DNA of 64,000 nucleotides from Azospirillaceae bacterium. Its GTDB lineage: Bacteria; Pseudomonadota; Alphaproteobacteria; Azospirillales; Azospirillaceae. Below, one piece after another: positions 1-64,000 of this stretch. The stretch covers positions 682,001 to 746,000 of the forward strand of contig JAPWJW010000003.1 in NCBI GenBank assembly GCA_028283825.1, written 5' to 3'. The position numbers and the translations under genes were made by a program. A model generated the notes under the pieces. That model worked only from the letters and a program-made list of their open reading frames with translations. It was not told where the DNA came from and did not search any database. Every line of letters starts with the position of its first letter. The stretch's first letter is position 1.

Positions 1-1960
1 CGCGGATTTCCGCGATGAAGCGATCGGTCTGTTCCCGCAGGCGGTTGCTTTGTTGCACCAGGTCATGGGCGGTGGACAGCACCTTGCTGGCCTCGTCCCC
101 CGTCTCACGAGCGGACTGGGAAACCAGGACGATGGTCTGCGACACTTCCTGCGTACCGGCGGCAGCCTGGTTGACGTTGCGGGCGATTTCCTGCGTGGCG
201 GCACCCTGTTCCTCCACCGCGGCGGAAACGGCGGTGGCACCACCAGCCAGGTCGCCGACGCGCTGGGTGATGCCACGGATGCTGGTGGCGGCGCGGCGCG
301 CCTCTTCCTGAATGCCGGTGACCTGCGACTGGATTTCCTCCGTCGCCTGGGCGGTCTGATTGGCCAGGGCCTTGACCTCGGACGCCACCACGGTGAAGCC
401 CTTGCCGGCCTCACCCGCGCGCGCCGCCTCGATGGTGGCGTTCAGCGCCAGCAGGTTGGTCTGGCTGGCGATGCCCTGGATCAGTTGCACGATTTCGCCG
501 ATACGCTGGGCGGCGTCGGTCAGGCCACGCATGATGGCTTCCGCTTGCTGGCTGTCGTCCTGCACCTGGGACGCGACGCGGCTGGTTTCCACCGTCTGGC
601 GCCCGATCTCGCTGATGGAGGCGGACAGTTCCTCAGCCGCCGTCGCCACTGTCTGCACGTTGGCAGAGGTCTGCTCGGACGAGGCGGCGACGGACGCCGA
701 CTGGTGCTGCGCCCGGTCGGCGGTGGACGTCATGGCCTGGGCGGTCAGGGTCATCTGCTGAGCGCCGTCGGACACGGCCTGCACCACCTGGCGCACCCCC
801 GCCTCGAAATTGTCGGCCATCTGCAACATCAGGCGCTTGCGCTCCGCCTCCGCCGCCACGCGGTCCGCCTCGTTCTGGCGGCGCAGGCGGTCAGCCTCCA
901 CCATGCTGTCCTTGAAGACGGACACGGCCTTTGCCATCTCGCCCAACTCGTCCCCACGCTCGCCGCCGGGGATGTCGGTGGCGGTGTTGCCGGCCGACAG
1001 TTCGGTCATCGCCTGGCGCAGGCGGATGATGGGCCGCGACAGGCCGCGCCCCACGAACAGGGCGATGACGATGGCGGCCACCAGCACGACGACGGCGGCC
1101 CCAATCAGCGACCAGCGGCTGCTGCTCTCCACCTTGGCGAAGGAGGTGGTGTCCTTGATCAGTTCGACCACGGCCAGGGGCTCCCCCGCGAAGTCCTTGA
1201 TCAGGCCCAGGTAAATCTCAACCGGTTCCTTGCCCAACGTGGCGGGACGCATCACCGGCGTGCCGGCGAACGCGGTCGCCACCTCTTCCGGGGTCGCCAG
1301 GCTCTTCTGGTCGAAGGTGGCGCCAACGGTGGTCACCTTGCCGTCCGCGACGCGGTGGATGGCGATGTCGACGTTGAAGCTGGCCTTGATGCGCTGCACG
1401 AACTGCGGCGTCAGGGGGGCGGCCACATCAAAGGCGGCGAAGACCTTGCCGTCCTTCACCATGGGCACGACGGAATAGATGCCGAGATCGCCCTGCGGTC
1501 CCACCTCCAGCCCGGTGACGGGCTTCTGGTCGCGGTAGAGCTTGGCCACCGTGCGGCGGCGCGCGGTGACGTCATCACCGAAGGAGTCCGGCTTGTGCGC
1601 CCGGTAGACCGTCACGCCCGGCGCCTTGGTCAGCGACCAGGTGGCCAGCCCCATGGTCTTGGCGGCGTCATCCGCCTTGCCCAGCAGACCGGCCAGGGCG
1701 CCGCGATCCTCACGGGCGGTGGCGTCGATGACAGGCGGCAGGTTGGCCAGCGTGCCCGCCACCGCGGTGGTGGCCCGGCCCTCATATTCGAAGACCGCGA
1801 TGACGCTTTGATACTGCAGCATCATTTCCCGACGCAGCGCGATATCGGTGAGATTCTTCTGCTTGATCACGGCGATGACGCCCAGCACCGCACAGGTGCT
1901 GGCGGCGATCAGCGCGATGGCCAGGATCAACCTGGCGGCGATGGAACGGAAATGCTGCAT
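1..1960 (-). CDS. methyl-accepting chemotaxis protein (3' end beyond the window)
   Basis: Read on the minus strand from ATG at 1960, the frame stays open to the window edge (about 653 codons), so the C-terminus is missing. An N-terminal membrane segment (about residues 8-28) is followed by a periplasmic Cache-like sensor region. A second membrane segment ([17 protein letters not shown]) leads into a HAMP domain and the cytoplasmic signalling domain. The signalling hairpin tip ([21 protein letters not shown]) is the part that contacts CheA and CheW. No CheR/CheB genes lie nearby, so this is an unlinked receptor of unknown ligand. An AGGGG stretch lies just before the ATG. The Cache subtype is my inference; membership of the MCP family is clear. 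Confidence 0.93.
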
Positions 1961-2305
1961 GATTGGGACCCCTGCCACTACCAATCCATTGATTGCGGAC
2001 AACGCCAAATCATCACGCCGAAAGCGCCCAAGCCGTGGGGCGTTCCGTCGATCGATAGCGATATCTTGATATGGGGGTATACATATCGAATGATAAAAAA
2101 TAATGAATACAGTTTCCGCGCATAACAGATATCAGGCTAGGAAAATCGCCCTTGGCGCGGCCGCTGGCCAGCCCACACGACGCGTTTGAAATGAAATAAC
2201 GAAACTATAAGAACAATATTACTTTGGATTTTCTCAAAAACCCGATCTTCGCGAATCTGCGCTGAAAAGCGAAACCGCAGCGGGCGGATCACGTCGCCCG
2301 GCGGA
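1961..2305. other. AT-rich intergenic region between MCP and cueR
   Basis: This 345-base stretch separates the MCP gene, which is transcribed away from it, from the 3' end of cueR. It is much richer in A and T than its surroundings, especially 2060-2125 and 2195-2250, and must contain the MCP promoter. A short dyad ATATC-TT-GATAT sits near 2060-2072. I see no convincing gene, and no flagellar-type promoter that I could assign with confidence. Confidence 0.4.
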
Positions 2306-2698
2306 TTATTCTTCACCGCCGAGATCGGCCAGGATGGGGCAGTCGGGCCGGTCGTCGCCAGCGCAACAATGGGACAGGTGGCGCAACGTGTCAGCCACCG
2401 CCTGCATCTCGCGGATGCGGGCGTCCAGATCGTCCAAGTGGCGCTGCGCGATGGCCTTGACCTCGCGGCTGGGCCGGTCGCGGTCACGCCACAGGGACAG
2501 CAGCTGGGCGATCTCCTCCAGGCTGAAGCCTAAGCCGCGCGACCGCTTGATGAAACGCAGCTCGTTCAGCGCGCGGGCATCGTATTCGCGATAATTGCCT
2601 TCCGACCGGCCGGCGGGGCGCACCAGACCCACCTGGTCGTAATAGCGGATCATCTTGATGCTGACGCCCGACGCCTTCGCCGCCTCGCCGATGTTCAT
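2306..2698 (-). CDS. cueR: Cu(I)-responsive MerR-family regulator CueR
   Basis: A 130-residue MerR-family activator. The N-terminal winged helix (MNIGEAAKASGVSIKMIRYY) is followed by a dimerisation helix and a C-terminal loop CCAGDDRPDCPIL. The two spaced cysteines match the Cu(I)/Ag(I)-binding loop of CueR. In the known family the metal-bound dimer untwists a promoter with a 19-base spacer, and such a promoter lies upstream of copA. The ATG at 2698 is 11 bases after the copA stop and has an AGGAG site overlapping that stop, so cueR is co-transcribed with its target. Longer upstream reading of the same frame runs into copA and is not needed. Confidence 0.93.
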   Translation of the reverse strand: MNIGEAAKASGVSIKMIRYYDQVGLVRPAGRSEGNYREYDARALNELRFIKRSRGLGFSLEEIAQLLSLWRDRDRPSREVKAIAQRHLDDLDARIREMQAVADTLRHLSHCCAGDDRPDCPILADLGGEE

Positions 2699-2709
2699 AA
2701 GGTGACTCC

Positions 2710-5190
2710 TCAGGCGGCGGGCTTGAAGCGGCGCAGGCGCAGGGCATTGGTCAAGACGCTGACGCTGGACAGCGCCATGGCGCCGGCCGCCACCATGGGC
2801 GACAGCAGCAGGCCCCACAGGGGATACAGCAGGCCGGCCGCCATGGGGATCAGCACGACGTTGTAACCGAAGGCCCAGGCCAGGTTCTGCCGGATGTTGC
2901 CCAGCACCGCCCGGCTGAGCGCCAGGGCCGTGGGCACGGCCATCAGGTCACCGCGCATCAGCACCACGTCGGCGGCCTCGATGGCGATGTCGGTGCCGGC
3001 CCCCATGGCCAGGCCGACATCGGCGGTGGCCAGGGCGGGGGCGTCGTTCACGCCGTCACCAACGAAGGCCACGCGGCCGTGACGCGCCTGAAGCGCCTTG
3101 ACCGCCGCGACCTTGCCCTCCGGCAGCACCTCGGCCACCACCTCCAGGTCAGATCCCAGGCTGCTGGCGACGGCCTTTGCGGTGCGGGCATTGTCGCCGG
3201 TGACCATCACCACCGCCAGGCCGGCAGCGCGCAACGCCGCCACGGCGGCGGCGGCATCCGGCTTCACCGGATCGGCCACCGCCAGGATGGCGGCCAGCTT
3301 GCCATCCACGGCGGCGTAGAGCGGGCTCTTGCCCTCCGTGGCCAGTCGGGCCGCGACCTCGGCGAAGGGGGCCACGCCGATGCCCAGGCGGGTCATGTAC
3401 CGGTCGGCGCCCACGGCGACGTTACGGTCCTGCACCCGCCCCCGGGCGCCGAAGCCGGGCACGGCTTCGAAGTTCGCGACCTCGGCGACCGTAAGGCTGC
3501 GAACGCCGGCACCGGTCACGATGGCCTGGGCGATGGGGTGTTCGGACAGCACCTCCACCGCCGCGACCAAGGCCAGCACCTCCGCCTCGTCAAAGCCGTC
3601 GGCGGCATGAAAATCGGTCAGCGTCGGCCGGCCCAGGGTCAGGGTGCCGGTCTTGTCGAAGGCCACGGCACGCACATCACGCAGGCCCTGAAGCGCGTCG
3701 CCCTGGCGGAACAGGATGCCCAGTTCCGCCGCCTTGCCGGTGCCCACCATGATGGAGGTGGGCGTGGCCAGGCCCATGGCGCACGGACAGGCGATGATCA
3801 GCACGGCCACGGCGTTGACCACGGCATAGCCCAGCCCCGGGCCGAAGAAGTACCAGGCGGCGAAGGTCAGCAAGGCGGCGGCGATGACGGCCGGCACGAA
3901 CCAGGCCGTCACCTGGTCCACCACCGCCTGGATGGGCAGCTTGGCGCCCTGGGCAGTTTCCACCATGCGCACGATCTGCGACAGCAGGGTGGCCGCCCCC
4001 ACCTTCTCCGCCCGGAAGCGGAAGGAACCGGCGCCATTGACCGTGCCGCCGACGACAGCGGCACCGGCCCCCTTCTCCACCGGCAGCGGTTCGCCGGTGA
4101 TCATGCTCTCATCCACAAAGGACGCGCCGTCCAGCACCGCGCCGTCCACCGGCACCCGCTCGCCCGGGCGGACCAGCACGACATCGCCCACCACCACCTC
4201 GGCGATGGGCAGTTCCACCGTCTGGCCACCGCGTTCCACCCGCGCGGTCTTGGCCTGCAGGGTCAGCAGGCGGCGGATGGCCTCGCTGGTGCGGCCCTTG
4301 GCCCGCGCCTCGAACAGGCGCCCCACCAGGATCAGGGTGATGATGACGGCCGCCGCCTCGAAATAGACATTGTCGGTGCCGGCCGGCAGCAGGCCCGGCA
4401 GGACGGTCGCGACGACGGAATAAAGGAAGGCGGCGCCAGAGCCCAACACCACCAGGGAATTCATGTCGGGCGTGCCGTTCACCAGGTTGGGCACACCCTT
4501 GGCAAAGAAGCGCCGGCCGGGCACGAACAGCACGAAGGCCGCCAACACCAGGCTGACCCAGCGCCAGGGCTGTTCGCCCAGGGTGGCCGCCAGCCAATGA
4601 TGGACGCCGGGGACGAAGTGGCGCGCCATCTCCACCCCGAACAAGGGCGCCGTCGCCACGGCGGCGATGGTCACCGACCGGGCCAGGTCGCGGATTTCCT
4701 GGGCGCGGGCCTCACGCTCCCGGTCCGCCTGATCGGCGCCGTCCTCCTGGTTCAAGGGGCGCGTCTCATAACCGGCCCTTGTCACGGCGGCCGCCACGGC
4801 GGCCGCGTCGCTGCCATCCACCAGCGACACGGTCGCCCGTTCCGTCGCCAGGTTGACATTGGCCGCGACCACGCCCGGCTGGCGGCGCAACACCTTTTCC
4901 ACCCGCGCCACGCAGGCCGCACAGGTCATGCCGGCCACGGCCAATTCCACCGCATGGGTGCCGGGCTCATACCCCGCCTTGGTGATGGCCGCCACCACTG
5001 CGGGCAATTGCGTCCGGTCGGCCAGGTCCACATGCGCGCGCTCGGTCGCCAGGTTGACCGTGGCGGCCGCCACGCCGGGCACGGCGGCGATCACCTTCTC
5101 CACCCGCCGGACGCAGCCGGCGCAGGTCATGCCCCCGACGGGAATGTCGATGCCGGTGGTGGCGGGGGCAAGGGCGGTGGCTTCGGACAT
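2710..5190 (-). CDS. copA: copper-translocating P1B-type ATPase CopA
   Basis: An 826-residue Cu(I) efflux ATPase of the inner membrane. Two N-terminal heavy-metal-associated domains carry GMTCAGC (Cys23/Cys26) and GMTCAAC. Eight membrane helices follow, with the ion-site motif CPC ([14 protein letters not shown]), the actuator motif TGEP, the phosphorylation motif DKTGTLT and the hinge [11 protein letters not shown]. All catalytic motifs are intact. The ATG at 5190 was chosen over one 21 bases upstream because a GGAGA site lies just before it and the first HMA domain starts soon after. It forms an operon with cueR and is driven by the CueR-type promoter at 5221-5251. Confidence 0.97.
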
Positions 5191-5220
5191 GGGCGGTCTC
5201 CTGAACGGCACTGTCCAGCA

Positions 5221-5251
5221 ACCATAGACCCTTCCATCATGGGAGGGTCAA
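5221..5251 (-). promoter_or_regulatory. CueR-type promoter/operator with 19-bp spacer
   Basis: Read on the minus strand, the -35 element TTGACC (5251-5246) and the -10 element TATGGT (5226-5221) are exactly 19 bases apart, the overlong spacer typical of MerR-family promoters. The spacer holds the imperfect dyad CCCTCCCATGATGGAAGGG, which closely resembles the CueR box of copA promoters (CCTTCC...GGAAGG). The ATG of copA is about 30 bases downstream. Confidence 0.9.
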
Positions 5252-5270
5252 GCGCTTGCTTGAGGCCAAG

Positions 5271-5301
5271 AAAAAGGGCGGGGTCGCAGGACCCCACCCT
5301 T
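5271..5301 (-). terminator. rho-independent terminator of era
   Basis: On the minus strand a 12-base stem AAGGGTGGGGTC / GACCCCGCCCTT (one G-T type mismatch) with a four-base loop is followed by TTTTTCTT. It lies 28 bases past the era stop and just before the copA promoter, so it insulates copA from era transcription. Confidence 0.85.
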
Positions 5302-5329
5302 CTTCACAAACCGAACCGGCCTCAGCGCG

Positions 5330-6385
5330 TCACGCGTTGAAGTCCAGGCCCCACTGGCTGTAGTTCTCGGCCTTTTCAGCCCAGTCCTCACGCACCTTCA
5401 CGAACAGCATGACGTGCACGCGGCGGTCCAGGATTTCCTCCAGGTCCGTGCGGGCCGCGGCACCGACAGCCTTGATCTTGGCCCCGCCCTTGCCCAGGAC
5501 GATGGCCTTCTGGTTGGGGCGCTGCACGTAGATCAGCTGGCTGATCTTCACCGAACCGTCGTCGAACTCCTCCCACGCCTCGGTCTCGACCGCGATGGCG
5601 TAGGGCAGTTCCTGGTGCAGTTGCAGGAACAGCTTTTCGCGCGTGATCTCGGCCGCCAGCAGGCGCATCGGCATGTCCGACAGCTGGTCGTCCGGGTACA
5701 GCCAGGGGCTTTCCGGCAGGCGGGCGGCCAGGCTGTCCATCAAGTCCTTCAGACCGTCGCCGGTCAGGGCGGAGATCATGAAGATATCGGTGAACACGCC
5801 CGTCTCGTTCAGGCTGGCGGCCAGGGCCAGCAGGCGCTCGTACGGGATCAGGTCGATCTTGTTCAGGATCAGGATGGCCTTGCGGTTCGACTGCTTCAGC
5901 CGTTCCACGATGCCGTTGGTGTCGTCATCCACCCGACGCGAGGCATCGACCAGCACCGCCAGCAAATCGGCCTCTTCCGCCCCGCTCCAGGCGGCGGCCA
6001 CCATGGCCCGCTCCAGCCGCTTCTTGGGCGTGAAGATGCCGGGCAGGTCCACGAACAGGATCTGGGCGCGGTCATGCATGCCGATGCCCAGCACGCGTGA
6101 GCGGGTGGTCTGCACCTTGGGGCTGACGATGGAGACCTTGCTGCCCACCGCGGCGTTCAGCAGCGTGGACTTGCCGGCATTGGGGGCGCCAACCAATGCC
6201 ACGAAGCCGCAACGCATGGGGGCCAGGTCGGGCCCCTCTTCGCCGTCGTCTTCCCCGTCCTCAAAATCGTCTTCAGCGTCGGCGAACGCCTCCTCCCCCG
6301 CCTCTTCCTCATGGGTGGGGGCGGCGCCGGCCACCGTGTCCTCATCGGGGGGAAGGCCGTCCTGGCCGTGATCCACTTCGCTCAT
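5330..6385 (-). CDS. era: GTPase Era
   Basis: A 351-residue ribosome-assembly GTPase that in the known family binds the 3' end of 16S rRNA. The G domain shows G1 GAPNAGKS, G3 DLPG (most Era proteins have DTPG), and G4 NKID. The C-terminal KH domain has the VLGKGGAKIK loop and the VKVREDW end. About 57 residues precede the G domain and are strongly acidic (EEAGEEAFADAEDDFEDG), longer than the usual 300-residue protein. The ATG at 6385 has GAGGG just before it; an ATG at 6394 is also possible. era normally follows rnc in alphaproteobacteria, but here the two are more than 5 kb apart. Confidence 0.95.
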   Translation of the reverse strand: MSEVDHGQDGLPPDEDTVAGAAPTHEEEAGEEAFADAEDDFEDGEDDGEEGPDLAPMRCGFVALVGAPNAGKSTLLNAAVGSKVSIVSPKVQTTRSRVLGIGMHDRAQILFVDLPGIFTPKKRLERAMVAAAWSGAEEADLLAVLVDASRRVDDDTNGIVERLKQSNRKAILILNKIDLIPYERLLALAASLNETGVFTDIFMISALTGDGLKDLMDSLAARLPESPWLYPDDQLSDMPMRLLAAEITREKLFLQLHQELPYAIAVETEAWEEFDDGSVKISQLIYVQRPNQKAIVLGKGGAKIKAVGAAARTDLEEILDRRVHVMLFVKVREDWAEKAENYSQWGLDFNA

Positions 6386-6625
6386 TACCCTCATATCCTT
6401 GAAAAACGACGGGCAGGCATCACCAAGACACCTGCCCGCCGCACCATGGGCGGGTTCATGACACAGACGGCCGGACAACACCAGCGACGGCCCGGCATCC
6501 AAGGATTGCACAGTGGGAACCGGTGCAACACCGCCTTGGAAATTTAACACGGGGTGGTCAACCCGAAGGGCTAGGCTCCGCGCCATCGGCCTCGGCCGCG
6601 TCAATAGTAACAGGAGCCCGCCTCA

Positions 6626-7636
6626 ATGTCCCTGCCGCATCGCCTCGCCCTCATCGCCCTGATGGCCCTTCCCCTGGCCCCGGCCACCGGCCTCGCCCGC
6701 GACCTGGATATCGAGGCGCACCGCGGCGGCCGCGCGCTGTGGCCGGAGAACACGCTGCAGTCCTTCGCCCACGCCCTGTCGCTGGGCGTGACCACGCTGG
6801 AACTGGACATGAACATCACCAAGGACGGTGAGGTCGTGATCTCGCATGAGCGGCACCTTAACCCGGACCTGGCCAAGGGGCCGGACGGAACTTACGTCAC
6901 CGCCCCCACCCCGGCCTTCTTCGACCTGACCCTGGCGCAGATCAAGACCTACGACGTGGGCCAATTGCGGCCCGGCAGCACCTACGGCAGCCACTTCCCC
7001 GACCAGCGCCCCATCCCCGGCACCAAAATCCCCACCTTGAAAGAGGTGATCGAGCTGGTGAAGCGGTCCGGCAACAAGACCGTAAAGCTGAACATTGAGA
7101 CCAAGATCGCCCCCGACCATCCCGAGGACAGCCCGGCGCCGGAAGTGTTCGTGGACAAGGTGCTGGCCGTGCTGAAGGCCGAGAAGTTCGAGGACCGGGT
7201 GATCATCCAGTCCTTCGACTGGCGCACCCTGCAGGTGGTGCAGCAGAAGGCGCCGGCCATCCTCACCTCCTACCTCACCGAGCAGGACCCGCGCGAGCCG
7301 TCGGTCAGCCTGACCGGCACCAGCGCCTGGACGGCCGGCTTCGACCCCGCCACCCACGGCGGCACCGTGCCCCAGGCCATCAAGGCCGCCGGCGGCAAGA
7401 TCTGGTCGCCGCTTTACACCGACGTCGACGCCAAGCTAGTGGATGAGGCGCACGGCCTGGGCCTGACCGTCATTCCCTGGACGGTGAACAAGCCGGAGGA
7501 CATCGCCCGCCTGATCGACATGGGCGTGGACGGCATCATCTCCGACCAGCCGGTGATCCTGCGTGAGACGGCGGCCACCAAGGGCATCGTCCTGCCCAAG
7601 GGCTACCCGGTCGATGCCGTGGCCAAGAAGCACTGA
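6626..7636 (+). CDS. secreted glycerophosphodiester phosphodiesterase
   Basis: A 336-residue GDPD-family enzyme that hydrolyses glycerophosphodiesters to glycerol-3-phosphate and an alcohol. A signal peptide (residues 1-25, ending near ATGLARD) points to the periplasm. The catalytic TIM-barrel motifs are present: [13 protein letters not shown] near the start, [17 protein letters not shown] for the metal and second catalytic histidine, and SDQPVIL near the end. Size and the extra loop make it GlpQ-like. An AGGAG site lies at proper distance before the ATG. It stands alone, divergent from era and upstream of the metA leader. Confidence 0.93.
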
Positions 7637-7653
7637 CCCCCAATGGAAATGGC

Positions 7654-7680
7654 GGAGGCCTGCGTCCGGCGCGGGCCTCC
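7654..7680 (+). terminator. weak hairpin after the glycerophosphodiesterase gene
   Basis: A seven-base stem GGAGGCC / GGCCTCC with a 13-base loop lies 17 bases after the stop codon. There is no T-run, so it is at best a weak or factor-dependent end of transcription. It separates the upstream gene from the metA leader. Confidence 0.35.
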
Positions 7681-7710
7681 CCAACGTCGCTTGCCCATCG
7701 GCGGGACCAT

Positions 7711-7859
7711 CGCTAGTATCCCGCCCACATCAAGAGTTGGGGCGACGCCCAACGCCAACCTGCCGCTCCGGGCAAGGTGGCACCCCGCGAGGGGGATGGG
7801 GCCCGCCGGCAACAAAACGGACGAAGCCACTAGCGTCGCCCTCATGTGTAGGGAACGAC
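7711..7859 (+). promoter_or_regulatory. candidate riboswitch-like structured leader of metA
   Basis: The sequence folds by eye into a compact four-way junction. P1 is CCCACATC (7724-7731) with GATGGGG (7795-7801), with one bulged A. J1/2 is AAGA. P2 is GTTGGG/CCCAAC (7736-7741, 7748-7753) with loop GCGACG. P3 is 7754-7781, and P4 is CCCC-GCGA-GGGG (7783-7794). An outer stem CGCTAGT/ACTAGCG (7711-7717, 7829-7835) closes it. The P2 loop is fully complementary to CGTCGC at 7834-7839. That segment can instead form a hairpin (7835-7859) that traps the AGGG ribosome site. The ATCAAGAG start, four-helix order and P3 pattern recall S-box (SAM) riboswitches, but the kink-turn and several S-box core bases are missing. 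The class is unproven. Confidence 0.55.
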
Positions 7860-7865
7860 GTAGAA

Positions 7866-8771
7866 GTGCCGATCACCATTCCGGATGACCTTCCCGCCCG
7901 CCGCATTCTGGAAGCGGAGGGTGTCGATGTGATGCGCGAGACCGACGCGGTGCGTCAGGACATCCGGCCGCTGCGCATCGGCCTGCTGAACCTCATGCCC
8001 AACAAGATCAGCACGGAGACGCAGCTGGCCCGCCTGCTGGGTGCCAACCCGTTGCAGATCGAGCTGACGCTGGTGCGCATCACCGACCACGTGGCGCGCA
8101 ACACCCCGGCCGATCACCTGGAAGCCTTCTACCGTCCCTGGAGCGATGTCAGCGCCCAGCGTTTCGACGGCTTCATCGTCACCGGCGCGCCGGTCGAACG
8201 GCTGCCGTTCGAGGATGTGCGCTATTGGCCGGAACTGCGCACCATCTTCGACTGGACGCAGACCCACGTCCACCGCTGCCTCACCATCTGTTGGGCGGCG
8301 CAGGCGGCCCTGCATCATTTCCACGGCGTGCCCAAACATGCGCTGAATCAGAAGGCCTTCGGCGTCTTCCCCCACCGCAACCTGGCCCCGGCCTCGCCCT
8401 ACCTGCGTGGATTCTCCGACGATTTCGACGTTCCCGTCTCGCGCTGGACGGAGATGCGAAGGGAGGACATCCCCACCGACGGCGGTTTGCGCATCCTGGC
8501 GGCCAGCGACGACACCGGCGTCTGCCTGGTCGGTGACCCGGACCACCGCGCGCTGCACATGTTCAACCACCTGGAATACGACACCAACACCCTGGGCGAC
8601 GAATATCGCCGCGACGGTGGCGCCCAACTGCCCGCCAACTACTTCCCCGGCGGTGACCCCACCCGTACCCCGGGGAACCGGTGGCGCAGCCACGCGCACC
8701 TGCTGTTCGGCAACTGGATCAACGACATCTACCAGACCACGCCGTTCGACGCGCTGGCCATCGGCCGCTAG
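7866..8771 (+). CDS. metA: homoserine O-acyltransferase MetA, predicted acetyl-CoA specific
   Basis: A 301-residue MetA-family enzyme that acylates L-homoserine in the first committed step of methionine synthesis. The GTG start gives [19 protein letters not shown], colinear with E. coli MetA (MPIRVPDELPA). Catalytic Cys142 lies in TICWAAQAA, and the HMFNHLEYD motif carries the active-site His and Glu. Residue 111 is Glu (VTGAPVE). In characterised family members Glu at this place favours acetyl-CoA, and Gly (as in E. coli) favours succinyl-CoA, so homoserine O-acetyltransferase is the better name. An AGGGA site lies about 12 bases upstream, within a hairpin. Only four bases separate its stop from that of the convergent M23 gene. 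Confidence 0.95.
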
Positions 8772-8775
8772 GAAC

Positions 8776-9942
8776 TCAGAACCCCAAGACGGCGTTTTCC
8801 AGCGGCAACTGATGTCGGCGCGCCTGCGGTGGCGCGTCGGCGGTCCAGGCGCCACCGGCATCGATGGCCGCCGTGTCGGCCACGGTTCCTTCCAGGGTGA
8901 AGGCATCGAAGACGAAGGGCAGGCCATCCGCCGCCGCCGGATGGTCCAGGTCCGTCACTTGCAGGTGCAGGTGCGGCGCGTCCGACTGGCCGGAATTGCC
9001 CAGCCGGCCGAGCACCTGGCCCTTTCGCACCGCCTGCCCCGGCCGCACCGTCAGGCTGCCGGGGATCAGGTGGGCGCACATCACCGACACCGCACCTGCG
9101 CGCAGGATCACCATGTTGCCGGCGATGGTGTCCAACGTCGCCTTCTGCGCCGGCGGCTGCCCCGGAACGTTGTCGGGCAGGCCATCACGCACCACCGTCA
9201 CCACACCGTCCGCCACCGCCAGCACCGGCTGGCCATATCCCGGCCAGGATTCGTTGCGTCCCTGCTCACCGGCGAACTCCCGCCCCTGACCATCCAGTTG
9301 CACGAAATCGATGGCATAACGCTCCGGCACGCGGACCTGACCGTCCACCACCATCAAGGTCGTGCGGTGGATGGAGGTGTTGGACAGGGCGTTGAAGGCC
9401 ACCCAACCACCGCCCCTCAACGGGGCCGACAGTACCGTTGGCTCCCATGTGTTCACCGGAACGGCGACACCGGTGTTCAACGTGGTGTCGGGCAAGCCGG
9501 GCTTGAACGGGGCGATGGTCACGCCCAGGCGCAAGCCCGCCAATGCCTGCGGCGTAACGGCGGTGTCGGCCAGGCGCACGTCGAACAGCGCGACAGCGAA
9601 ACTGTTGCCCTGAAGGGTGGCCGCCACCCCATCGCCTGAAGCGCGGCCCGGTCGCTGCAGCAAACCATCCAGGGCCGCCCCCTCGAAGCGGCCGAAGGCA
9701 TCCGGCGACGAAGCCGTGCCCAGGTGCACGGTCGCCAAAGTCATCGGCAGGGCCGCGTAGTTGCCGATGACCGCCTCGAACACCAGATGCGCGCCATCGG
9801 TGGTGGGTACGACGCCGGCCGGGCTCAGGATGCGGATATCCAGGGGTGTGATCGAATGCGGAGCCGTTTGCGCCCCGGCAGCAACGGAAATCAGTGTCGC
9901 GAAGACAGCGGCAAGGACGCGTGCGGGGGAACGGCGGACCAC
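8776..9942 (-). CDS. secreted M23 (LytM-type) peptidase-like protein
   Basis: A 388-residue exported protein. The GTG start at 9942 was chosen because it has GGAG six bases upstream and gives a clean signal peptide (MVRRSPARVLAAVFATLISV). An N-terminal beta-rich region of about 200 residues precedes the C-terminal M23 domain. That domain has the PHLHLQV motif and GQVLGRLGNSGQSDAPH. The first metal-binding motif, normally HxxxD, reads RYAID, so one zinc ligand is replaced by Arg. The protein may be a divergent enzyme or a non-catalytic regulator of murein hydrolysis. It is convergent with metA. Confidence 0.85.
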   Translation of the reverse strand: MVRRSPARVLAAVFATLISVAAGAQTAPHSITPLDIRILSPAGVVPTTDGAHLVFEAVIGNYAALPMTLATVHLGTASSPDAFGRFEGAALDGLLQRPGRASGDGVAATLQGNSFAVALFDVRLADTAVTPQALAGLRLGVTIAPFKPGLPDTTLNTGVAVPVNTWEPTVLSAPLRGGGWVAFNALSNTSIHRTTLMVVDGQVRVPERYAIDFVQLDGQGREFAGEQGRNESWPGYGQPVLAVADGVVTVVRDGLPDNVPGQPPAQKATLDTIAGNMVILRAGAVSVMCAHLIPGSLTVRPGQAVRKGQVLGRLGNSGQSDAPHLHLQVTDLDHPAAADGLPFVFDAFTLEGTVADTAAIDAGGAWTADAPPQARRHQLPLENAVLGF

Positions 9943-10207
9943 GTCTGCTCCGGCATCAGGGGGATTCAACCGAAGATGCACGGTAATCGGGCGGTTTAAC
10001 AGCCGCTTCCTTGACCCGCCGCCTTCTCACTATCGAAGGGATTGATAAATAACCGAATGACCACTGTTCAAAAGCATAGGAAACAATAAAAACAATTTTT
10101 AGCTAAACTGCGAACATGATGCGCACAGCAACACAAAAATACTTATTGAAAATTACATGGCCCTCGCCCATAGAGTTAACGGCACGTTTCAAAAGGGGTG
10201 CAACGCC

Positions 10208-10744
10208 ATGGGATCCTTGACGCGCCCGCAGGGGATAGAAATGGTTGCCAATCAATGCCTTCTGACGGCCGGCGTTGGCGTTGCAATTAATAGCGTGAGC
10301 TATTTGGACGGGTCCGTTTCTATTGGGGACAGCTCCAGTCCCGGAACCGAACCCTTCTTCCTTGGCGCTTCCCCCAAAATCACGCTTGAGTTGGATTGCG
10401 ACCGGACGGGATCGGCCGTGTCGGCGCAAAACTTCATCCGGATGTCCGGCGGCAACGCCAACAACATGTTCACCAACATCCATTCCGGGGACACGCCGCC
10501 GCCGGATTTCCCGGCCTTGCTCAATTTCTGTTTCGGCTACATGGTTTCGTTCATGGTGAACAACCGGCAGTCGTTCCTGTGCGAGCTGTATTTCGGGCAG
10601 GGGCATTTCGATACCAATTTTTCCAGCGTGAACAATTGGTGGATCGGCTCCCCCAGCATCGTGGGCAGCGGCAGCGCCGCCAATCTGGGCAACGTCATCC
10701 AGATCACTGGCAACGGCACAGACGGCTTCACGTTCAGTGTCTGA
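10208..10744 (+). CDS. hypothetical protein, orphan
   Basis: A 178-residue protein of unknown function. The start at 10208 is preferred over 10157 because AGGGG lies nine bases before it. The sequence is rich in Gly, Ser, Asn and aromatic residues, has no signal peptide or membrane helix, and looks beta-rich (GSVSIGDSSSPGTEPFF; GSGSAANLGNVIQITGNG). Codon use is less GC-biased than the neighbours, and about 160 bases upstream are AT-rich. It stands alone between two minus-strand genes. These are signs of recent gain. I recognise no family. Confidence 0.65.
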   Translation: MGSLTRPQGIEMVANQCLLTAGVGVAINSVSYLDGSVSIGDSSSPGTEPFFLGASPKITLELDCDRTGSAVSAQNFIRMSGGNANNMFTNIHSGDTPPPDFPALLNFCFGYMVSFMVNNRQSFLCELYFGQGHFDTNFSSVNNWWIGSPSIVGSGSAANLGNVIQITGNGTDGFTFSV

Positions 10745-10786
10745 ACCCGGCATGCCTGAACGGATGGGCGCCCTGCTCATCTGCCT

Positions 10787-11569
10787 TCAGTCCAGCCCGG
10801 TCTTGCCCGGCGCCCAATAGGCCTTGGCCTTGATGCGTGATGGCGCCACGCCGCCCGCCCTCAGGGCCCGGTTCGCCTGCTGGATCGATTGCGCCTTGCC
10901 GGTCAGCACAAAACGCGCGCCATGATCGGCAAAGCGCCACAGGGCGGCGGTCGCGGCCTCAAGATGACCATCGTCCGGCCGGCGCTCGACCAGCGCCGCA
11001 CCGCCCAGCCCCACCGCATCCAGGACGGACTGGGCCTCGACTTTGTCCGACACCTCAAAGACGCTGTTGAGGCCGCCGCCCAGCGTGGCGCGTAGCGACA
11101 CCGCGAGCGCGAAAGATGTCTCGTCCCCGAACAACGTCAACGGTGTTCCGAACCCGAACAGGGTCAACGGCGTCCCGAAGCCGACAAGATCCAGGGACCG
11201 GCGCGGCCCCATGAATTGACAGGCGGCACCCGCGCGCAAGCGGCTGGCCCAGCGGCTGCCCGGGCCGTCGCCGTGCGTGAAGATCAGCAGGTCGGTGGCG
11301 CCCCGGTCGTTGTCCCAGGAAATCGGCGTGTAGGTGCGGGCGCTGAGCCCCGTCCCCATCGCCACCTGGATCTTCTGCCCCTGTTCCCAGGCGGCATCGA
11401 CCAGTTCCTCACCCTCCAGCCGAACCCGGCGAAAGTACGGGGACAAGCTCTCGACCGCGGCGACGCGGGCGGTACGCATCAACCAGCGCCTCAGGGTCTG
11501 CGCCACCCGGCCGGGCTGCGGTTCCAACTCACCAGCCCCAATCAAGGCATCCGGGCTTTCCATTTCCAT
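10787..11569 (-). CDS. siderophore-interacting FAD/NAD(P)H oxidoreductase (SIP family)
   Basis: A 260-residue protein of the siderophore-interacting family, which reduces ferric siderophores in the cytoplasm. The FAD-binding barrel has RTYTPISWD (the RxYT flavin motif) and THGDGPGSRWA for phosphate binding. The SIP domain follows with FGDETSFALA and the C-terminal RALRAGGVAPSRIKAKAYWAPGKTG typical of the family. A nine-residue stretch, GFGTPLTLF, occurs twice in tandem just before GDETS. No siderophore receptor or synthesis genes are nearby. Confidence 0.9.
   Translation of the reverse strand: MEMESPDALIGAGELEPQPGRVAQTLRRWLMRTARVAAVESLSPYFRRVRLEGEELVDAAWEQGQKIQVAMGTGLSARTYTPISWDNDRGATDLLIFTHGDGPGSRWASRLRAGAACQFMGPRRSLDLVGFGTPLTLFGFGTPLTLFGDETSFALAVSLRATLGGGLNSVFEVSDKVEAQSVLDAVGLGGAALVERRPDDGHLEAATAALWRFADHGARFVLTGKAQSIQQANRALRAGGVAPSRIKAKAYWAPGKTGLD
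11127..11180. repeat. 27-bp imperfect tandem duplication inside the SIP gene
   Basis: Units 11127-11153 and 11154-11180 are each 27 bases long, and only a few bases differ. They encode the same nine residues, GFGTPLTLF, twice in frame. The differences are mostly silent, so the duplication is not brand new. It lengthens the link between the FAD barrel and the SIP nucleotide-binding domain. Confidence 0.9.
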
Positions 11570-11703
11570 CTTCCCCCAAGTGGATGTTCCACGCCGGGCA
11601 GGTAATGGATAGGCCCCGGCATCCGACTTAGGTAAGCATGGGACGGCTTGGCGTCATTGGCCAACTATGCCAAACAATTTCGAAAATCAGCCAACCGGTG
11701 GCT

Positions 11704-12421
11704 TTAATCCAGGCGCTGCAGCAGTTGCGCTGCCGCGGCCTTTTCCGCCGCGCGCTTGGAGGCGCCGGTGGCCATCTCGCTGCCCTTGCCCTGCACCGCC
11801 ACGCGCACGGTGAACACCGGCTCATGGTCCAAGCCGGTGCGCGACACCTGCTCATACACCGGCAGCGGCAGGCCGCGGCCCAACGCCCATTCCTGCAGGG
11901 CGGTCTTGGGCTCGATCGGCGGCAGTTCGGCGGCGTCGATGCGCCCCGCCCAGTGGCTGCGGATGAAGGCGGCGGCCACGTCCAGGCCGCCATCCAGGTA
12001 CAGGGCGCCGATCACCGCCTCGCAGGCATCCGCCAGGATGGGCGGGCTTGGTACGGCCGCCGGCATCCGCCTCACCCGGCGCCAGGCGCAGATAGCGGCC
12101 CAACTCCAAAGTCTCTGCCACACCGGCCAGGGCCTCGGCGCGCACCAGCGCCGTGTGGCGCTTGGCCAAGCCCCCTTCGTTCTCCTCCGGGAAACGCTCC
12201 AGCAGCCATTGGGCGATCACCAGGCCCAGCACCCGATCGCCCAGGAACTCCAGCCGCTCATAATGGCCGCCGGCGGGGCGCGGGCCCCGGCCGATGCCGG
12301 CCACGCTGGGATGGGTCACCGCCTCCAGCAGATAGCGGGCATCAGCGAAGGTATGGCCCAGCGCCAGGGCCAGGACGGCGATGTCCTCACCGCCGGTATC
12401 CAGTTGGGCGGAGGTGCCCAT
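11704..12421 (-). pseudogene. rnc: ribonuclease III gene with a one-base frameshift
   Basis: Two overlapping frames together give a full RNase III of 238 residues. The first, from ATG 12421, has the signature YERLEFLGDRVLGL and runs to LAPGEADAGGRTKPA. The second resumes with ILADACEAVIGALYLDGG and has the complete double-stranded RNA-binding domain (PKTALQEWALGRG...SKRAAEKAAA). Removing one base from the GGG at 12040-12042 (CCC on the coding strand) joins them as TKPAILADAC. Without it the product lacks the second acidic motif and cannot be catalytic. Either the gene is broken or the assembly has an indel. It lies four bases after lepB, as usual. Confidence 0.85.
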
Positions 12422-12425
12422 GGCC

Positions 12426-13199
12426 TTAATGCGCCTTGTTGAAGATCTCGCCGAAGCGGATGGCGGTCGGCCACTTCCAGATTTCCCAGAAGTGCACCCC
12501 CTCCTCCAGCGAGAAGAACTTGAACTGGGCCTTGCCCACCAGGTTCTCCAGCGGGACATAGCCGACGACGTTCAGCACCCGGCTGTCCTGGCTGTTGTCG
12601 CGGTTGTCGCCCATGCAGAAGATGTGGCCCTCGGGCACGGTGTAGACCGGCGTGTTGTCCAACCCGCCGTCGTCGCCCATGATCTCGATGATGGTGTGCT
12701 GCACGCCGTTGGGCAGGGTCTCGATGTAGCGCGGCACGGAGGTGGGATGGCCGAACGGCGTCTCCATGTTGTAGTCCTCGATGCGCTCGCGCTTCACCGC
12801 CTCACCATTGATGTGCAGGATGCCGTCGATCATCTGGACGCGGTCGCCGGGCAGGCCGATGACGCGCTTGATGTAATCCTGGCTGGTGTCGGTCGGCAGG
12901 CGGAAGACCACCACGTCGCCCCGCTCCGGCACGCTGCCAAAGACACGGCCATGGAACAGCGGCAGGCTCAGCGGCAGCGAGAAACGGCTGTAGCCGTAGC
13001 TGAACTTCGACACGAAGACATAGTCGCCGATGAGCAGGGTCGGGATCATGGAGCCCGAGGGGATGTTGAACGGCTCGAACGCCACCGTGCGCACACCCAG
13101 CGCGATGATCAGGGCGTAGATGACCGTCCGCACCACGTCGGCCCAGCTTTCCGCCTGCGGTTGGGTGGCCGCGCGGCCGACGCGATCATTCTGGCTCAT
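12426..13199 (-). CDS. lepB: signal peptidase I
   Basis: A 257-residue type I signal peptidase (S26), an inner-membrane protease that removes Sec and Tat signal peptides. One N-terminal membrane anchor (VIYALIIALGVRTVAF) precedes the catalytic Ser motif PSGSMIPTL. The catalytic Lys lies in DYIKRVIGLPGD, and the CMGDNRDNSQDSR motif completes the site. The ATG at 13199 was chosen because the anchor starts about 25 residues later; an upstream in-frame ATG would add a tail unlike the family. It is in the acpS-lepB-rnc order. Confidence 0.95.
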   Translation of the reverse strand: MSQNDRVGRAATQPQAESWADVVRTVIYALIIALGVRTVAFEPFNIPSGSMIPTLLIGDYVFVSKFSYGYSRFSLPLSLPLFHGRVFGSVPERGDVVVFRLPTDTSQDYIKRVIGLPGDRVQMIDGILHINGEAVKRERIEDYNMETPFGHPTSVPRYIETLPNGVQHTIIEIMGDDGGLDNTPVYTVPEGHIFCMGDNRDNSQDSRVLNVVGYVPLENLVGKAQFKFFSLEEGVHFWEIWKWPTAIRFGEIFNKAH

Positions 13200-13284
13200 G
13201 GGACGAAACAACCTCGTGAAACCGGCCCGTATGTGGGGCCGCATAAAGGGAAGTGGCACCGATCTAGCGGCCCCACCGGAATTT

Positions 13285-13752
13285 TCAAGCGATACCGTCC
13301 TGTGGAACCGTATCGGCCGGCACCGCCGTGATGATGACGAAGGCTTCCGCCAAGGGGGGTTCATCCGTCAAGGTCAGATGGATACGGGCCACCATGCCCG
13401 GCGGCGTCATGGCCTTCAACCTCTCCGCCGCCCCACCGGTGAGACATAATGTCGGTTGGCCGCTGGGCAAGTTGACCACGCCCATGTCGCGCCAGAAGAC
13501 GCCGTCGCGAAAACCGGTGCCCAGGGCCTTGGAGCAGGCCTCCTTGGCGGCGTAACGCTTGGCATAGCTGGCGGCGCGGCCGTTGGACTTGGCGCGGCGC
13601 TCCGACTTCGCCTGTTCCACGTCGGTGAACACCCGGTCGATGAAGCGCTGGCCGAAACGGGCCAGCGTCTTTTCGATACGGGTGATGTCGATCAGGTCGT
13701 TGCCGATGCCCAGGATGACGTTGCCGGGTTGAAAGGCGCCGGGCGTCATCAT
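13285..13752 (-). CDS. acpS: holo-[acyl-carrier-protein] synthase
   Basis: A 155-residue AcpS that transfers phosphopantetheine from CoA to apo-ACP. The conserved Asp ([15 protein letters not shown]) and Glu ([16 protein letters not shown]) that bind magnesium are present. The start overlaps the pdxJ stop in an ATGA arrangement at 13752; an ATG three bases later is equally possible. About ten residues precede the usual AcpS start. A C-terminal extension of some 20 residues beyond the core is also slightly long. It is translationally coupled to pdxJ. Confidence 0.94.
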
Positions 13753-14507
13753 CCCGCGCGCGCCTGGTCCATCAGCGTCCGCATTTGGCGGATGGCGGCC
13801 TCCAGCCCCACGAACACCGCCTCCCCCACCAGGAAGTGACCGATGTTCAGTTCGCGCACCTGGGGCAAAGCGGCAACCGGGATCACGTTGTCGAAACGCA
13901 GGCCGTGGCCGGCATGGCATTCCAGCCCGATCTCGCCGGCGTGCCGGGCGGCATCGGCCAGACGGCCCAGTTCAACCTCAAGCTCCACCGCATTCTCGGC
14001 ATCGGCGTAGCGGCCGGTGTGCAGTTCCACCACCGGCGCGCCGATGCGCCGGGCGGCGTCCAACTGCGCCAGGTCCGGCGCGATGAACAGGGAGACGCGG
14101 ATGCCGGCGTCGTTCAGCCGGCCAACGATGGGCGCCAGATGATCATAACCGCCGACCACGTCCAACCCGCCCTCGGTCGTGCGTTCCTGGCGGCGTTCCG
14201 GCACCAGGCAGGCGGCGTGCGGCCGATGGCGCAGGGCGATGGCCAGCATCTCTTCCGTCGCCGCCATCTCCAGGTTCAGCGGCAAGGAGATTTCCGACAT
14301 CAGGCGGTCGATATCGCTGTCGCGAATGTGGCGGCGGTCTTCACGCAAGTGGGCGGTGATGCCGTCGGCACCGGCGTCGGCGGCCACGTGGGCTGCGCGC
14401 AGCACGTCGGGGTGGGCGCCGCCGCGGGCGTTACGGATGGTGGCGACGTGATCAATGTTGACGCCCAGGCGCAACCGGGCATCGAACGGGACCGGACTGA
14501 CGGTCAT
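13749..14507 (-). CDS. pdxJ: pyridoxine 5'-phosphate synthase
   Basis: A 252-residue PdxJ, which condenses 1-deoxyxylulose 5-phosphate with 3-amino-2-oxopropyl phosphate to make pyridoxine 5'-phosphate. Family motifs are [16 protein letters not shown] at the N-terminus, [12 protein letters not shown], the LVPE motif, LHTGRYA, and the C-terminal GHGLRFDNV...[13 protein letters not shown]. The ATG at 14507 follows the stop of the DUF2062 gene by one base and fits the family start. A longer upstream reading is unlikely. Confidence 0.97.
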
Positions 14508-14508
14508 C

Positions 14509-15069
14509 TTATTCTCCAGCCGGCTTGGGCTCATGCCCCAGCATCGGATGTTGGTGACTGACGGCGATACGGTGATGCTTGTAACGCGCGATCAGCGGCC
14601 GCAGCACCAGAAAAACCAGCGGCCAGGTCAAGCCGGCGGAGAGGAAACCGCCCACCGTCATGGGCGCCACCACCTGCCAGGCGCTGTGGCGCAGCATGTG
14701 CCAGGACAACTCCATGGGCCCATGGCCCGCCGGCTGCATGTGCAGCACGAAACAGCCCAGGCGGTATGTCGCCAGCCAGATGAAGGGCCACGTCACCGGA
14801 TTGCCGAACAGCGTACCCAGCAGCGACGCGGCAATGGATCCGCGCAGCATCCAGGCCAGGGCGATGGACAGGGGGAAGTGCACGCCCATGAAGGGCGTCA
14901 TCGCCATGGACACGCCGCTGGCGAACCCGGCGGAGATACCGTAGGGCGTGCCGGGCACCCGGCCGACCCGGTGCATCCAATAGCGGCCGACACGGCGCCA
15001 CCCCATCCTGGGCAGCACCAGTTCCTTGACCACCTGGGCGAACGGCTTCTTTACGCGACGGCGAAACAT
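14509..15069 (-). CDS. DUF2062 domain membrane protein
   Basis: A 186-residue inner-membrane protein with the DUF2062 fold. It has several hydrophobic segments ([57 protein letters not shown]). The Gly-Asn-Pro-x-Thr motif ([12 protein letters not shown]) is characteristic. The function is unknown, but the gene is almost always found between rsh and pdxJ in this group. The ATG at 15069 gives [10 protein letters not shown], the usual basic start; further upstream the frame lacks family resemblance. Confidence 0.88.
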
Positions 15070-15225
15070 AAACCAGCAGCCCCCGGCTTGGGTGTCAGCG
15101 CCCCAACAATCTTGCACTGTTTTAGACTTAGGCACGGCGGCGCGCCAGCGCTGTATCGCCTTTGGGCAGGTTCACCGAAATGGTCAGCCCGGACGGGCCC
15201 CCGATGAGAACCCGCGGTCATGGTC

Positions 15226-17400
15226 TCAGCGCCCCCGGGCGCGATCGACGGAATTAATCACCGGTGTGGCCCGCAAGGCCGCGATAATATTGGTCAGATG
15301 CTTCACGTCGTGCACGTCGATATCGATCAGCATCTCGAAGAAGTCGGTGGTGCGGTGGGTGATCTTCAGGTTGGTGATGTTGCCGCCGTTCTTGCCGATC
15401 ACCGTGGACACGGTGCCCAGGCTGCCCGGCTCGTTCGCCACCACCACGGTGATGCGCCCCACCTTCTCGTCCTGGCCATCCGCCTCATTATCCCAGGAAA
15501 CGTCGATCCACCGTTCCGGACTGTCGTGGAAGCTTTCCAGCGTCTCGCAGTCGATGGTGTGGATGGTCACACCCTTGCCGGTGGTGACAATGCCGACGAT
15601 GCGGTCGCCCGGCAGCGGGTGACAGCAGCGGGCGTAGTGCACGGCCATGCCCGGGATCAGGCCCTTGATGGGCAGCGGGCTGTCCTTGCCCTTCGGCCGC
15701 GCCTTGCCGCGCGTCAGCTGCACCACCTTCTCGTCGGGGGTGATCTGCTGCTGCGCCTTGTGGCCGGGGAAGACGGCGTTGAACACGTCGCGGGCACCGG
15801 CCAAGCCGGCGCCGATGGCGGCGATCAGGTCATCGGCCGACGGGAACTGGAAGATCTTGAGGACGCCGTCCAGCGCCTTGTCGGAATAGTCGTACCCTTC
15901 CTGGCGGAAGATCTTCTGGATCATCGCCCGGCCCAGCTCGATATGCTGGGCACGCTGCTGGGTGCGGATATAGCGACGGATGCGCGCCCGCGCCTTGCCG
16001 GTGACGACGAAGTTTTCCCAGTCCGGCGATGGCGTCTGCGCCTTGCTGGTGACGACCTCCACCTGGTCGCCGTTCTGCAACTGGCTGCGCAGCGGCTGGA
16101 TGCGGCCGTTGATCTTGGCGCCGACGCAGGTGTCGCCGATCTGGCTATGCACGGCGTAGGCAAAGTCCACGGGGGTGGCGCCGCGCGGCAAGGCGATCAG
16201 GTCGCCCTTGGGCGTGAAGCAGAACACCTGGTCCTGGAACAGCTCCAGCTTGGTGTGCTCCAGGAACTCTTCCGGCCGGACCGCGTGCTCCAGGATGTCC
16301 AGCAGTTCGCGCAGCCAGCGGTATTGGCGGCCTTCGGTCTTGGGCTGGCTGCCATCGGACTTGTAGGCCCAGTGGGCGGCCACGCCCAGTTCGGAGACCT
16401 CATGCATCTCGGCGGTGCGGATCTGCACCTCAATGCGCTGACGCTCCGGCCCGATCACCGTGGTGTGCAGCGAGCGGTAGCCGTTGGGCTTGGGCGTGGA
16501 GACGTAGTCCTTGAAGCGGCCCGGCACCACCGGATACCGCGCATGGATCACGCCCAGCGCCTGGTAGCACTGCTCAATGGACTCGACCGTGATGCGGAAG
16601 GCCATAACGTCGGACAACTGCTCGAACGTCACGTTCTTGCGCTGCATCTTGCGCCAGATGGAATAGGGCGCCTTGCGCCGGCCCGACACGGCGGCATTGG
16701 GCAGGCCGTTCTCGTGCAAGGTATCCACCAGTTCGTGGATGATGCGATCCACGCGGCCGGCCCCCTGCTCCTCCAGGTCCGTCAACCGCTTGGTGATGCT
16801 GTCGTAGGCGTCCGGGTTCAGTTCCTTGAACGACAGTTCCTCAAGCTGGTCCTTCCAGCGCTGGATGCCGATGCGCTCGGCCAGCGGCGCGTAGATTTCC
16901 AGCGTCTCGCGGGCGATGCGCCGGCGCTTCTCCGGCTTGGACAGGTAGTGCAGCGTCTGCATGTTGTGCAGGCGGTCGGCCAGCTTCACCAGCAGGACGC
17001 GGATGTCTTCCGACATCGCCAGCACCAGCTTGCGGAAATTCTCCGCCTGCTTGGACTGGTCGCTTTCCAGGTTTTGCAGTTCGATGCGCGACAGCTTGGT
17101 CACGCCGTCCACCAGGCGCGCGATCTCCGGCCCGAACAGGCGCTGCACCTCTTCCAAGGTGGTCAGCGTGTCCTCGACCGTGTCGTGCAGCAGGGCGGTG
17201 ACGATGGAGGCGCTGTCCAGCTTCAGCTGGGTTAGCAGCCCCGCCACTTCCAGCGGGTGGGAAAAGTAGGGGTCGCCGGAAGCGCGCTTCTGCGACCCAT
17301 GCGCCTTCATGGAGAAGACGTAGGCACGGTTGAGCTTGTCCTCGTCCGCGTTGGGATCGTAGGACCGGACCCGCTCAACCAGCTCATACTGGCGGATCAT
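15226..17400 (-). CDS. rsh: bifunctional (p)ppGpp synthetase/hydrolase (Rsh)
   Basis: A 724-residue RelA/SpoT protein, the single long stringent-response enzyme usual in alphaproteobacteria. The hydrolase HD domain (residues about 20-180) keeps FSHPLEVAGLL and LLHDTVEDT, so hydrolysis should be intact. The synthetase domain has RKAPYSIWRKMQ, LSDVMAFRI and NGYRSLHTTV. TGS (FCFTPKGDLIALPRGATPVDFA), a conserved linker cysteine region (HYARCCHPLPGD) and a C-terminal ACT domain follow. It lies downstream of rpoZ, a conserved arrangement. Confidence 0.97.
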   Translation of the reverse strand: MIRQYELVERVRSYDPNADEDKLNRAYVFSMKAHGSQKRASGDPYFSHPLEVAGLLTQLKLDSASIVTALLHDTVEDTLTTLEEVQRLFGPEIARLVDGVTKLSRIELQNLESDQSKQAENFRKLVLAMSEDIRVLLVKLADRLHNMQTLHYLSKPEKRRRIARETLEIYAPLAERIGIQRWKDQLEELSFKELNPDAYDSITKRLTDLEEQGAGRVDRIIHELVDTLHENGLPNAAVSGRRKAPYSIWRKMQRKNVTFEQLSDVMAFRITVESIEQCYQALGVIHARYPVVPGRFKDYVSTPKPNGYRSLHTTVIGPERQRIEVQIRTAEMHEVSELGVAAHWAYKSDGSQPKTEGRQYRWLRELLDILEHAVRPEEFLEHTKLELFQDQVFCFTPKGDLIALPRGATPVDFAYAVHSQIGDTCVGAKINGRIQPLRSQLQNGDQVEVVTSKAQTPSPDWENFVVTGKARARIRRYIRTQQRAQHIELGRAMIQKIFRQEGYDYSDKALDGVLKIFQFPSADDLIAAIGAGLAGARDVFNAVFPGHKAQQQITPDEKVVQLTRGKARPKGKDSPLPIKGLIPGMAVHYARCCHPLPGDRIVGIVTTGKGVTIHTIDCETLESFHDSPERWIDVSWDNEADGQDEKVGRITVVVANEPGSLGTVSTVIGKNGGNITNLKITHRTTDFFEMLIDIDVHDVKHLTNIIAALRATPVINSVDRARGR

Positions 17401-17502
17401 AGGGAACCTGCCTCGCGGGCCATGCGGCCGCGACAGAGCATCATGCCTTGGGAAAGAACAATGGGGACCTGGCGCTCAGACACGTCCAGCCCCATCACCG
17501 GC

Positions 17503-17898
17503 TCAGAGACCCTCGTCGTCGCCGAGGTCGTCACCCGCGACCGCGTCCTCGGCGGCATCGCCTTCGGCATCGGCGCCCAAATCGTCATCCTCGCCACCGG
17601 CCGCACCCTGGACGGCCCAGGCCTGCTCACCGGCCATCAGCTCGATGATCTCTTCCTCGGGCTCGTCCTGCTCCTGCACGCGCTGGTGGCCCTTGATCAG
17701 GGCGTTCTTGAGGCTGTCCAGCACCACCGTCTCGTCCGCGATCTCGCGCAACGCAACGACCGGGTTCTTGTCGTTGTCGCGATCGACCGACAGCGGCGCA
17801 CCCGCCGCCACGTCCCGCGCGCGCTGGGCGGCCATCATGACCAGCTCGAAGCGGTTCGGAACCTTCAGGACGCAATCTTCAACGGTAACGCGGGCCAT
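17503..17898 (-). CDS. rpoZ: RNA polymerase omega subunit
   Basis: A 131-residue omega subunit that helps assemble RNA polymerase and takes part in ppGpp binding in proteobacteria. The start [20 protein letters not shown] and the [12 protein letters not shown] stretch are the family hallmarks. A tail rich in Glu, Asp and Ala ([18 protein letters not shown]) follows the core, a common alphaproteobacterial feature. It is upstream of rsh by 102 bases, in the same orientation. The ATG at 17898 is the only start consistent with the family. Confidence 0.96.
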
Positions 17899-18025
17899 AC
17901 CTTGCTCACTCCAAAAACGAAACGAACGCCGCGCAGGCGTCGCACACCATCTCATAGTTATAAGGGGCGGATTTCGCCGTTGCAAGGAAGGCGACGCCGC
18001 GACGCCCGCATAATTGCCCCGCCCC

Positions 18026-18511
18026 TCACATCCTTTCCGTCATCTGGCCCGGCGGCAGGGCGGCGATAAGCGCATCCACCGACAGGCCCGAGACGGGATG
18101 GCGCCAGCCCGGCACCAGGTCACGAAGGGGCAACAGGACGAAAGCCCGCTGGTGCATGCGCGGATGGGGCAGCACCGGGGCGGTTTCCCGCACATAGCCG
18201 CCATAAGCCACCAAATCCAGATCCAGGACACGGGCCTCGTTCACCTGCCGCCGCACCCGCCCGAACGCTTCCTCCACGGCATGCAGGCGGGCCAGCAGGG
18301 CCGGCGGGTCCAAGTCCGTCGCCACGCTCAGCACGCCGTTCACGTACCAGGGCTGGTCCGACAGGGGCACCGGCGCGCTGCGATACCAGGGGGAGAGCGC
18401 CGCCACGGACACCCCCTCCCCGGCCAGCGCAGCCACGGCCGCCTCCACCACCTCGCGCGGGCCGCCAATGCCGGGAACCGACAAATTTGAACCGACACCG
18501 ACCAGAATCAT
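18026..18511 (-). CDS. folK: 2-amino-4-hydroxy-6-hydroxymethyldihydropteridine pyrophosphokinase
   Basis: A 161-residue HPPK of folate biosynthesis that transfers pyrophosphate from ATP to the pterin. It starts [11 protein letters not shown], the usual start, and has the SPWYRSAPV and [22 protein letters not shown] stretches, in which Arg and two Asp residues bind ATP and magnesium. [14 protein letters not shown] is the C-terminal signature. It is upstream of rpoZ in the same orientation. Confidence 0.95.
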
Positions 18512-18798
18512 CTCAACACCCGTGCAACGTCGCTATTCCACACCCTTCGAAGTCAGGCATGCGACATCAAGGAGGTAGGATAAATCCATCCGATCGGCCT
18601 AAACACAATTGCCGAAAATGAGAACGCATCCCCCGAAAGGCCAGGACTGACTTTAAAGGCGGTGATACGGACCATATCTTGCTTGAACCCGTTAACCTAT
18701 TCACCCTATGTAAGTGTCTCTCAATGCCATCACGGCGATGGCGTCAAGAAATTTGCTACCCTGCGTAGCGTTTAAGATATTTTTTAAAGGAAACAGAA

Positions 18799-19383
18799 AT
18801 GCTGCATTATCCCGAGGAAAGACTTGCCCTTTTCATTGATGGCGCAAATTTATTCGCCGCTGCTCGGGCCTTGAATTTCGACATAGATTACAAGAAGCTT
18901 CTTGGTTTTTGCGGCAAGAAAGGCCGCCTCATCCGCGCTTTCTATTACACCGCGCTGGTCGAGGATCAAGAGTATTCCCCCATTCGTCCACTGGTCGATT
19001 GGCTGGACTATAACGGCTATACCATGGTCACCAAGCCGACCAAGGAATACACCGACGCGTCCGGCCGCCGGAAGATCAAGGGCAACATGGATATCGAACT
19101 GGCCATCGATGTCATGGAGATGGCGCAGCACCTGGACCACATCATGCTGTTCTCCGGCGACGGTGACTTCCGCCGCCTGGTCGAGGCGGTACAGCGCAAG
19201 GGCGTGCGCGTCTCGGTGATCAGCACCGTGCGCTCCACCCCGCCCATGATCGCTGATGAATTGCGCCGCCAGGCCGACAACTTCATTGAGCTGATGGACC
19301 TGGCGCCCGACATCGCCCGCGCCCACGCGCCCCGCCCGGCGATGGACCACGCCCAGCATCTCGACACCACGCCGCTGGAATGA
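18799..19383 (+). CDS. NYN domain (LabA/DUF88) putative nuclease
   Basis: A 194-residue NYN/PIN-like protein. The acidic residues that form the metal site in this fold are visible: ALFIDGANL near the N-terminus, KGNMDIELAIDVMEMA in the middle and LFSGDGDFRRLVEAV after it. The C-terminal 30 residues are less ordered. Relatives are called LabA-like and are thought to act on RNA; no substrate can be named. It has an AAAGGAAA ribosome site and 287 AT-richer bases upstream that hold its promoter. The first 100 bases of the gene are also AT-rich. Confidence 0.85.
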   Translation: MLHYPEERLALFIDGANLFAAARALNFDIDYKKLLGFCGKKGRLIRAFYYTALVEDQEYSPIRPLVDWLDYNGYTMVTKPTKEYTDASGRRKIKGNMDIELAIDVMEMAQHLDHIMLFSGDGDFRRLVEAVQRKGVRVSVISTVRSTPPMIADELRRQADNFIELMDLAPDIARAHAPRPAMDHAQHLDTTPLE

Positions 19384-19424
19384 TATCCGGCGCCCCACAC
19401 GACACGTAACCGGGCGCCCTTTCC

Positions 19425-20069
19425 ATGATGCAGACCCTGACGCCGCCGGGGCATGATTGTCCGCTTTGTCCCCGGCTGGTGGATTATCGCCTGCGCAATC
19501 GCGCGGCCTTTCCCGACAAGTTCAACGGCCCGGTGCCGTCCTTTGGTGGGCTGGACGCGCAATTGCTGGTGGTGGGCTTGGCCCCCGGCCTGCGCGGCGC
19601 CAACTTTACCGGCCGGCCCTTCACCGGCGATTGGGCCGGCGACCTTTTATACGCAACCCTGCTGAAGTTCGGCTTCGCCACCGGCCAATACCTGGAACGG
19701 CCGGACGACGGCCTGACCCTGGTGGGCGCCCGCATCACCAACGCCGTGCGCTGCGTGCCGCCGGAAAACAAGCCGACGCCGGAGGAATCCCACACCTGCC
19801 GCCCCTTCCTGGTGGCGGAGCTGGAGGCCATGCCCAAGCTGAAGGCCATCGTCGCCCTGGGCTCCGTCTCCCACACCAGCGTCATCCGCACCTTCGGCCT
19901 GCGCCAGGCGGCCTTCCCCTTCGGCCACGCCGCCCGGCACACGCTGGACGACGGCCTGACCTTGTTCGACAGCTACCACTGCTCCCGTTACAACACCAAC
20001 ACCGGCCGCCTGACCGACGCCATGTTCGAGGACGTGTTCCGCATGGTGCGGGAGGCGGTGGATGCGTAA
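19425..20069 (+). CDS. uracil-DNA glycosylase, family 5 (UDGb) type
   Basis: A 214-residue base-excision-repair glycosylase. The motif GLAPGLRGANFTGRPFTGDWAG is that of the UDGb family. Cysteines in CPLCPRL near the N-terminus, NAVRCVPPENKP and SHTCRPF should hold the iron-sulfur cluster. The C-terminal motif is FDSYHCSRYNTNTGRLT, with the HxSxxN-like loop that contacts DNA. It is 41 bases after the NYN gene and may be co-transcribed with it. No LexA-type box is visible upstream. Confidence 0.92.
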   Translation: MMQTLTPPGHDCPLCPRLVDYRLRNRAAFPDKFNGPVPSFGGLDAQLLVVGLAPGLRGANFTGRPFTGDWAGDLLYATLLKFGFATGQYLERPDDGLTLVGARITNAVRCVPPENKPTPEESHTCRPFLVAELEAMPKLKAIVALGSVSHTSVIRTFGLRQAAFPFGHAARHTLDDGLTLFDSYHCSRYNTNTGRLTDAMFEDVFRMVREAVDA

Positions 20070-20099
20070 CCACCCGTAAACACCTGTCATCCGGGAAAT

Positions 20100-20315
20100 A
20101 TGGATCCCTATCCGTTCCTTGATAGCCGAATAAAATGGCGGTTCGTGCTCAAAGGGCTCGCCTGCTGGGGCGGGGCGTTCGTCGCTGAAACAATAGGCTT
20201 TCTATTATTCGGGAATACGAGGTCGGATATCGTCGCCTGCCTGGTGTTCGTACCCCCGCTCATACTTGTGTTCATGGGGGTCGGTAATTTCATGAAGGCC
20301 ATCCTCAAGCCGTAG
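20100..20315 (+). CDS. small two-helix membrane protein, hypothetical
   Basis: A 71-residue protein with two hydrophobic segments (LACWGGAFVAETIGFLLF and IVACLVFVPPLILVFMG) and a basic N-terminus (SRIKWRF). It starts 30 bases after the glycosylase stop and is followed by a hairpin terminator. I recognise no family. Its base composition is more AT-rich than its neighbours. Confidence 0.55.
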   Translation: MDPYPFLDSRIKWRFVLKGLACWGGAFVAETIGFLLFGNTRSDIVACLVFVPPLILVFMGVGNFMKAILKP

Positions 20316-20348
20316 CCGGACCGGGCCTGAAAGATGTCAGGAACAGGA

Positions 20349-20384
20349 AAGGCCGGGACGCTTGCCCCGGCCTTGGCCTTTTCA
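20349..20384. terminator. hairpin terminator between convergent genes
   Basis: A perfect nine-base stem AAGGCCGGG / CCCGGCCTT with an eight-base loop (20349-20374) lies between the small membrane protein gene and the end of smpB. A CCTTTT run follows on the plus strand, and TTTCC on the minus strand. It probably serves both directions. Confidence 0.7.
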
Positions 20385-20412
20385 ATATCGCGCTTGCCGG
20401 CAATACCCGGCC

Positions 20413-20883
20413 TTACCCCTTCGCCCGCATCAGGCGCGCCTTGTCGCGCTGCCAGTCGCGTTCCTTCTCCGTCTCGCGCTTGTCGCCCTTCTTCTTGCCC
20501 TTGGCGACGCCGATCTCGACCTTGGCGTAGCCGCGGTCGCTGAAATAGATCGACAGCGGCACCAGCGTCACGCCATCGCGGCGGATGGCGGCGAACAGCT
20601 TGTCCATCTCCCGCCGGCGGACCAGCAGCTTGCGGGCGCGGCGGGGCTCATGTTGGAAGAACTGGCCGGCCTGCTGGTATTCCGGGAAGTGGGCGTTGAT
20701 CAGGTACAACTCCCCATTCCGCTCACCGGCATAGGACTCGGCGATGCTGACCCGACCGGCGCGCAGGGCCTTCACCTCCGTGCCGGTCAGCATGATGCCC
20801 GCCTCGATCGTTTCGTTGATGAAAAAGTCGAAGCGGGCGCGCCGATTCTGGGCGGCGTATTTACGTTCGTCGGCGCGTGCCAT
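20413..20883 (-). CDS. smpB: SsrA-binding protein
   Basis: A 156-residue SmpB, the partner of tmRNA in rescuing stalled ribosomes. It starts with [20 protein letters not shown] and has [19 protein letters not shown] and [14 protein letters not shown], all conserved. The basic C-terminal tail ([26 protein letters not shown]) is the part that enters the ribosome. It starts ten bases after the dapA stop and forms an operon with it. No tmRNA gene is seen in the window. Confidence 0.96.
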
Positions 20884-20893
20884 CAGTGTTCCT

Positions 20894-21781
20894 TTAGCCC
20901 AGCAGTCCGGCATGGACCAGGGCGTCGCGGACCAATACCTGGGTGGCCGGCGTGGTTTCCACCAGGGGCAGGCGCAGTTCCGGACGGCACAGGCCCAGCA
21001 GGCTGGCGGCGTACTTCACCGGCGCCGGGCTGGTCTCCACGAACATGGCATGGTGCAGCGGCATCAGCAGGTCGCGGATGCGGGCCATCTCCACCATGTC
21101 GCCGCGCACCCAGGCGTTCTGCATTTCCGCGCACAGGCGGGGCGCCACGTTGGCGGTGACGGAGATGCAGCCCACCCCACCCTGTGCCAGGAAGGCGGTG
21201 GCGGTGGCGTCCTCACCCGACAACTGGATGAAGTCCGCCCCAACCTCCAGCCGTGTGCGCAACGGCCGCACCAAATCGGCGGTGGCGTCCTTCACCCCAA
21301 CGATGTTAGGCAACGCGGCAAGGCGGGCCATGGTGGCGATCGACATGTCGATCACGCTGCGGCCGGGAATGTTATAGATGATGATGGGCAGGTCGGCCGC
21401 ATCATGGATGGCTTTGAAATGCTGGTAGAGACCTTCTTGCGTCGGCTTGTTGTAGTAGGGCGTCACCACCAGGGCGGCGTCGGCGCCGACGGCCTTGGCA
21501 TGCTTGGTCAGGCTGATAGCCTCGGCCGTGGAGTTGGAGCCGGTGCCGGCCACCACGGGGACGCGGCTGTCGGCCACCTCGACACACAGCTCGACCAGGC
21601 GGCGGTGCTCCTCATGGCTGAGGGTGGGCGACTCGCCGGTGGTGCCGCAGGGCACCAGGCCGTGCGTGCCCTCTTTGACCTGCCAGTCCACCAGGGCCTG
21701 AAAGGCGCGCTCGTCCACTTTGCCGTCGGTGAACGGCGTGATCAGGGCGACGAGGGAACCGGCGAGGACGGGGGTGGTCAT
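20894..21781 (-). CDS. dapA: 4-hydroxy-tetrahydrodipicolinate synthase
   Basis: A 295-residue DapA, the first committed enzyme of lysine and diaminopimelate synthesis, a TIM-barrel aldolase. The Schiff-base Lys is in [12 protein letters not shown], the catalytic Tyr in [16 protein letters not shown], and the GTTGESPTL motif is intact. The ATG at 21781 gives [17 protein letters not shown], the normal start. It is divergent from the lytic transglycosylase gene, so the 78 bases between them must hold both promoters. Confidence 0.96.
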
Positions 21782-21859
21782 TGCTGCAATCTCCGTGGGC
21801 ATTCGACCCGAAAGGCGCGAACCTTAGCGGCACGACGCCAGGGTGACAAGCGACGAGAA

Positions 21860-23830
21860 ATGGCCCCCTGGGCATCACTTAAACACGGTCTCGCGACCCT
21901 GCTGCTGCCGCTGTCGCTGATGTGCGCCGCCCCGGTGGCGCTGGCCCAATCCAGCGGCGACATCGCCACGTACCGCGCCGCCTTCAAGGCCGCCGACAAG
22001 GGCAAATGGGCCGACGCCCACCGCCTGGCCGACCACGGCCACGATGCGCTGGCGGACAAGGTCCTGACCTGGATGGACCTCAGCCGCAGCGACACCGACG
22101 CCAGCTTCGACCAGTTGGCCGCCTTCATCGACCAGAACCCGGATTGGCCCGGCCTGGCGGCCCTGCGCCGCAACGCCGAAATCCGCCTGCCCAACATCGG
22201 CGACACGCCGACGCGCGACTGGTTCGACAAGCATCCGCCGCTGACCACCGCCGGCTTCAACCGTTATGCCGACTCGTTGCTGAACCTGGGCGACAGCGAG
22301 AAGGCCATCGGCCTGATCCGCGACCGCTACATCAAGGGCAACTTCGGCGTGGTGGATGAGCGGGACTTCCGCAGCAAGTACGTGGCCCTCCTGCGCCCGG
22401 CCGACCATTGGGCCCGGCTGGACCGCCTGCTGTGGGACAATGACGAGGATGCGGCGCGGCGCATGCTGCCCATCGTCGATCCCGGCCACCAGGCCGTGGC
22501 GGCGGCCCGCCTGGCCATGGCCGACATGGACCCGGGCGTGGAGCGCCTGCTGCAACAGGTGCCCGCCCCCCTGATGAGCGAGCCCGGCATCACCTATGAG
22601 CGGCTGCGCTGGCGCCGGCGCAACAACATGGACGCCGCGGCCCTGGAGATCGTGGAGAATCCGCCCAAGGACCTGGGTCGGCCGGAAGCGTGGTGGACGG
22701 AGCGTCACATCCTGGCCCGGCGCCTGATGGATCAGGGCCAGATGCAGCGCGCCTACCGCCTGGCGGCCGCCCACGGCGTGACCGACGGCCTGGGCTTCAT
22801 CCAGGCGGAGTTCATGGCCGGCTGGCTGTCGCTGCAGTTCCTGAACAAGCCGGACCAGGCGCTGGACCATTTCACCCGCCTGTATGAGGGGGTGTCGTCG
22901 CCGGTGGGCCAGTCGCGCGGCGCCTATTGGGCCGGTCGCGCCTGCGAGAAGCTGGGCAATCCGGAACGCGCGCGCCAATGGTATGAGCTGGGCGCCCGCT
23001 ATGGCAGCACCTTCTACGGCATGATGGCGCAGGAGAAGCTGGGCCAGGCGGAGGCCATCCCCATCGCCCCCACGCCCTCGACCGAGGAACGCAGCCGGTT
23101 CGAGAAAAAGGAATTGGTGCGCGCCGCCCGCCTGCTGGACCGGGTGCTGACCGAGGATGACGACCGCGTAGATTTGTTCCTGCGCAAGCTGTCGTCCGAC
23201 GCCAAGACGCCGGACGACTTCGTGCTGGTGGCCAAGGCCGCGCTGGAAATGCACCGCCGGGATCTGGGCGTGGGCATCAGCCGCCAGTCGTTGAGCCAGG
23301 GCATCGTGCTGGCCGACGCGGGCTATCCCATCCTGTCCACCCGCATGCCGCCGCAGCCGGAGACGGCGCTGATCCATGCCCTGATCCGCCAGGAAAGCAG
23401 CTTCAAGGTCGATGCCGCCAGTGGCGCCGGCGCCCTGGGCCTGATGCAGCTGATGCCGCCGACCGCCCAGCAACTGGCCCGGCGTGAGGGCATGAAGTAC
23501 GCCGTCACCAAGCTGACCCACGACGCCGATTTCAACATCCGCCTGGGTAGCATCTATGTGCAGGACTTGCTGGACCGGTTCGGCGGATCCTACATCCTGG
23601 CCATCGCCGCCTATAACGCCGGTCCCGGCCGGGTGGCCAACTGGCTGCGCGATTATGGCGACCCCCGCATCGACGCCGTCGATCCGGTGGACTGGGTGGA
23701 GACCATCCCGATTTACGAGACGCGCAACTATGTGCAGCGGGTGCTGGAAAACCTGCACGTTTATCGCATCCGCACAGGCGCCAAGTCCCTGCCCATGACC
23801 ACCGACCTGAAGCGGGGCACCGCCGGTTAG
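21860..23830 (+). CDS. soluble lytic murein transglycosylase
   Basis: A 656-residue periplasmic enzyme that cuts peptidoglycan to anhydromuropeptides. A signal peptide (residues about 8-30, ending ALAQSS) is followed by a long helical superhelix of about 430 residues. The C-terminal SLT domain follows, with catalytic Glu in LIRQESSFKVDAASGAGALGL and the AAYNAGPGRV motif. Size and layout match Slt70-type enzymes. The ATG at 21860 is set by the signal peptide. The stop codon TAG is part of a palindromic repeat. Confidence 0.93.
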   Translation: MAPWASLKHGLATLLLPLSLMCAAPVALAQSSGDIATYRAAFKAADKGKWADAHRLADHGHDALADKVLTWMDLSRSDTDASFDQLAAFIDQNPDWPGLAALRRNAEIRLPNIGDTPTRDWFDKHPPLTTAGFNRYADSLLNLGDSEKAIGLIRDRYIKGNFGVVDERDFRSKYVALLRPADHWARLDRLLWDNDEDAARRMLPIVDPGHQAVAAARLAMADMDPGVERLLQQVPAPLMSEPGITYERLRWRRRNNMDAAALEIVENPPKDLGRPEAWWTERHILARRLMDQGQMQRAYRLAAAHGVTDGLGFIQAEFMAGWLSLQFLNKPDQALDHFTRLYEGVSSPVGQSRGAYWAGRACEKLGNPERARQWYELGARYGSTFYGMMAQEKLGQAEAIPIAPTPSTEERSRFEKKELVRAARLLDRVLTEDDDRVDLFLRKLSSDAKTPDDFVLVAKAALEMHRRDLGVGISRQSLSQGIVLADAGYPILSTRMPPQPETALIHALIRQESSFKVDAASGAGALGLMQLMPPTAQQLARREGMKYAVTKLTHDADFNIRLGSIYVQDLLDRFGGSYILAIAAYNAGPGRVANWLRDYGDPRIDAVDPVDWVETIPIYETRNYVQRVLENLHVYRIRTGAKSLPMTTDLKRGTAG

Positions 23831-23929
23831 AGCAAGATGCGATCATCCGTGATCGCATCTTGCTCTATAAGCTGTTCATGATAGAGCGGAACGCGATCAG
23901 GTGATTCCACCTGATCGCGTTCCGCTCTA
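23828..23929. repeat. two adjacent perfect palindromes (REP-like element)
   Basis: Palindrome A has 18-base perfect arms (23828-23845, 23850-23867) with loop TCCG. Palindrome B has 22-base perfect arms (23882-23903, 23908-23929) with loop ATTC. They are 14 bases apart. Both begin TAGAGC, end GCTCTA, and contain CGATCA. The arm of A starts at the stop codon of the upstream gene. This is the style of intergenic palindromic repeats found in many copies in alphaproteobacterial genomes. They may also end transcription or protect mRNA 3' ends. Confidence 0.88.
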
Positions 23930-24040
23930 AATACCCGGCCGTCGTCCAGCCGGGGAAAGTTTCAATTGGCACAAACAGATGAAGTGTAGCCGCCGCGTGG
24001 AAGCGTGCGGCGGTGATAGGGCTTGGTCGGGCCGATTGTT

Positions 24041-24090
24041 GCAAATTGATCTCAATTTGCGCGAAAGGTTAGGTAAGCTACCGGGGTAGC
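24041..24090. promoter_or_regulatory. two dyads upstream of a small gene
   Basis: GCAAATTGA-TC-TCAATTTGC (24041-24060) is a perfect dyad with nine-base arms, and GCTACC-GG-GGTAGC (24077-24090) is a second one with six-base arms. They lie 76-125 bases before the small gene at 24166, in an AT-richer region. They could be operators; no regulator can be assigned. The rest of 23930-24165 shows nothing else I can name. Confidence 0.45.
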
Positions 24091-24165
24091 GCCTGTTAAC
24101 TTGAGATTAATGACAGAAGACATATCCTGCCCCTGTAGACAGCACCAAGTAGGAATGCCTTCGTG

Positions 24166-24408
24166 ATGGCCTTTGCCCCCCTCGCCCATCAAATGCTTCC
24201 CGCGTCCCTGCAAAACGCGGCGACGGTGCACAACCGTCTGGTCGACGCCTTCATCCAGATGACCCGGGCGGAGTTGGCGCGCCAGCGCGACGACTATGCC
24301 CGCGACAGTCTTAATGAATTGCTGGACCTGCTGAAGAACCAGTTGGCCCTGGCACCAGACCTGCTGGAGCCATCCCTCGTTCGAATGGTGCCGGTGAACC
24401 AGCCCTAA
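24166..24408 (+). CDS. small hypothetical protein
   Basis: An 80-residue protein, mainly helical (AATVHNRLVDAFIQMTRAELARQRDDYARDSLNELLDLLKN), with no signal peptide or membrane segment. AGGA lies ten bases before the ATG, and a GTG one codon earlier is also possible. It stands alone between the palindromic repeat and the XRE regulator. I do not recognise the family. The amphipathic helix pattern suggests a small helical bundle or coiled-coil partner protein. Confidence 0.6.
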   Translation: MAFAPLAHQMLPASLQNAATVHNRLVDAFIQMTRAELARQRDDYARDSLNELLDLLKNQLALAPDLLEPSLVRMVPVNQP

Positions 24409-24773
24409 CCCTGGCCCAAGCCCCTCGTTTCCTTGTCGCCTCTCTGTCGCGACGGAACGGGACAACGCGAGTCGCCCGGGATCATTAGTTGGATTTCCAA
24501 CTTTTCAACAAATGAGCCACCTGCCGCGCTGCCGTGGGCGCGTATCCGAGCCACCGGAAGAACCGGAACGATGAATACGATTGTACTCTCTCAGCTAAAC
24601 GGCTCTAAAGGCGCGCACAATGCGCACAGGTCGAGTGGCCGCAAGCAATGCCAGTTGTCAGCGCCCAGACATGTCCATACTCTCGCCCCGATTCCGACTT
24701 CCTACCACAGTAGGTAATGTTATCGCTTCATCCGAAAACCCAGATGGCGCGTTGTTGACTTGGAGTAGTGCCC
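24409..24773. other. intergenic region before the XRE regulator
   Basis: This 365-base stretch has no convincing gene. A short dyad CCTAC-CACA-GTAGG lies at 24701-24714, about 60 bases before the start of the regulator, and could be an autoregulatory operator. AT-rich patches near 24490-24520 and 24700-24735 are the likely promoter region. Confidence 0.35.
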
Positions 24774-25373
24774 ATGCCCCGTAGGACCAAGAATACGGTT
24801 GTTGCCGAACTCGAAGGCAAGATTGAGAACCACGTCGCCAGTCGCATTCGTTTGCGGCGCGGTCTTCTGGGGATGAGCCAGTCTGACCTTGCCCGCGCCT
24901 TGGGCATCACCTTCCAGCAAGTGCAGAAGTACGAACGCGGTTCCAACCGCGTCTCGGTGGGCAAGCTGTTCCGCTTGGCCGAAATCCTGGACGTGCCGCT
25001 GACCTTCTTCTTCGACGATGTGGAAACCGGCAGCGCCAACCGCCCAGCCCCCACCGCCTTCAGCATGCCGGATGAAGGCTCCCCCCTGCTGTCACGTCGC
25101 GACCTGGATCTGCTGCGCGCCTGGCGCAACGCCCCGCCGGACATCGCCGACTGCGTCGCCGGCCTGCTGCGCGCCGTGGCGCATGAGGATGACAGCGGCG
25201 AAGCTGCCGCCCGCCCGGCCGCCAATGCCGGCGCCGCTCCCTCCGAAGAGGACGCCGATGGCGACGAGGCCAAGCCCACCCGTCGCCGCCGTGGCGCCGT
25301 GTGGGATCCGGCCGACATGTATAAGGCCACCAAGCCCGGCCGCCGCGGCAAGGACGCGCCCACGCGTCCCTGA
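24774..25373 (+). CDS. XRE-family helix-turn-helix transcriptional regulator
   Basis: A 199-residue regulator. The Cro/C1-type helix-turn-helix occupies about residues 20-80 (IRLRRGLLGMSQSDLARALG, then FQQVQKYERGSNRVS). A low-complexity C-terminus rich in Ala, Asp, Arg and Pro follows, ending RRGKDAPTRP. GGAG lies eight bases before the ATG. This protein type is common in alphaproteobacteria, but its targets cannot be read from the sequence. A strong terminator follows, so it is a single-gene unit. Confidence 0.88.
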   Translation: MPRRTKNTVVAELEGKIENHVASRIRLRRGLLGMSQSDLARALGITFQQVQKYERGSNRVSVGKLFRLAEILDVPLTFFFDDVETGSANRPAPTAFSMPDEGSPLLSRRDLDLLRAWRNAPPDIADCVAGLLRAVAHEDDSGEAAARPAANAGAAPSEEDADGDEAKPTRRRRGAVWDPADMYKATKPGRRGKDAPTRP

Positions 25374-25395
25374 GGTGAAATGGCTTTGAACGACC

Positions 25396-25434
25396 ACGGT
25401 CGCGGGAATGCTTTTCCCGCGACCGTTTCTTTTG
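25396..25434 (+). terminator. rho-independent terminator after the XRE gene
   Basis: A perfect 13-base stem ACGGTCGCGGGAA / TTCCCGCGACCGT (25396-25408, 25414-25426) with a five-base loop is followed by TTCTTTT. It starts 22 bases after the regulator stop and also lies just past the end of the convergent dioxygenase gene. Confidence 0.9.
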
Positions 25435-25451
25435 GCGGAATCGTCCTGCGC

Positions 25452-26363
25452 TCAGGCGGCCGGTTGGCCTGAGGATTTCAGCGACCACAAATGGTGGCCG
25501 GGGTTCCTCTCCCACACCCGCGTCTCGAAATCCTTGTCCAGCTTGTCCATGTCGTTGATGAACTCCAGCCGCCCGCCGGCCGGGGAAAAGAAGAAGCGAT
25601 AGAGGTTGGACCCAAGCAGGTGCCGGCCCATCACCCGGGACTCGTCCCAGCGCCGCTCAATCATATAGTTGCCGGCCTCCACCAGTTCATCGAAGTCGCG
25701 GACGTCCAACGCGAAGTGGTTGAAGCCCGCCGCATCCGGCCGGTGGCACAGGAAGAAGTTGTGGTGTTCCACATCCCCGGCGCACTGCATGAAGGTGCCG
25801 GTGTCCAGGATGCGATCCGTCGCCTTGAAACCCAGCCGGCTCAGGTAGAAATCCACCGCCGCATCATGCCCTTCCTTGGGAATGTTGTAGGCCAGGTGGG
25901 CGATGCGCAGCGGCCGGGGCCGCTTGTAGGGAATGACCGGATCGTTCCAGCGCGCCACGCTGTCCGCCGTGTTGTATGTTCGGGGCGGATGCTCCGGCAA
26001 GGTGGCGGGATTGGACAGGACGAAGCCGATGCCCAGCCCCGTCTCGTCCCGGCTGTGCACCACCCCGTCAGCATCGACGCTGACCGGCCGGTCGCGGGCC
26101 AGATCGTCGGCAATGCGGTCCAGCGCCGCCCGGCCGTCCACGCCCCAGCGCAGTTCCCGCAAGGTGGGCCCGGCCTCCAGTGCCGGCGGCAGGGCCGGAT
26201 CGTCCATGGGGCGCAGGATCAGGGTCTGTCCCGCCGGTGTGCGCAACAGGGCGTCACGATCGCCCTGTTGCACCACCTCCAGCCCGGCATCGGCATGGAA
26301 ACGGGCGCACGCGCCCACATCCGCCACGCCGAAGACCAATGTCTCGATACGTGTGATGGTCAT
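25452..26363 (-). CDS. extradiol-type ring-cleavage dioxygenase (VOC superfamily)
   Basis: A 303-residue two-module VOC protein of the type I extradiol dioxygenase kind. The second module carries a plausible metal triad: His in IAHLAYN, His in GFNHFALDV and Glu in GRLEFINDM. The N-terminal module (ETLVFGVADVGACARFHADAG) lacks metal ligands, as usual. Such enzymes open catechol rings using Fe(II) and O2, but the substrate is unknown. It ends a three-gene operon, 14 bases after the MetE-like gene. Confidence 0.8.
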   Translation of the reverse strand: MTITRIETLVFGVADVGACARFHADAGLEVVQQGDRDALLRTPAGQTLILRPMDDPALPPALEAGPTLRELRWGVDGRAALDRIADDLARDRPVSVDADGVVHSRDETGLGIGFVLSNPATLPEHPPRTYNTADSVARWNDPVIPYKRPRPLRIAHLAYNIPKEGHDAAVDFYLSRLGFKATDRILDTGTFMQCAGDVEHHNFFLCHRPDAAGFNHFALDVRDFDELVEAGNYMIERRWDESRVMGRHLLGSNLYRFFFSPAGGRLEFINDMDKLDKDFETRVWERNPGHHLWSLKSSGQPAA

Positions 26364-26377
26364 AGGGTCGCCCTCCT

Positions 26378-27304
26378 TCAGAAATCGATGCCCCAGGCCC
26401 GGCTGGCGCCGTCGAGCAGCAGGTCGAACACGGCCTTCTGCCGGGCCCAGCCGGCGGCCGGATCCTGGCCCGCGACCGGGTAGAGGCCGTGGCGTGGACT
26501 GAGGGATAGGCGATCGGTGTCGACCACCGCCGCCGCCGCGTCGATGCGGGCCACCAACTCATCCGGGTCCGGCAAGTGGGTGGCCTGGCCGTCGATCAGG
26601 CCCAGCACCAGGTCCACATGCGCCGGCGCCAAGCCCAGGAAAGCGAAGTCGTCATCAGCGTCACGGCCGCAATCGAACAGGAAACGGTCCGCGGCCAGGC
26701 CGTGCAGCACCTTCTCCGCCGCCACGAAGTCCAACCCCTGCTGGAAGGGGGCGGCGGTCAGGTCCGCCACGTCATGAAGGCAGACGGCAACCTTGACGCC
26801 GGTGACATCCTCCACCCCGCGCAGGGCGGCGCGGTCCCGATCCAGCAGCCCTTCCAGGCGACGGTCGGGGTCCACGCCTTGGGCCAGCAGCGCCTGCCGC
26901 CCCGCCTGGTGGATCAGCGGGCCATAAGCGGCACCGTCCAGCTGGATGTAGCGGACACTGAGGTCCAGCAGGGCCGGCAGTATGCCGGGGGCGACAATGG
27001 CGCCGGGCTCGCCGCCCCGCCCCGCCTCACGCGGCACCCGGATCTTGGCCGCCAGGTCGGTATGGCCGGTCAGGAAACGCGCTTCAGCCACGACATCCGG
27101 CGCCGTGCCGGGGCGGCGGCGCAGTTCACCGTCCGTCACCACGCTGATCCAGCTGTCCCGCTGTTGCTTGAGGACGCCCACCACCGCCTCGTCCGCCAGA
27201 TCGGCCAACTGGGCGCCCGGGTTCGTGGCCCAAGCTTGCGCCAGGCCAGGCGGGGGCAGCAGCGGACCGTGGTGATCCGCCGGAAAACGTTTTGAAATCG
27301 CCAT
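26378..27304 (-). CDS. MetE C-terminal-domain-like protein with altered zinc site
   Basis: A 308-residue TIM-barrel protein resembling the catalytic domain of cobalamin-independent methionine synthase and the UroD/MetE superfamily. VVTDGELRRRPG matches the family DGE(Q/L)RR motif, and YIQLDGAAYG sits where IDEPAL is expected. The zinc ligands look changed. The usual HxC reads CLH (VAVCLHDVAD), and the NPDCGL-type motif reads SPRHGLYP. The reaction is therefore probably not methionine synthesis. It lies between two VOC genes, which suggests a role in breakdown of a small organic compound. Confidence 0.75.
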   Translation of the reverse strand: MAISKRFPADHHGPLLPPPGLAQAWATNPGAQLADLADEAVVGVLKQQRDSWISVVTDGELRRRPGTAPDVVAEARFLTGHTDLAAKIRVPREAGRGGEPGAIVAPGILPALLDLSVRYIQLDGAAYGPLIHQAGRQALLAQGVDPDRRLEGLLDRDRAALRGVEDVTGVKVAVCLHDVADLTAAPFQQGLDFVAAEKVLHGLAADRFLFDCGRDADDDFAFLGLAPAHVDLVLGLIDGQATHLPDPDELVARIDAAAAVVDTDRLSLSPRHGLYPVAGQDPAAGWARQKAVFDLLLDGASRAWGIDF

Positions 27305-27358
27305 GATGGTTTTCCCTGTCTTTTGTTCTGTCTTGCCGGCCGGCCGCCGGCCGGGGCC

Positions 27359-27757
27359 TCAGTCCACCGCTACCGACGTCTCCACATGCAATTTGCCGTG
27401 GTAGGTCAGTTCCACCATGTTGCCGTCGGGGTCGTGGATGTAGCAGAACTTGGAATCGTTCTGCGGCCTGAACACCGGCTTGGTATGGCGGATGTTCAGT
27501 TCCTTCAGATGGTCCAGGAATCCGTCCCAGTCCTGCACCTCGATGGCGAAGTGCAGGGGCTTCATCTTGCGGAACTCATCCTTGGGATAAGGGGTGAAAT
27601 GCAGGTCGAAATTGCCCCGCGTCAGCAGCAGGATCTTGGTGTCGCTCTGCGGGTTCACCCACTTCATCCCGAAGACCCTGCCGTACCATTCCCGCGTCCG
27701 TTCGGGATCGGTCGTCGGGAAATTGATGTGGTGCAAGGAATGGGGTTTGTTGTTCAC
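27359..27757 (-). CDS. VOC family protein (glyoxalase/dioxygenase fold)
   Basis: A 132-residue single-module VOC protein. It begins with LHHINFPTTDPERTREWYGRVFGM and ends with DPDGNMVELTYHG, where the His, His (HFAIEVQDW) and Glu typical of the metal site are present. The GTG at 27757 was chosen because an AGGG site lies just before it; an upstream ATG would add an unrelated Arg-rich tail. It is the first gene of the operon with the MetE-like protein and the extradiol dioxygenase. The substrate is unknown. Confidence 0.8.
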   Translation of the reverse strand: MNNKPHSLHHINFPTTDPERTREWYGRVFGMKWVNPQSDTKILLLTRGNFDLHFTPYPKDEFRKMKPLHFAIEVQDWDGFLDHLKELNIRHTKPVFRPQNDSKFCYIHDPDGNMVELTYHGKLHVETSVAVD

Positions 27758-27979
27758 GGCCTGCGCCCTCCCACGTTTTCGCCACGGAAATTCAAGTCTG
27801 GCGCCGGGCTTGTCGCCCGGCACATCGGCTGTTCCGTAAACAGGAGAACGGGGGAATGGCCGCACCTACATTGAGGCACGTCAAATCGATATTGGGCCTA
27901 TAGTGGCCGTTGGTGGTTTTCCATTTGATTACAGGCACATGGGCGCCCGCACTCAATCGTGAACCCTAGTGTCATCCTC

Positions 27980-27993
27980 TTGATCACAATCAA
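27980..27993. promoter_or_regulatory. FNR/FixK-type box
   Basis: TTGATCACAATCAA is an exact match to the TTGAT-N4-ATCAA consensus of the FNR/CRP family (FnrL, FixK, Anr). It lies 223 bases before the VOC operon and 22 bases after the end of the GNAT gene. A TATAG-like element near 27898-27905 on the minus strand could be the promoter. Whether the box activates or represses is not visible. Confidence 0.55.
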
Positions 27994-28014
27994 GCGCGCC
28001 CGGGTGGGGGAGGT

Positions 28015-28434
28015 TCAGAACCGCTTCGCCAGGAAATGACGCCGATTGCCGGCCGGATGGTCCTCCAGCGTGCCGAAGACGCTGAAGCCCAGCTTCTCGT
28101 AAAAGCCGCGCGCCTGGAAGCCGAAGGTATCCAGCCATAGGCCCAGGCAGCCGTGGCCGCGCGCCAAACGTTCCGCCTCCGCCATCAGCGCCGTGCCGAA
28201 ATCATGGCCGCGCAGGGCCTCCGGCACCGACAGCAGTTCCACGAACAGCCAGTCATAGCTGATCTTTCCCCACAAGCCACCCACCGTCGCCCCGGCCTCA
28301 TCCTTCAGCAGCAGCGCCACCACCCGAAAGCCGGACGCGCCGGCCTGCGCGTCGTTGTAGGCACGCAAGGGCGCCAGGATCGCCTCGCGATCCTCGGGCG
28401 TGGGATTTTCCGGTGCGGTGATGATCGGCGTCAT
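28015..28434 (-). CDS. GNAT family N-acetyltransferase
   Basis: A 139-residue acetyltransferase. The acetyl-CoA motif is VPEALRGHDFGTALMAEAERLA, and the C-terminal part reads LDTFGFQARGFYEKLGFSVFGTLEDHPAGN, the usual GNAT ending. The substrate cannot be told. The ATG at 28434 or a GTG six bases upstream are both possible. It stands alone between a MarR gene and the VOC operon, all in the same orientation. Confidence 0.85.
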   Translation of the reverse strand: MTPIITAPENPTPEDREAILAPLRAYNDAQAGASGFRVVALLLKDEAGATVGGLWGKISYDWLFVELLSVPEALRGHDFGTALMAEAERLARGHGCLGLWLDTFGFQARGFYEKLGFSVFGTLEDHPAGNRRHFLAKRF

Positions 28435-28518
28435 GGTCACATACTCAATTTGATGGGCATGGCGGCCGGGGGCCCGCCTTTTTGCTTCATGGGATGTAAC
28501 GCGGATTTCCGCCGATTG

Positions 28519-29040
28519 TCAGCCACCGGTGCCATCGCCCGGGCCGGTGGGTTCCCCCGCCCCGTCGATTGCCCGCCGCACGCGTTCATACAGCGAGGAC
28601 CGGGCCAGGGCCGCATCCAGGCGGTCCAGCGTGGTGATCACGTCGGCGGCCTCCGCATCCAGTTCCACGGCCACGCGGTCCATGGCGGCCCACACCGGTT
28701 CCAGCCTGGCGTAGAGCGCCCGCCCCTGCGGTGACAGGTCGATGCGGCGGCTGCGCGCGTCGCGGGGGTCGTCCCGCGCTTCGATCAGGCCCGCGGCCTC
28801 CATCGACCGGCGCGTCTGGCTGACCGACGGCTGGCTGATGCCCAGCGCCCGGGCCAGTTCGCTGACCGAGGATGGCCCTTGGTCCACCAACTGCTCCATC
28901 ACCCCCCACCAGCGCTGTTCGAACGCGACCCCGAACTCACCGTAGATACGGCGCGCGTCCTCATCGATGCGTTCGCTCAGCCGCCGCAGCCGCCCCCCCA
29001 GGGCCAGGGGCCCACGCCGGCGTGTTTGGTCCGTGATCAT
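28519..29040 (-). CDS. MarR family transcriptional regulator
   Basis: A 173-residue MarR-type regulator. The winged helix is LVDQGPSSVSELARALGISQ followed by PSVSQTRRSMEAAGLIEARD, with the wing DPRDARSRRIDLSPQGRAL. Helices on both sides serve dimerisation. It is divergent from the S41 peptidase gene. The intergenic region has two TAGGCACCTA dyads, a good candidate operator pair. It probably represses both itself and the peptidase. The inducer is unknown. Confidence 0.88.
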   Translation of the reverse strand: MITDQTRRRGPLALGGRLRRLSERIDEDARRIYGEFGVAFEQRWWGVMEQLVDQGPSSVSELARALGISQPSVSQTRRSMEAAGLIEARDDPRDARSRRIDLSPQGRALYARLEPVWAAMDRVAVELDAEAADVITTLDRLDAALARSSLYERVRRAIDGAGEPTGPGDGTGG

Positions 29041-29065
29041 GGATGATCGTCCCCTTGCACATACA

Positions 29066-29099
29066 TAGGCACCTAAGTATTATTTGCTTAGGCACCTAA
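29066..29099. promoter_or_regulatory. pair of operator-like dyads between marR-type and S41 genes
   Basis: TAGG-CA-CCTA at 29066-29075 and TTAGG-CA-CCTAA at 29088-29099 are dyads with the same core, 23 bases apart centre to centre. They lie in an AT-rich 121-base divergent promoter region in GC-rich surroundings, just before the MarR-type start. The spacing of about two helical turns fits two dimers on one DNA face. Confidence 0.7.
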
Positions 29100-29161
29100 C
29101 TAATATCGGGCGCCGGGCGAGGCCACAAGCGCCGACCGCCGGCCAAGGAACGGGGAGAGCC

Positions 29162-30640
29162 ATGAAACGAGCCTGCATCCTGATGATGGCGGTCGCGGCG
29201 GCGGTCTTCGCCGGCAGTCCGGCGTCGGCGGAAATGTCACCGGGACCGGAAAAGACATACAGCGTCGCCCAGGTTCGCGCCGACCTTGATGAACTGTATT
29301 TGCGGCTGCAGGCGGATGCCTTCGACCTGTACGCCTTCACGCCCAAGGCCGGGATGGACCGGCTGCACCAACAGATCGAAGCGGGCATCACACAGCCGTT
29401 GACGCGCCCGCAGGCGGAGACACGACTGCAACTGCTGGCCGCCGCCGCCCACCAGGGCCACACGCGGGTGGAGGGCGTGTACGCCGCTTGGGCCGCCTAC
29501 CGCAAGGCGGGCGGCAAAGCCTTCCCCCTGTCGGTGCGTATCGTGGATGGGCAGGTCTACGTCGCCCGCAACCTCAGCACCGTGGACCGCCTGGCACCGG
29601 GGGACCGGATCCTGACCATCGACGGCGTGCCGGCCGCGACCTGGCTGGACCGCCTGCGCCGCCACATCTCGGCGGAAACCCCGGCGCTGGCCGACAGCAT
29701 CCTGGAATACGATTTCCCGACATATCTGTGGGTGGCGGCCGGCGAACGCCCCGGCTTCACCGTCCGGATCGGCCGTTCCGGCGGGCATGAAGACACCATC
29801 ACGCTGGCCGCGCGGACCAAGACGGACATGGACGCGGCCGACAGGACGCGACCGCCGGCCCTGGATCCAGCACAGCCCTTGCGCGACGCGCGTGTGCTGG
29901 CCAACGGCGTGGGATATCTGCGGCCCGGCCCGTTTTATAACGAGGCGGCACAGACCGGCGCCGACGAATGGGACGTGGCCGCCTTTCGCACCTTCATCGA
30001 TGGCGCCTTCCGGGCCTTCAACGCCCAGGGCGTCACCCGGCTGATCATCGATCTCCGCGGCAATCCCGGCGGCGACAGCCTGTTCAGCAACGTCATGTTG
30101 TCCTGGTTCGCGACCAAGCCCTATCAGTTCTTTTCATCCTTCCAGGTGCGGGTCAGCACCGATGCCGTGGCCGCCAACCGGAACCGGATCGCGCAGGACA
30201 CCGTGGCGGCAGGCGCCATTTCCCAGCGCTTCGCCGACCTGTACGCCACGGCGACGCCGGGCAATGTCGTCGCCTTCACCCTGCCCGACACCCAGCCAAA
30301 CACGGCGGAACGCTTCACGGGCAAGGTCTACGCCTTGATCGACCGCCAGACCTATTCCAACGCGGTGGCAGTGGCGGCAACCATCCAGGATTACGGCTTC
30401 GGTACGATCCTGGGCGAGCCCACGGCCGACATGGGCACGGCCTATGGCGCCATGGAGCAGTTCACCCTGCCCGTCACCGGCATCACGGTCGGTTTCCCCA
30501 AGGCGCACATCATCCGCCCCAACGGCGACACCCGTGCCCGGGGCGTCGTGCCGGATATCGCCATCCCCTTTCCCATCGTGGAGACGCCGGATGATGTGGT
30601 ACTGCAACGCGCGGCGGCGACCGCCGCCGCCGGAGATTGA
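29162..30640 (+). CDS. secreted S41 family peptidase
   Basis: A 492-residue exported protein. A signal peptide (residues 1-24, ending ASAEM) precedes an N-terminal helical domain, a PDZ-like stretch (VDRLAPGDRILTIDGVPA) and the S41 tail-specific-protease core. The core shows LIIDLRGNPGGDS, the nucleophile region DRQTYSNAVAVAA and EPTADMGTAYG. The usual catalytic Lys is not obvious, so a Ser/His/Glu arrangement as in tricorn-like S41 proteins may apply. GGAGAG lies before the ATG. It is probably controlled by the divergent MarR gene. Confidence 0.87.
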   Translation: MKRACILMMAVAAAVFAGSPASAEMSPGPEKTYSVAQVRADLDELYLRLQADAFDLYAFTPKAGMDRLHQQIEAGITQPLTRPQAETRLQLLAAAAHQGHTRVEGVYAAWAAYRKAGGKAFPLSVRIVDGQVYVARNLSTVDRLAPGDRILTIDGVPAATWLDRLRRHISAETPALADSILEYDFPTYLWVAAGERPGFTVRIGRSGGHEDTITLAARTKTDMDAADRTRPPALDPAQPLRDARVLANGVGYLRPGPFYNEAAQTGADEWDVAAFRTFIDGAFRAFNAQGVTRLIIDLRGNPGGDSLFSNVMLSWFATKPYQFFSSFQVRVSTDAVAANRNRIAQDTVAAGAISQRFADLYATATPGNVVAFTLPDTQPNTAERFTGKVYALIDRQTYSNAVAVAATIQDYGFGTILGEPTADMGTAYGAMEQFTLPVTGITVGFPKAHIIRPNGDTRARGVVPDIAIPFPIVETPDDVVLQRAAATAAAGD

Positions 30641-30642
30641 GA

Positions 30643-30957
30643 TCAACCCTTCTTCACGAACTCCGCCCGCAGTACCAGGCCCTTGATCGACTCATGCTTG
30701 CAGTCGATTTCCTGCGCGTCGCCGGTCAGGCGGATGGACTTGATGACCGTGCCACGCTTCAGCGTCTGGCCGCCGGCCCCCTTGACCTTCAGGTCCTTGA
30801 TCAAGGTGACGCTATCGCCGTCGGCCAGCAGGTTGCCCACGGAATCGCGCACCTCGACCGTGCCGGCGGCGGCGGCATCAGCGGCCGCCTGGCTGGCCGG
30901 GATCCAGTCGCCGGTGGCTTCGTCATAGACAAATTCTTCATCAGCAGAACTGTTCAT
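30643..30957 (-). CDS. YjdM/PhnA-like protein without zinc ribbon
   Basis: A 104-residue protein with the YjdM (old name PhnA) C-terminal SH3-like domain: VRDSVGNLLADGDSVTLIKDLKVKG, then LKRGTVIKSIRLTGDAQEIDCK. The family usually has an N-terminal four-cysteine zinc ribbon, but here the N-terminus is MNSSADEEFVYDEATGDWIP. Only the FVYDEATGDW part remains recognisable. The function is unclear, and the link to phosphonates is historical. Its stop lies two bases from the stop of the convergent peptidase gene. Confidence 0.85.
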   Translation of the reverse strand: MNSSADEEFVYDEATGDWIPASQAAADAAAAGTVEVRDSVGNLLADGDSVTLIKDLKVKGAGGQTLKRGTVIKSIRLTGDAQEIDCKHESIKGLVLRAEFVKKG

Positions 30958-31174
30958 CGAAAACCCCAATCGTGGCACAACAGCCGTCGGCGCCCAGGAC
31001 CACCGGCGGCCCGGGCGACGCTCAGCCGTCGCTGCATGGCAAGCCCGGACAGGATCGTCGGGCGCCGGGACCTTAAGCGAAGTGGGGGGCCGGGAACAAT
31101 GCCCGCGACGAAAACGGGTTTCGCGGTGATGAACGTGGGTTGGCCGTCGGCGCCTGGCAACTGAGGTATTCTGC

Positions 31175-32938
31175 CTAGCCGGGAGCGTAGCGGCGCCAGA
31201 TTCCGGGCTCACCTTCCGTAAATCCGAAGGATTCGAAGATTTTCTGGCACGGCGCGTTGGCTGCCGTTTTGGTAATCAGGCCGACGACCATGGACGTTTT
31301 CGCGGCAGCGCACATATCCATGAGGGTTGGCATGAACATCTTTTCCACATCGATGCCGAATACGCGGCATGACATGACAATCTGCTCTATCACTGGTCCA
31401 CGACAAAGCGCCGCGCCGACGATGCCGTAGTCGGTGAACTTGTCCACGACACTCCAACAAATGAGCGCGCCCCCAGACGACAGGAAATCCGCCATTTCAG
31501 GCGGCGTCCATCGTTTTCCGGTCGTGTTGAACTGGTTCGTCTTGTTGATCAGTTCGAAGACCCGGGGATATTTGGGATCATCGACATTCGCGACGCGGGA
31601 CAGGCGGACCTTGACTTTGAGGGACGCGATGAAATCAGCCCGATCCATCACCTTGCGGGCCGTTTCCCGTTCCACCTGCGCCGCCATCATATCAGAGCGG
31701 CGCGCGCTTTCATCGGTGATGAAAGGAACCTGTGTCTCCGCCGCGCACAGGAGGATGCGGCGCGTGAGGTAGGGTTCGTCGCCGATGCACCTGATATCAG
31801 GATAGGCGGTTTTCATCGCCGCGCGCTCGACAGGGTTATCGTCGACGAACAGGACATTCCTGGGCAGCAGATTGGCGGCGGCAAGCACGTCGGCCATATT
31901 GTCCGGCTTGGGCTTCCAGTTGATGAACCTGATGGGGAAGTCCTCCAGGCTCAACTGGTCCCGCCACACGGGATGCCAGAGCGCACGTATGTTGCCTTCG
32001 TCGTTCTTGCTGACGATGGCGGTGATGATGCCGCGCTTCTTCAGTATATGAACGGCTTCCGCCACCCCCCTCGGCCACCCCACGGGGGCCCGTTCCAGCG
32101 CTTCCACATCATCCATGCGCTCGGCAAGCACACCCCGCCACAGCGTATCATCAAGGTCGAAGACGACCATTTTGATGGCATCTGCGGATCGGGCGCAGCG
32201 ATACATCGCCAGGATTTCGTTCCACGCCGCCTCATAGAACTCGAACAATCGCGGTGAAAATAATTCATCCACTGAAGTCGGTGTCACGATCCTGGATTTA
32301 TCAAACTCATAATCACCGTTACCGATGGCCCCCATATTGTTCTGATCATACAAAATATCGTCTTGGAAATATCTCTTCCCAAGGGTAGATGTCAGCTCAT
32401 CAAAATCAAATATGTTTGCATTTTTATATCCAAAAACAAGATTTTCGAGCTCTCTATTCAGAATATCGATGACATAAGACGTATTTCTAACATCGTATTT
32501 TTTTAATAATCTTCCATTGTAATTGTGTTGGGGCCTCTGAAAATTCCAAACAACAGTATATATTCCATGAAGCTCATTATATTTCATGGACAACTGCAGA
32601 AACATGGCGAGCCGGCTTTTTGCCTCTTCCAGCACCGCTTGGTGTGCTTCGATATCATGGAACGGTATCTTGGCAAATTCGCCATGTCGCATGATCAGAG
32701 ACAGAGGGATTTGCACCATCTGCAAATCATACTCACCTATCGGTGACGGCAACTTATCGGGAAGTTCAGACGCGTTATTGAATAAAACATGATCAACGGC
32801 GCATCCGTTATCAACTTTTGGGAAAACACTCAATACACCCTGGTTAATTAAACATGTTCCAACCGCAATCGCGCGCCGGGGAATATGGTCATTAACAATC
32901 AGGTCGGACGGGGCACGATAGGTGGATGCTGGTATCAT
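31175..32938 (-). CDS. FkbH-like HAD-IIIC protein, orphan
   Basis: A 587-residue FkbH-type protein. Residues 1-250 form the poorly conserved N-terminal part. The HAD core starts with VVFDLDDTLWRGVL (Asp261, Asp263), continues with AIVSKNDEGN and ends with LFVDDNPVERA. A C-terminal GNAT-like domain (DKFTDYGIVGAALC) follows. Relatives load glyceryl units or act in polyketide and surface-glycan pathways, but no such genes lie nearby. The first 700 bases of the gene are clearly AT-rich against its own 3' half and its neighbours. Acquisition by transfer is likely. The ATG at 32938 begins MIPASTYRAPSDL. Confidence 0.85.
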   Translation of the reverse strand: MIPASTYRAPSDLIVNDHIPRRAIAVGTCLINQGVLSVFPKVDNGCAVDHVLFNNASELPDKLPSPIGEYDLQMVQIPLSLIMRHGEFAKIPFHDIEAHQAVLEEAKSRLAMFLQLSMKYNELHGIYTVVWNFQRPQHNYNGRLLKKYDVRNTSYVIDILNRELENLVFGYKNANIFDFDELTSTLGKRYFQDDILYDQNNMGAIGNGDYEFDKSRIVTPTSVDELFSPRLFEFYEAAWNEILAMYRCARSADAIKMVVFDLDDTLWRGVLAERMDDVEALERAPVGWPRGVAEAVHILKKRGIITAIVSKNDEGNIRALWHPVWRDQLSLEDFPIRFINWKPKPDNMADVLAAANLLPRNVLFVDDNPVERAAMKTAYPDIRCIGDEPYLTRRILLCAAETQVPFITDESARRSDMMAAQVERETARKVMDRADFIASLKVKVRLSRVANVDDPKYPRVFELINKTNQFNTTGKRWTPPEMADFLSSGGALICWSVVDKFTDYGIVGAALCRGPVIEQIVMSCRVFGIDVEKMFMPTLMDMCAAAKTSMVVGLITKTAANAPCQKIFESFGFTEGEPGIWRRYAPG

Positions 32939-33396
32939 AGGCCACTCCGTCAACAGGCGTGATCGCGCCGAACAACACGTCAACGTGTCGCGATATCGCT
33001 GACAAACATGCGATATTCTCCGAATGTGGATTTTAAAATCAACCGCAGACCATGAGTGCAGCGAATAAAAAATCAGCCCATTATGGGGCACCGACAAGGG
33101 GTACGCTAGCACGCCTTCCTGCCGCTCCTGCCGTCAGGCCGGCTCTGGGCGGTGCCGGAGGACGGGAGAGGCGCAGCAGCCGCCAATTTCGATCAGGACG
33201 GCGTCCTGGTCCCGGAATTTGCCATTCAGATCGTCGGCTTTAGACATGGCACCGGGAGCGCCGAACGGCGTCGCAGCCCATCATCCGGTGCGGATTGAGG
33301 CGGTCAATGGCGATTGGAACCGGGTGCGCCACGGGCAGGAGACCTAAGGCTCCTGTGCCTTCGCGGCGATCAGCGATCATGTGGCGATTGGCTGAA
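32939..33396. other. non-coding stretch between FkbH gene and tRNA-Ser
   Basis: This 458-base stretch holds the FkbH promoter region on the left. The right part (33100-33350) can be read in short frames such as FDQDGVLVPEFAIQIVGF and HHPVRIEAVNGDWNRVRHG, which look protein-like but lack starts and are broken by stops. They may be remnants of a decayed gene. I cannot name a family. Confidence 0.35.
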
Positions 33397-33488
33397 TGGC
33401 GGAGGGGATGGGATTCGAACCCACGGTACCAGTTTCCCGGTACGACGGTTTAGCAAACCGTTGCCTTCAGCCACTCGGCCACCCCTCC
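33397..33488 (-). tRNA. tRNA-Ser(GCU)
   Basis: A type II tRNA on the minus strand. The acceptor stem GGAGGGG / CCCCTCC pairs perfectly. The anticodon arm is ACGGT-TTGCTAA-ACCGT with anticodon GCT. A long variable arm (GTACCGGGAAACTGGTAC) is typical of serine tRNAs. The T arm contains TTCGAAT. Discriminator G is followed by an encoded CCA at 33399-33397. Confidence 0.97.
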
Positions 33489-33561
33489 GTCCACCGACTG
33501 TCGTCGGCGGTTCGCGTATGTACTCGGGCGGCGGGGGGCTTGTCAACGATAACGGTGAGAG

Positions 33562-33592
33562 AAAATGAAAAGGGGGACCGATTGGCCCCCCT
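33562..33592 (-). terminator. rho-independent terminator of gatB
   Basis: On the minus strand, AAGGGGG / CCCCCTT arms with inner CC/GG pairs are followed by TTTTCATTTTC. It lies about 85 bases after the gatB stop and before tRNA-Ser, which is transcribed in the same direction. Confidence 0.75.
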
Positions 33593-33676
33593 TCCCGTCG
33601 CCGCACCGGGGAAACGCCCCCGCGCGATGTCGTTTTTTCCTGTCGAACCAATAGGTCCGGCAGGTTTCCTAACACG

Positions 33677-35143
33677 TCAGCCCTTCAGCTTGACGGTCAG
33701 GATCTCATTCACCAGGGCAGGATTGGCCTTGCCCTGCGTGGCCTTCATGACCTGGCCGACGAAGAAGCCGAACAGCTTGTCCTTGCCACTGCGGAACTCC
33801 GCCACCTTGTCGGCGTTGGCCGCCATCACCGCGGCAATCGCCTGGTCGATGGCGCCCGTGTCCGTCACCTGGCGCAGGCCCTTCTCCTCCACGATCTGGG
33901 CGGCGGGCTTGCCCGTCTCCAGCATGTCAGCGAACACCTCCTTGGCGATGCGGCCGGAGATGGTGTTGTCGGCGATCAGGTCGATCAGGCCGCCCAGCGC
34001 CGCGGCGCTGATAGGCGAACTGTCGATGTCCGCCCCCGTCTTGTTCAGCGCACCCAGCAGATCGCCGATGACGAAGTTGGCGGCCTGCTTGGGGTCACGG
34101 CCCCGGGCCACCTCTTCATAGAAGTCGGCGCGCGAGCGTTCCGCCACCAGCACGCCGGCGTCATAGACCGGCAGCTTGTAGTCGGCCATGAAGCGGGCCT
34201 TCTTGTCGTCGGGCAGTTCCGGCAGGGTGCGCTTGATGTCCTCGACCCAGGCGGCGTCCAGTTCCAACGGCAGCAGGTCCGGATCGGGGAAGTAGCGATA
34301 GTCGTGCGCCTCCTCCTTGGAGCGCATGGCCCGCGTCTCGCCCTTGTTCTGGTCCCACAGGCGGGTTTCCTGAACGACGGTGCCGCCATCCTCGATCAGG
34401 GTCACCTGGCGGTGGGCCTCATACTCGATGGCCTGCTGGACATAGCGGATGGAGTTGACGTTCTTCGTCTCCGTCCGGGTGCCGTACTTGTCGCCTGGCT
34501 TGCGTACCGACACGTTGATGTCGCAGCGCATGGAGCCTTCTTCCATGTTGCCGTCGCAGGTGCCGAGATAGCGCAGGATGGTGCGCAGCTTGCGCAGGTA
34601 GGCCGCGGCCTCTTCCGGGGTGCGCATGTCGGGCTCCGACACGATTTCCATCAGGGCCACGCCCGACCGGTTCAGGTCGATGTAGGTCTTGGTCGGGTTC
34701 TGGTCGTGCAGGCTCTTGCCCGCATCCATTTCCAGATGCAGGCGGGTGATGCCGACCTCGCGGGTGGCGCCATCCGCCAGGTCCAGCACGATGGTGCCGT
34801 AGCCGACGATGGGCTGCAGGAACTGGCTGATCTGATAGCCCGAGGGCAGATCGGCATAGAAGTAGTTCTTGCGGTCGAACACCGAGCGCAGGTTGATCTG
34901 CGCCTTCAGGCCCAGGCCGGTGCGCACCGCCTGTTCCACGCAGACCTCGTTGATCACCGGCAGCATGCCGGGAAACCCTGCGTCAACGAAGCTGACTTGG
35001 CTGTTGGGCGCGGCGCCGAAGGCGGTCGCCGCCCCGCTGAACAGCTTGGCGTTTGAGACGACCTGGGCGTGAACCTCCAGCCCGATCACCACTTCCCATT
35101 CGCCCGTCTCGCCTGCAATCCGATAAGCCATCGTCTTCGCCAT
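33677..35143 (-). CDS. gatB: Asp-tRNA(Asn)/Glu-tRNA(Gln) amidotransferase subunit B
   Basis: A 488-residue GatB, the kinase/transamidase core of the GatCAB complex that turns Glu-tRNA(Gln) into Gln-tRNA(Gln). Conserved stretches include [56 protein letters not shown] and YRYFPDPDL. The C-terminal YqeY-like tail ends [18 protein letters not shown]. The ATG at 35143 was chosen over a TTG nine bases upstream. gatC and gatA are not in the window, so the subunit genes are split, at least on this side. Confidence 0.97.
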
Positions 35144-35241
35144 CAATTCCAATCATGGAGAGAAGGGTTTTCATGGCCGGAATCGCACCAAAACGCAACC
35201 GGCTTGGGCGGGAGGCTGTGCATCGGCCGATGACAATGGCG

Positions 35242-35296
35242 GATCAACAGGTTGATCACACAACGCGGAAATTTCACCTTAAGTCGAAATTTCCGC
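35242..35296. promoter_or_regulatory. two dyads in the gatB / MCP-PilZ divergent region
   Basis: GATCAAC-AG-GTTGATC (35242-35257) is a perfect dyad with seven-base arms. GCGGAAATTTC / GAAATTTCCGC (35265-35275, 35286-35296) is a perfect dyad with 11-base arms and a ten-base loop. They lie about 100 bases before the MCP-PilZ start and 100 bases from gatB. The first looks like an operator, and the second could be an operator or an RNA hairpin. Confidence 0.55.
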
Positions 35297-35395
35297 CGAC
35301 AATTAAGCAACCATAAACCAAGGCGCCGCTACCTATGACCTGAAACCCGCCCAACCGCCCGCGCAGGGAAGCGCTCACACAGGGGGAGAAGCGCC

Positions 35396-37621
35396 ATGTT
35401 CCATACGCTGACCATCGCCCGCAAACTTGGCCTGGCTGTTCTGCTGTTCCTGATTCCAGTGGCGTATGTGCTGTACGCCCTGATCGCGCAGCAGCAGATA
35501 TCCATCGACTTCGCCGCCAAGGAAGTGGCCGGCAACGCCTACCTGCGTGGCCTGCAGGGGGTGCAGGCGAAGCTGGCGGCGGCGGAAACCGGTGGCCCGG
35601 CCGTGGACGCGGCGGCGACAACGGCGTCAATTCGCCAGTTGCAGGACAGCTGGGGCGGGGACATGGAAACCGCCCCCAAGGTGGATGCCCTGCTGGCAGC
35701 ACTGGGCAAGCCCGGTGGCGCCGCGGCGCCGGAGGCACGCGCCGCATTGCGCGCCCTGATCGCGCAGATCGGCGACAAGTCCAACCTGATCCTGGATCCG
35801 GATCTGGACAGCTTCTACGTCATGGACATCGTGGTGGTGAAATTGCCCGACCTGCAGGACCAGGTGACGGGCCTGCGTACCGCCACGCACGCGGCCGGCG
35901 ATAACAAGGGGGATTTGTACGTGGCCCTGGGTGGGGTCAAGTCCCTGCTGGCCGGCCTTGATGCCTCCGCCACGTCGGCCTACGGCGGCAATGCCGACGG
36001 CAGCCTGAAGACCACGTTGCCCACACCGGTGGCCACCGTGCAGAAAACGGCGGCGGCGGTCACCGCCGGCGCGGACAAAGGCAGCGTGGCTGACGCCGAC
36101 GTGGCAGCGACCCTGAAGGCGCAGGACGCCCTGTATGCCACGGCCTCCACTGAACTGGACCGCCTGCTGGCCGCCCGCATCCACGGGTTCCGGGTGACGC
36201 AGATTCGCGTGCTGCTGATCACCCTGGTGCTGTTCGCCTTGGGCAGCACCGCCGTCTATTTCGTGGTCCGCCGCTTCGTCATCCGCCCCTTGGGCGACCT
36301 GACCCACGCCATGCAACGCCTGGCGGATGGCCAGTTGGAGACCGCCATCCATCACCTGGGCAGTGCGGACGAGGTGGGCGCCATGGCCCGGGCGTTGGCC
36401 ATCTTCAAAGACAACGCCACGCGCAGCCGCCGGCGGGAGACGGACCAGGCGGCGGAGCAGGACCGCCGGCTGCGGCGCCAGCAGGCGCTGGAAACCCTGA
36501 CCCAGGATTTCCAGACCGCCGTCAGCGCCGAACTGCGCAGCGTTGCCGCCGCCGCCACGGAACTGGAGGCCACGGCCGCCTCGCTGGCCAGCCACGCCGA
36601 CAACACCGCCGCCCGGACGGAGGCCGCCGACGACAGCGCCGGCCGCGCCACCACCAACACCCAGACGGTGGCCGCCGCCACCGAACAGCTGGTCGCCAGC
36701 AGCAATGAGATCGGCGCCCAGGCGGAACAGACCGCCGCCACCACCCGCACCGCGGTGGAGGAGGCGGAGAAGGCCCGCAGCCTGATGGATGAACTAGCCA
36801 GCGTGGCCGACGGCGTGAACGAGGTGGTGCGTTTCATCCAGACCATCGCGGCGCAGACCAACCTGCTGGCGCTCAACGCCACCATTGAGGCGGCCCGCGC
36901 CGGCGAGGCCGGCAAGGGCTTCGCCGTCGTGGCGACCGAGGTGAAGGGCCTGGCCAACCAGACGGCGCAGGCGACGGAGGATATCCAGGCCCGCGTGAAC
37001 GGGGTGAAGGTCGCCGCCGACAACGCCATCGAGATCATCAGCCGCATCGGCAGCACCATCAGCGTGGTCGATGGCAACTCCGGCGCCATCGCCGCCGCCG
37101 TGGCGGAGCAGAGTGCCGCCACCAGCGAGATCAGCCGCAACGTGGCCGAGGCCGCCGCGCGCACGTCGGAGGTCACCTCCTCCCTGGCGTTGGTGCGTGA
37201 CAGCGCCGACTTCACCAAGGTGGCATCGACCCAGTTGCTGTCCGCCGCCGCGGAACTGTCGCAACAGTCGGAACACCTGCGCACGGATGTGGAGCACTTC
37301 CTGGCCGCCATGCAGACGGCCGAGGACCGCCGGCAGTTCGAACGCCACAAGCTGCTGTGCCCCGTGGGACTCTACGTCATGGGCATGAACGACGGCGAGC
37401 AGACGGGGCATCAGTTGGTCAACATCGGCCACGGCGGTTGCGCCGTGCACGGGCCGTCGGTGGCCGAGGCCGGCCGCGAGGTCGAGGTGGTGGTGCAGAA
37501 CCGCCGCTTGCGGGGCCGCGTCATCAGCGTGGAACGGGACGAGACCCGCGTGCAGTTCCGCCTGAGCGAGGAAACCACCAACACGGTGGATGAGGTGCTG
37601 AGCCAGTACCGGGCGGCGTAG
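35396..37621 (+). CDS. methyl-accepting chemotaxis protein with C-terminal PilZ domain
   Basis: A 741-residue receptor. One membrane helix at residues 12-30 and another near 270-290 ([20 protein letters not shown]) frame a periplasmic helical sensor region. HAMP and the MCP signalling domain follow, with tip [21 protein letters not shown]. The last 100 residues form a PilZ domain with RRQFERHK (RxxxR) and [12 protein letters not shown] (the D/NxSxxG region, here NIGHGG). PilZ domains bind cyclic di-GMP. The layout matches Tlp1-type receptors of Azospirillum. The Ser of the second motif is replaced by His, so binding is likely but unproven. Confidence 0.93.
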
Positions 37622-37635
37622 GGCCGGTTTGCCGC

Positions 37636-37657
37636 GGGACGGGGCGTGCCCCGTCCC
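37636..37657 (+). terminator. GC hairpin after the MCP-PilZ gene
   Basis: GGGACGGGGC / GCCCCGTCCC arms lie 14 bases after the receptor stop, followed only by TTCGCCCTTC. It is a strong stem without a clear T-run, so termination may be partial. The next gene could be read through. Confidence 0.45.
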
Positions 37658-37700
37658 TTCGCCCTTCATGTTTGAATGCCCCGTACGGAATGGCCCGACG

Positions 37701-38183
37701 ATGAAGACCACCCATCACCAGCAGCGCATCAGCGGATACCTGAAACATCCCTTCGACCAGACGCACCTGCTGTCCCCGGAGCAGACCGCGATGGTCCGCA
37801 TCCGTGGGCAAGATTTGTCCAAATTCGTCGAGATCAAGAGGACGGTGCCGTTCGAGAAAATCGGCCGCCTCGGCACCAGCCGCCTGCTGCGCACAATTGA
37901 GGACGAAAACCGGCAGGGATGGTTCCTGTTCGTGAACGAGTCGGTCAAGAGCGGCTGTTACCGGCTGGACTCCCTGGACGACATCAATTGGCTGTTCGAC
38001 TTCGATTTCGACCACGCCGGCGTGCTGTCAATCAAATCGGGGTCGAAGGCCTTCGTCATCCTCATCGACTACGGCGACGAAGGCTATGGCCGCGAGGCGG
38101 ACATCTCCGTCCGCATCAATCTGGAATCCGGTCTCAGCGATAAAGACAGGCTCGAAATATTCCGGGCGCTGACGGAACTTTGA
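37701..38183 (+). CDS. hypothetical protein
   Basis: A 160-residue soluble protein without signal peptide or membrane helix. The composition is mixed and charged (LRTIEDENRQGWFLFVNESVKSG; FDFDFDHAGVLSIKSGSKAF), and its reading frame is intact. The start is uncertain: ATG 37701 gives MKTTHHQQRISG, and another ATG lies at 37668. I recognise no family. Base composition is less GC-rich than the receptor gene upstream. Confidence 0.6.
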   Translation: MKTTHHQQRISGYLKHPFDQTHLLSPEQTAMVRIRGQDLSKFVEIKRTVPFEKIGRLGTSRLLRTIEDENRQGWFLFVNESVKSGCYRLDSLDDINWLFDFDFDHAGVLSIKSGSKAFVILIDYGDEGYGREADISVRINLESGLSDKDRLEIFRALTEL

Positions 38184-38190
38184 GTTATGA

Positions 38191-38220
38191 AGGCCGGCCG
38201 CAGTCCACCACGGCCGGCCT
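38191..38220. terminator. hairpin between convergent genes
   Basis: A nine-base perfect stem AGGCCGGCC / GGCCGGCCT with a 12-base loop lies in the 55 bases between the hypothetical gene and the Tim44-like gene. No strong T-run follows in either direction, but its position suits a two-way end of transcription. Confidence 0.5.
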
Positions 38221-38238
38221 GAAATCTTCTGCTGGTCC

Positions 38239-39261
38239 TCAAACCTGTTGGATGGCCGACAGCAGCCAGCGGCCACCATCCGCCCGCACGAAGGTCCAGA
38301 GTTCCTGCACCTCTTCCGGCCGGTGTTCGTCACCCCCGACGACACGGCCGCTGTTCTCCTCCACCGTCCAGTCGCGGGCGCGCCAGCGCAGCAGGGCGGT
38401 GCAATAGGTGCGGTCGTCCTCGTGCCAGCTTTCCACCACGTCGCCCTTCACCAGCTGGACGTCGGCCACCAGGTTGCGGATGCCGCGGCTCTGGTTCTCC
38501 GTCATTTCCTCGCCGTAGTAGGACAGCATCTCCGGCGTCAGGTGGCGGCGCAGCGCCGTCAGGTCGCCCCGGCTCCAGCTATCCATGATGCCTTGCAGGA
38601 TCTGCTCGAACGCGTTCAGGTCCTGGCTCCCCATCTGCACGCCGATGGCGGGCACCGGCGGCGGGGGCGGCGGGACGGCCCCGCCATAGGGCGTGGCATC
38701 GTAGGGGGCGTTCAGGCCCTGCTGCGGCGGATACATCTCATAGGTCATGCCCTGCGGCATGGCCGGACGCGGGCCACCCAGGGCCATGCGCACCAGGCGC
38801 CAGATCATGTAGGCGATACCCAGCATGATCAGGATGCGCAGCAGGCCGCCGAACGCGCCGCCCGAACCGCTGCCGTAGTCACCGCCCATGCCATAGCCGT
38901 GGTGGCCGAACAGCGAGTTATACAGGCTGGCGCCCAGGAAGCCGCCCATCATGCCGCTGAGGAAGGGGTGGCGCTGGGTAAAGCTGGGCTGGAAGCCCGG
39001 CTGCGCGAACCCCGGCTGACCGAAGGTCGGGCGTGGCGCGGTGTAGGCCGGTGCCGCCGGTGCGGTGGCCGGCGGCGGCGTGATGCTGCGCTGGATGGGC
39101 TGGCCGGTCACCGACGGCGTGGCCGGCGTGGTGTAGGTCCGGCTGCCCCGGCTGCCGGAACTGGAACTGCGGCCGGGGCGGGCATCGGCCGCCAGGGGCG
39201 CCAAGGCCAGGGCCACCACCATGACGGCGGCGGCCGCACGCGTACCAAACCGAGCGAACAT
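38239..39261 (-). CDS. Tim44-like domain membrane protein
   Basis: A 340-residue protein. A signal or anchor segment (residues 6-26) is followed by a low-complexity Ser/Thr/Pro region, one further membrane helix (LLRILIMLGIAYMIWRLV), a Pro-rich linker and a C-terminal Tim44-like domain (DLNAFEQILQGIMDSWSRGDLTALR). The bacterial family is of uncertain role; relatives in alphaproteobacteria have been linked to envelope function. GGGGAAG lies before the ATG at 39261. It is divergent from the S10 peptidase gene. Confidence 0.85.
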   Translation of the reverse strand: MFARFGTRAAAAVMVVALALAPLAADARPGRSSSSGSRGSRTYTTPATPSVTGQPIQRSITPPPATAPAAPAYTAPRPTFGQPGFAQPGFQPSFTQRHPFLSGMMGGFLGASLYNSLFGHHGYGMGGDYGSGSGGAFGGLLRILIMLGIAYMIWRLVRMALGGPRPAMPQGMTYEMYPPQQGLNAPYDATPYGGAVPPPPPPVPAIGVQMGSQDLNAFEQILQGIMDSWSRGDLTALRRHLTPEMLSYYGEEMTENQSRGIRNLVADVQLVKGDVVESWHEDDRTYCTALLRWRARDWTVEENSGRVVGGDEHRPEEVQELWTFVRADGGRWLLSAIQQV

Positions 39262-39510
39262 CTTTTTCTTCCCCTGAAAAACACGAACAAAAGACCCCGG
39301 CGTGCCGGGTTCTCCCCCTAATGTGGTCTTCCCTCGCATTTTTGCGAGGGCCATTGCCACCCCAATCCATCAGACCGCTTTGGTTCACCCTTGTTTGGGG
39401 CATCGCTTTTTGGCGTTCCCACCGTCTAGACTGGCCGCCAACCGGCCGGCGCCGCGGGGGTGGCGCCGGCCGGAAGACGCAACGGGTGAGAATTTGGGGG
39501 AGCCTTCTTG

Positions 39511-41100
39511 ATGCCCGCACCACGATGGAAGCTGGCGGCCCTGCTGGCCGGCACGGCCCTGGTCCTGCTGACCACGCACATGGCCATCACCAGCAGCCCG
39601 GCCAGCGCCGGCGACAAGCCGGTCGACCAGGCCAAGCCCGATGACAAGGGCGGTGACAAGGCCGGCGGCGACCGCGACTGGACGCCCAAGCATTTCACCG
39701 TCGACCGCACCGGCACCTTCAACGGCAAGCGCGTGGATTACCAGGTGCTGGCCGGCGAAACCCACCTGGTGAACGATAAGGAGGAGGACGCGGCCACCGT
39801 CTTCTCCACGGCTTACGTGAAGAAGGGCGTGAAGGACCCGACCCAGCGCCCGCTGATCTTCCTGTTCAACGGCGGCCCCGGTTCGGCCAGCCTATGGCTG
39901 CACATGGGGGCCTGGGGGCCCAAGCGCGTGGATGTGCCCAGCGACGGCACCAGCGCCGGCAGCCCGCCCTATCCCCTGAAGGACAACCCGCAAAGCCTGC
40001 TGGACGTGGCCGACCTGGTGTTCATCGACCCCGTCGGCACCGGCTACAGCCGCCTGATGCCCAAGGGGGATGAGAAGGATTATTACGGCGTCAAGCAGGA
40101 CGCCCATTCCATCGCCCAGTTCATCCGCCGCTGGCTGACCGACCACAAGCGCTGGAACAGCCCCCTGTTCGTCGGCGGCGAAAGCTACGGCGGCATGCGC
40201 ATCGGCGCCCTGATGCCCGAGTTGCTGGACAATGGCGCGCCCGTCGGCCTGAACGGCCTGATCGTCATTTCTGGCGCGGTGGACTATGGCGCGTTCGAAT
40301 TCAACCGGGGCAACGACATCCCCTACCCCGCCTTCCTGCCCAGCTATGCCGCCATCGCCTGGTACCACAAGAAGATCGCCGACACCTCCATGGGGTTCGA
40401 CGCCTTCATGAACCAGGTGCGCAAGTTCGCGGTGGAGGAATATCCGGTGGCCCTGCTGAAGGGCAACCGCATGACCCCGGCGGAGCGCAAGGGCGTGATC
40501 GACAAGCTGGCGCGCTACACCGGCTTGTCGCCCGCCTACCTGGACCACACCAACCTGCGCATCCGCGAGGTGCGCTACGCCAAGGAACTGCTGCGCGACC
40601 AGGGGAAGGTGCTGGGCATCTACGACGGCCGCTACACCGGCCAGGATTATGATTCGGTGGGCGACCAGATTGAGAACGACCCGTCCAGCTATGGCGTGGG
40701 TGCCGCCTTCGCCACCACGCTGCAAAGCTATCTGCTGAACGATCTGAACATCAAGATGGACCGGGAGTACCGAACCAGCGGCGACGTCGCCAAGAACTGG
40801 GACTGGAAGACCTGGGGCGACGAAGGCGGCGGCTACGCCAACGTGGCGCCCTGGTACGGCGACGCCATGCGCGAGAACCCCAAGATGAAGGTGTTCATGG
40901 CCGGCGGCTGGTACGACCTGTCCGTGCCCTTCTTCTCCAACGAGAACGCCATGAACGCCAACGGCGTGCCCACCGACCGCGTGAGCTTCAATTACTACGA
41001 GGCCGGGCACATGATGTACCTGAACCGCTCGGCGCTGGATAAGCTGACCGAGGACGTCCGCCGCTTCGTCAAGACGGCGGCACCAGGGGCCGGTGAATAA
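39511..41100 (+). CDS. exported S10 serine carboxypeptidase-like protein
   Basis: A 529-residue alpha/beta-hydrolase peptidase. A signal peptide (residues 5-34) is followed by a charged linker (DKPVDQAKPDDKGGDKAGG). The S10 core has the oxyanion stretch FLFNGGPGSASLW, nucleophile Ser in VGGESYGGMR, Asp in GWYDLSVPF and His in YEAGHMMYL. It should act in the periplasm as a carboxypeptidase. GGGGGAG precedes the ATG at 39511. It forms a single-gene unit ending in a strong terminator. Confidence 0.92.
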   Translation: MPAPRWKLAALLAGTALVLLTTHMAITSSPASAGDKPVDQAKPDDKGGDKAGGDRDWTPKHFTVDRTGTFNGKRVDYQVLAGETHLVNDKEEDAATVFSTAYVKKGVKDPTQRPLIFLFNGGPGSASLWLHMGAWGPKRVDVPSDGTSAGSPPYPLKDNPQSLLDVADLVFIDPVGTGYSRLMPKGDEKDYYGVKQDAHSIAQFIRRWLTDHKRWNSPLFVGGESYGGMRIGALMPELLDNGAPVGLNGLIVISGAVDYGAFEFNRGNDIPYPAFLPSYAAIAWYHKKIADTSMGFDAFMNQVRKFAVEEYPVALLKGNRMTPAERKGVIDKLARYTGLSPAYLDHTNLRIREVRYAKELLRDQGKVLGIYDGRYTGQDYDSVGDQIENDPSSYGVGAAFATTLQSYLLNDLNIKMDREYRTSGDVAKNWDWKTWGDEGGGYANVAPWYGDAMRENPKMKVFMAGGWYDLSVPFFSNENAMNANGVPTDRVSFNYYEAGHMMYLNRSALDKLTEDVRRFVKTAAPGAGE

Positions 41101-41120
41101 GCGCCCCGTAAACCGGTGAA

Positions 41121-41153
41121 TAGGGGCCGGGCAATGCGCCCGGCCCCTAAAAT
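41121..41153. terminator. terminator between convergent genes
   Basis: A perfect 12-base stem TAGGGGCCGGGC / GCCCGGCCCCTA (41121-41132, 41138-41149) with loop AATGC lies between the S10 gene and the orphan minus-strand gene. AT-rich sequence flanks it on both sides (AAAAT after, TATTCAC before on the other strand). Confidence 0.8.
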
Positions 41154-41173
41154 AGGATAAAGCCCCCGAGACC

Positions 41174-41857
41174 TTACAGGGTCCAGGTAAAGATGGTGTA
41201 GGTGCTGACGGCGGTAGGCTGGTTTGTCATGTTGTACTGGATGATGTACTGCTCCCCCTTCACCATGGCGGCATTTAACTGGAAGTCAAATGTCCCACTG
41301 CTGGGTGCACTGGGGCCGTCGGAGAAGAAGGGCCAGTAAGCTACAGAGTCGGATCCAGGAACCTGAACCTGCGTACCCCGGTAAATGACAGCACAGTCGA
41401 CATTACGGATGGGGTCATTATTTTCTGGCGTCGAGTAATGCACGGTCACGTGCGTATCATTTCCTGATTGGAATTCCGCGATGATGATCAATCGCGACGT
41501 CTGGGCCCGAATAACCAGCCCATCCGACAATTGCACAGTCGCAGCGAGCGAAAAACTGGCCCCTTCATAGGCTTGGGCATAATACGCAACCGTATAATGC
41601 CCCTTGGTGAAGTCCACGCCATCGCCGAATAGCTCAAACGTCCCTGCGTTGTCAGAGGCTGTGGCCCGAGCAATGTACGTGCCAGTGACCGCGGGTCCCG
41701 CCCACACGCCGACATAAGTTTGGGAGTGGTCCGCCGGCGGCCTGACCGAACCCTTGATCGCATGGTAATTGCCAACGATCGCTGTCGGACTGGCAACGAC
41801 ATCGGACAAATAGGTGCTGGTTAGCGCGGCTGGCACCGCGTCATGAGATACAGGCAT
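41174..41857 (-). CDS. hypothetical protein, orphan
   Basis: A 227-residue protein of unknown family. The ATG at 41857 has a near-perfect GGAGGAA site just before it. There is no signal peptide. Predicted beta-strands alternate along the chain (TYVGVWAGPAVTGTYIARAT; GHYTVAYYAQAYEGASFSLA; EQYIIQYNMTNQPTAV), so it is probably an all-beta protein. Codon use is less GC-rich than in the neighbours, and about 130 AT-rich bases precede it. Acquisition by transfer is plausible. Confidence 0.7.
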   Translation of the reverse strand: MPVSHDAVPAALTSTYLSDVVASPTAIVGNYHAIKGSVRPPADHSQTYVGVWAGPAVTGTYIARATASDNAGTFELFGDGVDFTKGHYTVAYYAQAYEGASFSLAATVQLSDGLVIRAQTSRLIIIAEFQSGNDTHVTVHYSTPENNDPIRNVDCAVIYRGTQVQVPGSDSVAYWPFFSDGPSAPSSGTFDFQLNAAMVKGEQYIIQYNMTNQPTAVSTYTIFTWTL

Positions 41858-42145
41858 TGCCTTCCTCCCCAAGCGCCTCGGAACCACCAAAAGTAGCAGT
41901 TCACCGTGGCAATGCTTTATATCACGAAATAATTCCAAAAAACACACGCATAGATAGTACACTCATCCAAGACAATAATGCGGGTTCGCGTCCCTGACAG
42001 ACAGGTCGCGTGACACTGCTGACACTCGCTGCCATCGGTGGATTGAACCGGCCGTCAAGTCGCCGCGGACAGTCCTGTGGCGAGACGTGCCATGCCATTC
42101 TGGATCGCTGGCGTCATATAAGGGAAACGAGGCGGGGATCGTCCG

Positions 42146-42373
42146 TCAAAACGCGACGCGGCGCACCGGCATGCGGAACCGTTCCACCGACAGTTCGACC
42201 TCTGGATGGGGGAAGGCCTGAAGGGCATTCACCAAGGCCCGGCCGGATAGCGGCCCCGTCGTCGCCTCCGAAATGGGAATGTCCCCTTCGCCGTCCGTGT
42301 TCGCCCCAGCTTGGGAATCCGCATGCCGGGCGGCGAGAATTTGAAGGGCCTTCGGTCGTGGGACGTCTTCCAT
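42146..42373 (-). CDS. small hypothetical protein
   Basis: A 75-residue protein beginning MEDVPRPKALQILAARHADS and ending FRMPVRRVAF. The short C-terminal block (ALVNALQAFPHPEVELSVERF) has the feel of some antitoxin tails, but no partner toxin is beside it. It starts six bases after the stop of the next small gene, so the two form a pair. Confidence that it is real rests on this coupling and on a protein-like composition. Confidence 0.4.
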   Translation of the reverse strand: MEDVPRPKALQILAARHADSQAGANTDGEGDIPISEATTGPLSGRALVNALQAFPHPEVELSVERFRMPVRRVAF

Positions 42374-42379
42374 CAACGC

Positions 42380-42613
42380 TCACCGCGTCTTATCGGCCGC
42401 CGTCATGGCGGCATCCGCGCTGGCGAAATGCCTGATCTTGGGCTCACACCCCCGGGTCGCGGGCGATGTCGAAAGCCAGGTGCCGTCGGGCCGCTGAACG
42501 GCCCAGGGGAAACGGTCATTCGGGAGGGCAAGCGCCACGATCATGCCGTCCAGCCTGACCCACGAGCCGTCGCTCTCTTCCACCCAATCCAGATCGTCCA
42601 GCAATTGTCCCAT
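42380..42613 (-). CDS. small hypothetical protein
   Basis: A 77-residue protein with well-mixed composition (WVEESDGSWVRLDGMIVALA; AVQRPDGTWLSTSPATRG) and three tryptophans. I recognise no family. It is the first gene of a two-gene unit with the 75-residue protein downstream. A hairpin CCGCCGG/CCGGCGG lies just upstream at 42623-42642. Confidence 0.5.
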   Translation of the reverse strand: MGQLLDDLDWVEESDGSWVRLDGMIVALALPNDRFPWAVQRPDGTWLSTSPATRGCEPKIRHFASADAAMTAADKTR

Positions 42614-42737
42614 TATCCCTCCCCGCCGGCTTCATCCGGCGGTTGAGTGTTTAGTGCCAGTACCTTAGATGTCCAGGGTTTATTCCATGACTTGATGGAT
42701 CTTTGGTGCAGACGCCGTAGATGGTCTGCACAGTTTT

Positions 42738-43961
42738 TCACGCCACTGCCGGCCTCGCGCGGGTGACGAAGGCGGCCAAGCCCAGGGCCGCGACCAACAG
42801 CACGGCCGCCAGCATATAGGGCGAGCCGGACGGCAGCATGGCCAGCGGCCCCACGCTGTCGGCCAGCACGCTGGTGAACAGCACCGGGCCGATCATGCCG
42901 GTGACGCCACGAATACTGACCAGGGTGCCTTGCAGCAGGCCTTGCTCGCTGGCCGACACCTGCGCCGACATGATGCCCTGTGCCGCCGGGCCCACCATGC
43001 CCCACAACGCCACCAGGGGGATGCCGCAGAAGAAAGCCGCCGCCGTGGGGGCGCCACCGAAGACGGCGAAACCCAGGGCGCCGAAGCCCAGGCCCAGCAA
43101 CAGAGTGCGGCGGGCGCCGATGCGCTTGACCACGCGGCCCACCAGGCCGCCCTGCACCACCGTGCTGCACACGCCGACCACGGCCAGGGTGCAGCCGACC
43201 ATTTCCGGCCCCCAGCCGTAGCGGTCGTTGACGTAGATGACGAAGGCGTTGTTCAGCGCCTCATGCGCCAGATAATAAAGCCAAAGGATGCCGCCCAGGC
43301 CCAGCAGGCCCGGGGCGGAGCGCAGCACGGCCAGGGCGCCCAAGGGATTGGCCCGCCGCCAGGAGAAGACGCCGCGCCGGTCAACCGGCAGCGATTCCGG
43401 CAGGACGAACAGACCGTAGCAGGCGTTGGCCAGGCTCAAGGCCCCGGCGATCCAGAACGGCAGGCGCGGGCTGATGCCGCCCAGCAAACCACCCACCGCC
43501 GGCCCGACTATGAAACCCAGGCCGAAGGCGGCCCCCAGCATGCCGAAGGCGCCCGCCCGCTTTTCCGCCGGCGTCACGTCGGCGATGTAGGCCGACGCGG
43601 TGGTGAAGCTGGCCGCCGTGATGCCGGCCACGATGCGCCCCACCACCAGCCAGCCCAGGCTGGGCGCCACCCCCATCATCAGGTAATCGAAGCCCAGGCC
43701 GAAGCAGGACAGCAGCAGCACCGGCCGCCGCCCGAACCGGTCCGATAGCGCGCCCATAAGGGGGGAGAACAGGAACTGCATGGCGGCGAACAGGGTGCTG
43801 AACAGGCCCACCATGTGGGCGGCGCGCGCGTTGTCGCCGTCCAGGAAGCCCTTCAGCAGGTCCGGCATCACCGGGATGCTGATGCCCAGCGCCAGCACGT
43901 CCAGCAGCGCGGTCACGAAAATGAAGGCCAGCGCGGCACGACGCGGAGGGGTGACAGTCAT
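42738..43961 (-). CDS. MFS drug exporter, TetA-like
   Basis: A 407-residue transporter with about 12 membrane helices. Motif A appears as [16 protein letters not shown], and the first helix has [22 protein letters not shown] with the conserved Asp. The [11 protein letters not shown] and [10 protein letters not shown] stretches match the TetA(G)-like group. The substrate may be tetracycline or another drug. There is no divergent TetR gene, which argues against a classical tetracycline operon. It is followed by the small-gene pair. Confidence 0.88.
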
Positions 43962-44168
43962 CTCACAGGCTCTACAGGAACGGCGGAAGGAGAAAGGCCC
44001 CTACCCTTAATCCTTTTGCGGGCGGGCGGGGAGTCCGGAAAGGCGGGTCCGGGCAAAGTGTCCATCCCTTGGCCACGCCCTCTGGGGCCACACCCCCTGG
44101 CTTCCCCCAGCGCGGCCTTATATGGTGCCCGCCACGACTTCAGGATTGCTTACAAGGGGAACAGCGTC

Positions 44169-45044
44169 ATGCGTCAGGTCAGTTGCGTTCTGGATGCCCA
44201 GGCCCAATTGGGCGAATGCCCACGGTGGGACGCGACTGAGGGCGTGCTGTACTGGGTGGACATTCCGGCCAAGACGCTGCATCGCTTCGATCCCGTCACC
44301 GGCCATGATGCGTCGCGCGGCTTCAATCAGCCGGCGGCCTGCCTGGCCCGCCATGGGGACCATGGCTTCGCCCTGGGCATGAAGGATGGGTTCGCCCTGC
44401 TGTCCGACTTCGCGGCCGAGCCCACGCCCATCGGCGTCCAGGTGGAGGCGACGCGGCCCGACAACCGCTTCAACGACGGCCGCTGCGACCGCCTGGGCCG
44501 TTTCTGGTCCGGCACCCTGGACGGCACCAAGCAGCACCGGAACGGCGCCCTCTATCGCCTGGGCACCGATGGACAGGTGACCGAGGTGACAACCGGCTTC
44601 CTCACCAGCAACGGCATCGCCTTTTCCCCCGACGACCGCACGCTGTACCTGTCGGACACGCCCAACCACGTCATCCACGCTTATGATTTCGACCTGGCGT
44701 CGGGACATATCGCCAACCAGCGCCTCTTCCACCAGTTTCCCCACGGCCTGGGCCGGCCGGACGGCGCCTCGGTGGATGCGGAGGGCTGCTACTGGACGGC
44801 GCTGTACGACGGCGGCCGGGTGGTGCGCCTGTCGCCGGCCGGCGACATCCTGGAAGAGGTCGCCATCCCCGCCCGCCTGTGCACCATGATCGCCTTCGGC
44901 GGCCCGGACCTGAAGACCGCCTACGTCACCACCGCCCGGCAGAAGCTGGACGAGGCCGAACTGGCCGAACACCCGCAGTCCGGCGGCATCTTCAGCTTCC
45001 GCGTCGATGTGCCCGGCCTGCCGGAGCATGCGTTCGGGGGGTGA
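44169..45044 (+). CDS. SMP-30/gluconolactonase family lactonase
   Basis: A 291-residue beta-propeller lactonase. The metal ligands are in GECPRWD (Glu), RFNDGRCDRLGRFW (Asn), TSNGIAFSPD (Asn) and RPDGASVDAEGCYW (Asp). It should hydrolyse a sugar lactone. AAGGGGAA precedes the ATG. No sugar transporter or dehydrogenase lies next to it, so the pathway cannot be named. A small membrane protein gene follows within five bases. Confidence 0.92.
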   Translation: MRQVSCVLDAQAQLGECPRWDATEGVLYWVDIPAKTLHRFDPVTGHDASRGFNQPAACLARHGDHGFALGMKDGFALLSDFAAEPTPIGVQVEATRPDNRFNDGRCDRLGRFWSGTLDGTKQHRNGALYRLGTDGQVTEVTTGFLTSNGIAFSPDDRTLYLSDTPNHVIHAYDFDLASGHIANQRLFHQFPHGLGRPDGASVDAEGCYWTALYDGGRVVRLSPAGDILEEVAIPARLCTMIAFGGPDLKTAYVTTARQKLDEAELAEHPQSGGIFSFRVDVPGLPEHAFGG

Positions 45045-45049
45045 AGAAA

Positions 45050-45310
45050 ATGGCGACGGCTCAAAATCGAGCGGCGAAATGGATGGGTGGTGGCTGCATC
45101 CTGCTTGGCTTGTTCTTGCTTGGCCCTTTTACCCTTGCGCTACTGGCCATGGGGCCAGTCACCTTCATACAATTCTTTTCAAGCATGCTTACCACCCCCA
45201 ATATAACGGGTGTCAGCCGCGCTATCTTCATGGCGGCCTTGGGGCTCATTAACTTGATTCTGGGAATCGGCCTGACCATCCGAGAGATAAGACGCGCACG
45301 AGGAGCCTGA
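45050..45310 (+). CDS. small membrane protein, hypothetical
   Basis: An 86-residue protein with two hydrophobic segments (GCILLGLFLLGPFTLALLAMG and AIFMAALGLINLILGIGLTI) and a basic end (REIRRARGA). The ATG at 45050 lies five bases after the lactonase stop; a GTG nine bases earlier would overlap that stop. It is less GC-rich than its neighbours. The function is unknown. Confidence 0.55.
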   Translation: MATAQNRAAKWMGGGCILLGLFLLGPFTLALLAMGPVTFIQFFSSMLTTPNITGVSRAIFMAALGLINLILGIGLTIREIRRARGA

Positions 45311-45322
45311 AACCCAAGTAGT

Positions 45323-46759
45323 TCAATCGTCCCCCGCCGCCGCCTCGGTGGCCGGGCGTATATGGTGGGGATGATGGCCGCTCATCTCCGCGCCGGCATC
45401 CTCCCGCAGGCGGATGAAGAACAGCAGCGACGCCAGGCCGATGGCCATGATCACCAGGAAGGCCACGGTGAAGTCCTGCGGGGCCAGGTGCTCCACCCCT
45501 CGCCAGGTCATCGAGGTGTGAAGCGCCAGGGCGCCGGTGGCCACGCCCATGCCCAGCGACACCTGCTGCACCATGGACGACAGGCTGGTGGCGCTGCTCA
45601 TGCGATTGGCCGGCACATCGGCGAAGGCCAGCGTGTTCAGGCCGGTGAACTGGAGGGAGCGCAGGAAGCCGCCGACCAGCAGCACCGCCAGCACGATGGC
45701 GATGGGGGTATCCGGCCGGATCAGGCCGATAACGCCGGTCAGCAGGCCGGACACCACGCTGTTGACCACCAGCGCCTGGCGGAAACCGTAGCGGCGCAGG
45801 ATGGGGCCGGCGGTCATCTTCATGACCAGGGCGCCGGCGGCGGTGGCGAAGGTCAGCAGGCCGGAAACGAAGGCCGTCATGCCGAACCCCACCTGCAGCA
45901 TCAGCGGCAGCAGGAAGGGCACCGCCCCCATGCAGATGCGGAACAGCGAACCGCCCATGACGGAGATGCGGAAGGTGTCGGTCTTCAGCAGGCCCAGGTC
46001 GATCAGCGGGTGCGGGTGGCGCTGCGAATGGCGCACGGCCACGACGCCGATGGCGACGCCGACGGCCAGCAGAGCGGGCGCCACGCGCCAGTCCACACCA
46101 TCGCGGCCAATGGATTCGAACCCCGCCATCAGGGCCGCCAGCGCCAGACCGGAGGTGACGAAACCCCAGCCGTCCAGCTTGGCCACGCCCTCTTCCCGAT
46201 GGTCGGCGATGTAGCGCCACGACAGGTACAGGCCCAGCAGGCCGATGGGGATGTTGATGAAGAAAATCCAGCGCCACGACAGGTAGGTCGTCAGCAGGCC
46301 GCCGATGGGCGGGCCGATCAGCGGCCCCACCATGGCCGGCGTCGTCAGGTAGTTCATGGCGCGGACCAACTGGTCCTTGGGCACGGTGCGCAGCAGCACC
46401 AGCCGCCCCACCGGCACCATCATGGCGCCGCCGATGCCCTGCACCAGCCGGGCCAGCGCCAGCTCCGGCAGCGACTGGCTGAGCCCGCAGCAGATGGAGC
46501 CCAGGGTGAACAGCACGATAGCCGCGCGGAACACGCGGCTGGACCCGAAACGGTCGGCCACCCAGCCGCTGATGGGGATGAAGACCGCCAGGCTCAGGAT
46601 ATAGGCGGTGATGGCCAGGCTGAGATGCACGGGGCTGACGCCGAAACTCTCGCCCATGGCCGGCAGGGCCGTGGCCAGGACGGTGGCGTCCAGGTTCTCC
46701 ATGAACAGGGCGCAGGATATGATGAGGGCGACCAGCATTGCCGACGCGGAGCCTTTCAT
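45323..46759 (-). CDS. MFS drug exporter, DHA2 (EmrB/QacA-like) type
   Basis: A 478-residue transporter with about 14 hydrophobic helices. It has the DHA2 start MENLDATVLATALPAM, motif A in GWVADRFGSSRVF, and the motif C region LTTPAMVGPLIGPPIGG. The substrate is probably a hydrophobic drug or toxin. There is no EmrA-like partner. A 12-base palindrome GTCATGCATGAC lies at 46853-46864, about 94 bases before the start. The LysR gene upstream in the same orientation could regulate it. Confidence 0.9.
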   Translation of the reverse strand: MKGSASAMLVALIISCALFMENLDATVLATALPAMGESFGVSPVHLSLAITAYILSLAVFIPISGWVADRFGSSRVFRAAIVLFTLGSICCGLSQSLPELALARLVQGIGGAMMVPVGRLVLLRTVPKDQLVRAMNYLTTPAMVGPLIGPPIGGLLTTYLSWRWIFFINIPIGLLGLYLSWRYIADHREEGVAKLDGWGFVTSGLALAALMAGFESIGRDGVDWRVAPALLAVGVAIGVVAVRHSQRHPHPLIDLGLLKTDTFRISVMGGSLFRICMGAVPFLLPLMLQVGFGMTAFVSGLLTFATAAGALVMKMTAGPILRRYGFRQALVVNSVVSGLLTGVIGLIRPDTPIAIVLAVLLVGGFLRSLQFTGLNTLAFADVPANRMSSATSLSSMVQQVSLGMGVATGALALHTSMTWRGVEHLAPQDFTVAFLVIMAIGLASLLFFIRLREDAGAEMSGHHPHHIRPATEAAAGDD

Positions 46760-46887
46760 CCGGCAAATGGGATGTGGGGAAAATCGCTACTTACCGTTCG
46801 AAATTTGGGCAAGTGGACACCGGTGACAAGTGTCGCGCGGGCATGGCTGACCGTCATGCATGACCCTACTGCAAGTTCGCGGTGCGG

Positions 46888-47829
46888 CTATAGGTTCCGC
46901 GCCGCCGCCTCCCCGCTCTCCATGGCCACCTCCTGCACAAAATCCAGGAACGCCCGTACCTTGGCGGGCGGCAGATGGCGGGAGGGGTGATAAGCGTAGA
47001 GGGGAAAGCGCTCCTCCGCCCAATCGGGCAGGACCTGGACCAAGGCGCCCGAGGCCAGCCAGGGTTCCAGCCCCAGTTCCAGGCTTTGGAACAGTCCCTG
47101 CCCCGCAGCACAGGCGGCCACCGCCACCGACGGGTCGTCCACCATCAGCCGGCCGGCGACGGCCACCGTCACCGTTTCCCCGCCCCGGTGGAATTCCCAC
47201 CCGAAGGGCCGGCCGGTCAGCGGGTTGCGGAACTGCAGCCCCTCATGTCCCACCAGATCCTGCGGGGTCGCGGGCACGCCCCGCCGCTCCAGATAGGCGG
47301 GCGCAGCGCAGGTCAGCACCCGCGTCTCCAGCAGCTTGCGCACGATCAGGGAGGCGCCCTCCGGCGGACCGAAGCGCACGGCCACATCCACGCCGGCCAT
47401 CATCTCCTCCCGGTGGTTGCTGAGCGCCAGATCCACGCTCACCCGCGGGTAGCGCGCCATGAAGTCCGGCAAGCGCGGGCCCAGCACCATGCGGGCGAAC
47501 CAAGGATCGACCGAGACGCGCAGACGCCCCGCCACCACCGACTGGGCGCCGGCGGCATCGGCCGCCGCGTCCTCCAGCCCGGCCAGCAACGGTGCCACCT
47601 GGTCATGAAAGCGCCGCCCCTCCTCCGTCAGGGTGACGGCGCGGGGGCCACGGTCGAACAGGCGCACACCCACCCTGGCCTCCAGCCGCGCCACCGCCCG
47701 GCTGACGCCGGATGGCGTCAGGCCCATGGCCTCCCCCGCCCGGGCGAAATTACCGGCTTCGATCACGGCGGCCATGACGCCGATGCCGGTCAGCAGGCGC
47801 GCGTCGAAACCCATCCTCATCCCCATCAT
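46888..47829 (-). CDS. LysR family transcriptional regulator
   Basis: A 313-residue LysR regulator. The N-terminal helix-turn-helix is NFARAGEAMGLTPSGVSRAVARLEARVG, followed by the usual linker helix and the periplasmic-binding-protein-like effector domain (RLRVSVDPWFARMVLGPRLP to FPLYAYHPSRHLP). It is divergent from the NmrA-like gene with 93 bases between, the typical LysR arrangement. Its likely targets are the NmrA-like and GST genes. The start may also be at an ATG nine bases later. Confidence 0.92.
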   Translation of the reverse strand: MMGMRMGFDARLLTGIGVMAAVIEAGNFARAGEAMGLTPSGVSRAVARLEARVGVRLFDRGPRAVTLTEEGRRFHDQVAPLLAGLEDAAADAAGAQSVVAGRLRVSVDPWFARMVLGPRLPDFMARYPRVSVDLALSNHREEMMAGVDVAVRFGPPEGASLIVRKLLETRVLTCAAPAYLERRGVPATPQDLVGHEGLQFRNPLTGRPFGWEFHRGGETVTVAVAGRLMVDDPSVAVAACAAGQGLFQSLELGLEPWLASGALVQVLPDWAEERFPLYAYHPSRHLPPAKVRAFLDFVQEVAMESGEAAARNL

Positions 47830-47922
47830 GACTGAACATCACAGTATAATTGACAAGCATGCGCCTGACTCAATGCCGGTGACGGCATACGACTCCCCCA
47901 CCACCATCATGGGAGAGAGAGC

Positions 47923-48792
47923 ATGCATGTCATCACAGGCATCACCGGCAAGGTCGGGGACGCGCTGGCCCACGCCCTTCTGGCAAGCGGCCACTCTGTG
48001 CGCGCCGTGGTGCGCGACGCCGCCAAGGGCGCGCCATGGGCGGCAAGGGGATACGATGTCGCCGTGGCCGCGATGGAGGATGCCGGGGCGCTGGGCCGGG
48101 CCTTCACCGATGCGGAGGCCGTCTTCATCCTGCTGCCGCCCAATTTCGATCCGGAACCGGGATATCCCGCCACCCGGCGGATGATCGAGGCCATCGCCGC
48201 CGCCCTATCGGCCACCCGGCCGGCCAAGGTTGTGTGCCTGTCCACCATCGGCGCCGATGCCGCAGAGGACAATCTGCTGAGCCAACTCACCCTGCTGGAA
48301 CAGCACTTGGCGATGCTGGACCTGCCCGTCACCTTCCTGCGCGCCGCCTGGTTCATGGACAACGCCCTGTGGGACGTGCCGGCCGCGCGGGATGAGGGGA
48401 TCTTACGCAGCTTCCTGCAACCGCTGGACCGGGCCATCCCCATGATGGCGGCCCGCGACGTTGGCCACGTGGCGGCAAGGCTGATGCGGCAGGAATGGAC
48501 CGGCACGCGGGTGGTGGAACTGGCGGGGCCTGCCCCCGTTTCGCCCACCGACCTGGCCGCCGCCTTCGCCCGCGCCCTGGGCCGGCCGGTGCGGGCGGAA
48601 TCGGTGCCGCGCGACACATGGGCGGCTTTGTTCCACGCCCAAGGCATGGCGAACCCGGGCCCCCGCATGCGTATGCTGGACGGCTTCAACGCGGGCTGGA
48701 TCGCATTCACGGGCGGGCACCAGCGCCTGCGGGGCGACACCACCCTGGCGGACGTCATCATGGCGCTTGGCTTGGGCGCGCCATCCCCTTAG
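47923..48792 (+). CDS. NmrA-like NAD(P)-binding protein
   Basis: A 289-residue atypical short-chain reductase. The nucleotide-binding loop is ITGITGKVGDALAHALL, a GxxGxxG variant. VVRDAAKG is the region that prefers NADP, and the family-like VCLSTIGADAAEDN and TFLRAAWFMDN stretches follow. It may act as a reductase or redox sensor; the substrate is unknown. GAGAGAG precedes the ATG. It is probably controlled by the divergent LysR gene and co-transcribed with the GST gene 46 bases downstream. Confidence 0.87.
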   Translation: MHVITGITGKVGDALAHALLASGHSVRAVVRDAAKGAPWAARGYDVAVAAMEDAGALGRAFTDAEAVFILLPPNFDPEPGYPATRRMIEAIAAALSATRPAKVVCLSTIGADAAEDNLLSQLTLLEQHLAMLDLPVTFLRAAWFMDNALWDVPAARDEGILRSFLQPLDRAIPMMAARDVGHVAARLMRQEWTGTRVVELAGPAPVSPTDLAAAFARALGRPVRAESVPRDTWAALFHAQGMANPGPRMRMLDGFNAGWIAFTGGHQRLRGDTTLADVIMALGLGAPSP

Positions 48793-48838
48793 GAAGGAAG
48801 GCGTTTTCCACATTCCAAGAACGGGCAAGGTTCCTACC

Positions 48839-49447
48839 ATGAAGCTGTATTACAAGTCCGGCGCGTGCTCCCTGTCCCCGCACATCGTGGCGCTGGAGGC
48901 CGGCCTGGACATCGCCATCGAGGCGGTCAATCTCCAGACCAAGCTGACCGAGAGCGGCGCCAACTTCCTGGAAGCCAACCCCAAGGGCGCCGTTCCCGCC
49001 CTGGCGCTGGACGACGGTACCCTGCTGACCGAGGGTGCGGTGATCGTGCAGTACCTGGCCGACCAGGCGCCCGCCAGCGGCCTGCTGCCCACCGGCGGCA
49101 CCGCCCGCTACAAGGTGCAGGAGTGGCTGAATTTCGTCGCCACCGAACTGCACAAGGGCTTCAGCCCCTTCTTCAACCCGGCCACGCCGGACGCCTACAA
49201 GGACGTGGCGCGCGCCAACCTGGTGCGCCGCTACACCTACCTGGAAAGCACCCTGGCCGACGGCCGCGCCTACCTGACGGGTGAGACCTTCACCGTGGCC
49301 GACGCCTATGCCTACGTCGTGCTGAGCTGGAACGCCGCCTCGGGCGTGGACCTGACGGCCTATCCCAAGCTGTCCGCCTTCTTCGCCCGCGTGGGCGCGC
49401 GGCCGAAGGTGCAGGCCGCCCGCAAGGCCGAAGGGCTGGCGGCGTAA
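48839..49447 (+). CDS. glutathione S-transferase, beta class
   Basis: A 202-residue bacterial GST. The thioredoxin-like domain starts MKLYYKSGACSLSPHIVALE, with the Cys10 typical of the beta class. NPKGAVPALALDDG holds the cis-Pro and glutathione site, and the helical domain follows (FTVADAYAYVVLSW with the conserved Asp). It conjugates or reduces electrophiles with glutathione. A strong terminator follows. Confidence 0.95.
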   Translation: MKLYYKSGACSLSPHIVALEAGLDIAIEAVNLQTKLTESGANFLEANPKGAVPALALDDGTLLTEGAVIVQYLADQAPASGLLPTGGTARYKVQEWLNFVATELHKGFSPFFNPATPDAYKDVARANLVRRYTYLESTLADGRAYLTGETFTVADAYAYVVLSWNAASGVDLTAYPKLSAFFARVGARPKVQAARKAEGLAA

Positions 49448-49470
49448 GGATCCCTCACGCCTGAATGACG

Positions 49471-49505
49471 AAGGGCCGCCTCAACCGGGGCGGCCCTTTT
49501 GTTTT
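49471..49505 (+). terminator. rho-independent terminator after the GST gene
   Basis: A perfect ten-base stem AAGGGCCGCC / GGCGGCCCTT (49471-49480, 49489-49498) with an eight-base loop is followed by TTTTGTTTT. It ends 24 bases after the GST stop and abuts the end of the convergent HigA-like fragment. Confidence 0.92.
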
Positions 49506-49675
49506 CAATCAATCGGCCAGTGTTTCGCCTCATAATCGACGAGCGCCAAGGCAAGCGCATCAAATTCACCGGCCACCGTCGTTCCTGGCGCCGGTTCATT
49601 GTCAAAGAAAGGCCGGATATCGGCCAACGCCTTTTCATAGTCCGCTTCGCTGCGCAAGGGGCGGAAGTTCATCAT
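49505..49675 (-). CDS. HigA-like antitoxin N-terminal fragment
   Basis: A 56-residue protein beginning MMNFRPLRSEADYEKALADI and ending EAKHWPID. This matches the N-terminal helical segment of HigA-type antitoxins (xIRPIRTEADYxxAL...YExxHxPI). The XRE helix-turn-helix that normally follows is absent, because a stop codon comes right after the linker. No HigB toxin lies beside it. It starts 27 bases after the EF-hand gene. It is either a decayed antitoxin or a free-standing small domain. Confidence 0.65.
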   Translation of the reverse strand: MMNFRPLRSEADYEKALADIRPFFDNEPAPGTTVAGEFDALALALVDYEAKHWPID

Positions 49676-49702
49676 ACGTCCTCCGCGTCAATTCAATCGC
49701 AC

Positions 49703-50257
49703 TCAGGACTCCAGGGCCTGATTATCGCGCATCTGTTTCAGCATGTCGCGGCCGGCATCGTTCACGATCTGGCCGAACGCGCCATACATCATATCCAGGC
49801 TGGCGCGCGCGACGGGGCCGCCGGGATCGGTCTTTTCCGGCGGTATGTGGGGATACTCACCGCCGTCCACCTCCCCCGTCTCAGGATTGACCAGGGAGAC
49901 CAAGTGGCGGGTTTCCACATAGCCGTGATCGGTCATGTCCTTCGTCTGCGCCAGCAGGTAGAGGGTGGGGCCGTTCAGACCGCCGCTGGGAAAGCTGGAC
50001 AGGAAACGCTGCTTGTCCACCGCCGCCGTGCCACCGGCGCTCAACTTGCCGTACAGCGCATCGGCATCGGCCTTGTCCCCTTGGCCAGACGCGACCGCGG
50101 CCCGCACCTCCTCGGCACTCAGAACGCCGTCCTTATCGGCGTCACTGACATCGAATATCTGCGCCAACGCCCCTTGCCGGATGGGGGTGTCATCGCCGGT
50201 GGCAGGATGGTCGATACCAACGGATATGCCCCGGTCAACTACTGGAAAACTGACCAT
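49703..50257 (-). CDS. EF-hand domain protein, hypothetical
   Basis: A 184-residue protein with one convincing EF-hand loop, DADKDGVLSAEE (Asp, Asp, Asp, Gly, Ser, Glu at the coordinating places). A second, degenerate loop may lie in KLSAGGTAAVDKQRFLSSF. There is no clear signal peptide. The C-terminal half (VSLVNPETGEVDGGEYPHIP) is unlike anything I know. It precedes the HigA-like fragment in the same orientation. Calcium binding is likely, but the function is unknown. Confidence 0.75.
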   Translation of the reverse strand: MVSFPVVDRGISVGIDHPATGDDTPIRQGALAQIFDVSDADKDGVLSAEEVRAAVASGQGDKADADALYGKLSAGGTAAVDKQRFLSSFPSGGLNGPTLYLLAQTKDMTDHGYVETRHLVSLVNPETGEVDGGEYPHIPPEKTDPGGPVARASLDMMYGAFGQIVNDAGRDMLKQMRDNQALES

Positions 50258-50420
50258 CGTTCCCGCGCCTCACTCTATGGGTGGGTGATGCGAGACAAAC
50301 ATGCAACCTTTAGGCCGCCCCCCAAGTCCTTGATATGAGGCGCGCTGGGCACCGGTGGCGCCCGGCAGGAAGGGCAGCGATGGCATTTCCTGCCGGGCGG
50401 CCCCTGCGCAAACTGCCCGG

Positions 50421-51137
50421 TCAACGCAGGGCGTAGCCACCGTCCGGGTACAGGATCGAACCGGTGGTGTAGCCGTTTTTCATCAGGAACAGCACGGTGT
50501 CGGCCACCTCATCCTCCGTCCCTGGCCGCTTGAGCAGCGACAGGTCACGGTATTGGGCAAAGGCGGCCTCGCGCACTTCCGCCGGGCGGCTGCCCCACAG
50601 ATGGCCGTCGATGGTGCCGGGTGAGACGGTGTTGACGCGGATGGGGGCCAGTTCGATGGCCAGCGCGCGGCCCAGTCCCTCGATCGCGGCATTGCAGGCG
50701 GCGTAAGCCGATCCACCCTTCAGGGGGCGGGCACCGGCGGCACCGGCCATCAGGGTGATGGAACCCTCCGCCGAAAGCCGTGGCAGGGCGGCACGCACGG
50801 CGCGATACTGGCCCCAGAACTTGGACCGGAAGGGGCTTTCCGCCGCGTCGTCGTCCGGGTCGGTGACCGGCACCACGGTGTAGGTCGCCGCCGACACGAA
50901 CAGATGATCCAGTGCCCCGACGTGACCGAAGAAATCCTCAATGGCGGCGCGGTCGCCGGTATCCACGGTGAACGCCCGCGCGCCACCCCCGAGTTCGGCC
51001 ACCGCCTTGACCAGGCGATCGGGGTTACGGCCACCGATGACCACCTTCGCCCCCTCGGCAGCGGCCTTGCGGCCAACCGCCAAACCGATGCCGGAGCCGC
51101 CGCCGATCAGGACGATCGTCTTGTTTTCCAGTGACAT
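50421..51137 (-). CDS. SDR family oxidoreductase with atypical active site
   Basis: A 238-residue short-chain dehydrogenase fold. The cofactor motif is GGGSGIG, the NAG-like strand region gives VSAATYT, and the PG motif (RVNTVSPGTIDG) and C-terminal TTGSILYPDGGYALR are typical. The catalytic YxxxK reads YAACN, so the Lys is replaced by Asn, and no Ser is found at the usual place (LMAGAAG). It may use a different mechanism or only bind cofactor. It stands alone. Confidence 0.85.
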   Translation of the reverse strand: MSLENKTIVLIGGGSGIGLAVGRKAAAEGAKVVIGGRNPDRLVKAVAELGGGARAFTVDTGDRAAIEDFFGHVGALDHLFVSAATYTVVPVTDPDDDAAESPFRSKFWGQYRAVRAALPRLSAEGSITLMAGAAGARPLKGGSAYAACNAAIEGLGRALAIELAPIRVNTVSPGTIDGHLWGSRPAEVREAAFAQYRDLSLLKRPGTEDEVADTVLFLMKNGYTTGSILYPDGGYALR

Positions 51138-51232
51138 GATGCCAGTCCACCTTGCTGCCGATGTCCAGGCCCATGCCTGGGCGGGGCACTATAGGAACGG
51201 CGCTGGCATCACCCAACCGAAACCATCACACC

Positions 51233-52018
51233 TCACGGAATGAACGCGCCCCCCACCCCGGCCCAGCCGGGCTCGCCCTCCGCCACCACAAGATCGTCAT
51301 GTACGGCGATCACACCCGGCGCGTTCTCCGCGGCGACGCGCAAGGCCTGGGCCACGCGGGCGTCGTAGACGACGCCGGCCAGGGTGACGGCGCCGTCCTT
51401 CACCGCGACCTCGACCCGCGAGTCCGCCCACCAGCGCTTGTCCGACAGTTCGGCCAGCAGGCGATAGCGAATCTCGCTGTCCAGCAAGGGCGGGTCGTCC
51501 AGGGTTTGCGTCTCGCCATCCAGGGCCCGCAGCAGGGCACGCACGATGTCGGCACGGCTGATCACGCCGGCCAGGCGGCCGTGGGCCAGCACAGGCAGGC
51601 GCTTCACCACATGGCGGTCCATCAGGGCCACTGCGGTGGCGATATCGTCGTCGATGTCCACGGTGACGACGTCGCGGGTCATCACCTCGTCCACCCGGCG
51701 GCCATGGACCTTGCTGTAATGGTCGGCCTGGTCGCCGGGGGCGGTGAACAGGCGGCGCCACCAGCCGACCGGCCGTTCCGTCCCCGTCTCGGTCCGGCGC
51801 AACAGGTCGCCCTCGGTCAGGACGCCGACGACCACCTGGCCGCCCGCCTCATCCTCCACCACGGGCACGCCGCTGATGCGGTTGCGCACGATCAGGCGCA
51901 GGGCATCGACCAGGCGGTCGCCGGGATGCACGGTCAGGACGCCGGGCGTCATGATCTGGCGCACGGCGGTGGGATTGGCGGGATTGAAAGGTTCGATTTT
52001 CGGGGCGGGCGCGGTCAT
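51233..52018 (-). CDS. CBS-pair and BON domain protein
   Basis: A 261-residue soluble protein. Two CBS repeats are visible: IMTPGVLTVHPGDRLVDALR with GVLTEGDLLRR, and VMTRDVVTVDIDDDIATAVA with GVISRADIVRALL. Each has the usual D-L or D-I end motif of adenosine-ligand sites. A C-terminal BON domain (RVEVAVKDGAVTLAGVV) follows and may bind membranes or lipids. Such proteins are thought to sense adenine nucleotides, but the partner is unknown. It is a single gene. Confidence 0.9.
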   Translation of the reverse strand: MTAPAPKIEPFNPANPTAVRQIMTPGVLTVHPGDRLVDALRLIVRNRISGVPVVEDEAGGQVVVGVLTEGDLLRRTETGTERPVGWWRRLFTAPGDQADHYSKVHGRRVDEVMTRDVVTVDIDDDIATAVALMDRHVVKRLPVLAHGRLAGVISRADIVRALLRALDGETQTLDDPPLLDSEIRYRLLAELSDKRWWADSRVEVAVKDGAVTLAGVVYDARVAQALRVAAENAPGVIAVHDDLVVAEGEPGWAGVGGAFIP

Positions 52019-52090
52019 GGCGGCATCCTCCGGTTTGGGATGGCCGCCATCATCAACCTAAGCAAGAGGGGCGTCTTTGATGCCGATCAA

Positions 52091-52996
52091 TCACCCATCC
52101 ATCCAATCACTGTCCGAACCGAATTCGGCCGCGGCGAAGTCCAGGAAGCTGCGCAGCTTGGGCGTCATGCGCCGGTCGGGCGCGTAGAGGATGTGCATGG
52201 GCCGGCCGGGCACCGTATAGCCCGGCAGCAAGGCGCGCAATCGGCCAGCCGCCAGGTCGGCCCGCGCCACCTCAACCGGTTGCAAGCCCACGCCCAGCCC
52301 GGCCAGCACCGCCACCTGCAAGGCCTCGCCACTGTCGATGCACAGCCGGCCGGTGACGGGCACGGTCACGCGGCCGTCCGGCCCGTCAAACGGCCAACTG
52401 GCCCGCAGTGCCGTGTTGGGAAACAGCAGGCATTCGTGTCGGGCCAAATCCAGGGGGTGAATCAGGGGCGGATGAGCATCCAGGTACGATGGCGCGGCGC
52501 ACAGCACCAGCCGATAGGGCGCCAGGGCCCGGGCCATCAGCCGGCTGTCCGCCAAGTCGCCGATGCGGAAGACCACGTCGTACCCTTCGTCGATCAGATC
52601 CACCCGCCGGTTGGCCAGCGTCAGGTCGACCGACACCTCCGGACAGGACCGCAGATAATCCGGCAGCCGGGCGGTCAGGGCGTGGATGCCGAAACTGACC
52701 GGGGCGTTGACGCGCAGGCGGCCACGTGGCGCGGCACGGCTTTCCGCCGCCAGGCTGTCCGCCGCCTCCACCTCCGCCAGGATGATCTTGGCGCGTTCAT
52801 GATAGATGCGGCCGATGTCCGTCAGGCCCTGGCGGCGGGTGGTGCGGTTCAGCAGCCGCACGCCCAGATGCTGTTCCAGCGCCTGGACATGCTTACCCAC
52901 CAGTTGCGACGACAGGCCGAGCGCGTCCGCCGCCGCGGAAAACGACCCAAGCTCCACCGCCTGGACGAAGATGCGCATGCTGGTCAGGCGATCCAT
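52091..52996 (-). CDS. LysR family transcriptional regulator
   Basis: A 301-residue LysR protein of the CrgA/DmlR-like type. It starts MDRLTSMRIFVQAVELGSFS and has the helix-turn-helix ADALGLSSQLVGKHVQALEQHLG, then the effector domain (RGRLRVNAPVSFGIHALT). It is divergent from the esterase gene with about 100 AT-richer bases between, so the esterase is its likely target. The ATG at 52996 fits the family start better than the upstream TTG. Confidence 0.93.
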   Translation of the reverse strand: MDRLTSMRIFVQAVELGSFSAAADALGLSSQLVGKHVQALEQHLGVRLLNRTTRRQGLTDIGRIYHERAKIILAEVEAADSLAAESRAAPRGRLRVNAPVSFGIHALTARLPDYLRSCPEVSVDLTLANRRVDLIDEGYDVVFRIGDLADSRLMARALAPYRLVLCAAPSYLDAHPPLIHPLDLARHECLLFPNTALRASWPFDGPDGRVTVPVTGRLCIDSGEALQVAVLAGLGVGLQPVEVARADLAAGRLRALLPGYTVPGRPMHILYAPDRRMTPKLRSFLDFAAAEFGSDSDWMDG

Positions 52997-53099
52997 TCCA
53001 TCCAATTCATTTCTAATGAATGATCATTGCCACGATTTATCACATTTCGTTGGCAGACGTACAGTCGGGGCATCAACAGCCCAGACCAGAGATGATCAA

Positions 53100-54005
53100 A
53101 TGACCAATCAAGAGATCGCCACCGCCGTCGCCCACATGCGGGCGGAATACCGCGCCATGATCCCGTCCGCCGGCATGCCCGATCCGGTGGCCGAGGTGCG
53201 CACCCTGGCCGTTCCCGCGCATGGCCCCATCCGTACCATCCCGGCCGTGCTCTACGTCCCCGCCACGGCCGAGGCCGGCGCACCCTTGCCGGTAATCCTG
53301 TTCATCCACGGCGGCGGCTTCTCGGCCGGGGACCTGGAAACGCATGAGGTGCTGGCTCGCGCCATCGCCAACAAGGCCCAGGCGCTGGTGCTGTATGTCG
53401 ATTACCGCCTGGCGCCGGAACACCCCTTCCCCGCCGGCCTGGACGACGTCTACGCCACCCTGGAATGGCTGACCGCCCATGCGCCCGAGATCGGCGGCGA
53501 CCCGGCCCGCATCGCGCTGGCCGGCGACAGCGCCGGCGCCACCCTGGCAGCGGCGACCACCCTGCTGGCCCGGGACCGGCACGGCCCCGCCATCGTCGCC
53601 CAATGGCTGATGTACCCCACCATCAGCAACAAGATGGACACCCCGTCCTGGGACGAATACGGCGACACCCATTTCCCGACGAAGGCGGCGAAGGGCGTCT
53701 TCATGGCCGCCTACATTCCGGAAGGCACCGATCCCTACGGCCCCCTGGTGGCGCCACTGTGGGCCGACAGCCACGCCAGCCTGCCGCCGGCCCTGGTGCA
53801 GACGGGAGAGGTGGATCCCCTGCGCGATGAGAGCGTGGCCTATGCCCAGGCCCTGGCACGTGCCGGCGTGACGGCCGAGGCCATCGTCTACCCTGGCCAG
53901 ATCCACGGCTTCATGCAGTTCTTCAAGAACCGGAAGGACAACCCGGCCGGCGAGGCGGCGGTGGACAGGGGCGTCGCGTTCCTGAAGGCCGCGTTCTCAG
54001 CCTAA
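53100..54005 (+). CDS. alpha/beta hydrolase, HSL-type esterase
   Basis: A 301-residue carboxylesterase of the hormone-sensitive-lipase family. The oxyanion motif is FIHGGGFSAG, the nucleophile Ser lies in LAGDSAGATL, Asp in GEVDPLRDE, and His in QIHGFMQF. No signal peptide is seen, so it should be cytoplasmic. It probably cuts short-chain esters. It is divergent from a LysR gene and followed after 74 bases by a DUF1428 gene. Confidence 0.93.
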   Translation: MTNQEIATAVAHMRAEYRAMIPSAGMPDPVAEVRTLAVPAHGPIRTIPAVLYVPATAEAGAPLPVILFIHGGGFSAGDLETHEVLARAIANKAQALVLYVDYRLAPEHPFPAGLDDVYATLEWLTAHAPEIGGDPARIALAGDSAGATLAAATTLLARDRHGPAIVAQWLMYPTISNKMDTPSWDEYGDTHFPTKAAKGVFMAAYIPEGTDPYGPLVAPLWADSHASLPPALVQTGEVDPLRDESVAYAQALARAGVTAEAIVYPGQIHGFMQFFKNRKDNPAGEAAVDRGVAFLKAAFSA

Positions 54006-54079
54006 GAAACGATGCGCGCACCCTGTGCTATACAATGCCAGGGTGCGCACCTGCACGGCTGCCTCAGGAGATCGTGCCC

Positions 54080-54436
54080 ATGTACATCGCCGGCCTGGTC
54101 ATTCCCGTGCCCGAGGACAAGATGGCGGCCTATCGGTCATGGGTCGAGAACGGCGCCGCCATCTTCAAGCGATACGGCTGCCTGGAAATCGTGGAGGCAT
54201 GGGAGGACTTCGTGCCCGACGGCAAGCAAACGGATTTCCGTCGCGCCGTCGCCGCCAAGCCGGGGGAGAAGATCGTCTTCAGCTGGCAAATCTGGCCGGA
54301 CAAGGCCAGCCTGGATGAAGCTGAGAACCGCATGCACGCCGACGGCATCCTGGATACGGCCGGCACGCCACCGTTCGACGCCCAACGCCTGATCCTGGGC
54401 TGCTTCACGCCCCTGTTCACGATGGGGCGAAGCTAA
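54080..54436 (+). CDS. DUF1428 family protein
   Basis: A 118-residue ferredoxin-like-fold protein of the DUF1428 (YbaA) family. Key stretches are IAGLVIPVPEDKMAAYRSW, CLEIVEAWEDFVPDGKQTDF and EKIVFSWQIWPDKASLDEAE, with an ending that contains a conserved Gly-Cys-Phe. The function is unknown. CAGGAG lies at good distance before the ATG. It may be read with the upstream esterase gene. Confidence 0.92.
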   Translation: MYIAGLVIPVPEDKMAAYRSWVENGAAIFKRYGCLEIVEAWEDFVPDGKQTDFRRAVAAKPGEKIVFSWQIWPDKASLDEAENRMHADGILDTAGTPPFDAQRLILGCFTPLFTMGRS

Positions 54437-54475
54437 ACAGACGCCGTCAGGCACCGGGAGCCCATGCCGCCTGGA

Positions 54476-55042
54476 TCAGCAGGCGGTGCCGTCGTCCAGG
54501 ATGGGGGCAACCAGGCTGTGCAGGGTCAGGGCGTCAGGGGCGGCACGCAGTGTCGCCGCCAGGGCCGGGTCGCGCAGCGCGCGGCTGATGCGGGCCAGCG
54601 CCTGCAAATGGGCGTTGCCGCAATGCATGGGCGTCAACAGGCCGAACACCAGGTCGACCGGGGCGCCGTCGATGGCCTCGAACTCCACCGGGCGGGCCAG
54701 ACGCAGGAAGGCGCCGATGGGCCGGCTGATGGTGTGGAAACGCGCATGCGGAATGGCGATGCCGGCACCAACGCCGGTGGAGCCCAGGGCCTCTCGGGCG
54801 CGCAGGTCATCCAGCACGGCGCCCAAATCCAGGGCGCCGGTCGCCGCGATGCGCAGGGCGACTTCCTTGAGGACGCCGTCCTTGGTCAGGGGTGCCAGGC
54901 CCAAACCGACAGCGGACGGGGACAGGGCGGAGATCGGGGCCGACGTGCCTTCGGACGTGATCTGGGCCATGACGTCAGCGACCTGCGGGGCGGTGAAAGC
55001 CGGCCCGGTCGCAACGCTGAAGCGGTGCATGGAGACAACCAT
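54476..55042 (-). CDS. PTS EIIA (type 2, PtsN-like) domain protein beside kdpDE
   Basis: A 188-residue protein. The EIIA domain spans about residues 40-180, with the phospho-accepting His in GVGAGIAIPHARF and the following PVEFEAIDGAPVDLVFGLLTP. About 35 residues precede it. It resembles EIIA(Ntr) proteins rather than sugar transporters, as no EIIB/C genes are near. It lies 130 bases after kdpE in the same orientation. In E. coli unphosphorylated EIIA(Ntr) stimulates KdpD, so a role in kdp control is an attractive inference. A start 12 bases later is possible. Confidence 0.85.
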   Translation of the reverse strand: MVVSMHRFSVATGPAFTAPQVADVMAQITSEGTSAPISALSPSAVGLGLAPLTKDGVLKEVALRIAATGALDLGAVLDDLRAREALGSTGVGAGIAIPHARFHTISRPIGAFLRLARPVEFEAIDGAPVDLVFGLLTPMHCGNAHLQALARISRALRDPALAATLRAAPDALTLHSLVAPILDDGTAC

Positions 55043-55172
55043 ACTGGTGACCGATCGCCGTCAAATAAGCGATCCGGCGCCGTTTGGAAAGCCCCATCTG
55101 CGTCAGCATAACGCACCCGCAGCATGGGAATGGGCGCACACGCGGAATCGTTTCCGTGAAAAGCCCATGGAA

Positions 55173-55874
55173 TCAGATGGATTCATCATTGACCACCAGG
55201 CGATAGCCGATGCCCGGTTCCGTCTGGATGATTCCCGGCGCGTTGGGATCGCTTTCGATCTTCTGGCGCAGCATGCGGATGTAGACCCGCAAATACTGCA
55301 CCTCGTCTTCCTTGGCCGGCCCCCAGACTTCCTTCAGGATTTGCCGATGGGTCAGAATCTTGCCGGCATGCGCCGCCAGATAGCGCAGCAGATCGAATTC
55401 CGTGGGCGACAAATGCAACTTTTCATCGCCCCGACTCACGTGACGATTGACCAGGTCGATCTCCAGCCCGCCGGCGTTGACCACCGACCGGCCGCCCTGC
55501 TGCTGCACCGCGTGGCGCAAGGCCGCCCGGATTCGGGCCATCAGTTCGGCGGTGCCGAAGGGCTTGGTGACATAATCGTCCGCACCCAGGTCCAAGGCCG
55601 CCACCTTGTCATCCTCCTGGTCGCGGCTGGACAGGATGATGACGGGCGTGGGCCGTTCCGCCTTCAGGCGGCCCACCAGATCCAGGCCGTCGCCATCGGG
55701 CAGGCCCAGATCCAGCAGCACCAGGTCGACGCCGGGCAGGCGCGCCTGCACCAGCCCCTCCTGCGCCGTCGCGGCCTCCACCACCGTCCAGCCCTGGGGA
55801 GTCAGCACGGCGCGCAGCAGGCGGCGGATCGCCACCTCGTCCTCGATCACCAGGATGCGATGCGGTTTGCTCAT
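55173..55874 (-). CDS. kdpE: response regulator KdpE
   Basis: A 233-residue OmpR-type response regulator. The receiver domain has acidic residues in VIEDE, the phospho-acceptor Asp in LVLLDLGLPDGDG, and the switch Lys in DYVTKPFG. The C-terminal winged helix has LSPTEFDLLRYLAAHAGKIL and YLRVYIRMLRQKIE. It lies eight bases after kdpD and activates kdp transcription when phosphorylated. Confidence 0.97.
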   Translation of the reverse strand: MSKPHRILVIEDEVAIRRLLRAVLTPQGWTVVEAATAQEGLVQARLPGVDLVLLDLGLPDGDGLDLVGRLKAERPTPVIILSSRDQEDDKVAALDLGADDYVTKPFGTAELMARIRAALRHAVQQQGGRSVVNAGGLEIDLVNRHVSRGDEKLHLSPTEFDLLRYLAAHAGKILTHRQILKEVWGPAKEDEVQYLRVYIRMLRQKIESDPNAPGIIQTEPGIGYRLVVNDESI

Positions 55875-55882
55875 AACTCTCT

Positions 55883-58585
55883 CTACTCCAGCATCCAGGC
55901 GTCGAGCGCGTCATCGGTGGGCAGGGTCAGCTCGAACACCGCACCCGTCCGGTCGGTGCGGTTGGTCGCCTTGATGGTGCCGCCCAGCGCCGTCATGAAG
56001 CCCCGGCAGATGGCCAAGCCCAGGCCGGTGCCGGCCTGGCGGTGGTCGCGCGCCTCCACCCGGTAGAACTTGTCGAAGATGCGTTCCAGGCTGTCGGGCG
56101 GAATGCCCACGCCTTCGTCCACCACCCGGATCAGGACATGGTTATGCCGTCGCGCCGCCGTCACCTGAATGCGGCCCTCGGGACCCGAATATTTGGCGGC
56201 GTTGTCCAACAGGTTGAACAGCACCTGTTCCAGCAGCAGGTAATCGGTGCGCACCAACGGCAAGTCCGGCGCCAGGTCCAAATCCAGCGGCCGCCCGGCC
56301 AGGATGGGGCGCGCGCGTTGCGTCGCGGTGTGCACCACGTCCACCAGGTCGGTGGGTTCACGCCGGATGTCCAGCCCGGCCTCCAGCCGCGTCATGTCCA
56401 GCAGGTTGCGCACGAAGCGGCCCATGCGTTCGGATTCGGTCAGCAGATCGGTGGTCAACTGCGCGCGCACGGCGGGCTCCAGCCCCGCCCCCTCGTTCTT
56501 CAGGGTGGTGGCGGTGCCGATGATGGCGGCCAACGGCGTGCGCAGATCATGGGACAGTGAGGTCAGCATGGCGGAGCGCAGGCGCTCCGTCTCCCCCTCC
56601 AGCCGGGCCTTGTCGATGTCCTGCACCAGCTTCACGCGCTCGATGGCCACGGCGGCCTGGTCCATGATGGCGTCCAGCAGGCGGCGCTGGTCCGGCGTCA
56701 GGATGGGGCCGGGGTCGTCGGTGTCCACCCCCACCACCGCCACCACGCCGCGTTCGGTGCGCACCGGCAGGAACAGGCGCTGGGTCCCCGGCAGGGTGGG
56801 CGCCCCCCTGCCCGCCGGCTTGGCGTTGTCATAGGCCCAGCGGGCGGCGGCCAAGTCCATCTCCCCCACCTGGTCCTCCGGCGGATAGCCCGCCTTGACC
56901 TCCAGCGCCGCGTGGTCGTCGGGCATCAGCAGCACGACCCGCACCTTCAGCAGCAGCGCCACCTGGTGGGTGGTGGCCCACAGCAGATCCTCCATCTCCC
57001 CGATCCCGGCCAGCTTGCGCGCGAAGGAGAACATCTGGGCGGTGATGCGGGCGCGGTTGGCGGCGATGGTGGCCTGTTCGCGCACCCGCGCCGTCAGGCG
57101 GCTGGTGAAGACGGCGACGATGGTGAAGAACACCAGCGCCACCACGTTGGACGGGTCGCGAATGGTGAAGGTGTACAGCGGCGGCAGGAAAAAGAAGTTG
57201 TAGGCGGCGACGCTGAGGAACGAGGCCAGCAAGGACGGGCCGTAGCCGTGCAGGATGGCGCTGGCCAGCACGGCGGCGATGTAGACCAGCGACAGGTTGC
57301 GCACGTCCATGGTGGTGCCAAGCAGGCGGCTGGCCACCGTCGCCAGCGCCACCAGCACCACCGCCACGCCGTAGGGGCGCAGGTTCAGGCCGCCGGCCTC
57401 GGGCTTGGTGTGGATGGTCTTGGGTGGTATCTCCTCCGCCTCCACCGCATCGCCGGCGATGACGTGGACGGAGATGGTGCCGGCCTTGCGCACCAGTTCA
57501 TGGACGACGGAGCCGTGCACGATCTCGAACCAGCGCGACCGTTCCGACTTGCCGATGATGACATGGGTGAAGTTGTTGGCGCGGGCGTAGCCCAGCACGT
57601 CGGCGGCGATGGTGCGGCCGGGCACGGTGATGGCCTCACCGCCCAGCTGCTCCGCCAGGCGCAGGATGTCGGCGACGCGGTCGCGCGCCGCCTCCCCCAT
57701 GCGCTGGGTGCGGGCGGTTTCCACGTACAGGGCGGTGAAGCGGGTCTTCAGCCGGTCGGCCAGGCGCTTGGCGTAGCGCACCAGGCCGCCGGCACTCCTG
57801 TCCTCCGACACGCAGACCAGCACGCGGTCGCCGGCGGCCCAAGGCCCCTGGATGGCGTGGCGCTGCATGTAGGACAGCATCTGGTCGTCCACCCGCTGGG
57901 CCGTGCGGCGCAGCGCCAGTTCGCGCAACGCCGTCAGGTTGCCGGGGGAGAAATAGTGCTTCAGCGCCCGCTGCGCCTGTTCGCGGATATAGACCTTGCC
58001 CTCGTTCAGGCGCTTGATCAGGTCCTGCGGCGGCAGGTCGATCACCTCGATCTCATCGGCGGTTTCCAGCACGCTGTCGGGCACCGTCTCGCGCACGCGG
58101 ATGCGGGTGATCTGCGCCACCACGTCGTTCAGGCTTTCCACGTGCTGGATGTTCAGGGTGGTCAGCACGTCGATGCCGGCGGCCAGCAGTTCCTCCACAT
58201 CGGAATAACGCTTGGCGTGGCGGCTGCCGGCGGCGTTGGTGTGCGCCAACTCATCCACCAGAGCCAGGCGGGGACGGCGGCGCAGCAGGGCGTCGATGTC
58301 CATCTCCTCCAGCGCGCGGCCCTTGTAGTCCAGGACACGGCGGGGCACGACCTCCAGCCCCGCCAGCATGGCCTCCGTCTCCCGCCGGCCATGGGTCTCC
58401 ACCACACCCACCACCACGTCCACGCCTTCGGCCTTCAGTTGCCGGGCGGTTTCCAGCATCTGGTAGGTTTTGCCCACGCCGGGGGCGGCCCCCAGATAGA
58501 TGCGCAGCTTGCCCCGGCGTTCCTGCATGGCCTGGCTCAACAGGGCGTCCGGCGACGGGCGATTGGAGTGGTCAGGATTGCTCAA
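55883..58585 (-). CDS. kdpD: sensor histidine kinase KdpD
   Basis: A 900-residue potassium and turgor sensor. The N-terminal KdpD domain has a Walker motif (LGAAPGVGKTYQML) and LVDELAHTNAAGSRH, and a UspA-like domain follows. Four membrane helices lie near residues 400-500, then GAF, the phospho-accepting His in SLSHDLRTPLAAIIG and the ATPase end (GTGLGLAICRGF). No ATG fits the start. TTG at 58585 gives SNPDHSNRPSPDALL, colinear with the E. coli N-terminus. The length matches the 894-residue E. coli protein. Confidence 0.95.
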   Translation of the reverse strand: MSNPDHSNRPSPDALLSQAMQERRGKLRIYLGAAPGVGKTYQMLETARQLKAEGVDVVVGVVETHGRRETEAMLAGLEVVPRRVLDYKGRALEEMDIDALLRRRPRLALVDELAHTNAAGSRHAKRYSDVEELLAAGIDVLTTLNIQHVESLNDVVAQITRIRVRETVPDSVLETADEIEVIDLPPQDLIKRLNEGKVYIREQAQRALKHYFSPGNLTALRELALRRTAQRVDDQMLSYMQRHAIQGPWAAGDRVLVCVSEDRSAGGLVRYAKRLADRLKTRFTALYVETARTQRMGEAARDRVADILRLAEQLGGEAITVPGRTIAADVLGYARANNFTHVIIGKSERSRWFEIVHGSVVHELVRKAGTISVHVIAGDAVEAEEIPPKTIHTKPEAGGLNLRPYGVAVVLVALATVASRLLGTTMDVRNLSLVYIAAVLASAILHGYGPSLLASFLSVAAYNFFFLPPLYTFTIRDPSNVVALVFFTIVAVFTSRLTARVREQATIAANRARITAQMFSFARKLAGIGEMEDLLWATTHQVALLLKVRVVLLMPDDHAALEVKAGYPPEDQVGEMDLAAARWAYDNAKPAGRGAPTLPGTQRLFLPVRTERGVVAVVGVDTDDPGPILTPDQRRLLDAIMDQAAVAIERVKLVQDIDKARLEGETERLRSAMLTSLSHDLRTPLAAIIGTATTLKNEGAGLEPAVRAQLTTDLLTESERMGRFVRNLLDMTRLEAGLDIRREPTDLVDVVHTATQRARPILAGRPLDLDLAPDLPLVRTDYLLLEQVLFNLLDNAAKYSGPEGRIQVTAARRHNHVLIRVVDEGVGIPPDSLERIFDKFYRVEARDHRQAGTGLGLAICRGFMTALGGTIKATNRTDRTGAVFELTLPTDDALDAWMLE

Positions 58586-58693
58586 GGGTGGTCTTTCAGA
58601 AACGGCAAGGGCCGCCGTCCGGGTCTGTTGGCGACAATAACGCCAACATCCCGGGAACGGCGAGCCCAATGCCTTTCAGCACAGAGAGTTAAC

Positions 58694-59296
58694 TCAACGA
58701 TGCGCCGCATCCAGGGCGCGGTTCAGCGCCAGGACGTTGACGTGCGGCTCGCCGATCAGGCCCAGCAAGCGGCCTTCGACCTGGGCGTCGACCGTGGCGC
58801 GCACCGCACCTTCCGTCATGCCGCGCGCCTTGGCGACGCGGGCCACCTGGTAATAGGCGGCGGCCGGACTGATGTCCGGGTCCAGCCCGCTGCCCGAGGC
58901 GGTCACCAGATCCACCGGCACCGGGTGATCCTTGGTGGCGCCATACTTCTCCACGTCCGCCGTCACGCGATCCACCAGGGCCTTGGAGGTGGGGCCCAGG
59001 TTGGAACCCATGGAGTTGGACGCGTTGTAGGGGGCGGCCACGGTCTTGGTGCTGTCGCTGGGGTCCACGTCGGTGGTGGCCGACGGGCGGCCCCAGAAGT
59101 ACTTCTCCGACGTGAAGTTCTGCCCGATCAGGCGGGACCCCACCACCGTGCCGTCGGTGGTGGTGACCAGGCTGCCGGCCGCCTGTCTGGGGAACAGCAC
59201 GCCGGCGATGCCGGTCATGCCCAGCGGGTAGGCCAGGCCGCACAGCACGGTGAAGAACAGGGCCAGGGTGATGGCCGGGCGGAATTGCTTCAACAT
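58694..59296 (-). CDS. kdpC: potassium-transporting ATPase subunit KdpC
   Basis: A 200-residue subunit with a single N-terminal membrane helix ([19 protein letters not shown]). Family stretches include [40 protein letters not shown] and the end [13 protein letters not shown]. KdpC helps ATP binding by KdpB. It starts 13 bases after the kdpB stop. A GAGTTAACTC palindrome overlaps its stop. Confidence 0.96.
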
Positions 59297-59309
59297 TTCA
59301 GGATGCTCC

Positions 59310-61454
59310 TCAGGCCAGACCGATGGCGGTGATGCCCATGTCGATGACCTTGATGGCGATGAAGGGGATGACGATGCCGCCCAGGCCGTAGACCAGCATA
59401 TTGCGCGACAGCAGGCTGGCGGCCGGCAGGGCGCGGTACCGCACGCCCTTCAGGGCCAGCGGGATCAGCGCGATGATGACCAGGGCGTTGAAGATGATGG
59501 CCGACAGAATGGCGGACTGCGGTGTGGCCAGGTGCATGATGTTCAGGGCGTTCAGGCTGGGATACAGCACCGCGAACATCGCCGGGATGATGGCGAAGTA
59601 CTTGGCCACGTCGTTGGCGATGGAAAAGGTGGTGAGCGCGCCGCGGGTCATCAGCAACTGTTTGCCGATGCCCACGATCTCGATCAGCTTGGTGGGATCG
59701 CTGTCCAGATCCACCATGTTGCCGGCCTCGCGCGCGGCCTGCGTGCCGGTGTTCATGGCCACGCCCACGTCGGCCTGGGCCAATGCTGGCGCATCGTTGG
59801 TACCGTCGCCGCACATGGCGACCAGCCGCCCCTCCGCCTGTTCCTTGCGGATCAGGGCCAGCTTGTCCTCCGGCGTCGCCTGGGCCAGGAAGTCGTCCAC
59901 CCCGGCCTCGGCCGCGATGGCGGCGGCGGTCAGCGGGTTGTCGCCGGTGATCATCACCGTGCGGATGCCCATGCGGCGCAGTTCGGCGAAGCGGTCGCGG
60001 ATGCCGCCCTTGACGATGTCCTTCAGGTAGATGACGCCCAACACCCGGTCATTGCGCACCACCGCCAGCGGCGTGCCGCCGGCCTTGGAGATGCGCTCCG
60101 TGATCGCTTCCAGTTCCGGATGGCGCACCGGCTGGCTGCCGCGCAGGGCCGCCACGTGGCGCAGCACGGCGTCCACCGCCCCCTTGCGGATCTGCACGCC
60201 GCCGTCCAAATCGACACCGCTCATGCGGGTCTGCGCCGCGAAAGGGACGAAGCGGGCGTTCAAGGCGCCCATGTCCTTGCCGCGCAGGCCGTACTTCTCC
60301 TTCGCCAGCACGACGATGGACCGGCCCTCCGGCGTCTCGTCGCTCAAGGACGACAGTTGGGCGGCCTCCGCCAGTTCGCGGTCGGTCACGCCCGAGACGG
60401 GAATGAACTCGGCGGCATGACGGTTGCCCAGGGTGATGGTGCCGGTCTTGTCCAGCAGCAGGGTGTCGACGTCGCCCGCCGCCTCCACCGCGCGGCCGGA
60501 CATGGCCAGCACGTTGAAGCGCACCAGGCGGTCCATGCCGGCGATGCCGATGGCGGACAACAGCGCGCCGATGGTGGTGGGGATCAGGGTGACGAACAGC
60601 GCCACCAGCACCACCACCGGCACGCCGCCGCCGGCGTAGGCCGCGAAGCCGGGGATGGAGACGACGGCCAGGATGAAGATCAGGCTCATCCCCACCAGCA
60701 GCAGGTTCAGCGCGATCTCGTTCGGCGTCTTCTGCCGTTCCGCGCCCTCGACCAGGGAGATCATGCGGTCTAGGAAGGTGGAGCCTTGGGCCGCCGTGAT
60801 GCGCACCACGATGCGGTCGGACAGCACACGGGTACCGCCGGTGACGGCCGACCGGTCGCCGCCGCTCTCGCGGATCACCGGGGCGGATTCACCGGTGATG
60901 GCGGATTCGTCCACCGTGGCGATGCCGTCCACCACCTCGCCATCACTGGGGATGATATCACCGGCGTCGACCACGACATGGTCGCCCACCTTCAGGTCGG
61001 CGGCCCCCACTTTCTGAAAGGCCGCCGCCGGGATGGCGGCCCCTTTCGTGGCCAGTGGGCCGGTCAGGCGCTTGGCCACCGTCTCGGTGCGGGTCTTGCG
61101 CAGGCTGTCGGCCTGGGCCTTGCCCCGCCCCTCGGCCACCGCCTCGGCGAAGTTGGCGAACAGCACCGTGAACCACAGCCACAGCACGATCTGGAAGGAA
61201 AAGCCGGTGCCGGCCGCCCCCGACACCATGTCGCGGGCCAGCAGGACGGTGGTCAGCAGGGCCACCGCCGCCACCAGGAACATGACCGGGTTCCGCACCA
61301 GGGTGGCGGGGTTCAACTTCACAAAGCTGGCCTTGACGGCCGGGCCCAGGATGGCGGGGTCAAGCAGGGCGGACTTCGCCATGCGGCGGGTGGTCTCCAC
61401 CGGCGCCGGACCGGGCTGGGGCGCTGCGGGGTGGACCATGGAAGGGGATGACAT
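59310..61454 (-). CDS. kdpB: potassium-transporting ATPase subunit KdpB
   Basis: A 714-residue P-type ATPase subunit that hydrolyses ATP for K+ uptake. It has [14 protein letters not shown] in the actuator domain, the phosphorylated Asp in [27 protein letters not shown] and the hinge [16 protein letters not shown]. All motifs are intact. The ATG at 61454 is used because GGAG lies eight bases before it. It lies between kdpA and kdpC. Confidence 0.97.
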
Positions 61455-61500
61455 CTCATAATCTCCGAAGAACGGATGACGCCAAAACAAGGGGAGCGGC

Positions 61501-63228
61501 TCAGTAGGTCGTGCCGGCGGTGAGCTGCAGGTGCTCCACCACCGGGCCCAGCGAGACGGCGGGGAAGTAGGTCAGGCCACCCACGATCACGATCACGCCG
61601 ACCAGCAGGCTGACGAACAGCAGGCCGGTGGTGGGGAAGGTGCCGGCCGACACGGGCACGGACTTCTTCGCCGCCAGGGCGCCGGCGATGGCGAGTGCCG
61701 GGATGATGATGAAGAAGCGGCCGATGAACATCGTCACGCCCAGGGTGGTGTTGTACCAAAGCGTGTTGGCGGACAGCCCGCCGAAGGCGCTGCCGTTGTT
61801 CGCGGCACCCGAGCTGTAGGCGTAGAAGATTTCCGAGAAGCCGTGCGGCCCGTTGTTGGCGATGCCGGCGGTGCCCAGGGGAATGGCCGACGCGATGGCG
61901 CCGAACACCAGGATGACCAGCGGCATGGCCAGAACGGCCAGCACGGTCATCTTCACCTCTTTCGCCTCAAGCTTCTTGCCGATGTATTCGGGCGTGCGGC
62001 CCACCATCAGGCCGGCCACGAACATGGCGATGATAGCCATCAGCAGGATGCCGTAGAGACCGGCGCCGACACCGCCGACGATGACCTCGCCCAGCAGCAT
62101 GTTGACCATGGGCACCAGGCCGCCCAGGGGCGTGAAGCTGTCGTGCATGCCGTTGACGGCACCGCAGGAGGCGTCGGTGGTGATGGTGGCGAACAGGGCG
62201 GTGTTGGCGATGCCGAACCGCACCTCCTTGCCTTCCATGTTGCCGCCGGGGCTGAAGGCGCTGGCCGCCTGGTCGACCGGCAATCCCGCCAGCAGGGGGT
62301 TGCCCTGGGCCTCCGCCCAATAACAGACGCCGACACCGGCGATGAACAGCACGCCCATGGCGGCCAGGATGGCCCAGCCCTGGCGCTCATTCCCGACCAT
62401 GCGGCCGAAAACGTTGGTCAGGCCGGCGCCGATCACGAAGATCGCCAGCATCTGCACCAGGTTGACCAGGGCGTTGGGGTTCTCGAACGGGTGGGCGGAG
62501 TTGGCGTTGAAGAAGCCGCCGCCGTTGGTGCCCAGCATCTTGATCGCCAATTGCGAGGCCACCGGCCCCTGCGCGATCACTTGCTTCACCCCCTCAAGCG
62601 TCGTCGCCTCGGTATAGGCGGCCAGGTTCTGCGGCACGCCCTGCCAGACGAAGAACAGCGTCATGACGATACACAGCGGCAGCAGGATGTAGAGGGTGGC
62701 ACGGGTCAGATCGACCCAGAAGTTGCCGATGGTGCGCGCGCCGCGCCGGCTGAAGCCCCGCACCAGCGCCAGGGCCAGCACGATGCCGGTGGCCGCCGAC
62801 ATGAAGTTCTGCACCGTCAGGCCGGCCATCTGCACCAGATAGCCCATGGTGCCCTCGCCGCCGTAAGCCTGCCAGTTGGTGTTAGTGACGAAGCTGATGG
62901 CCGTGTTGAAGGACAGGTCCGGTGACACCGCCGCCTGGCCCTGGGGGTTGAAGGGCAGCAGGGCCTGCAAGCGCATCAGCGCGTACAGCACCAGGGCACC
63001 CATCAGGTTGAACAGCAGCATGGCGATGGCGTAGGTCAGCCAGTGCTGCTCCGCCTTCTCATCCACGCCGGCCAAGCGGTAGATCGCCCGTTCCAGCGGG
63101 CGGAAGAAGCGGCCGAGGACGGAATGCTCACCATTGAAGACACGGGTCATGAAGCCGCCCATCGGCCGCGTCAGAACCAGGATGATCGCCGCGAACAGGA
63201 CGATCTGAAGGATACCGTTGAAGGTCAC
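61501..63228 (-). CDS. kdpA: potassium-transporting ATPase subunit KdpA
   Basis: A 575-residue membrane subunit that forms the K+ channel path, with about ten helices. Selectivity-filter-like stretches are visible in [58 protein letters not shown] and [15 protein letters not shown]. The GTG at 63228 was chosen: GGAG lies nine bases before it, and the product then begins like other KdpA proteins, with a helix ending TRPMGGF. Confidence 0.96.
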
Positions 63229-63261
63229 GAGAGTGGTCTCCGCACACACGAAGGCCGGCGC

Positions 63262-63348
63262 TCAGAAGCGCTCGGGCCGGATCAGGACGTAGACGAGGTA
63301 GAGGGTCAGGCCGATCGAGACGGCTCCGCCCAGGATCAGGTCGAACAT
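63262..63348 (-). CDS. kdpF: potassium-transporting ATPase subunit KdpF
   Basis: A 28-residue single-helix protein, MFDLILGGAVSIGLTLYLVY followed by VLIRPERF, which matches KdpF in length and in its RPERF end. It stabilises the KdpABC complex in known systems. It lies 33 bases before kdpA and five bases after an even smaller gene. Confidence 0.93.
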   Translation of the reverse strand: MFDLILGGAVSIGLTLYLVYVLIRPERF

Positions 63349-63353
63349 GGCGG

Positions 63354-63437
63354 TCACAGCCTTTCGCAGGCGTAGGCGTAGGCCACGCCCAGGCCGAAAA
63401 GCCCCACCAGCAGGGCAAGCATGATGACGTCGAGCAT
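63354..63437 (-). CDS. 27-residue membrane microprotein, first gene of the kdp operon
   Basis: ATG at 63437 opens a 27-residue frame with a single hydrophobic helix (MLDVIMLALLVGLFGLGVAY) and the end AYACERL. AGGA lies eight bases before the ATG, and its stop is five bases before the kdpF start, so the two are translationally coupled. The layout (short start, one helix, charged Glu-Arg end) is like KdpF but the sequence differs. I infer an accessory subunit; no function is established here. Confidence 0.75.
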   Translation of the reverse strand: MLDVIMLALLVGLFGLGVAYAYACERL

Positions 63438-63697
63438 GCGGAATTCCTCACGAACGAAGCCCGGAAGGCGCCCTCGAAAACGGGCCTTCCGGACAGGATG
63501 GGTCGAGGCTGAGGAAACCGCCGATGGCCATCAAAATTCGATGGCAAAGCCGGGGCGGAGAAATAAAAGGATTTTAATGGAGATTGCTTGTCCCGTCCTT
63601 GACAGGAACGGCCGTCCTCTTCCAATTGAGGCCCTTACCGCATTCATAATTCACGCTTTGGCGACCGGTGGCGCCTCTTCCCCCACGGCCTGGAACC
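63438..63697. promoter_or_regulatory. kdp promoter region with leader hairpin
   Basis: A long hairpin CCGGAAGG...CCTTCCGG (63461-63492, inner GCCC/GGGC with a two-base bulge) lies 24 bases before the first microprotein gene and would be in its mRNA leader. A short A/T block at 63561-63580 stands out from the GC-rich background and is the best candidate for the promoter or KdpE site. The opposite side must hold the promoter of the plus-strand gene at 63698. Confidence 0.45.
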
Positions 63698-64000
63698 ATG
63701 AGCGACAGCCTCAAAACCGTTTATGCGCGGCTGGCCCCGGACACCCAGGCGCTGCTGCACGCGGCCGCCTTGCACAAGCATCCGGGACTGCCGCGATCCG
63801 CCCTGCACAGCGTGATGCGGGAAGCGGCGGGATGGAATGCGGCCACGGTTGATGGCCACCTTGACATATGCCGGGAACAGCGGCTGATCGAGGGGCGGGA
63901 TGACCTGAGCCTTCCCCCGGACGTGGCCGCGGCGGTGCTGGAGACGCCGCCGCCCTTAGGGGCGAAAGCGACGGCCATCCGGGAAGCCGTCTACCGCCGC
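63698..64000 (+). CDS. hypothetical protein (5' part only)
   Basis: The first 101 codons of a gene that runs off the window. It begins MSDSLKTVYARLAPDTQALL and continues with a helical, possibly winged-helix pattern (HPGLPRSALHSVMREAAGW; TVDGHLDICREQRLIEGRD). It is divergent from the kdp operon. I recognise no family from this part. The ribosome site before the ATG is weak. Confidence 0.6.
   Translation, partial: MSDSLKTVYARLAPDTQALLHAAALHKHPGLPRSALHSVMREAAGWNAATVDGHLDICREQRLIEGRDDLSLPPDVAAAVLETPPPLGAKATAIREAVYRR

Follow-up and report, generated by a model that had tools for sequence, protein, structure and literature searches.

Which kind of RNA precedes metA in this member of the Azospirillaceae, and how could it decide whether the gene is translated? 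The leader lies in the stretch of DNA analysed here (the window, 64,000 nucleotides), which sits within a 7.16-Mb genome. The downstream gene is indeed metA, as its product scores 418 bits (E=2e-125) against Pfam HTS (PF04204) and also matches the MetA models NF047918 (440 bits) and TIGR01001 (391 bits), both below the name cut-offs of these models. Related metA genes start at the same position, but with ATG, and their protein begins MPIKIP.

7866-8771, + strand: metA, homoserine O-acyltransferase (HTS family), with a GTG start at 7866
7850-7853, + strand: AGGG, Shine-Dalgarno-like site of metA, read from the sequence, 12 nt 5' of the GTG
7691-7719, + strand: possible promoter, read from the sequence, with TTGCCC (7691-7696), a 17-nt spacer and TAGTAT (7714-7719)

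Transcription of the leader probably starts near 7726, as judged from the position of the -10-like box TAGTAT. In relatives, -10-like boxes are enriched 8-18 nt 5' of CATC, the 5' strand of helix P1, and the position of TAGTAT, 14 nt before CATC, is the commonest among relatives with a recognisable box. In a consensus promoter scan, the TTGCCC/TAGTAT pair was too weak to be picked up.

Class and anatomy of the metA leader

The leader matches the Rfam family RF01725 (SAM-I/IV) over the whole model (1-99 of 99, cmscan), with 47.4 bits against a gathering threshold of 41.1. By this sequence match, the metA leader (7727-7865, with a start at ~7726) is a SAM-I/IV riboswitch, a new member locus of a known class, and SAM would be its ligand. 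The original prediction of an unclassified riboswitch, possibly of a new class, gives way to this full-length match above a curated threshold. Its other suggestion, a reduced S-box variant without a kink-turn P2, was right in substance and comes close to the description of SAM-I/IV, which was introduced as relatives of SAM-I and SAM-IV lacking the P2 internal loop (PMC2864571); P4 is present and PK-1 absent in the class (PMC6890682). It was also correct that the leader is not SAM-II, as the covariance model RF00521 gave no match up to E=10. No match to RF00162 (SAM-I) was kept, in output that shows only the best of overlapping clan members, and the other Rfam matches in the region, Atu_Ti1 and CRISPR-DR29, were rejected as far under their own thresholds.

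7722-7826, + strand: SAM-I/IV riboswitch aptamer (RF01725, cmscan)
7728-7731, + strand: 5' strand of P1, CATC, pairing with 7795-7798; conserved in 28 metA leaders
7736-7753, + strand: P2 hairpin, 7736-7741 with 7748-7753, and its 6-nt loop L2 (7742-7747); covaries
7754-7781, + strand: P3, 7754-7764 with 7771-7781, and its loop L3 (7765-7770); RF01725 alignment and covariation
7783-7794, + strand: P4 hairpin CCCC-GCGA-GGGG, 7783-7786 with 7791-7794; covariation in metA leaders
7795-7798, + strand: 3' strand of P1, GATG; RF01725 alignment and 28 metA leaders
7800-7810, + strand: putative P5, a short hairpin after P1; RF01725 alignment
7818-7821, + strand: 3' strand of PK-2, CGGA, pairing with UCCG (7767-7770) of L3

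The leader had been drawn as a four-way junction of P1-P4 closed by an outer 7-bp stem, with a lack of covariation in related metA leaders named as grounds for giving it up. Covariation was found in P1-P4. Among 28 aligned metA leaders, 98.9% of the P1-P4 cells are paired and 21 have two-sided changes, where shuffles give 5.1; all slid versions lie far lower. This count takes in a fifth, short helix formed by the GGC that follows P1 and GCC 7826-7828. The four helices therefore stand, and the outer stem does not in its proposed length: P1 has 4-5 bp in relatives, and CCC 7724-7726 would be largely untranscribed, given the likely start at ~7726. P2 is uninterrupted in the window, without internal loop or kink-turn, and 100% of its cells are paired in the 28 leaders. 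The P3 region holds the conserved core CCAACC...CAAGGTGG in the RF01725 alignment, and three of the four P4 pairs show two-sided changes in metA leaders. P5 aligns to RF01725 in the window, yet with only ~3 pairs. At the level of sequence comparison, PK-2 is established as well, as own tails pair better than swapped ones in relatives (-9.0 versus -7.5 kcal/mol, p<=0.001). The P3-P4 junction of the window consists of one base (7782), so that PK-1 cannot form.

These features place the leader among the known SAM riboswitches. In SAM-I (S-box), which shares the SAM-binding core motif and the helix order, P2 contains a kink-turn and L2 pairs with the P3-P4 junction as PK-1. The window leader differs in its uninterrupted P2, its one-base junction and an L2 that pairs with the expression platform, and it was set apart from RF00162 on kink-turn P2 and PK-1, its P2 having no internal loop. 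The SAM-II riboswitch (RF00521), the one usually found with metA/metZ in Sinorhizobium and other Rhizobiales, has a fold unrelated to that of the window leader. SAM-II also controls metA in alphaproteobacteria (PMC9373788, PMC4239095). SAM-IV (RF00634) shares PK-2 and the putative P5 with the leader but has a split P2 and PK-1 and lacks P4 (PMC6890682); with its uninterrupted P2 and its P4, the leader was not assigned to that family. The likeness to SAM-I/IV (RF01725; aptamer of PDB 4L81) extends over the core, a P2 without internal loop, the absence of PK-1, P4 and PK-2, with P5 as a further, putative, common element. That the leader represents a new class without kinship to SAM-I/IV has scarcely any probability left: its score exceeds the gathering threshold by just 6 bits, but the alignment is full-length with the conserved core CAUCAAGAG, GCCAACCUG, CAAGGUGG, GAUG and GGCAA, PK-2 is present, and relatives form an unbroken series with scores up to 76 bits.

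Pairing of the P2 loop with the leader tail

The RF01725 model ends at 7826, and what lies 3' of this point falls outside it. L2 (GCGACG, 7742-7747) complements CGTCGC (7834-7839) exactly where this had been claimed, and the match extends to ten contiguous pairs, nine Watson-Crick and one G-U, between a strand X (GGGGCGACGC) and a strand Y (GCGTCGCCCT).

7739-7748, + strand: X, from the 5' side of P2 through L2 to one base of the opposite side; own-versus-swapped and column tests
7833-7842, + strand: Y, which pairs with X or with the ribosome-site region

When the 53-nt tail was shuffled with its dinucleotides preserved, 3.2% of the shuffles contained the exact 6-mer and 0.08% a 10-bp match with G-U allowed. 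In 4L81, the P2 loop is GAGA and the sequence stops at PK-2 (PMC5393176), which makes it uninformative on X-Y.

The source genome has two copies of SAM-I/IV; at wider ranks the riboswitch was found in 38 of 82 genomes (order), 35 of 385 (taxonomic class) and 19 of 398 (phylum). A P2-based DNA pattern gave 119 further stretches in named genomes (Brucella/Ochrobactrum, Roseibium, Stappia, Methylobacterium, Sphingomonas, Neoroseomonas, Phycisphaerae and others); because these hits were picked for X, its diversity outside GRGSNGRCGC is under-sampled. After duplicate removal, 151 leaders were compared, 46 of them before metA, 27 before genes like that behind L001 (see below) and 78 before others.

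Well over a hundred relatives of this leader conserve the L2-tail pairing. Among the 46 metA leaders, X matches its own tail better than swapped tails (15.96 versus 14.47, p<=0.0005); for own and swapped tails alike, the Y register was set by best match. The outcome is the same when only the 13 leaders whose tails are dissimilar are kept and, over all genes, with 39 such leaders. Two loop columns covary, X5-Y6 (UA 51, CG 34) and X7-Y4 (AU 80, GC 32), each with p=0.0002 and above all 5000 permutations, in a register fixed by columns outside the test, some of them invariant; the leaders compared are related to one another and not independent, and the permutation values are not phylogenetic tests. 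The covariation also holds on 72 distinct X/Y combinations, for which the score is 0.219 versus 0.170; none of 500 shuffles reaches 0.219 and every slide is lower. Per-leader shuffle tests of L2/P2 against the tail are individually weak (p<0.05 in 21 of 43), and the swap tests are the stronger evidence. In the 43 leaders found by covariance model, which are free of pattern bias, X-Y is seen in about half, and it is not clear in the SAR11-like ones. Some leaders have mismatches or a bulge within X-Y. The X4-X9 pair of P2 is often lost in metA leaders (G-G, 6-nt loop), where X4-Y7 is sometimes kept as G-C, the window included. RNAalifold did not show X-Y on the metA alignment, because its pairs cross those of P1 and are excluded by P2. 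Comparison of the sequences thus demonstrates the X-Y pairing.

A competing hairpin at the ribosome site

The original prediction also had the CGTCGC segment forming a hairpin that hides AGGG, which is the case for the whole of Y. In the swap test, which inherits the Y position found with X, the hairpin is more stable with its own partners than with swapped ones (-13.4 versus -11.7 kcal/mol, p<=0.001), and comparison establishes it as a competitor of X-Y. The ribosome-site strand resembles X (AGGG-AA-CGACG versus GGGG-CGACG in the window), and Y therefore has two look-alike partners. The proposal of two mutually exclusive pairings forming a translational switch is well supported by this comparative evidence, namely the swap and column tests.

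7833-7861, + strand: hairpin hiding the ribosome site, 7833-7838 with 7856-7861 and 7839-7842 with AGGG (7850-7853)
7826-7830, + strand: GCCAC, an alternative pairing partner for the strand directly 3' of GATG, with one mismatch in the window

In relatives, the variable bases of GATG[N]GGC and GCC[N] covary (p=0.0002), which suggests a second small strand exchange, between GCCAC and the strand after GATG.

We consider it probable that this leader is a SAM-I/IV switch that shuts off metA translation at high SAM through the choice between X-Y and the ribosome-site hairpin. With SAM bound, P1-P4 and PK-2 would be closed. The aptamer would keep hold of the 5' side of P2, and Y, now free, would fold onto the AGGG region and hide the ribosome site (OFF). 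Without SAM, Y would pair with X, that is, with the 5' side of P2 and L2, and GCCAC with the strand after the 3' side of P1; P1 and P2 would open, leaving the ribosome site free and metA translated (ON). X-Y would then be the SAM-free state, which also sets the direction of the switch.

The nested folds of the window are nearly equal, as a switch needs (-60.5 kcal/mol for X-Y and -60.0 for the aptamer plus ribosome-site hairpin), in a calculation that ignores pseudoknots and folding during transcription. Ligand binding energy would push the window RNA to the aptamer and hidden-site fold, leading to repression by SAM, the feedback to be expected for metA. In most other metA leaders, the nested fold favours intact P2 plus the ribosome-site hairpin with the aptamer unforced (mean X-tail pairing 0.15), so that full strand exchange is not predicted everywhere; X-Y may form there co-transcriptionally or as a loop pseudoknot. 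Several leaders of other genes have a ribosome-site hairpin that shares no more of Y than its 3' end, so that a loop-only pairing of L2 with Y could coexist with it.

An alternative reading is that L2 and the tail form a loop-only pseudoknot together with the closed aptamer, belonging to the SAM-bound state rather than to a fold that frees the ribosome site. We regard this as unlikely. For the six L2 bases of metA leaders (GNGACG) to pair, P2 need not open; GACG x CGUC hardly varies among metA leaders, and there is little overlap between the L2 pairing and the ribosome-site hairpin in L005 and leaders like it. However, in most leaders the complementarity runs into the 5' side of P2 (X1-X3), including GAG/UUC and GGG/CCC variants, and most non-metA loops have 4 nt, apparently too few for full pairing with P2 intact. 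In addition, because Y is a strand of the ribosome-site hairpin in metA leaders, such a pseudoknot would let SAM switch metA on, counter to feedback logic.

It is highly improbable that the X-Y match is a by-product of a G-rich P2 and a Y that is C-rich for ribosome-site pairing, with no functional pairing between them. Y8-Y10 are tied to the ribosome site, and invariant G/C columns give a high swap background (14.5 of a possible 20), yet X5 and X7, which have no ribosome-site role, covary with Y6 and Y4, and X still matches its own tail better when swapping is confined to metA leaders. The swap and column tests largely refute this explanation.

The chance that transcription termination is controlled instead is very slight indeed. 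A T run follows the hairpin in some relatives before other genes (L005), but the window hairpin includes the ribosome site and is followed by TAGAAGTG, not by a T run. No terminator-like site was found at 7500-8000; this speaks against a transcription attenuator and makes it more likely that the preferred switch between X-Y and the ribosome-site hairpin would act on translation.

Distribution and meaning

Leaders of this class precede several other genes. The second copy in the source genome (L001, C3:1265761-1265873, minus strand) and 26 other leaders precede a Beta_elim_lyase (Pfam) gene, threonine aldolase-like by motif, with a start ...QFASDNYSGVCPEAW; this gene is no obvious member of a SAM regulon. 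L005, L015, L041, L064 and their relatives stand before proteins of 83-115 aa that share a VHRR.G.WTH.YRV-like motif and have no significant Pfam match. In L065, L067 and L069, where the X-Y pairing is among the strongest seen, SAM-I/IV is followed by a 59-aa reading frame and then a MetF-like gene.

The tandem known from the SAR11-like group is SAM-II/SAM-V. A different one is found in a SAR11-like genome of 1.4 Mb (G349; L056, 1501-1690), in which a SAM-I/IV aptamer (1501-1592) is followed by a SAM-V aptamer (1623-1690) before a gene for a small secreted or membrane protein; L052, L060 and L062 have similar tails, below threshold.

Outside Proteobacteria, three Phycisphaerae MAGs (L099, L116, L128) have the same X-Y platform, GGGCTGACGC with GCGTCAGTYC, which suggests by sequence likeness a wider spread or transfer.

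Although the SAM-I/IV class is known, the X-Y platform is absent from its Rfam model. No report of P2/L2-tail pairing in SAM-I/IV was found in the text-searched literature, a search outside which the class crystal-structure paper and the 2010 supplement lie. Our judgement is evenly balanced on whether an undescribed platform is common to the SAM-I/IV riboswitches of alphaproteobacteria and of some other phyla, one in which the 5' strand and loop of P2 imitate the ribosome-site strand and Y chooses between the two.

Overall, metA of Azospirillaceae, Brucella/Ochrobactrum, Methylobacterium, sphingomonads and others has a SAM-I/IV leader and not the SAM-II of the Sinorhizobium type, and competition for the 5' strand and loop of P2 provides a covariation-backed, testable account of how the ribosome site may be controlled. 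Should it prove correct, a 3' extension of the Rfam model could take in the switch. If the platform is shared, L2, which is idle in the SAM-I/IV aptamer and the PK-1 partner in SAM-I, would become a switching element.
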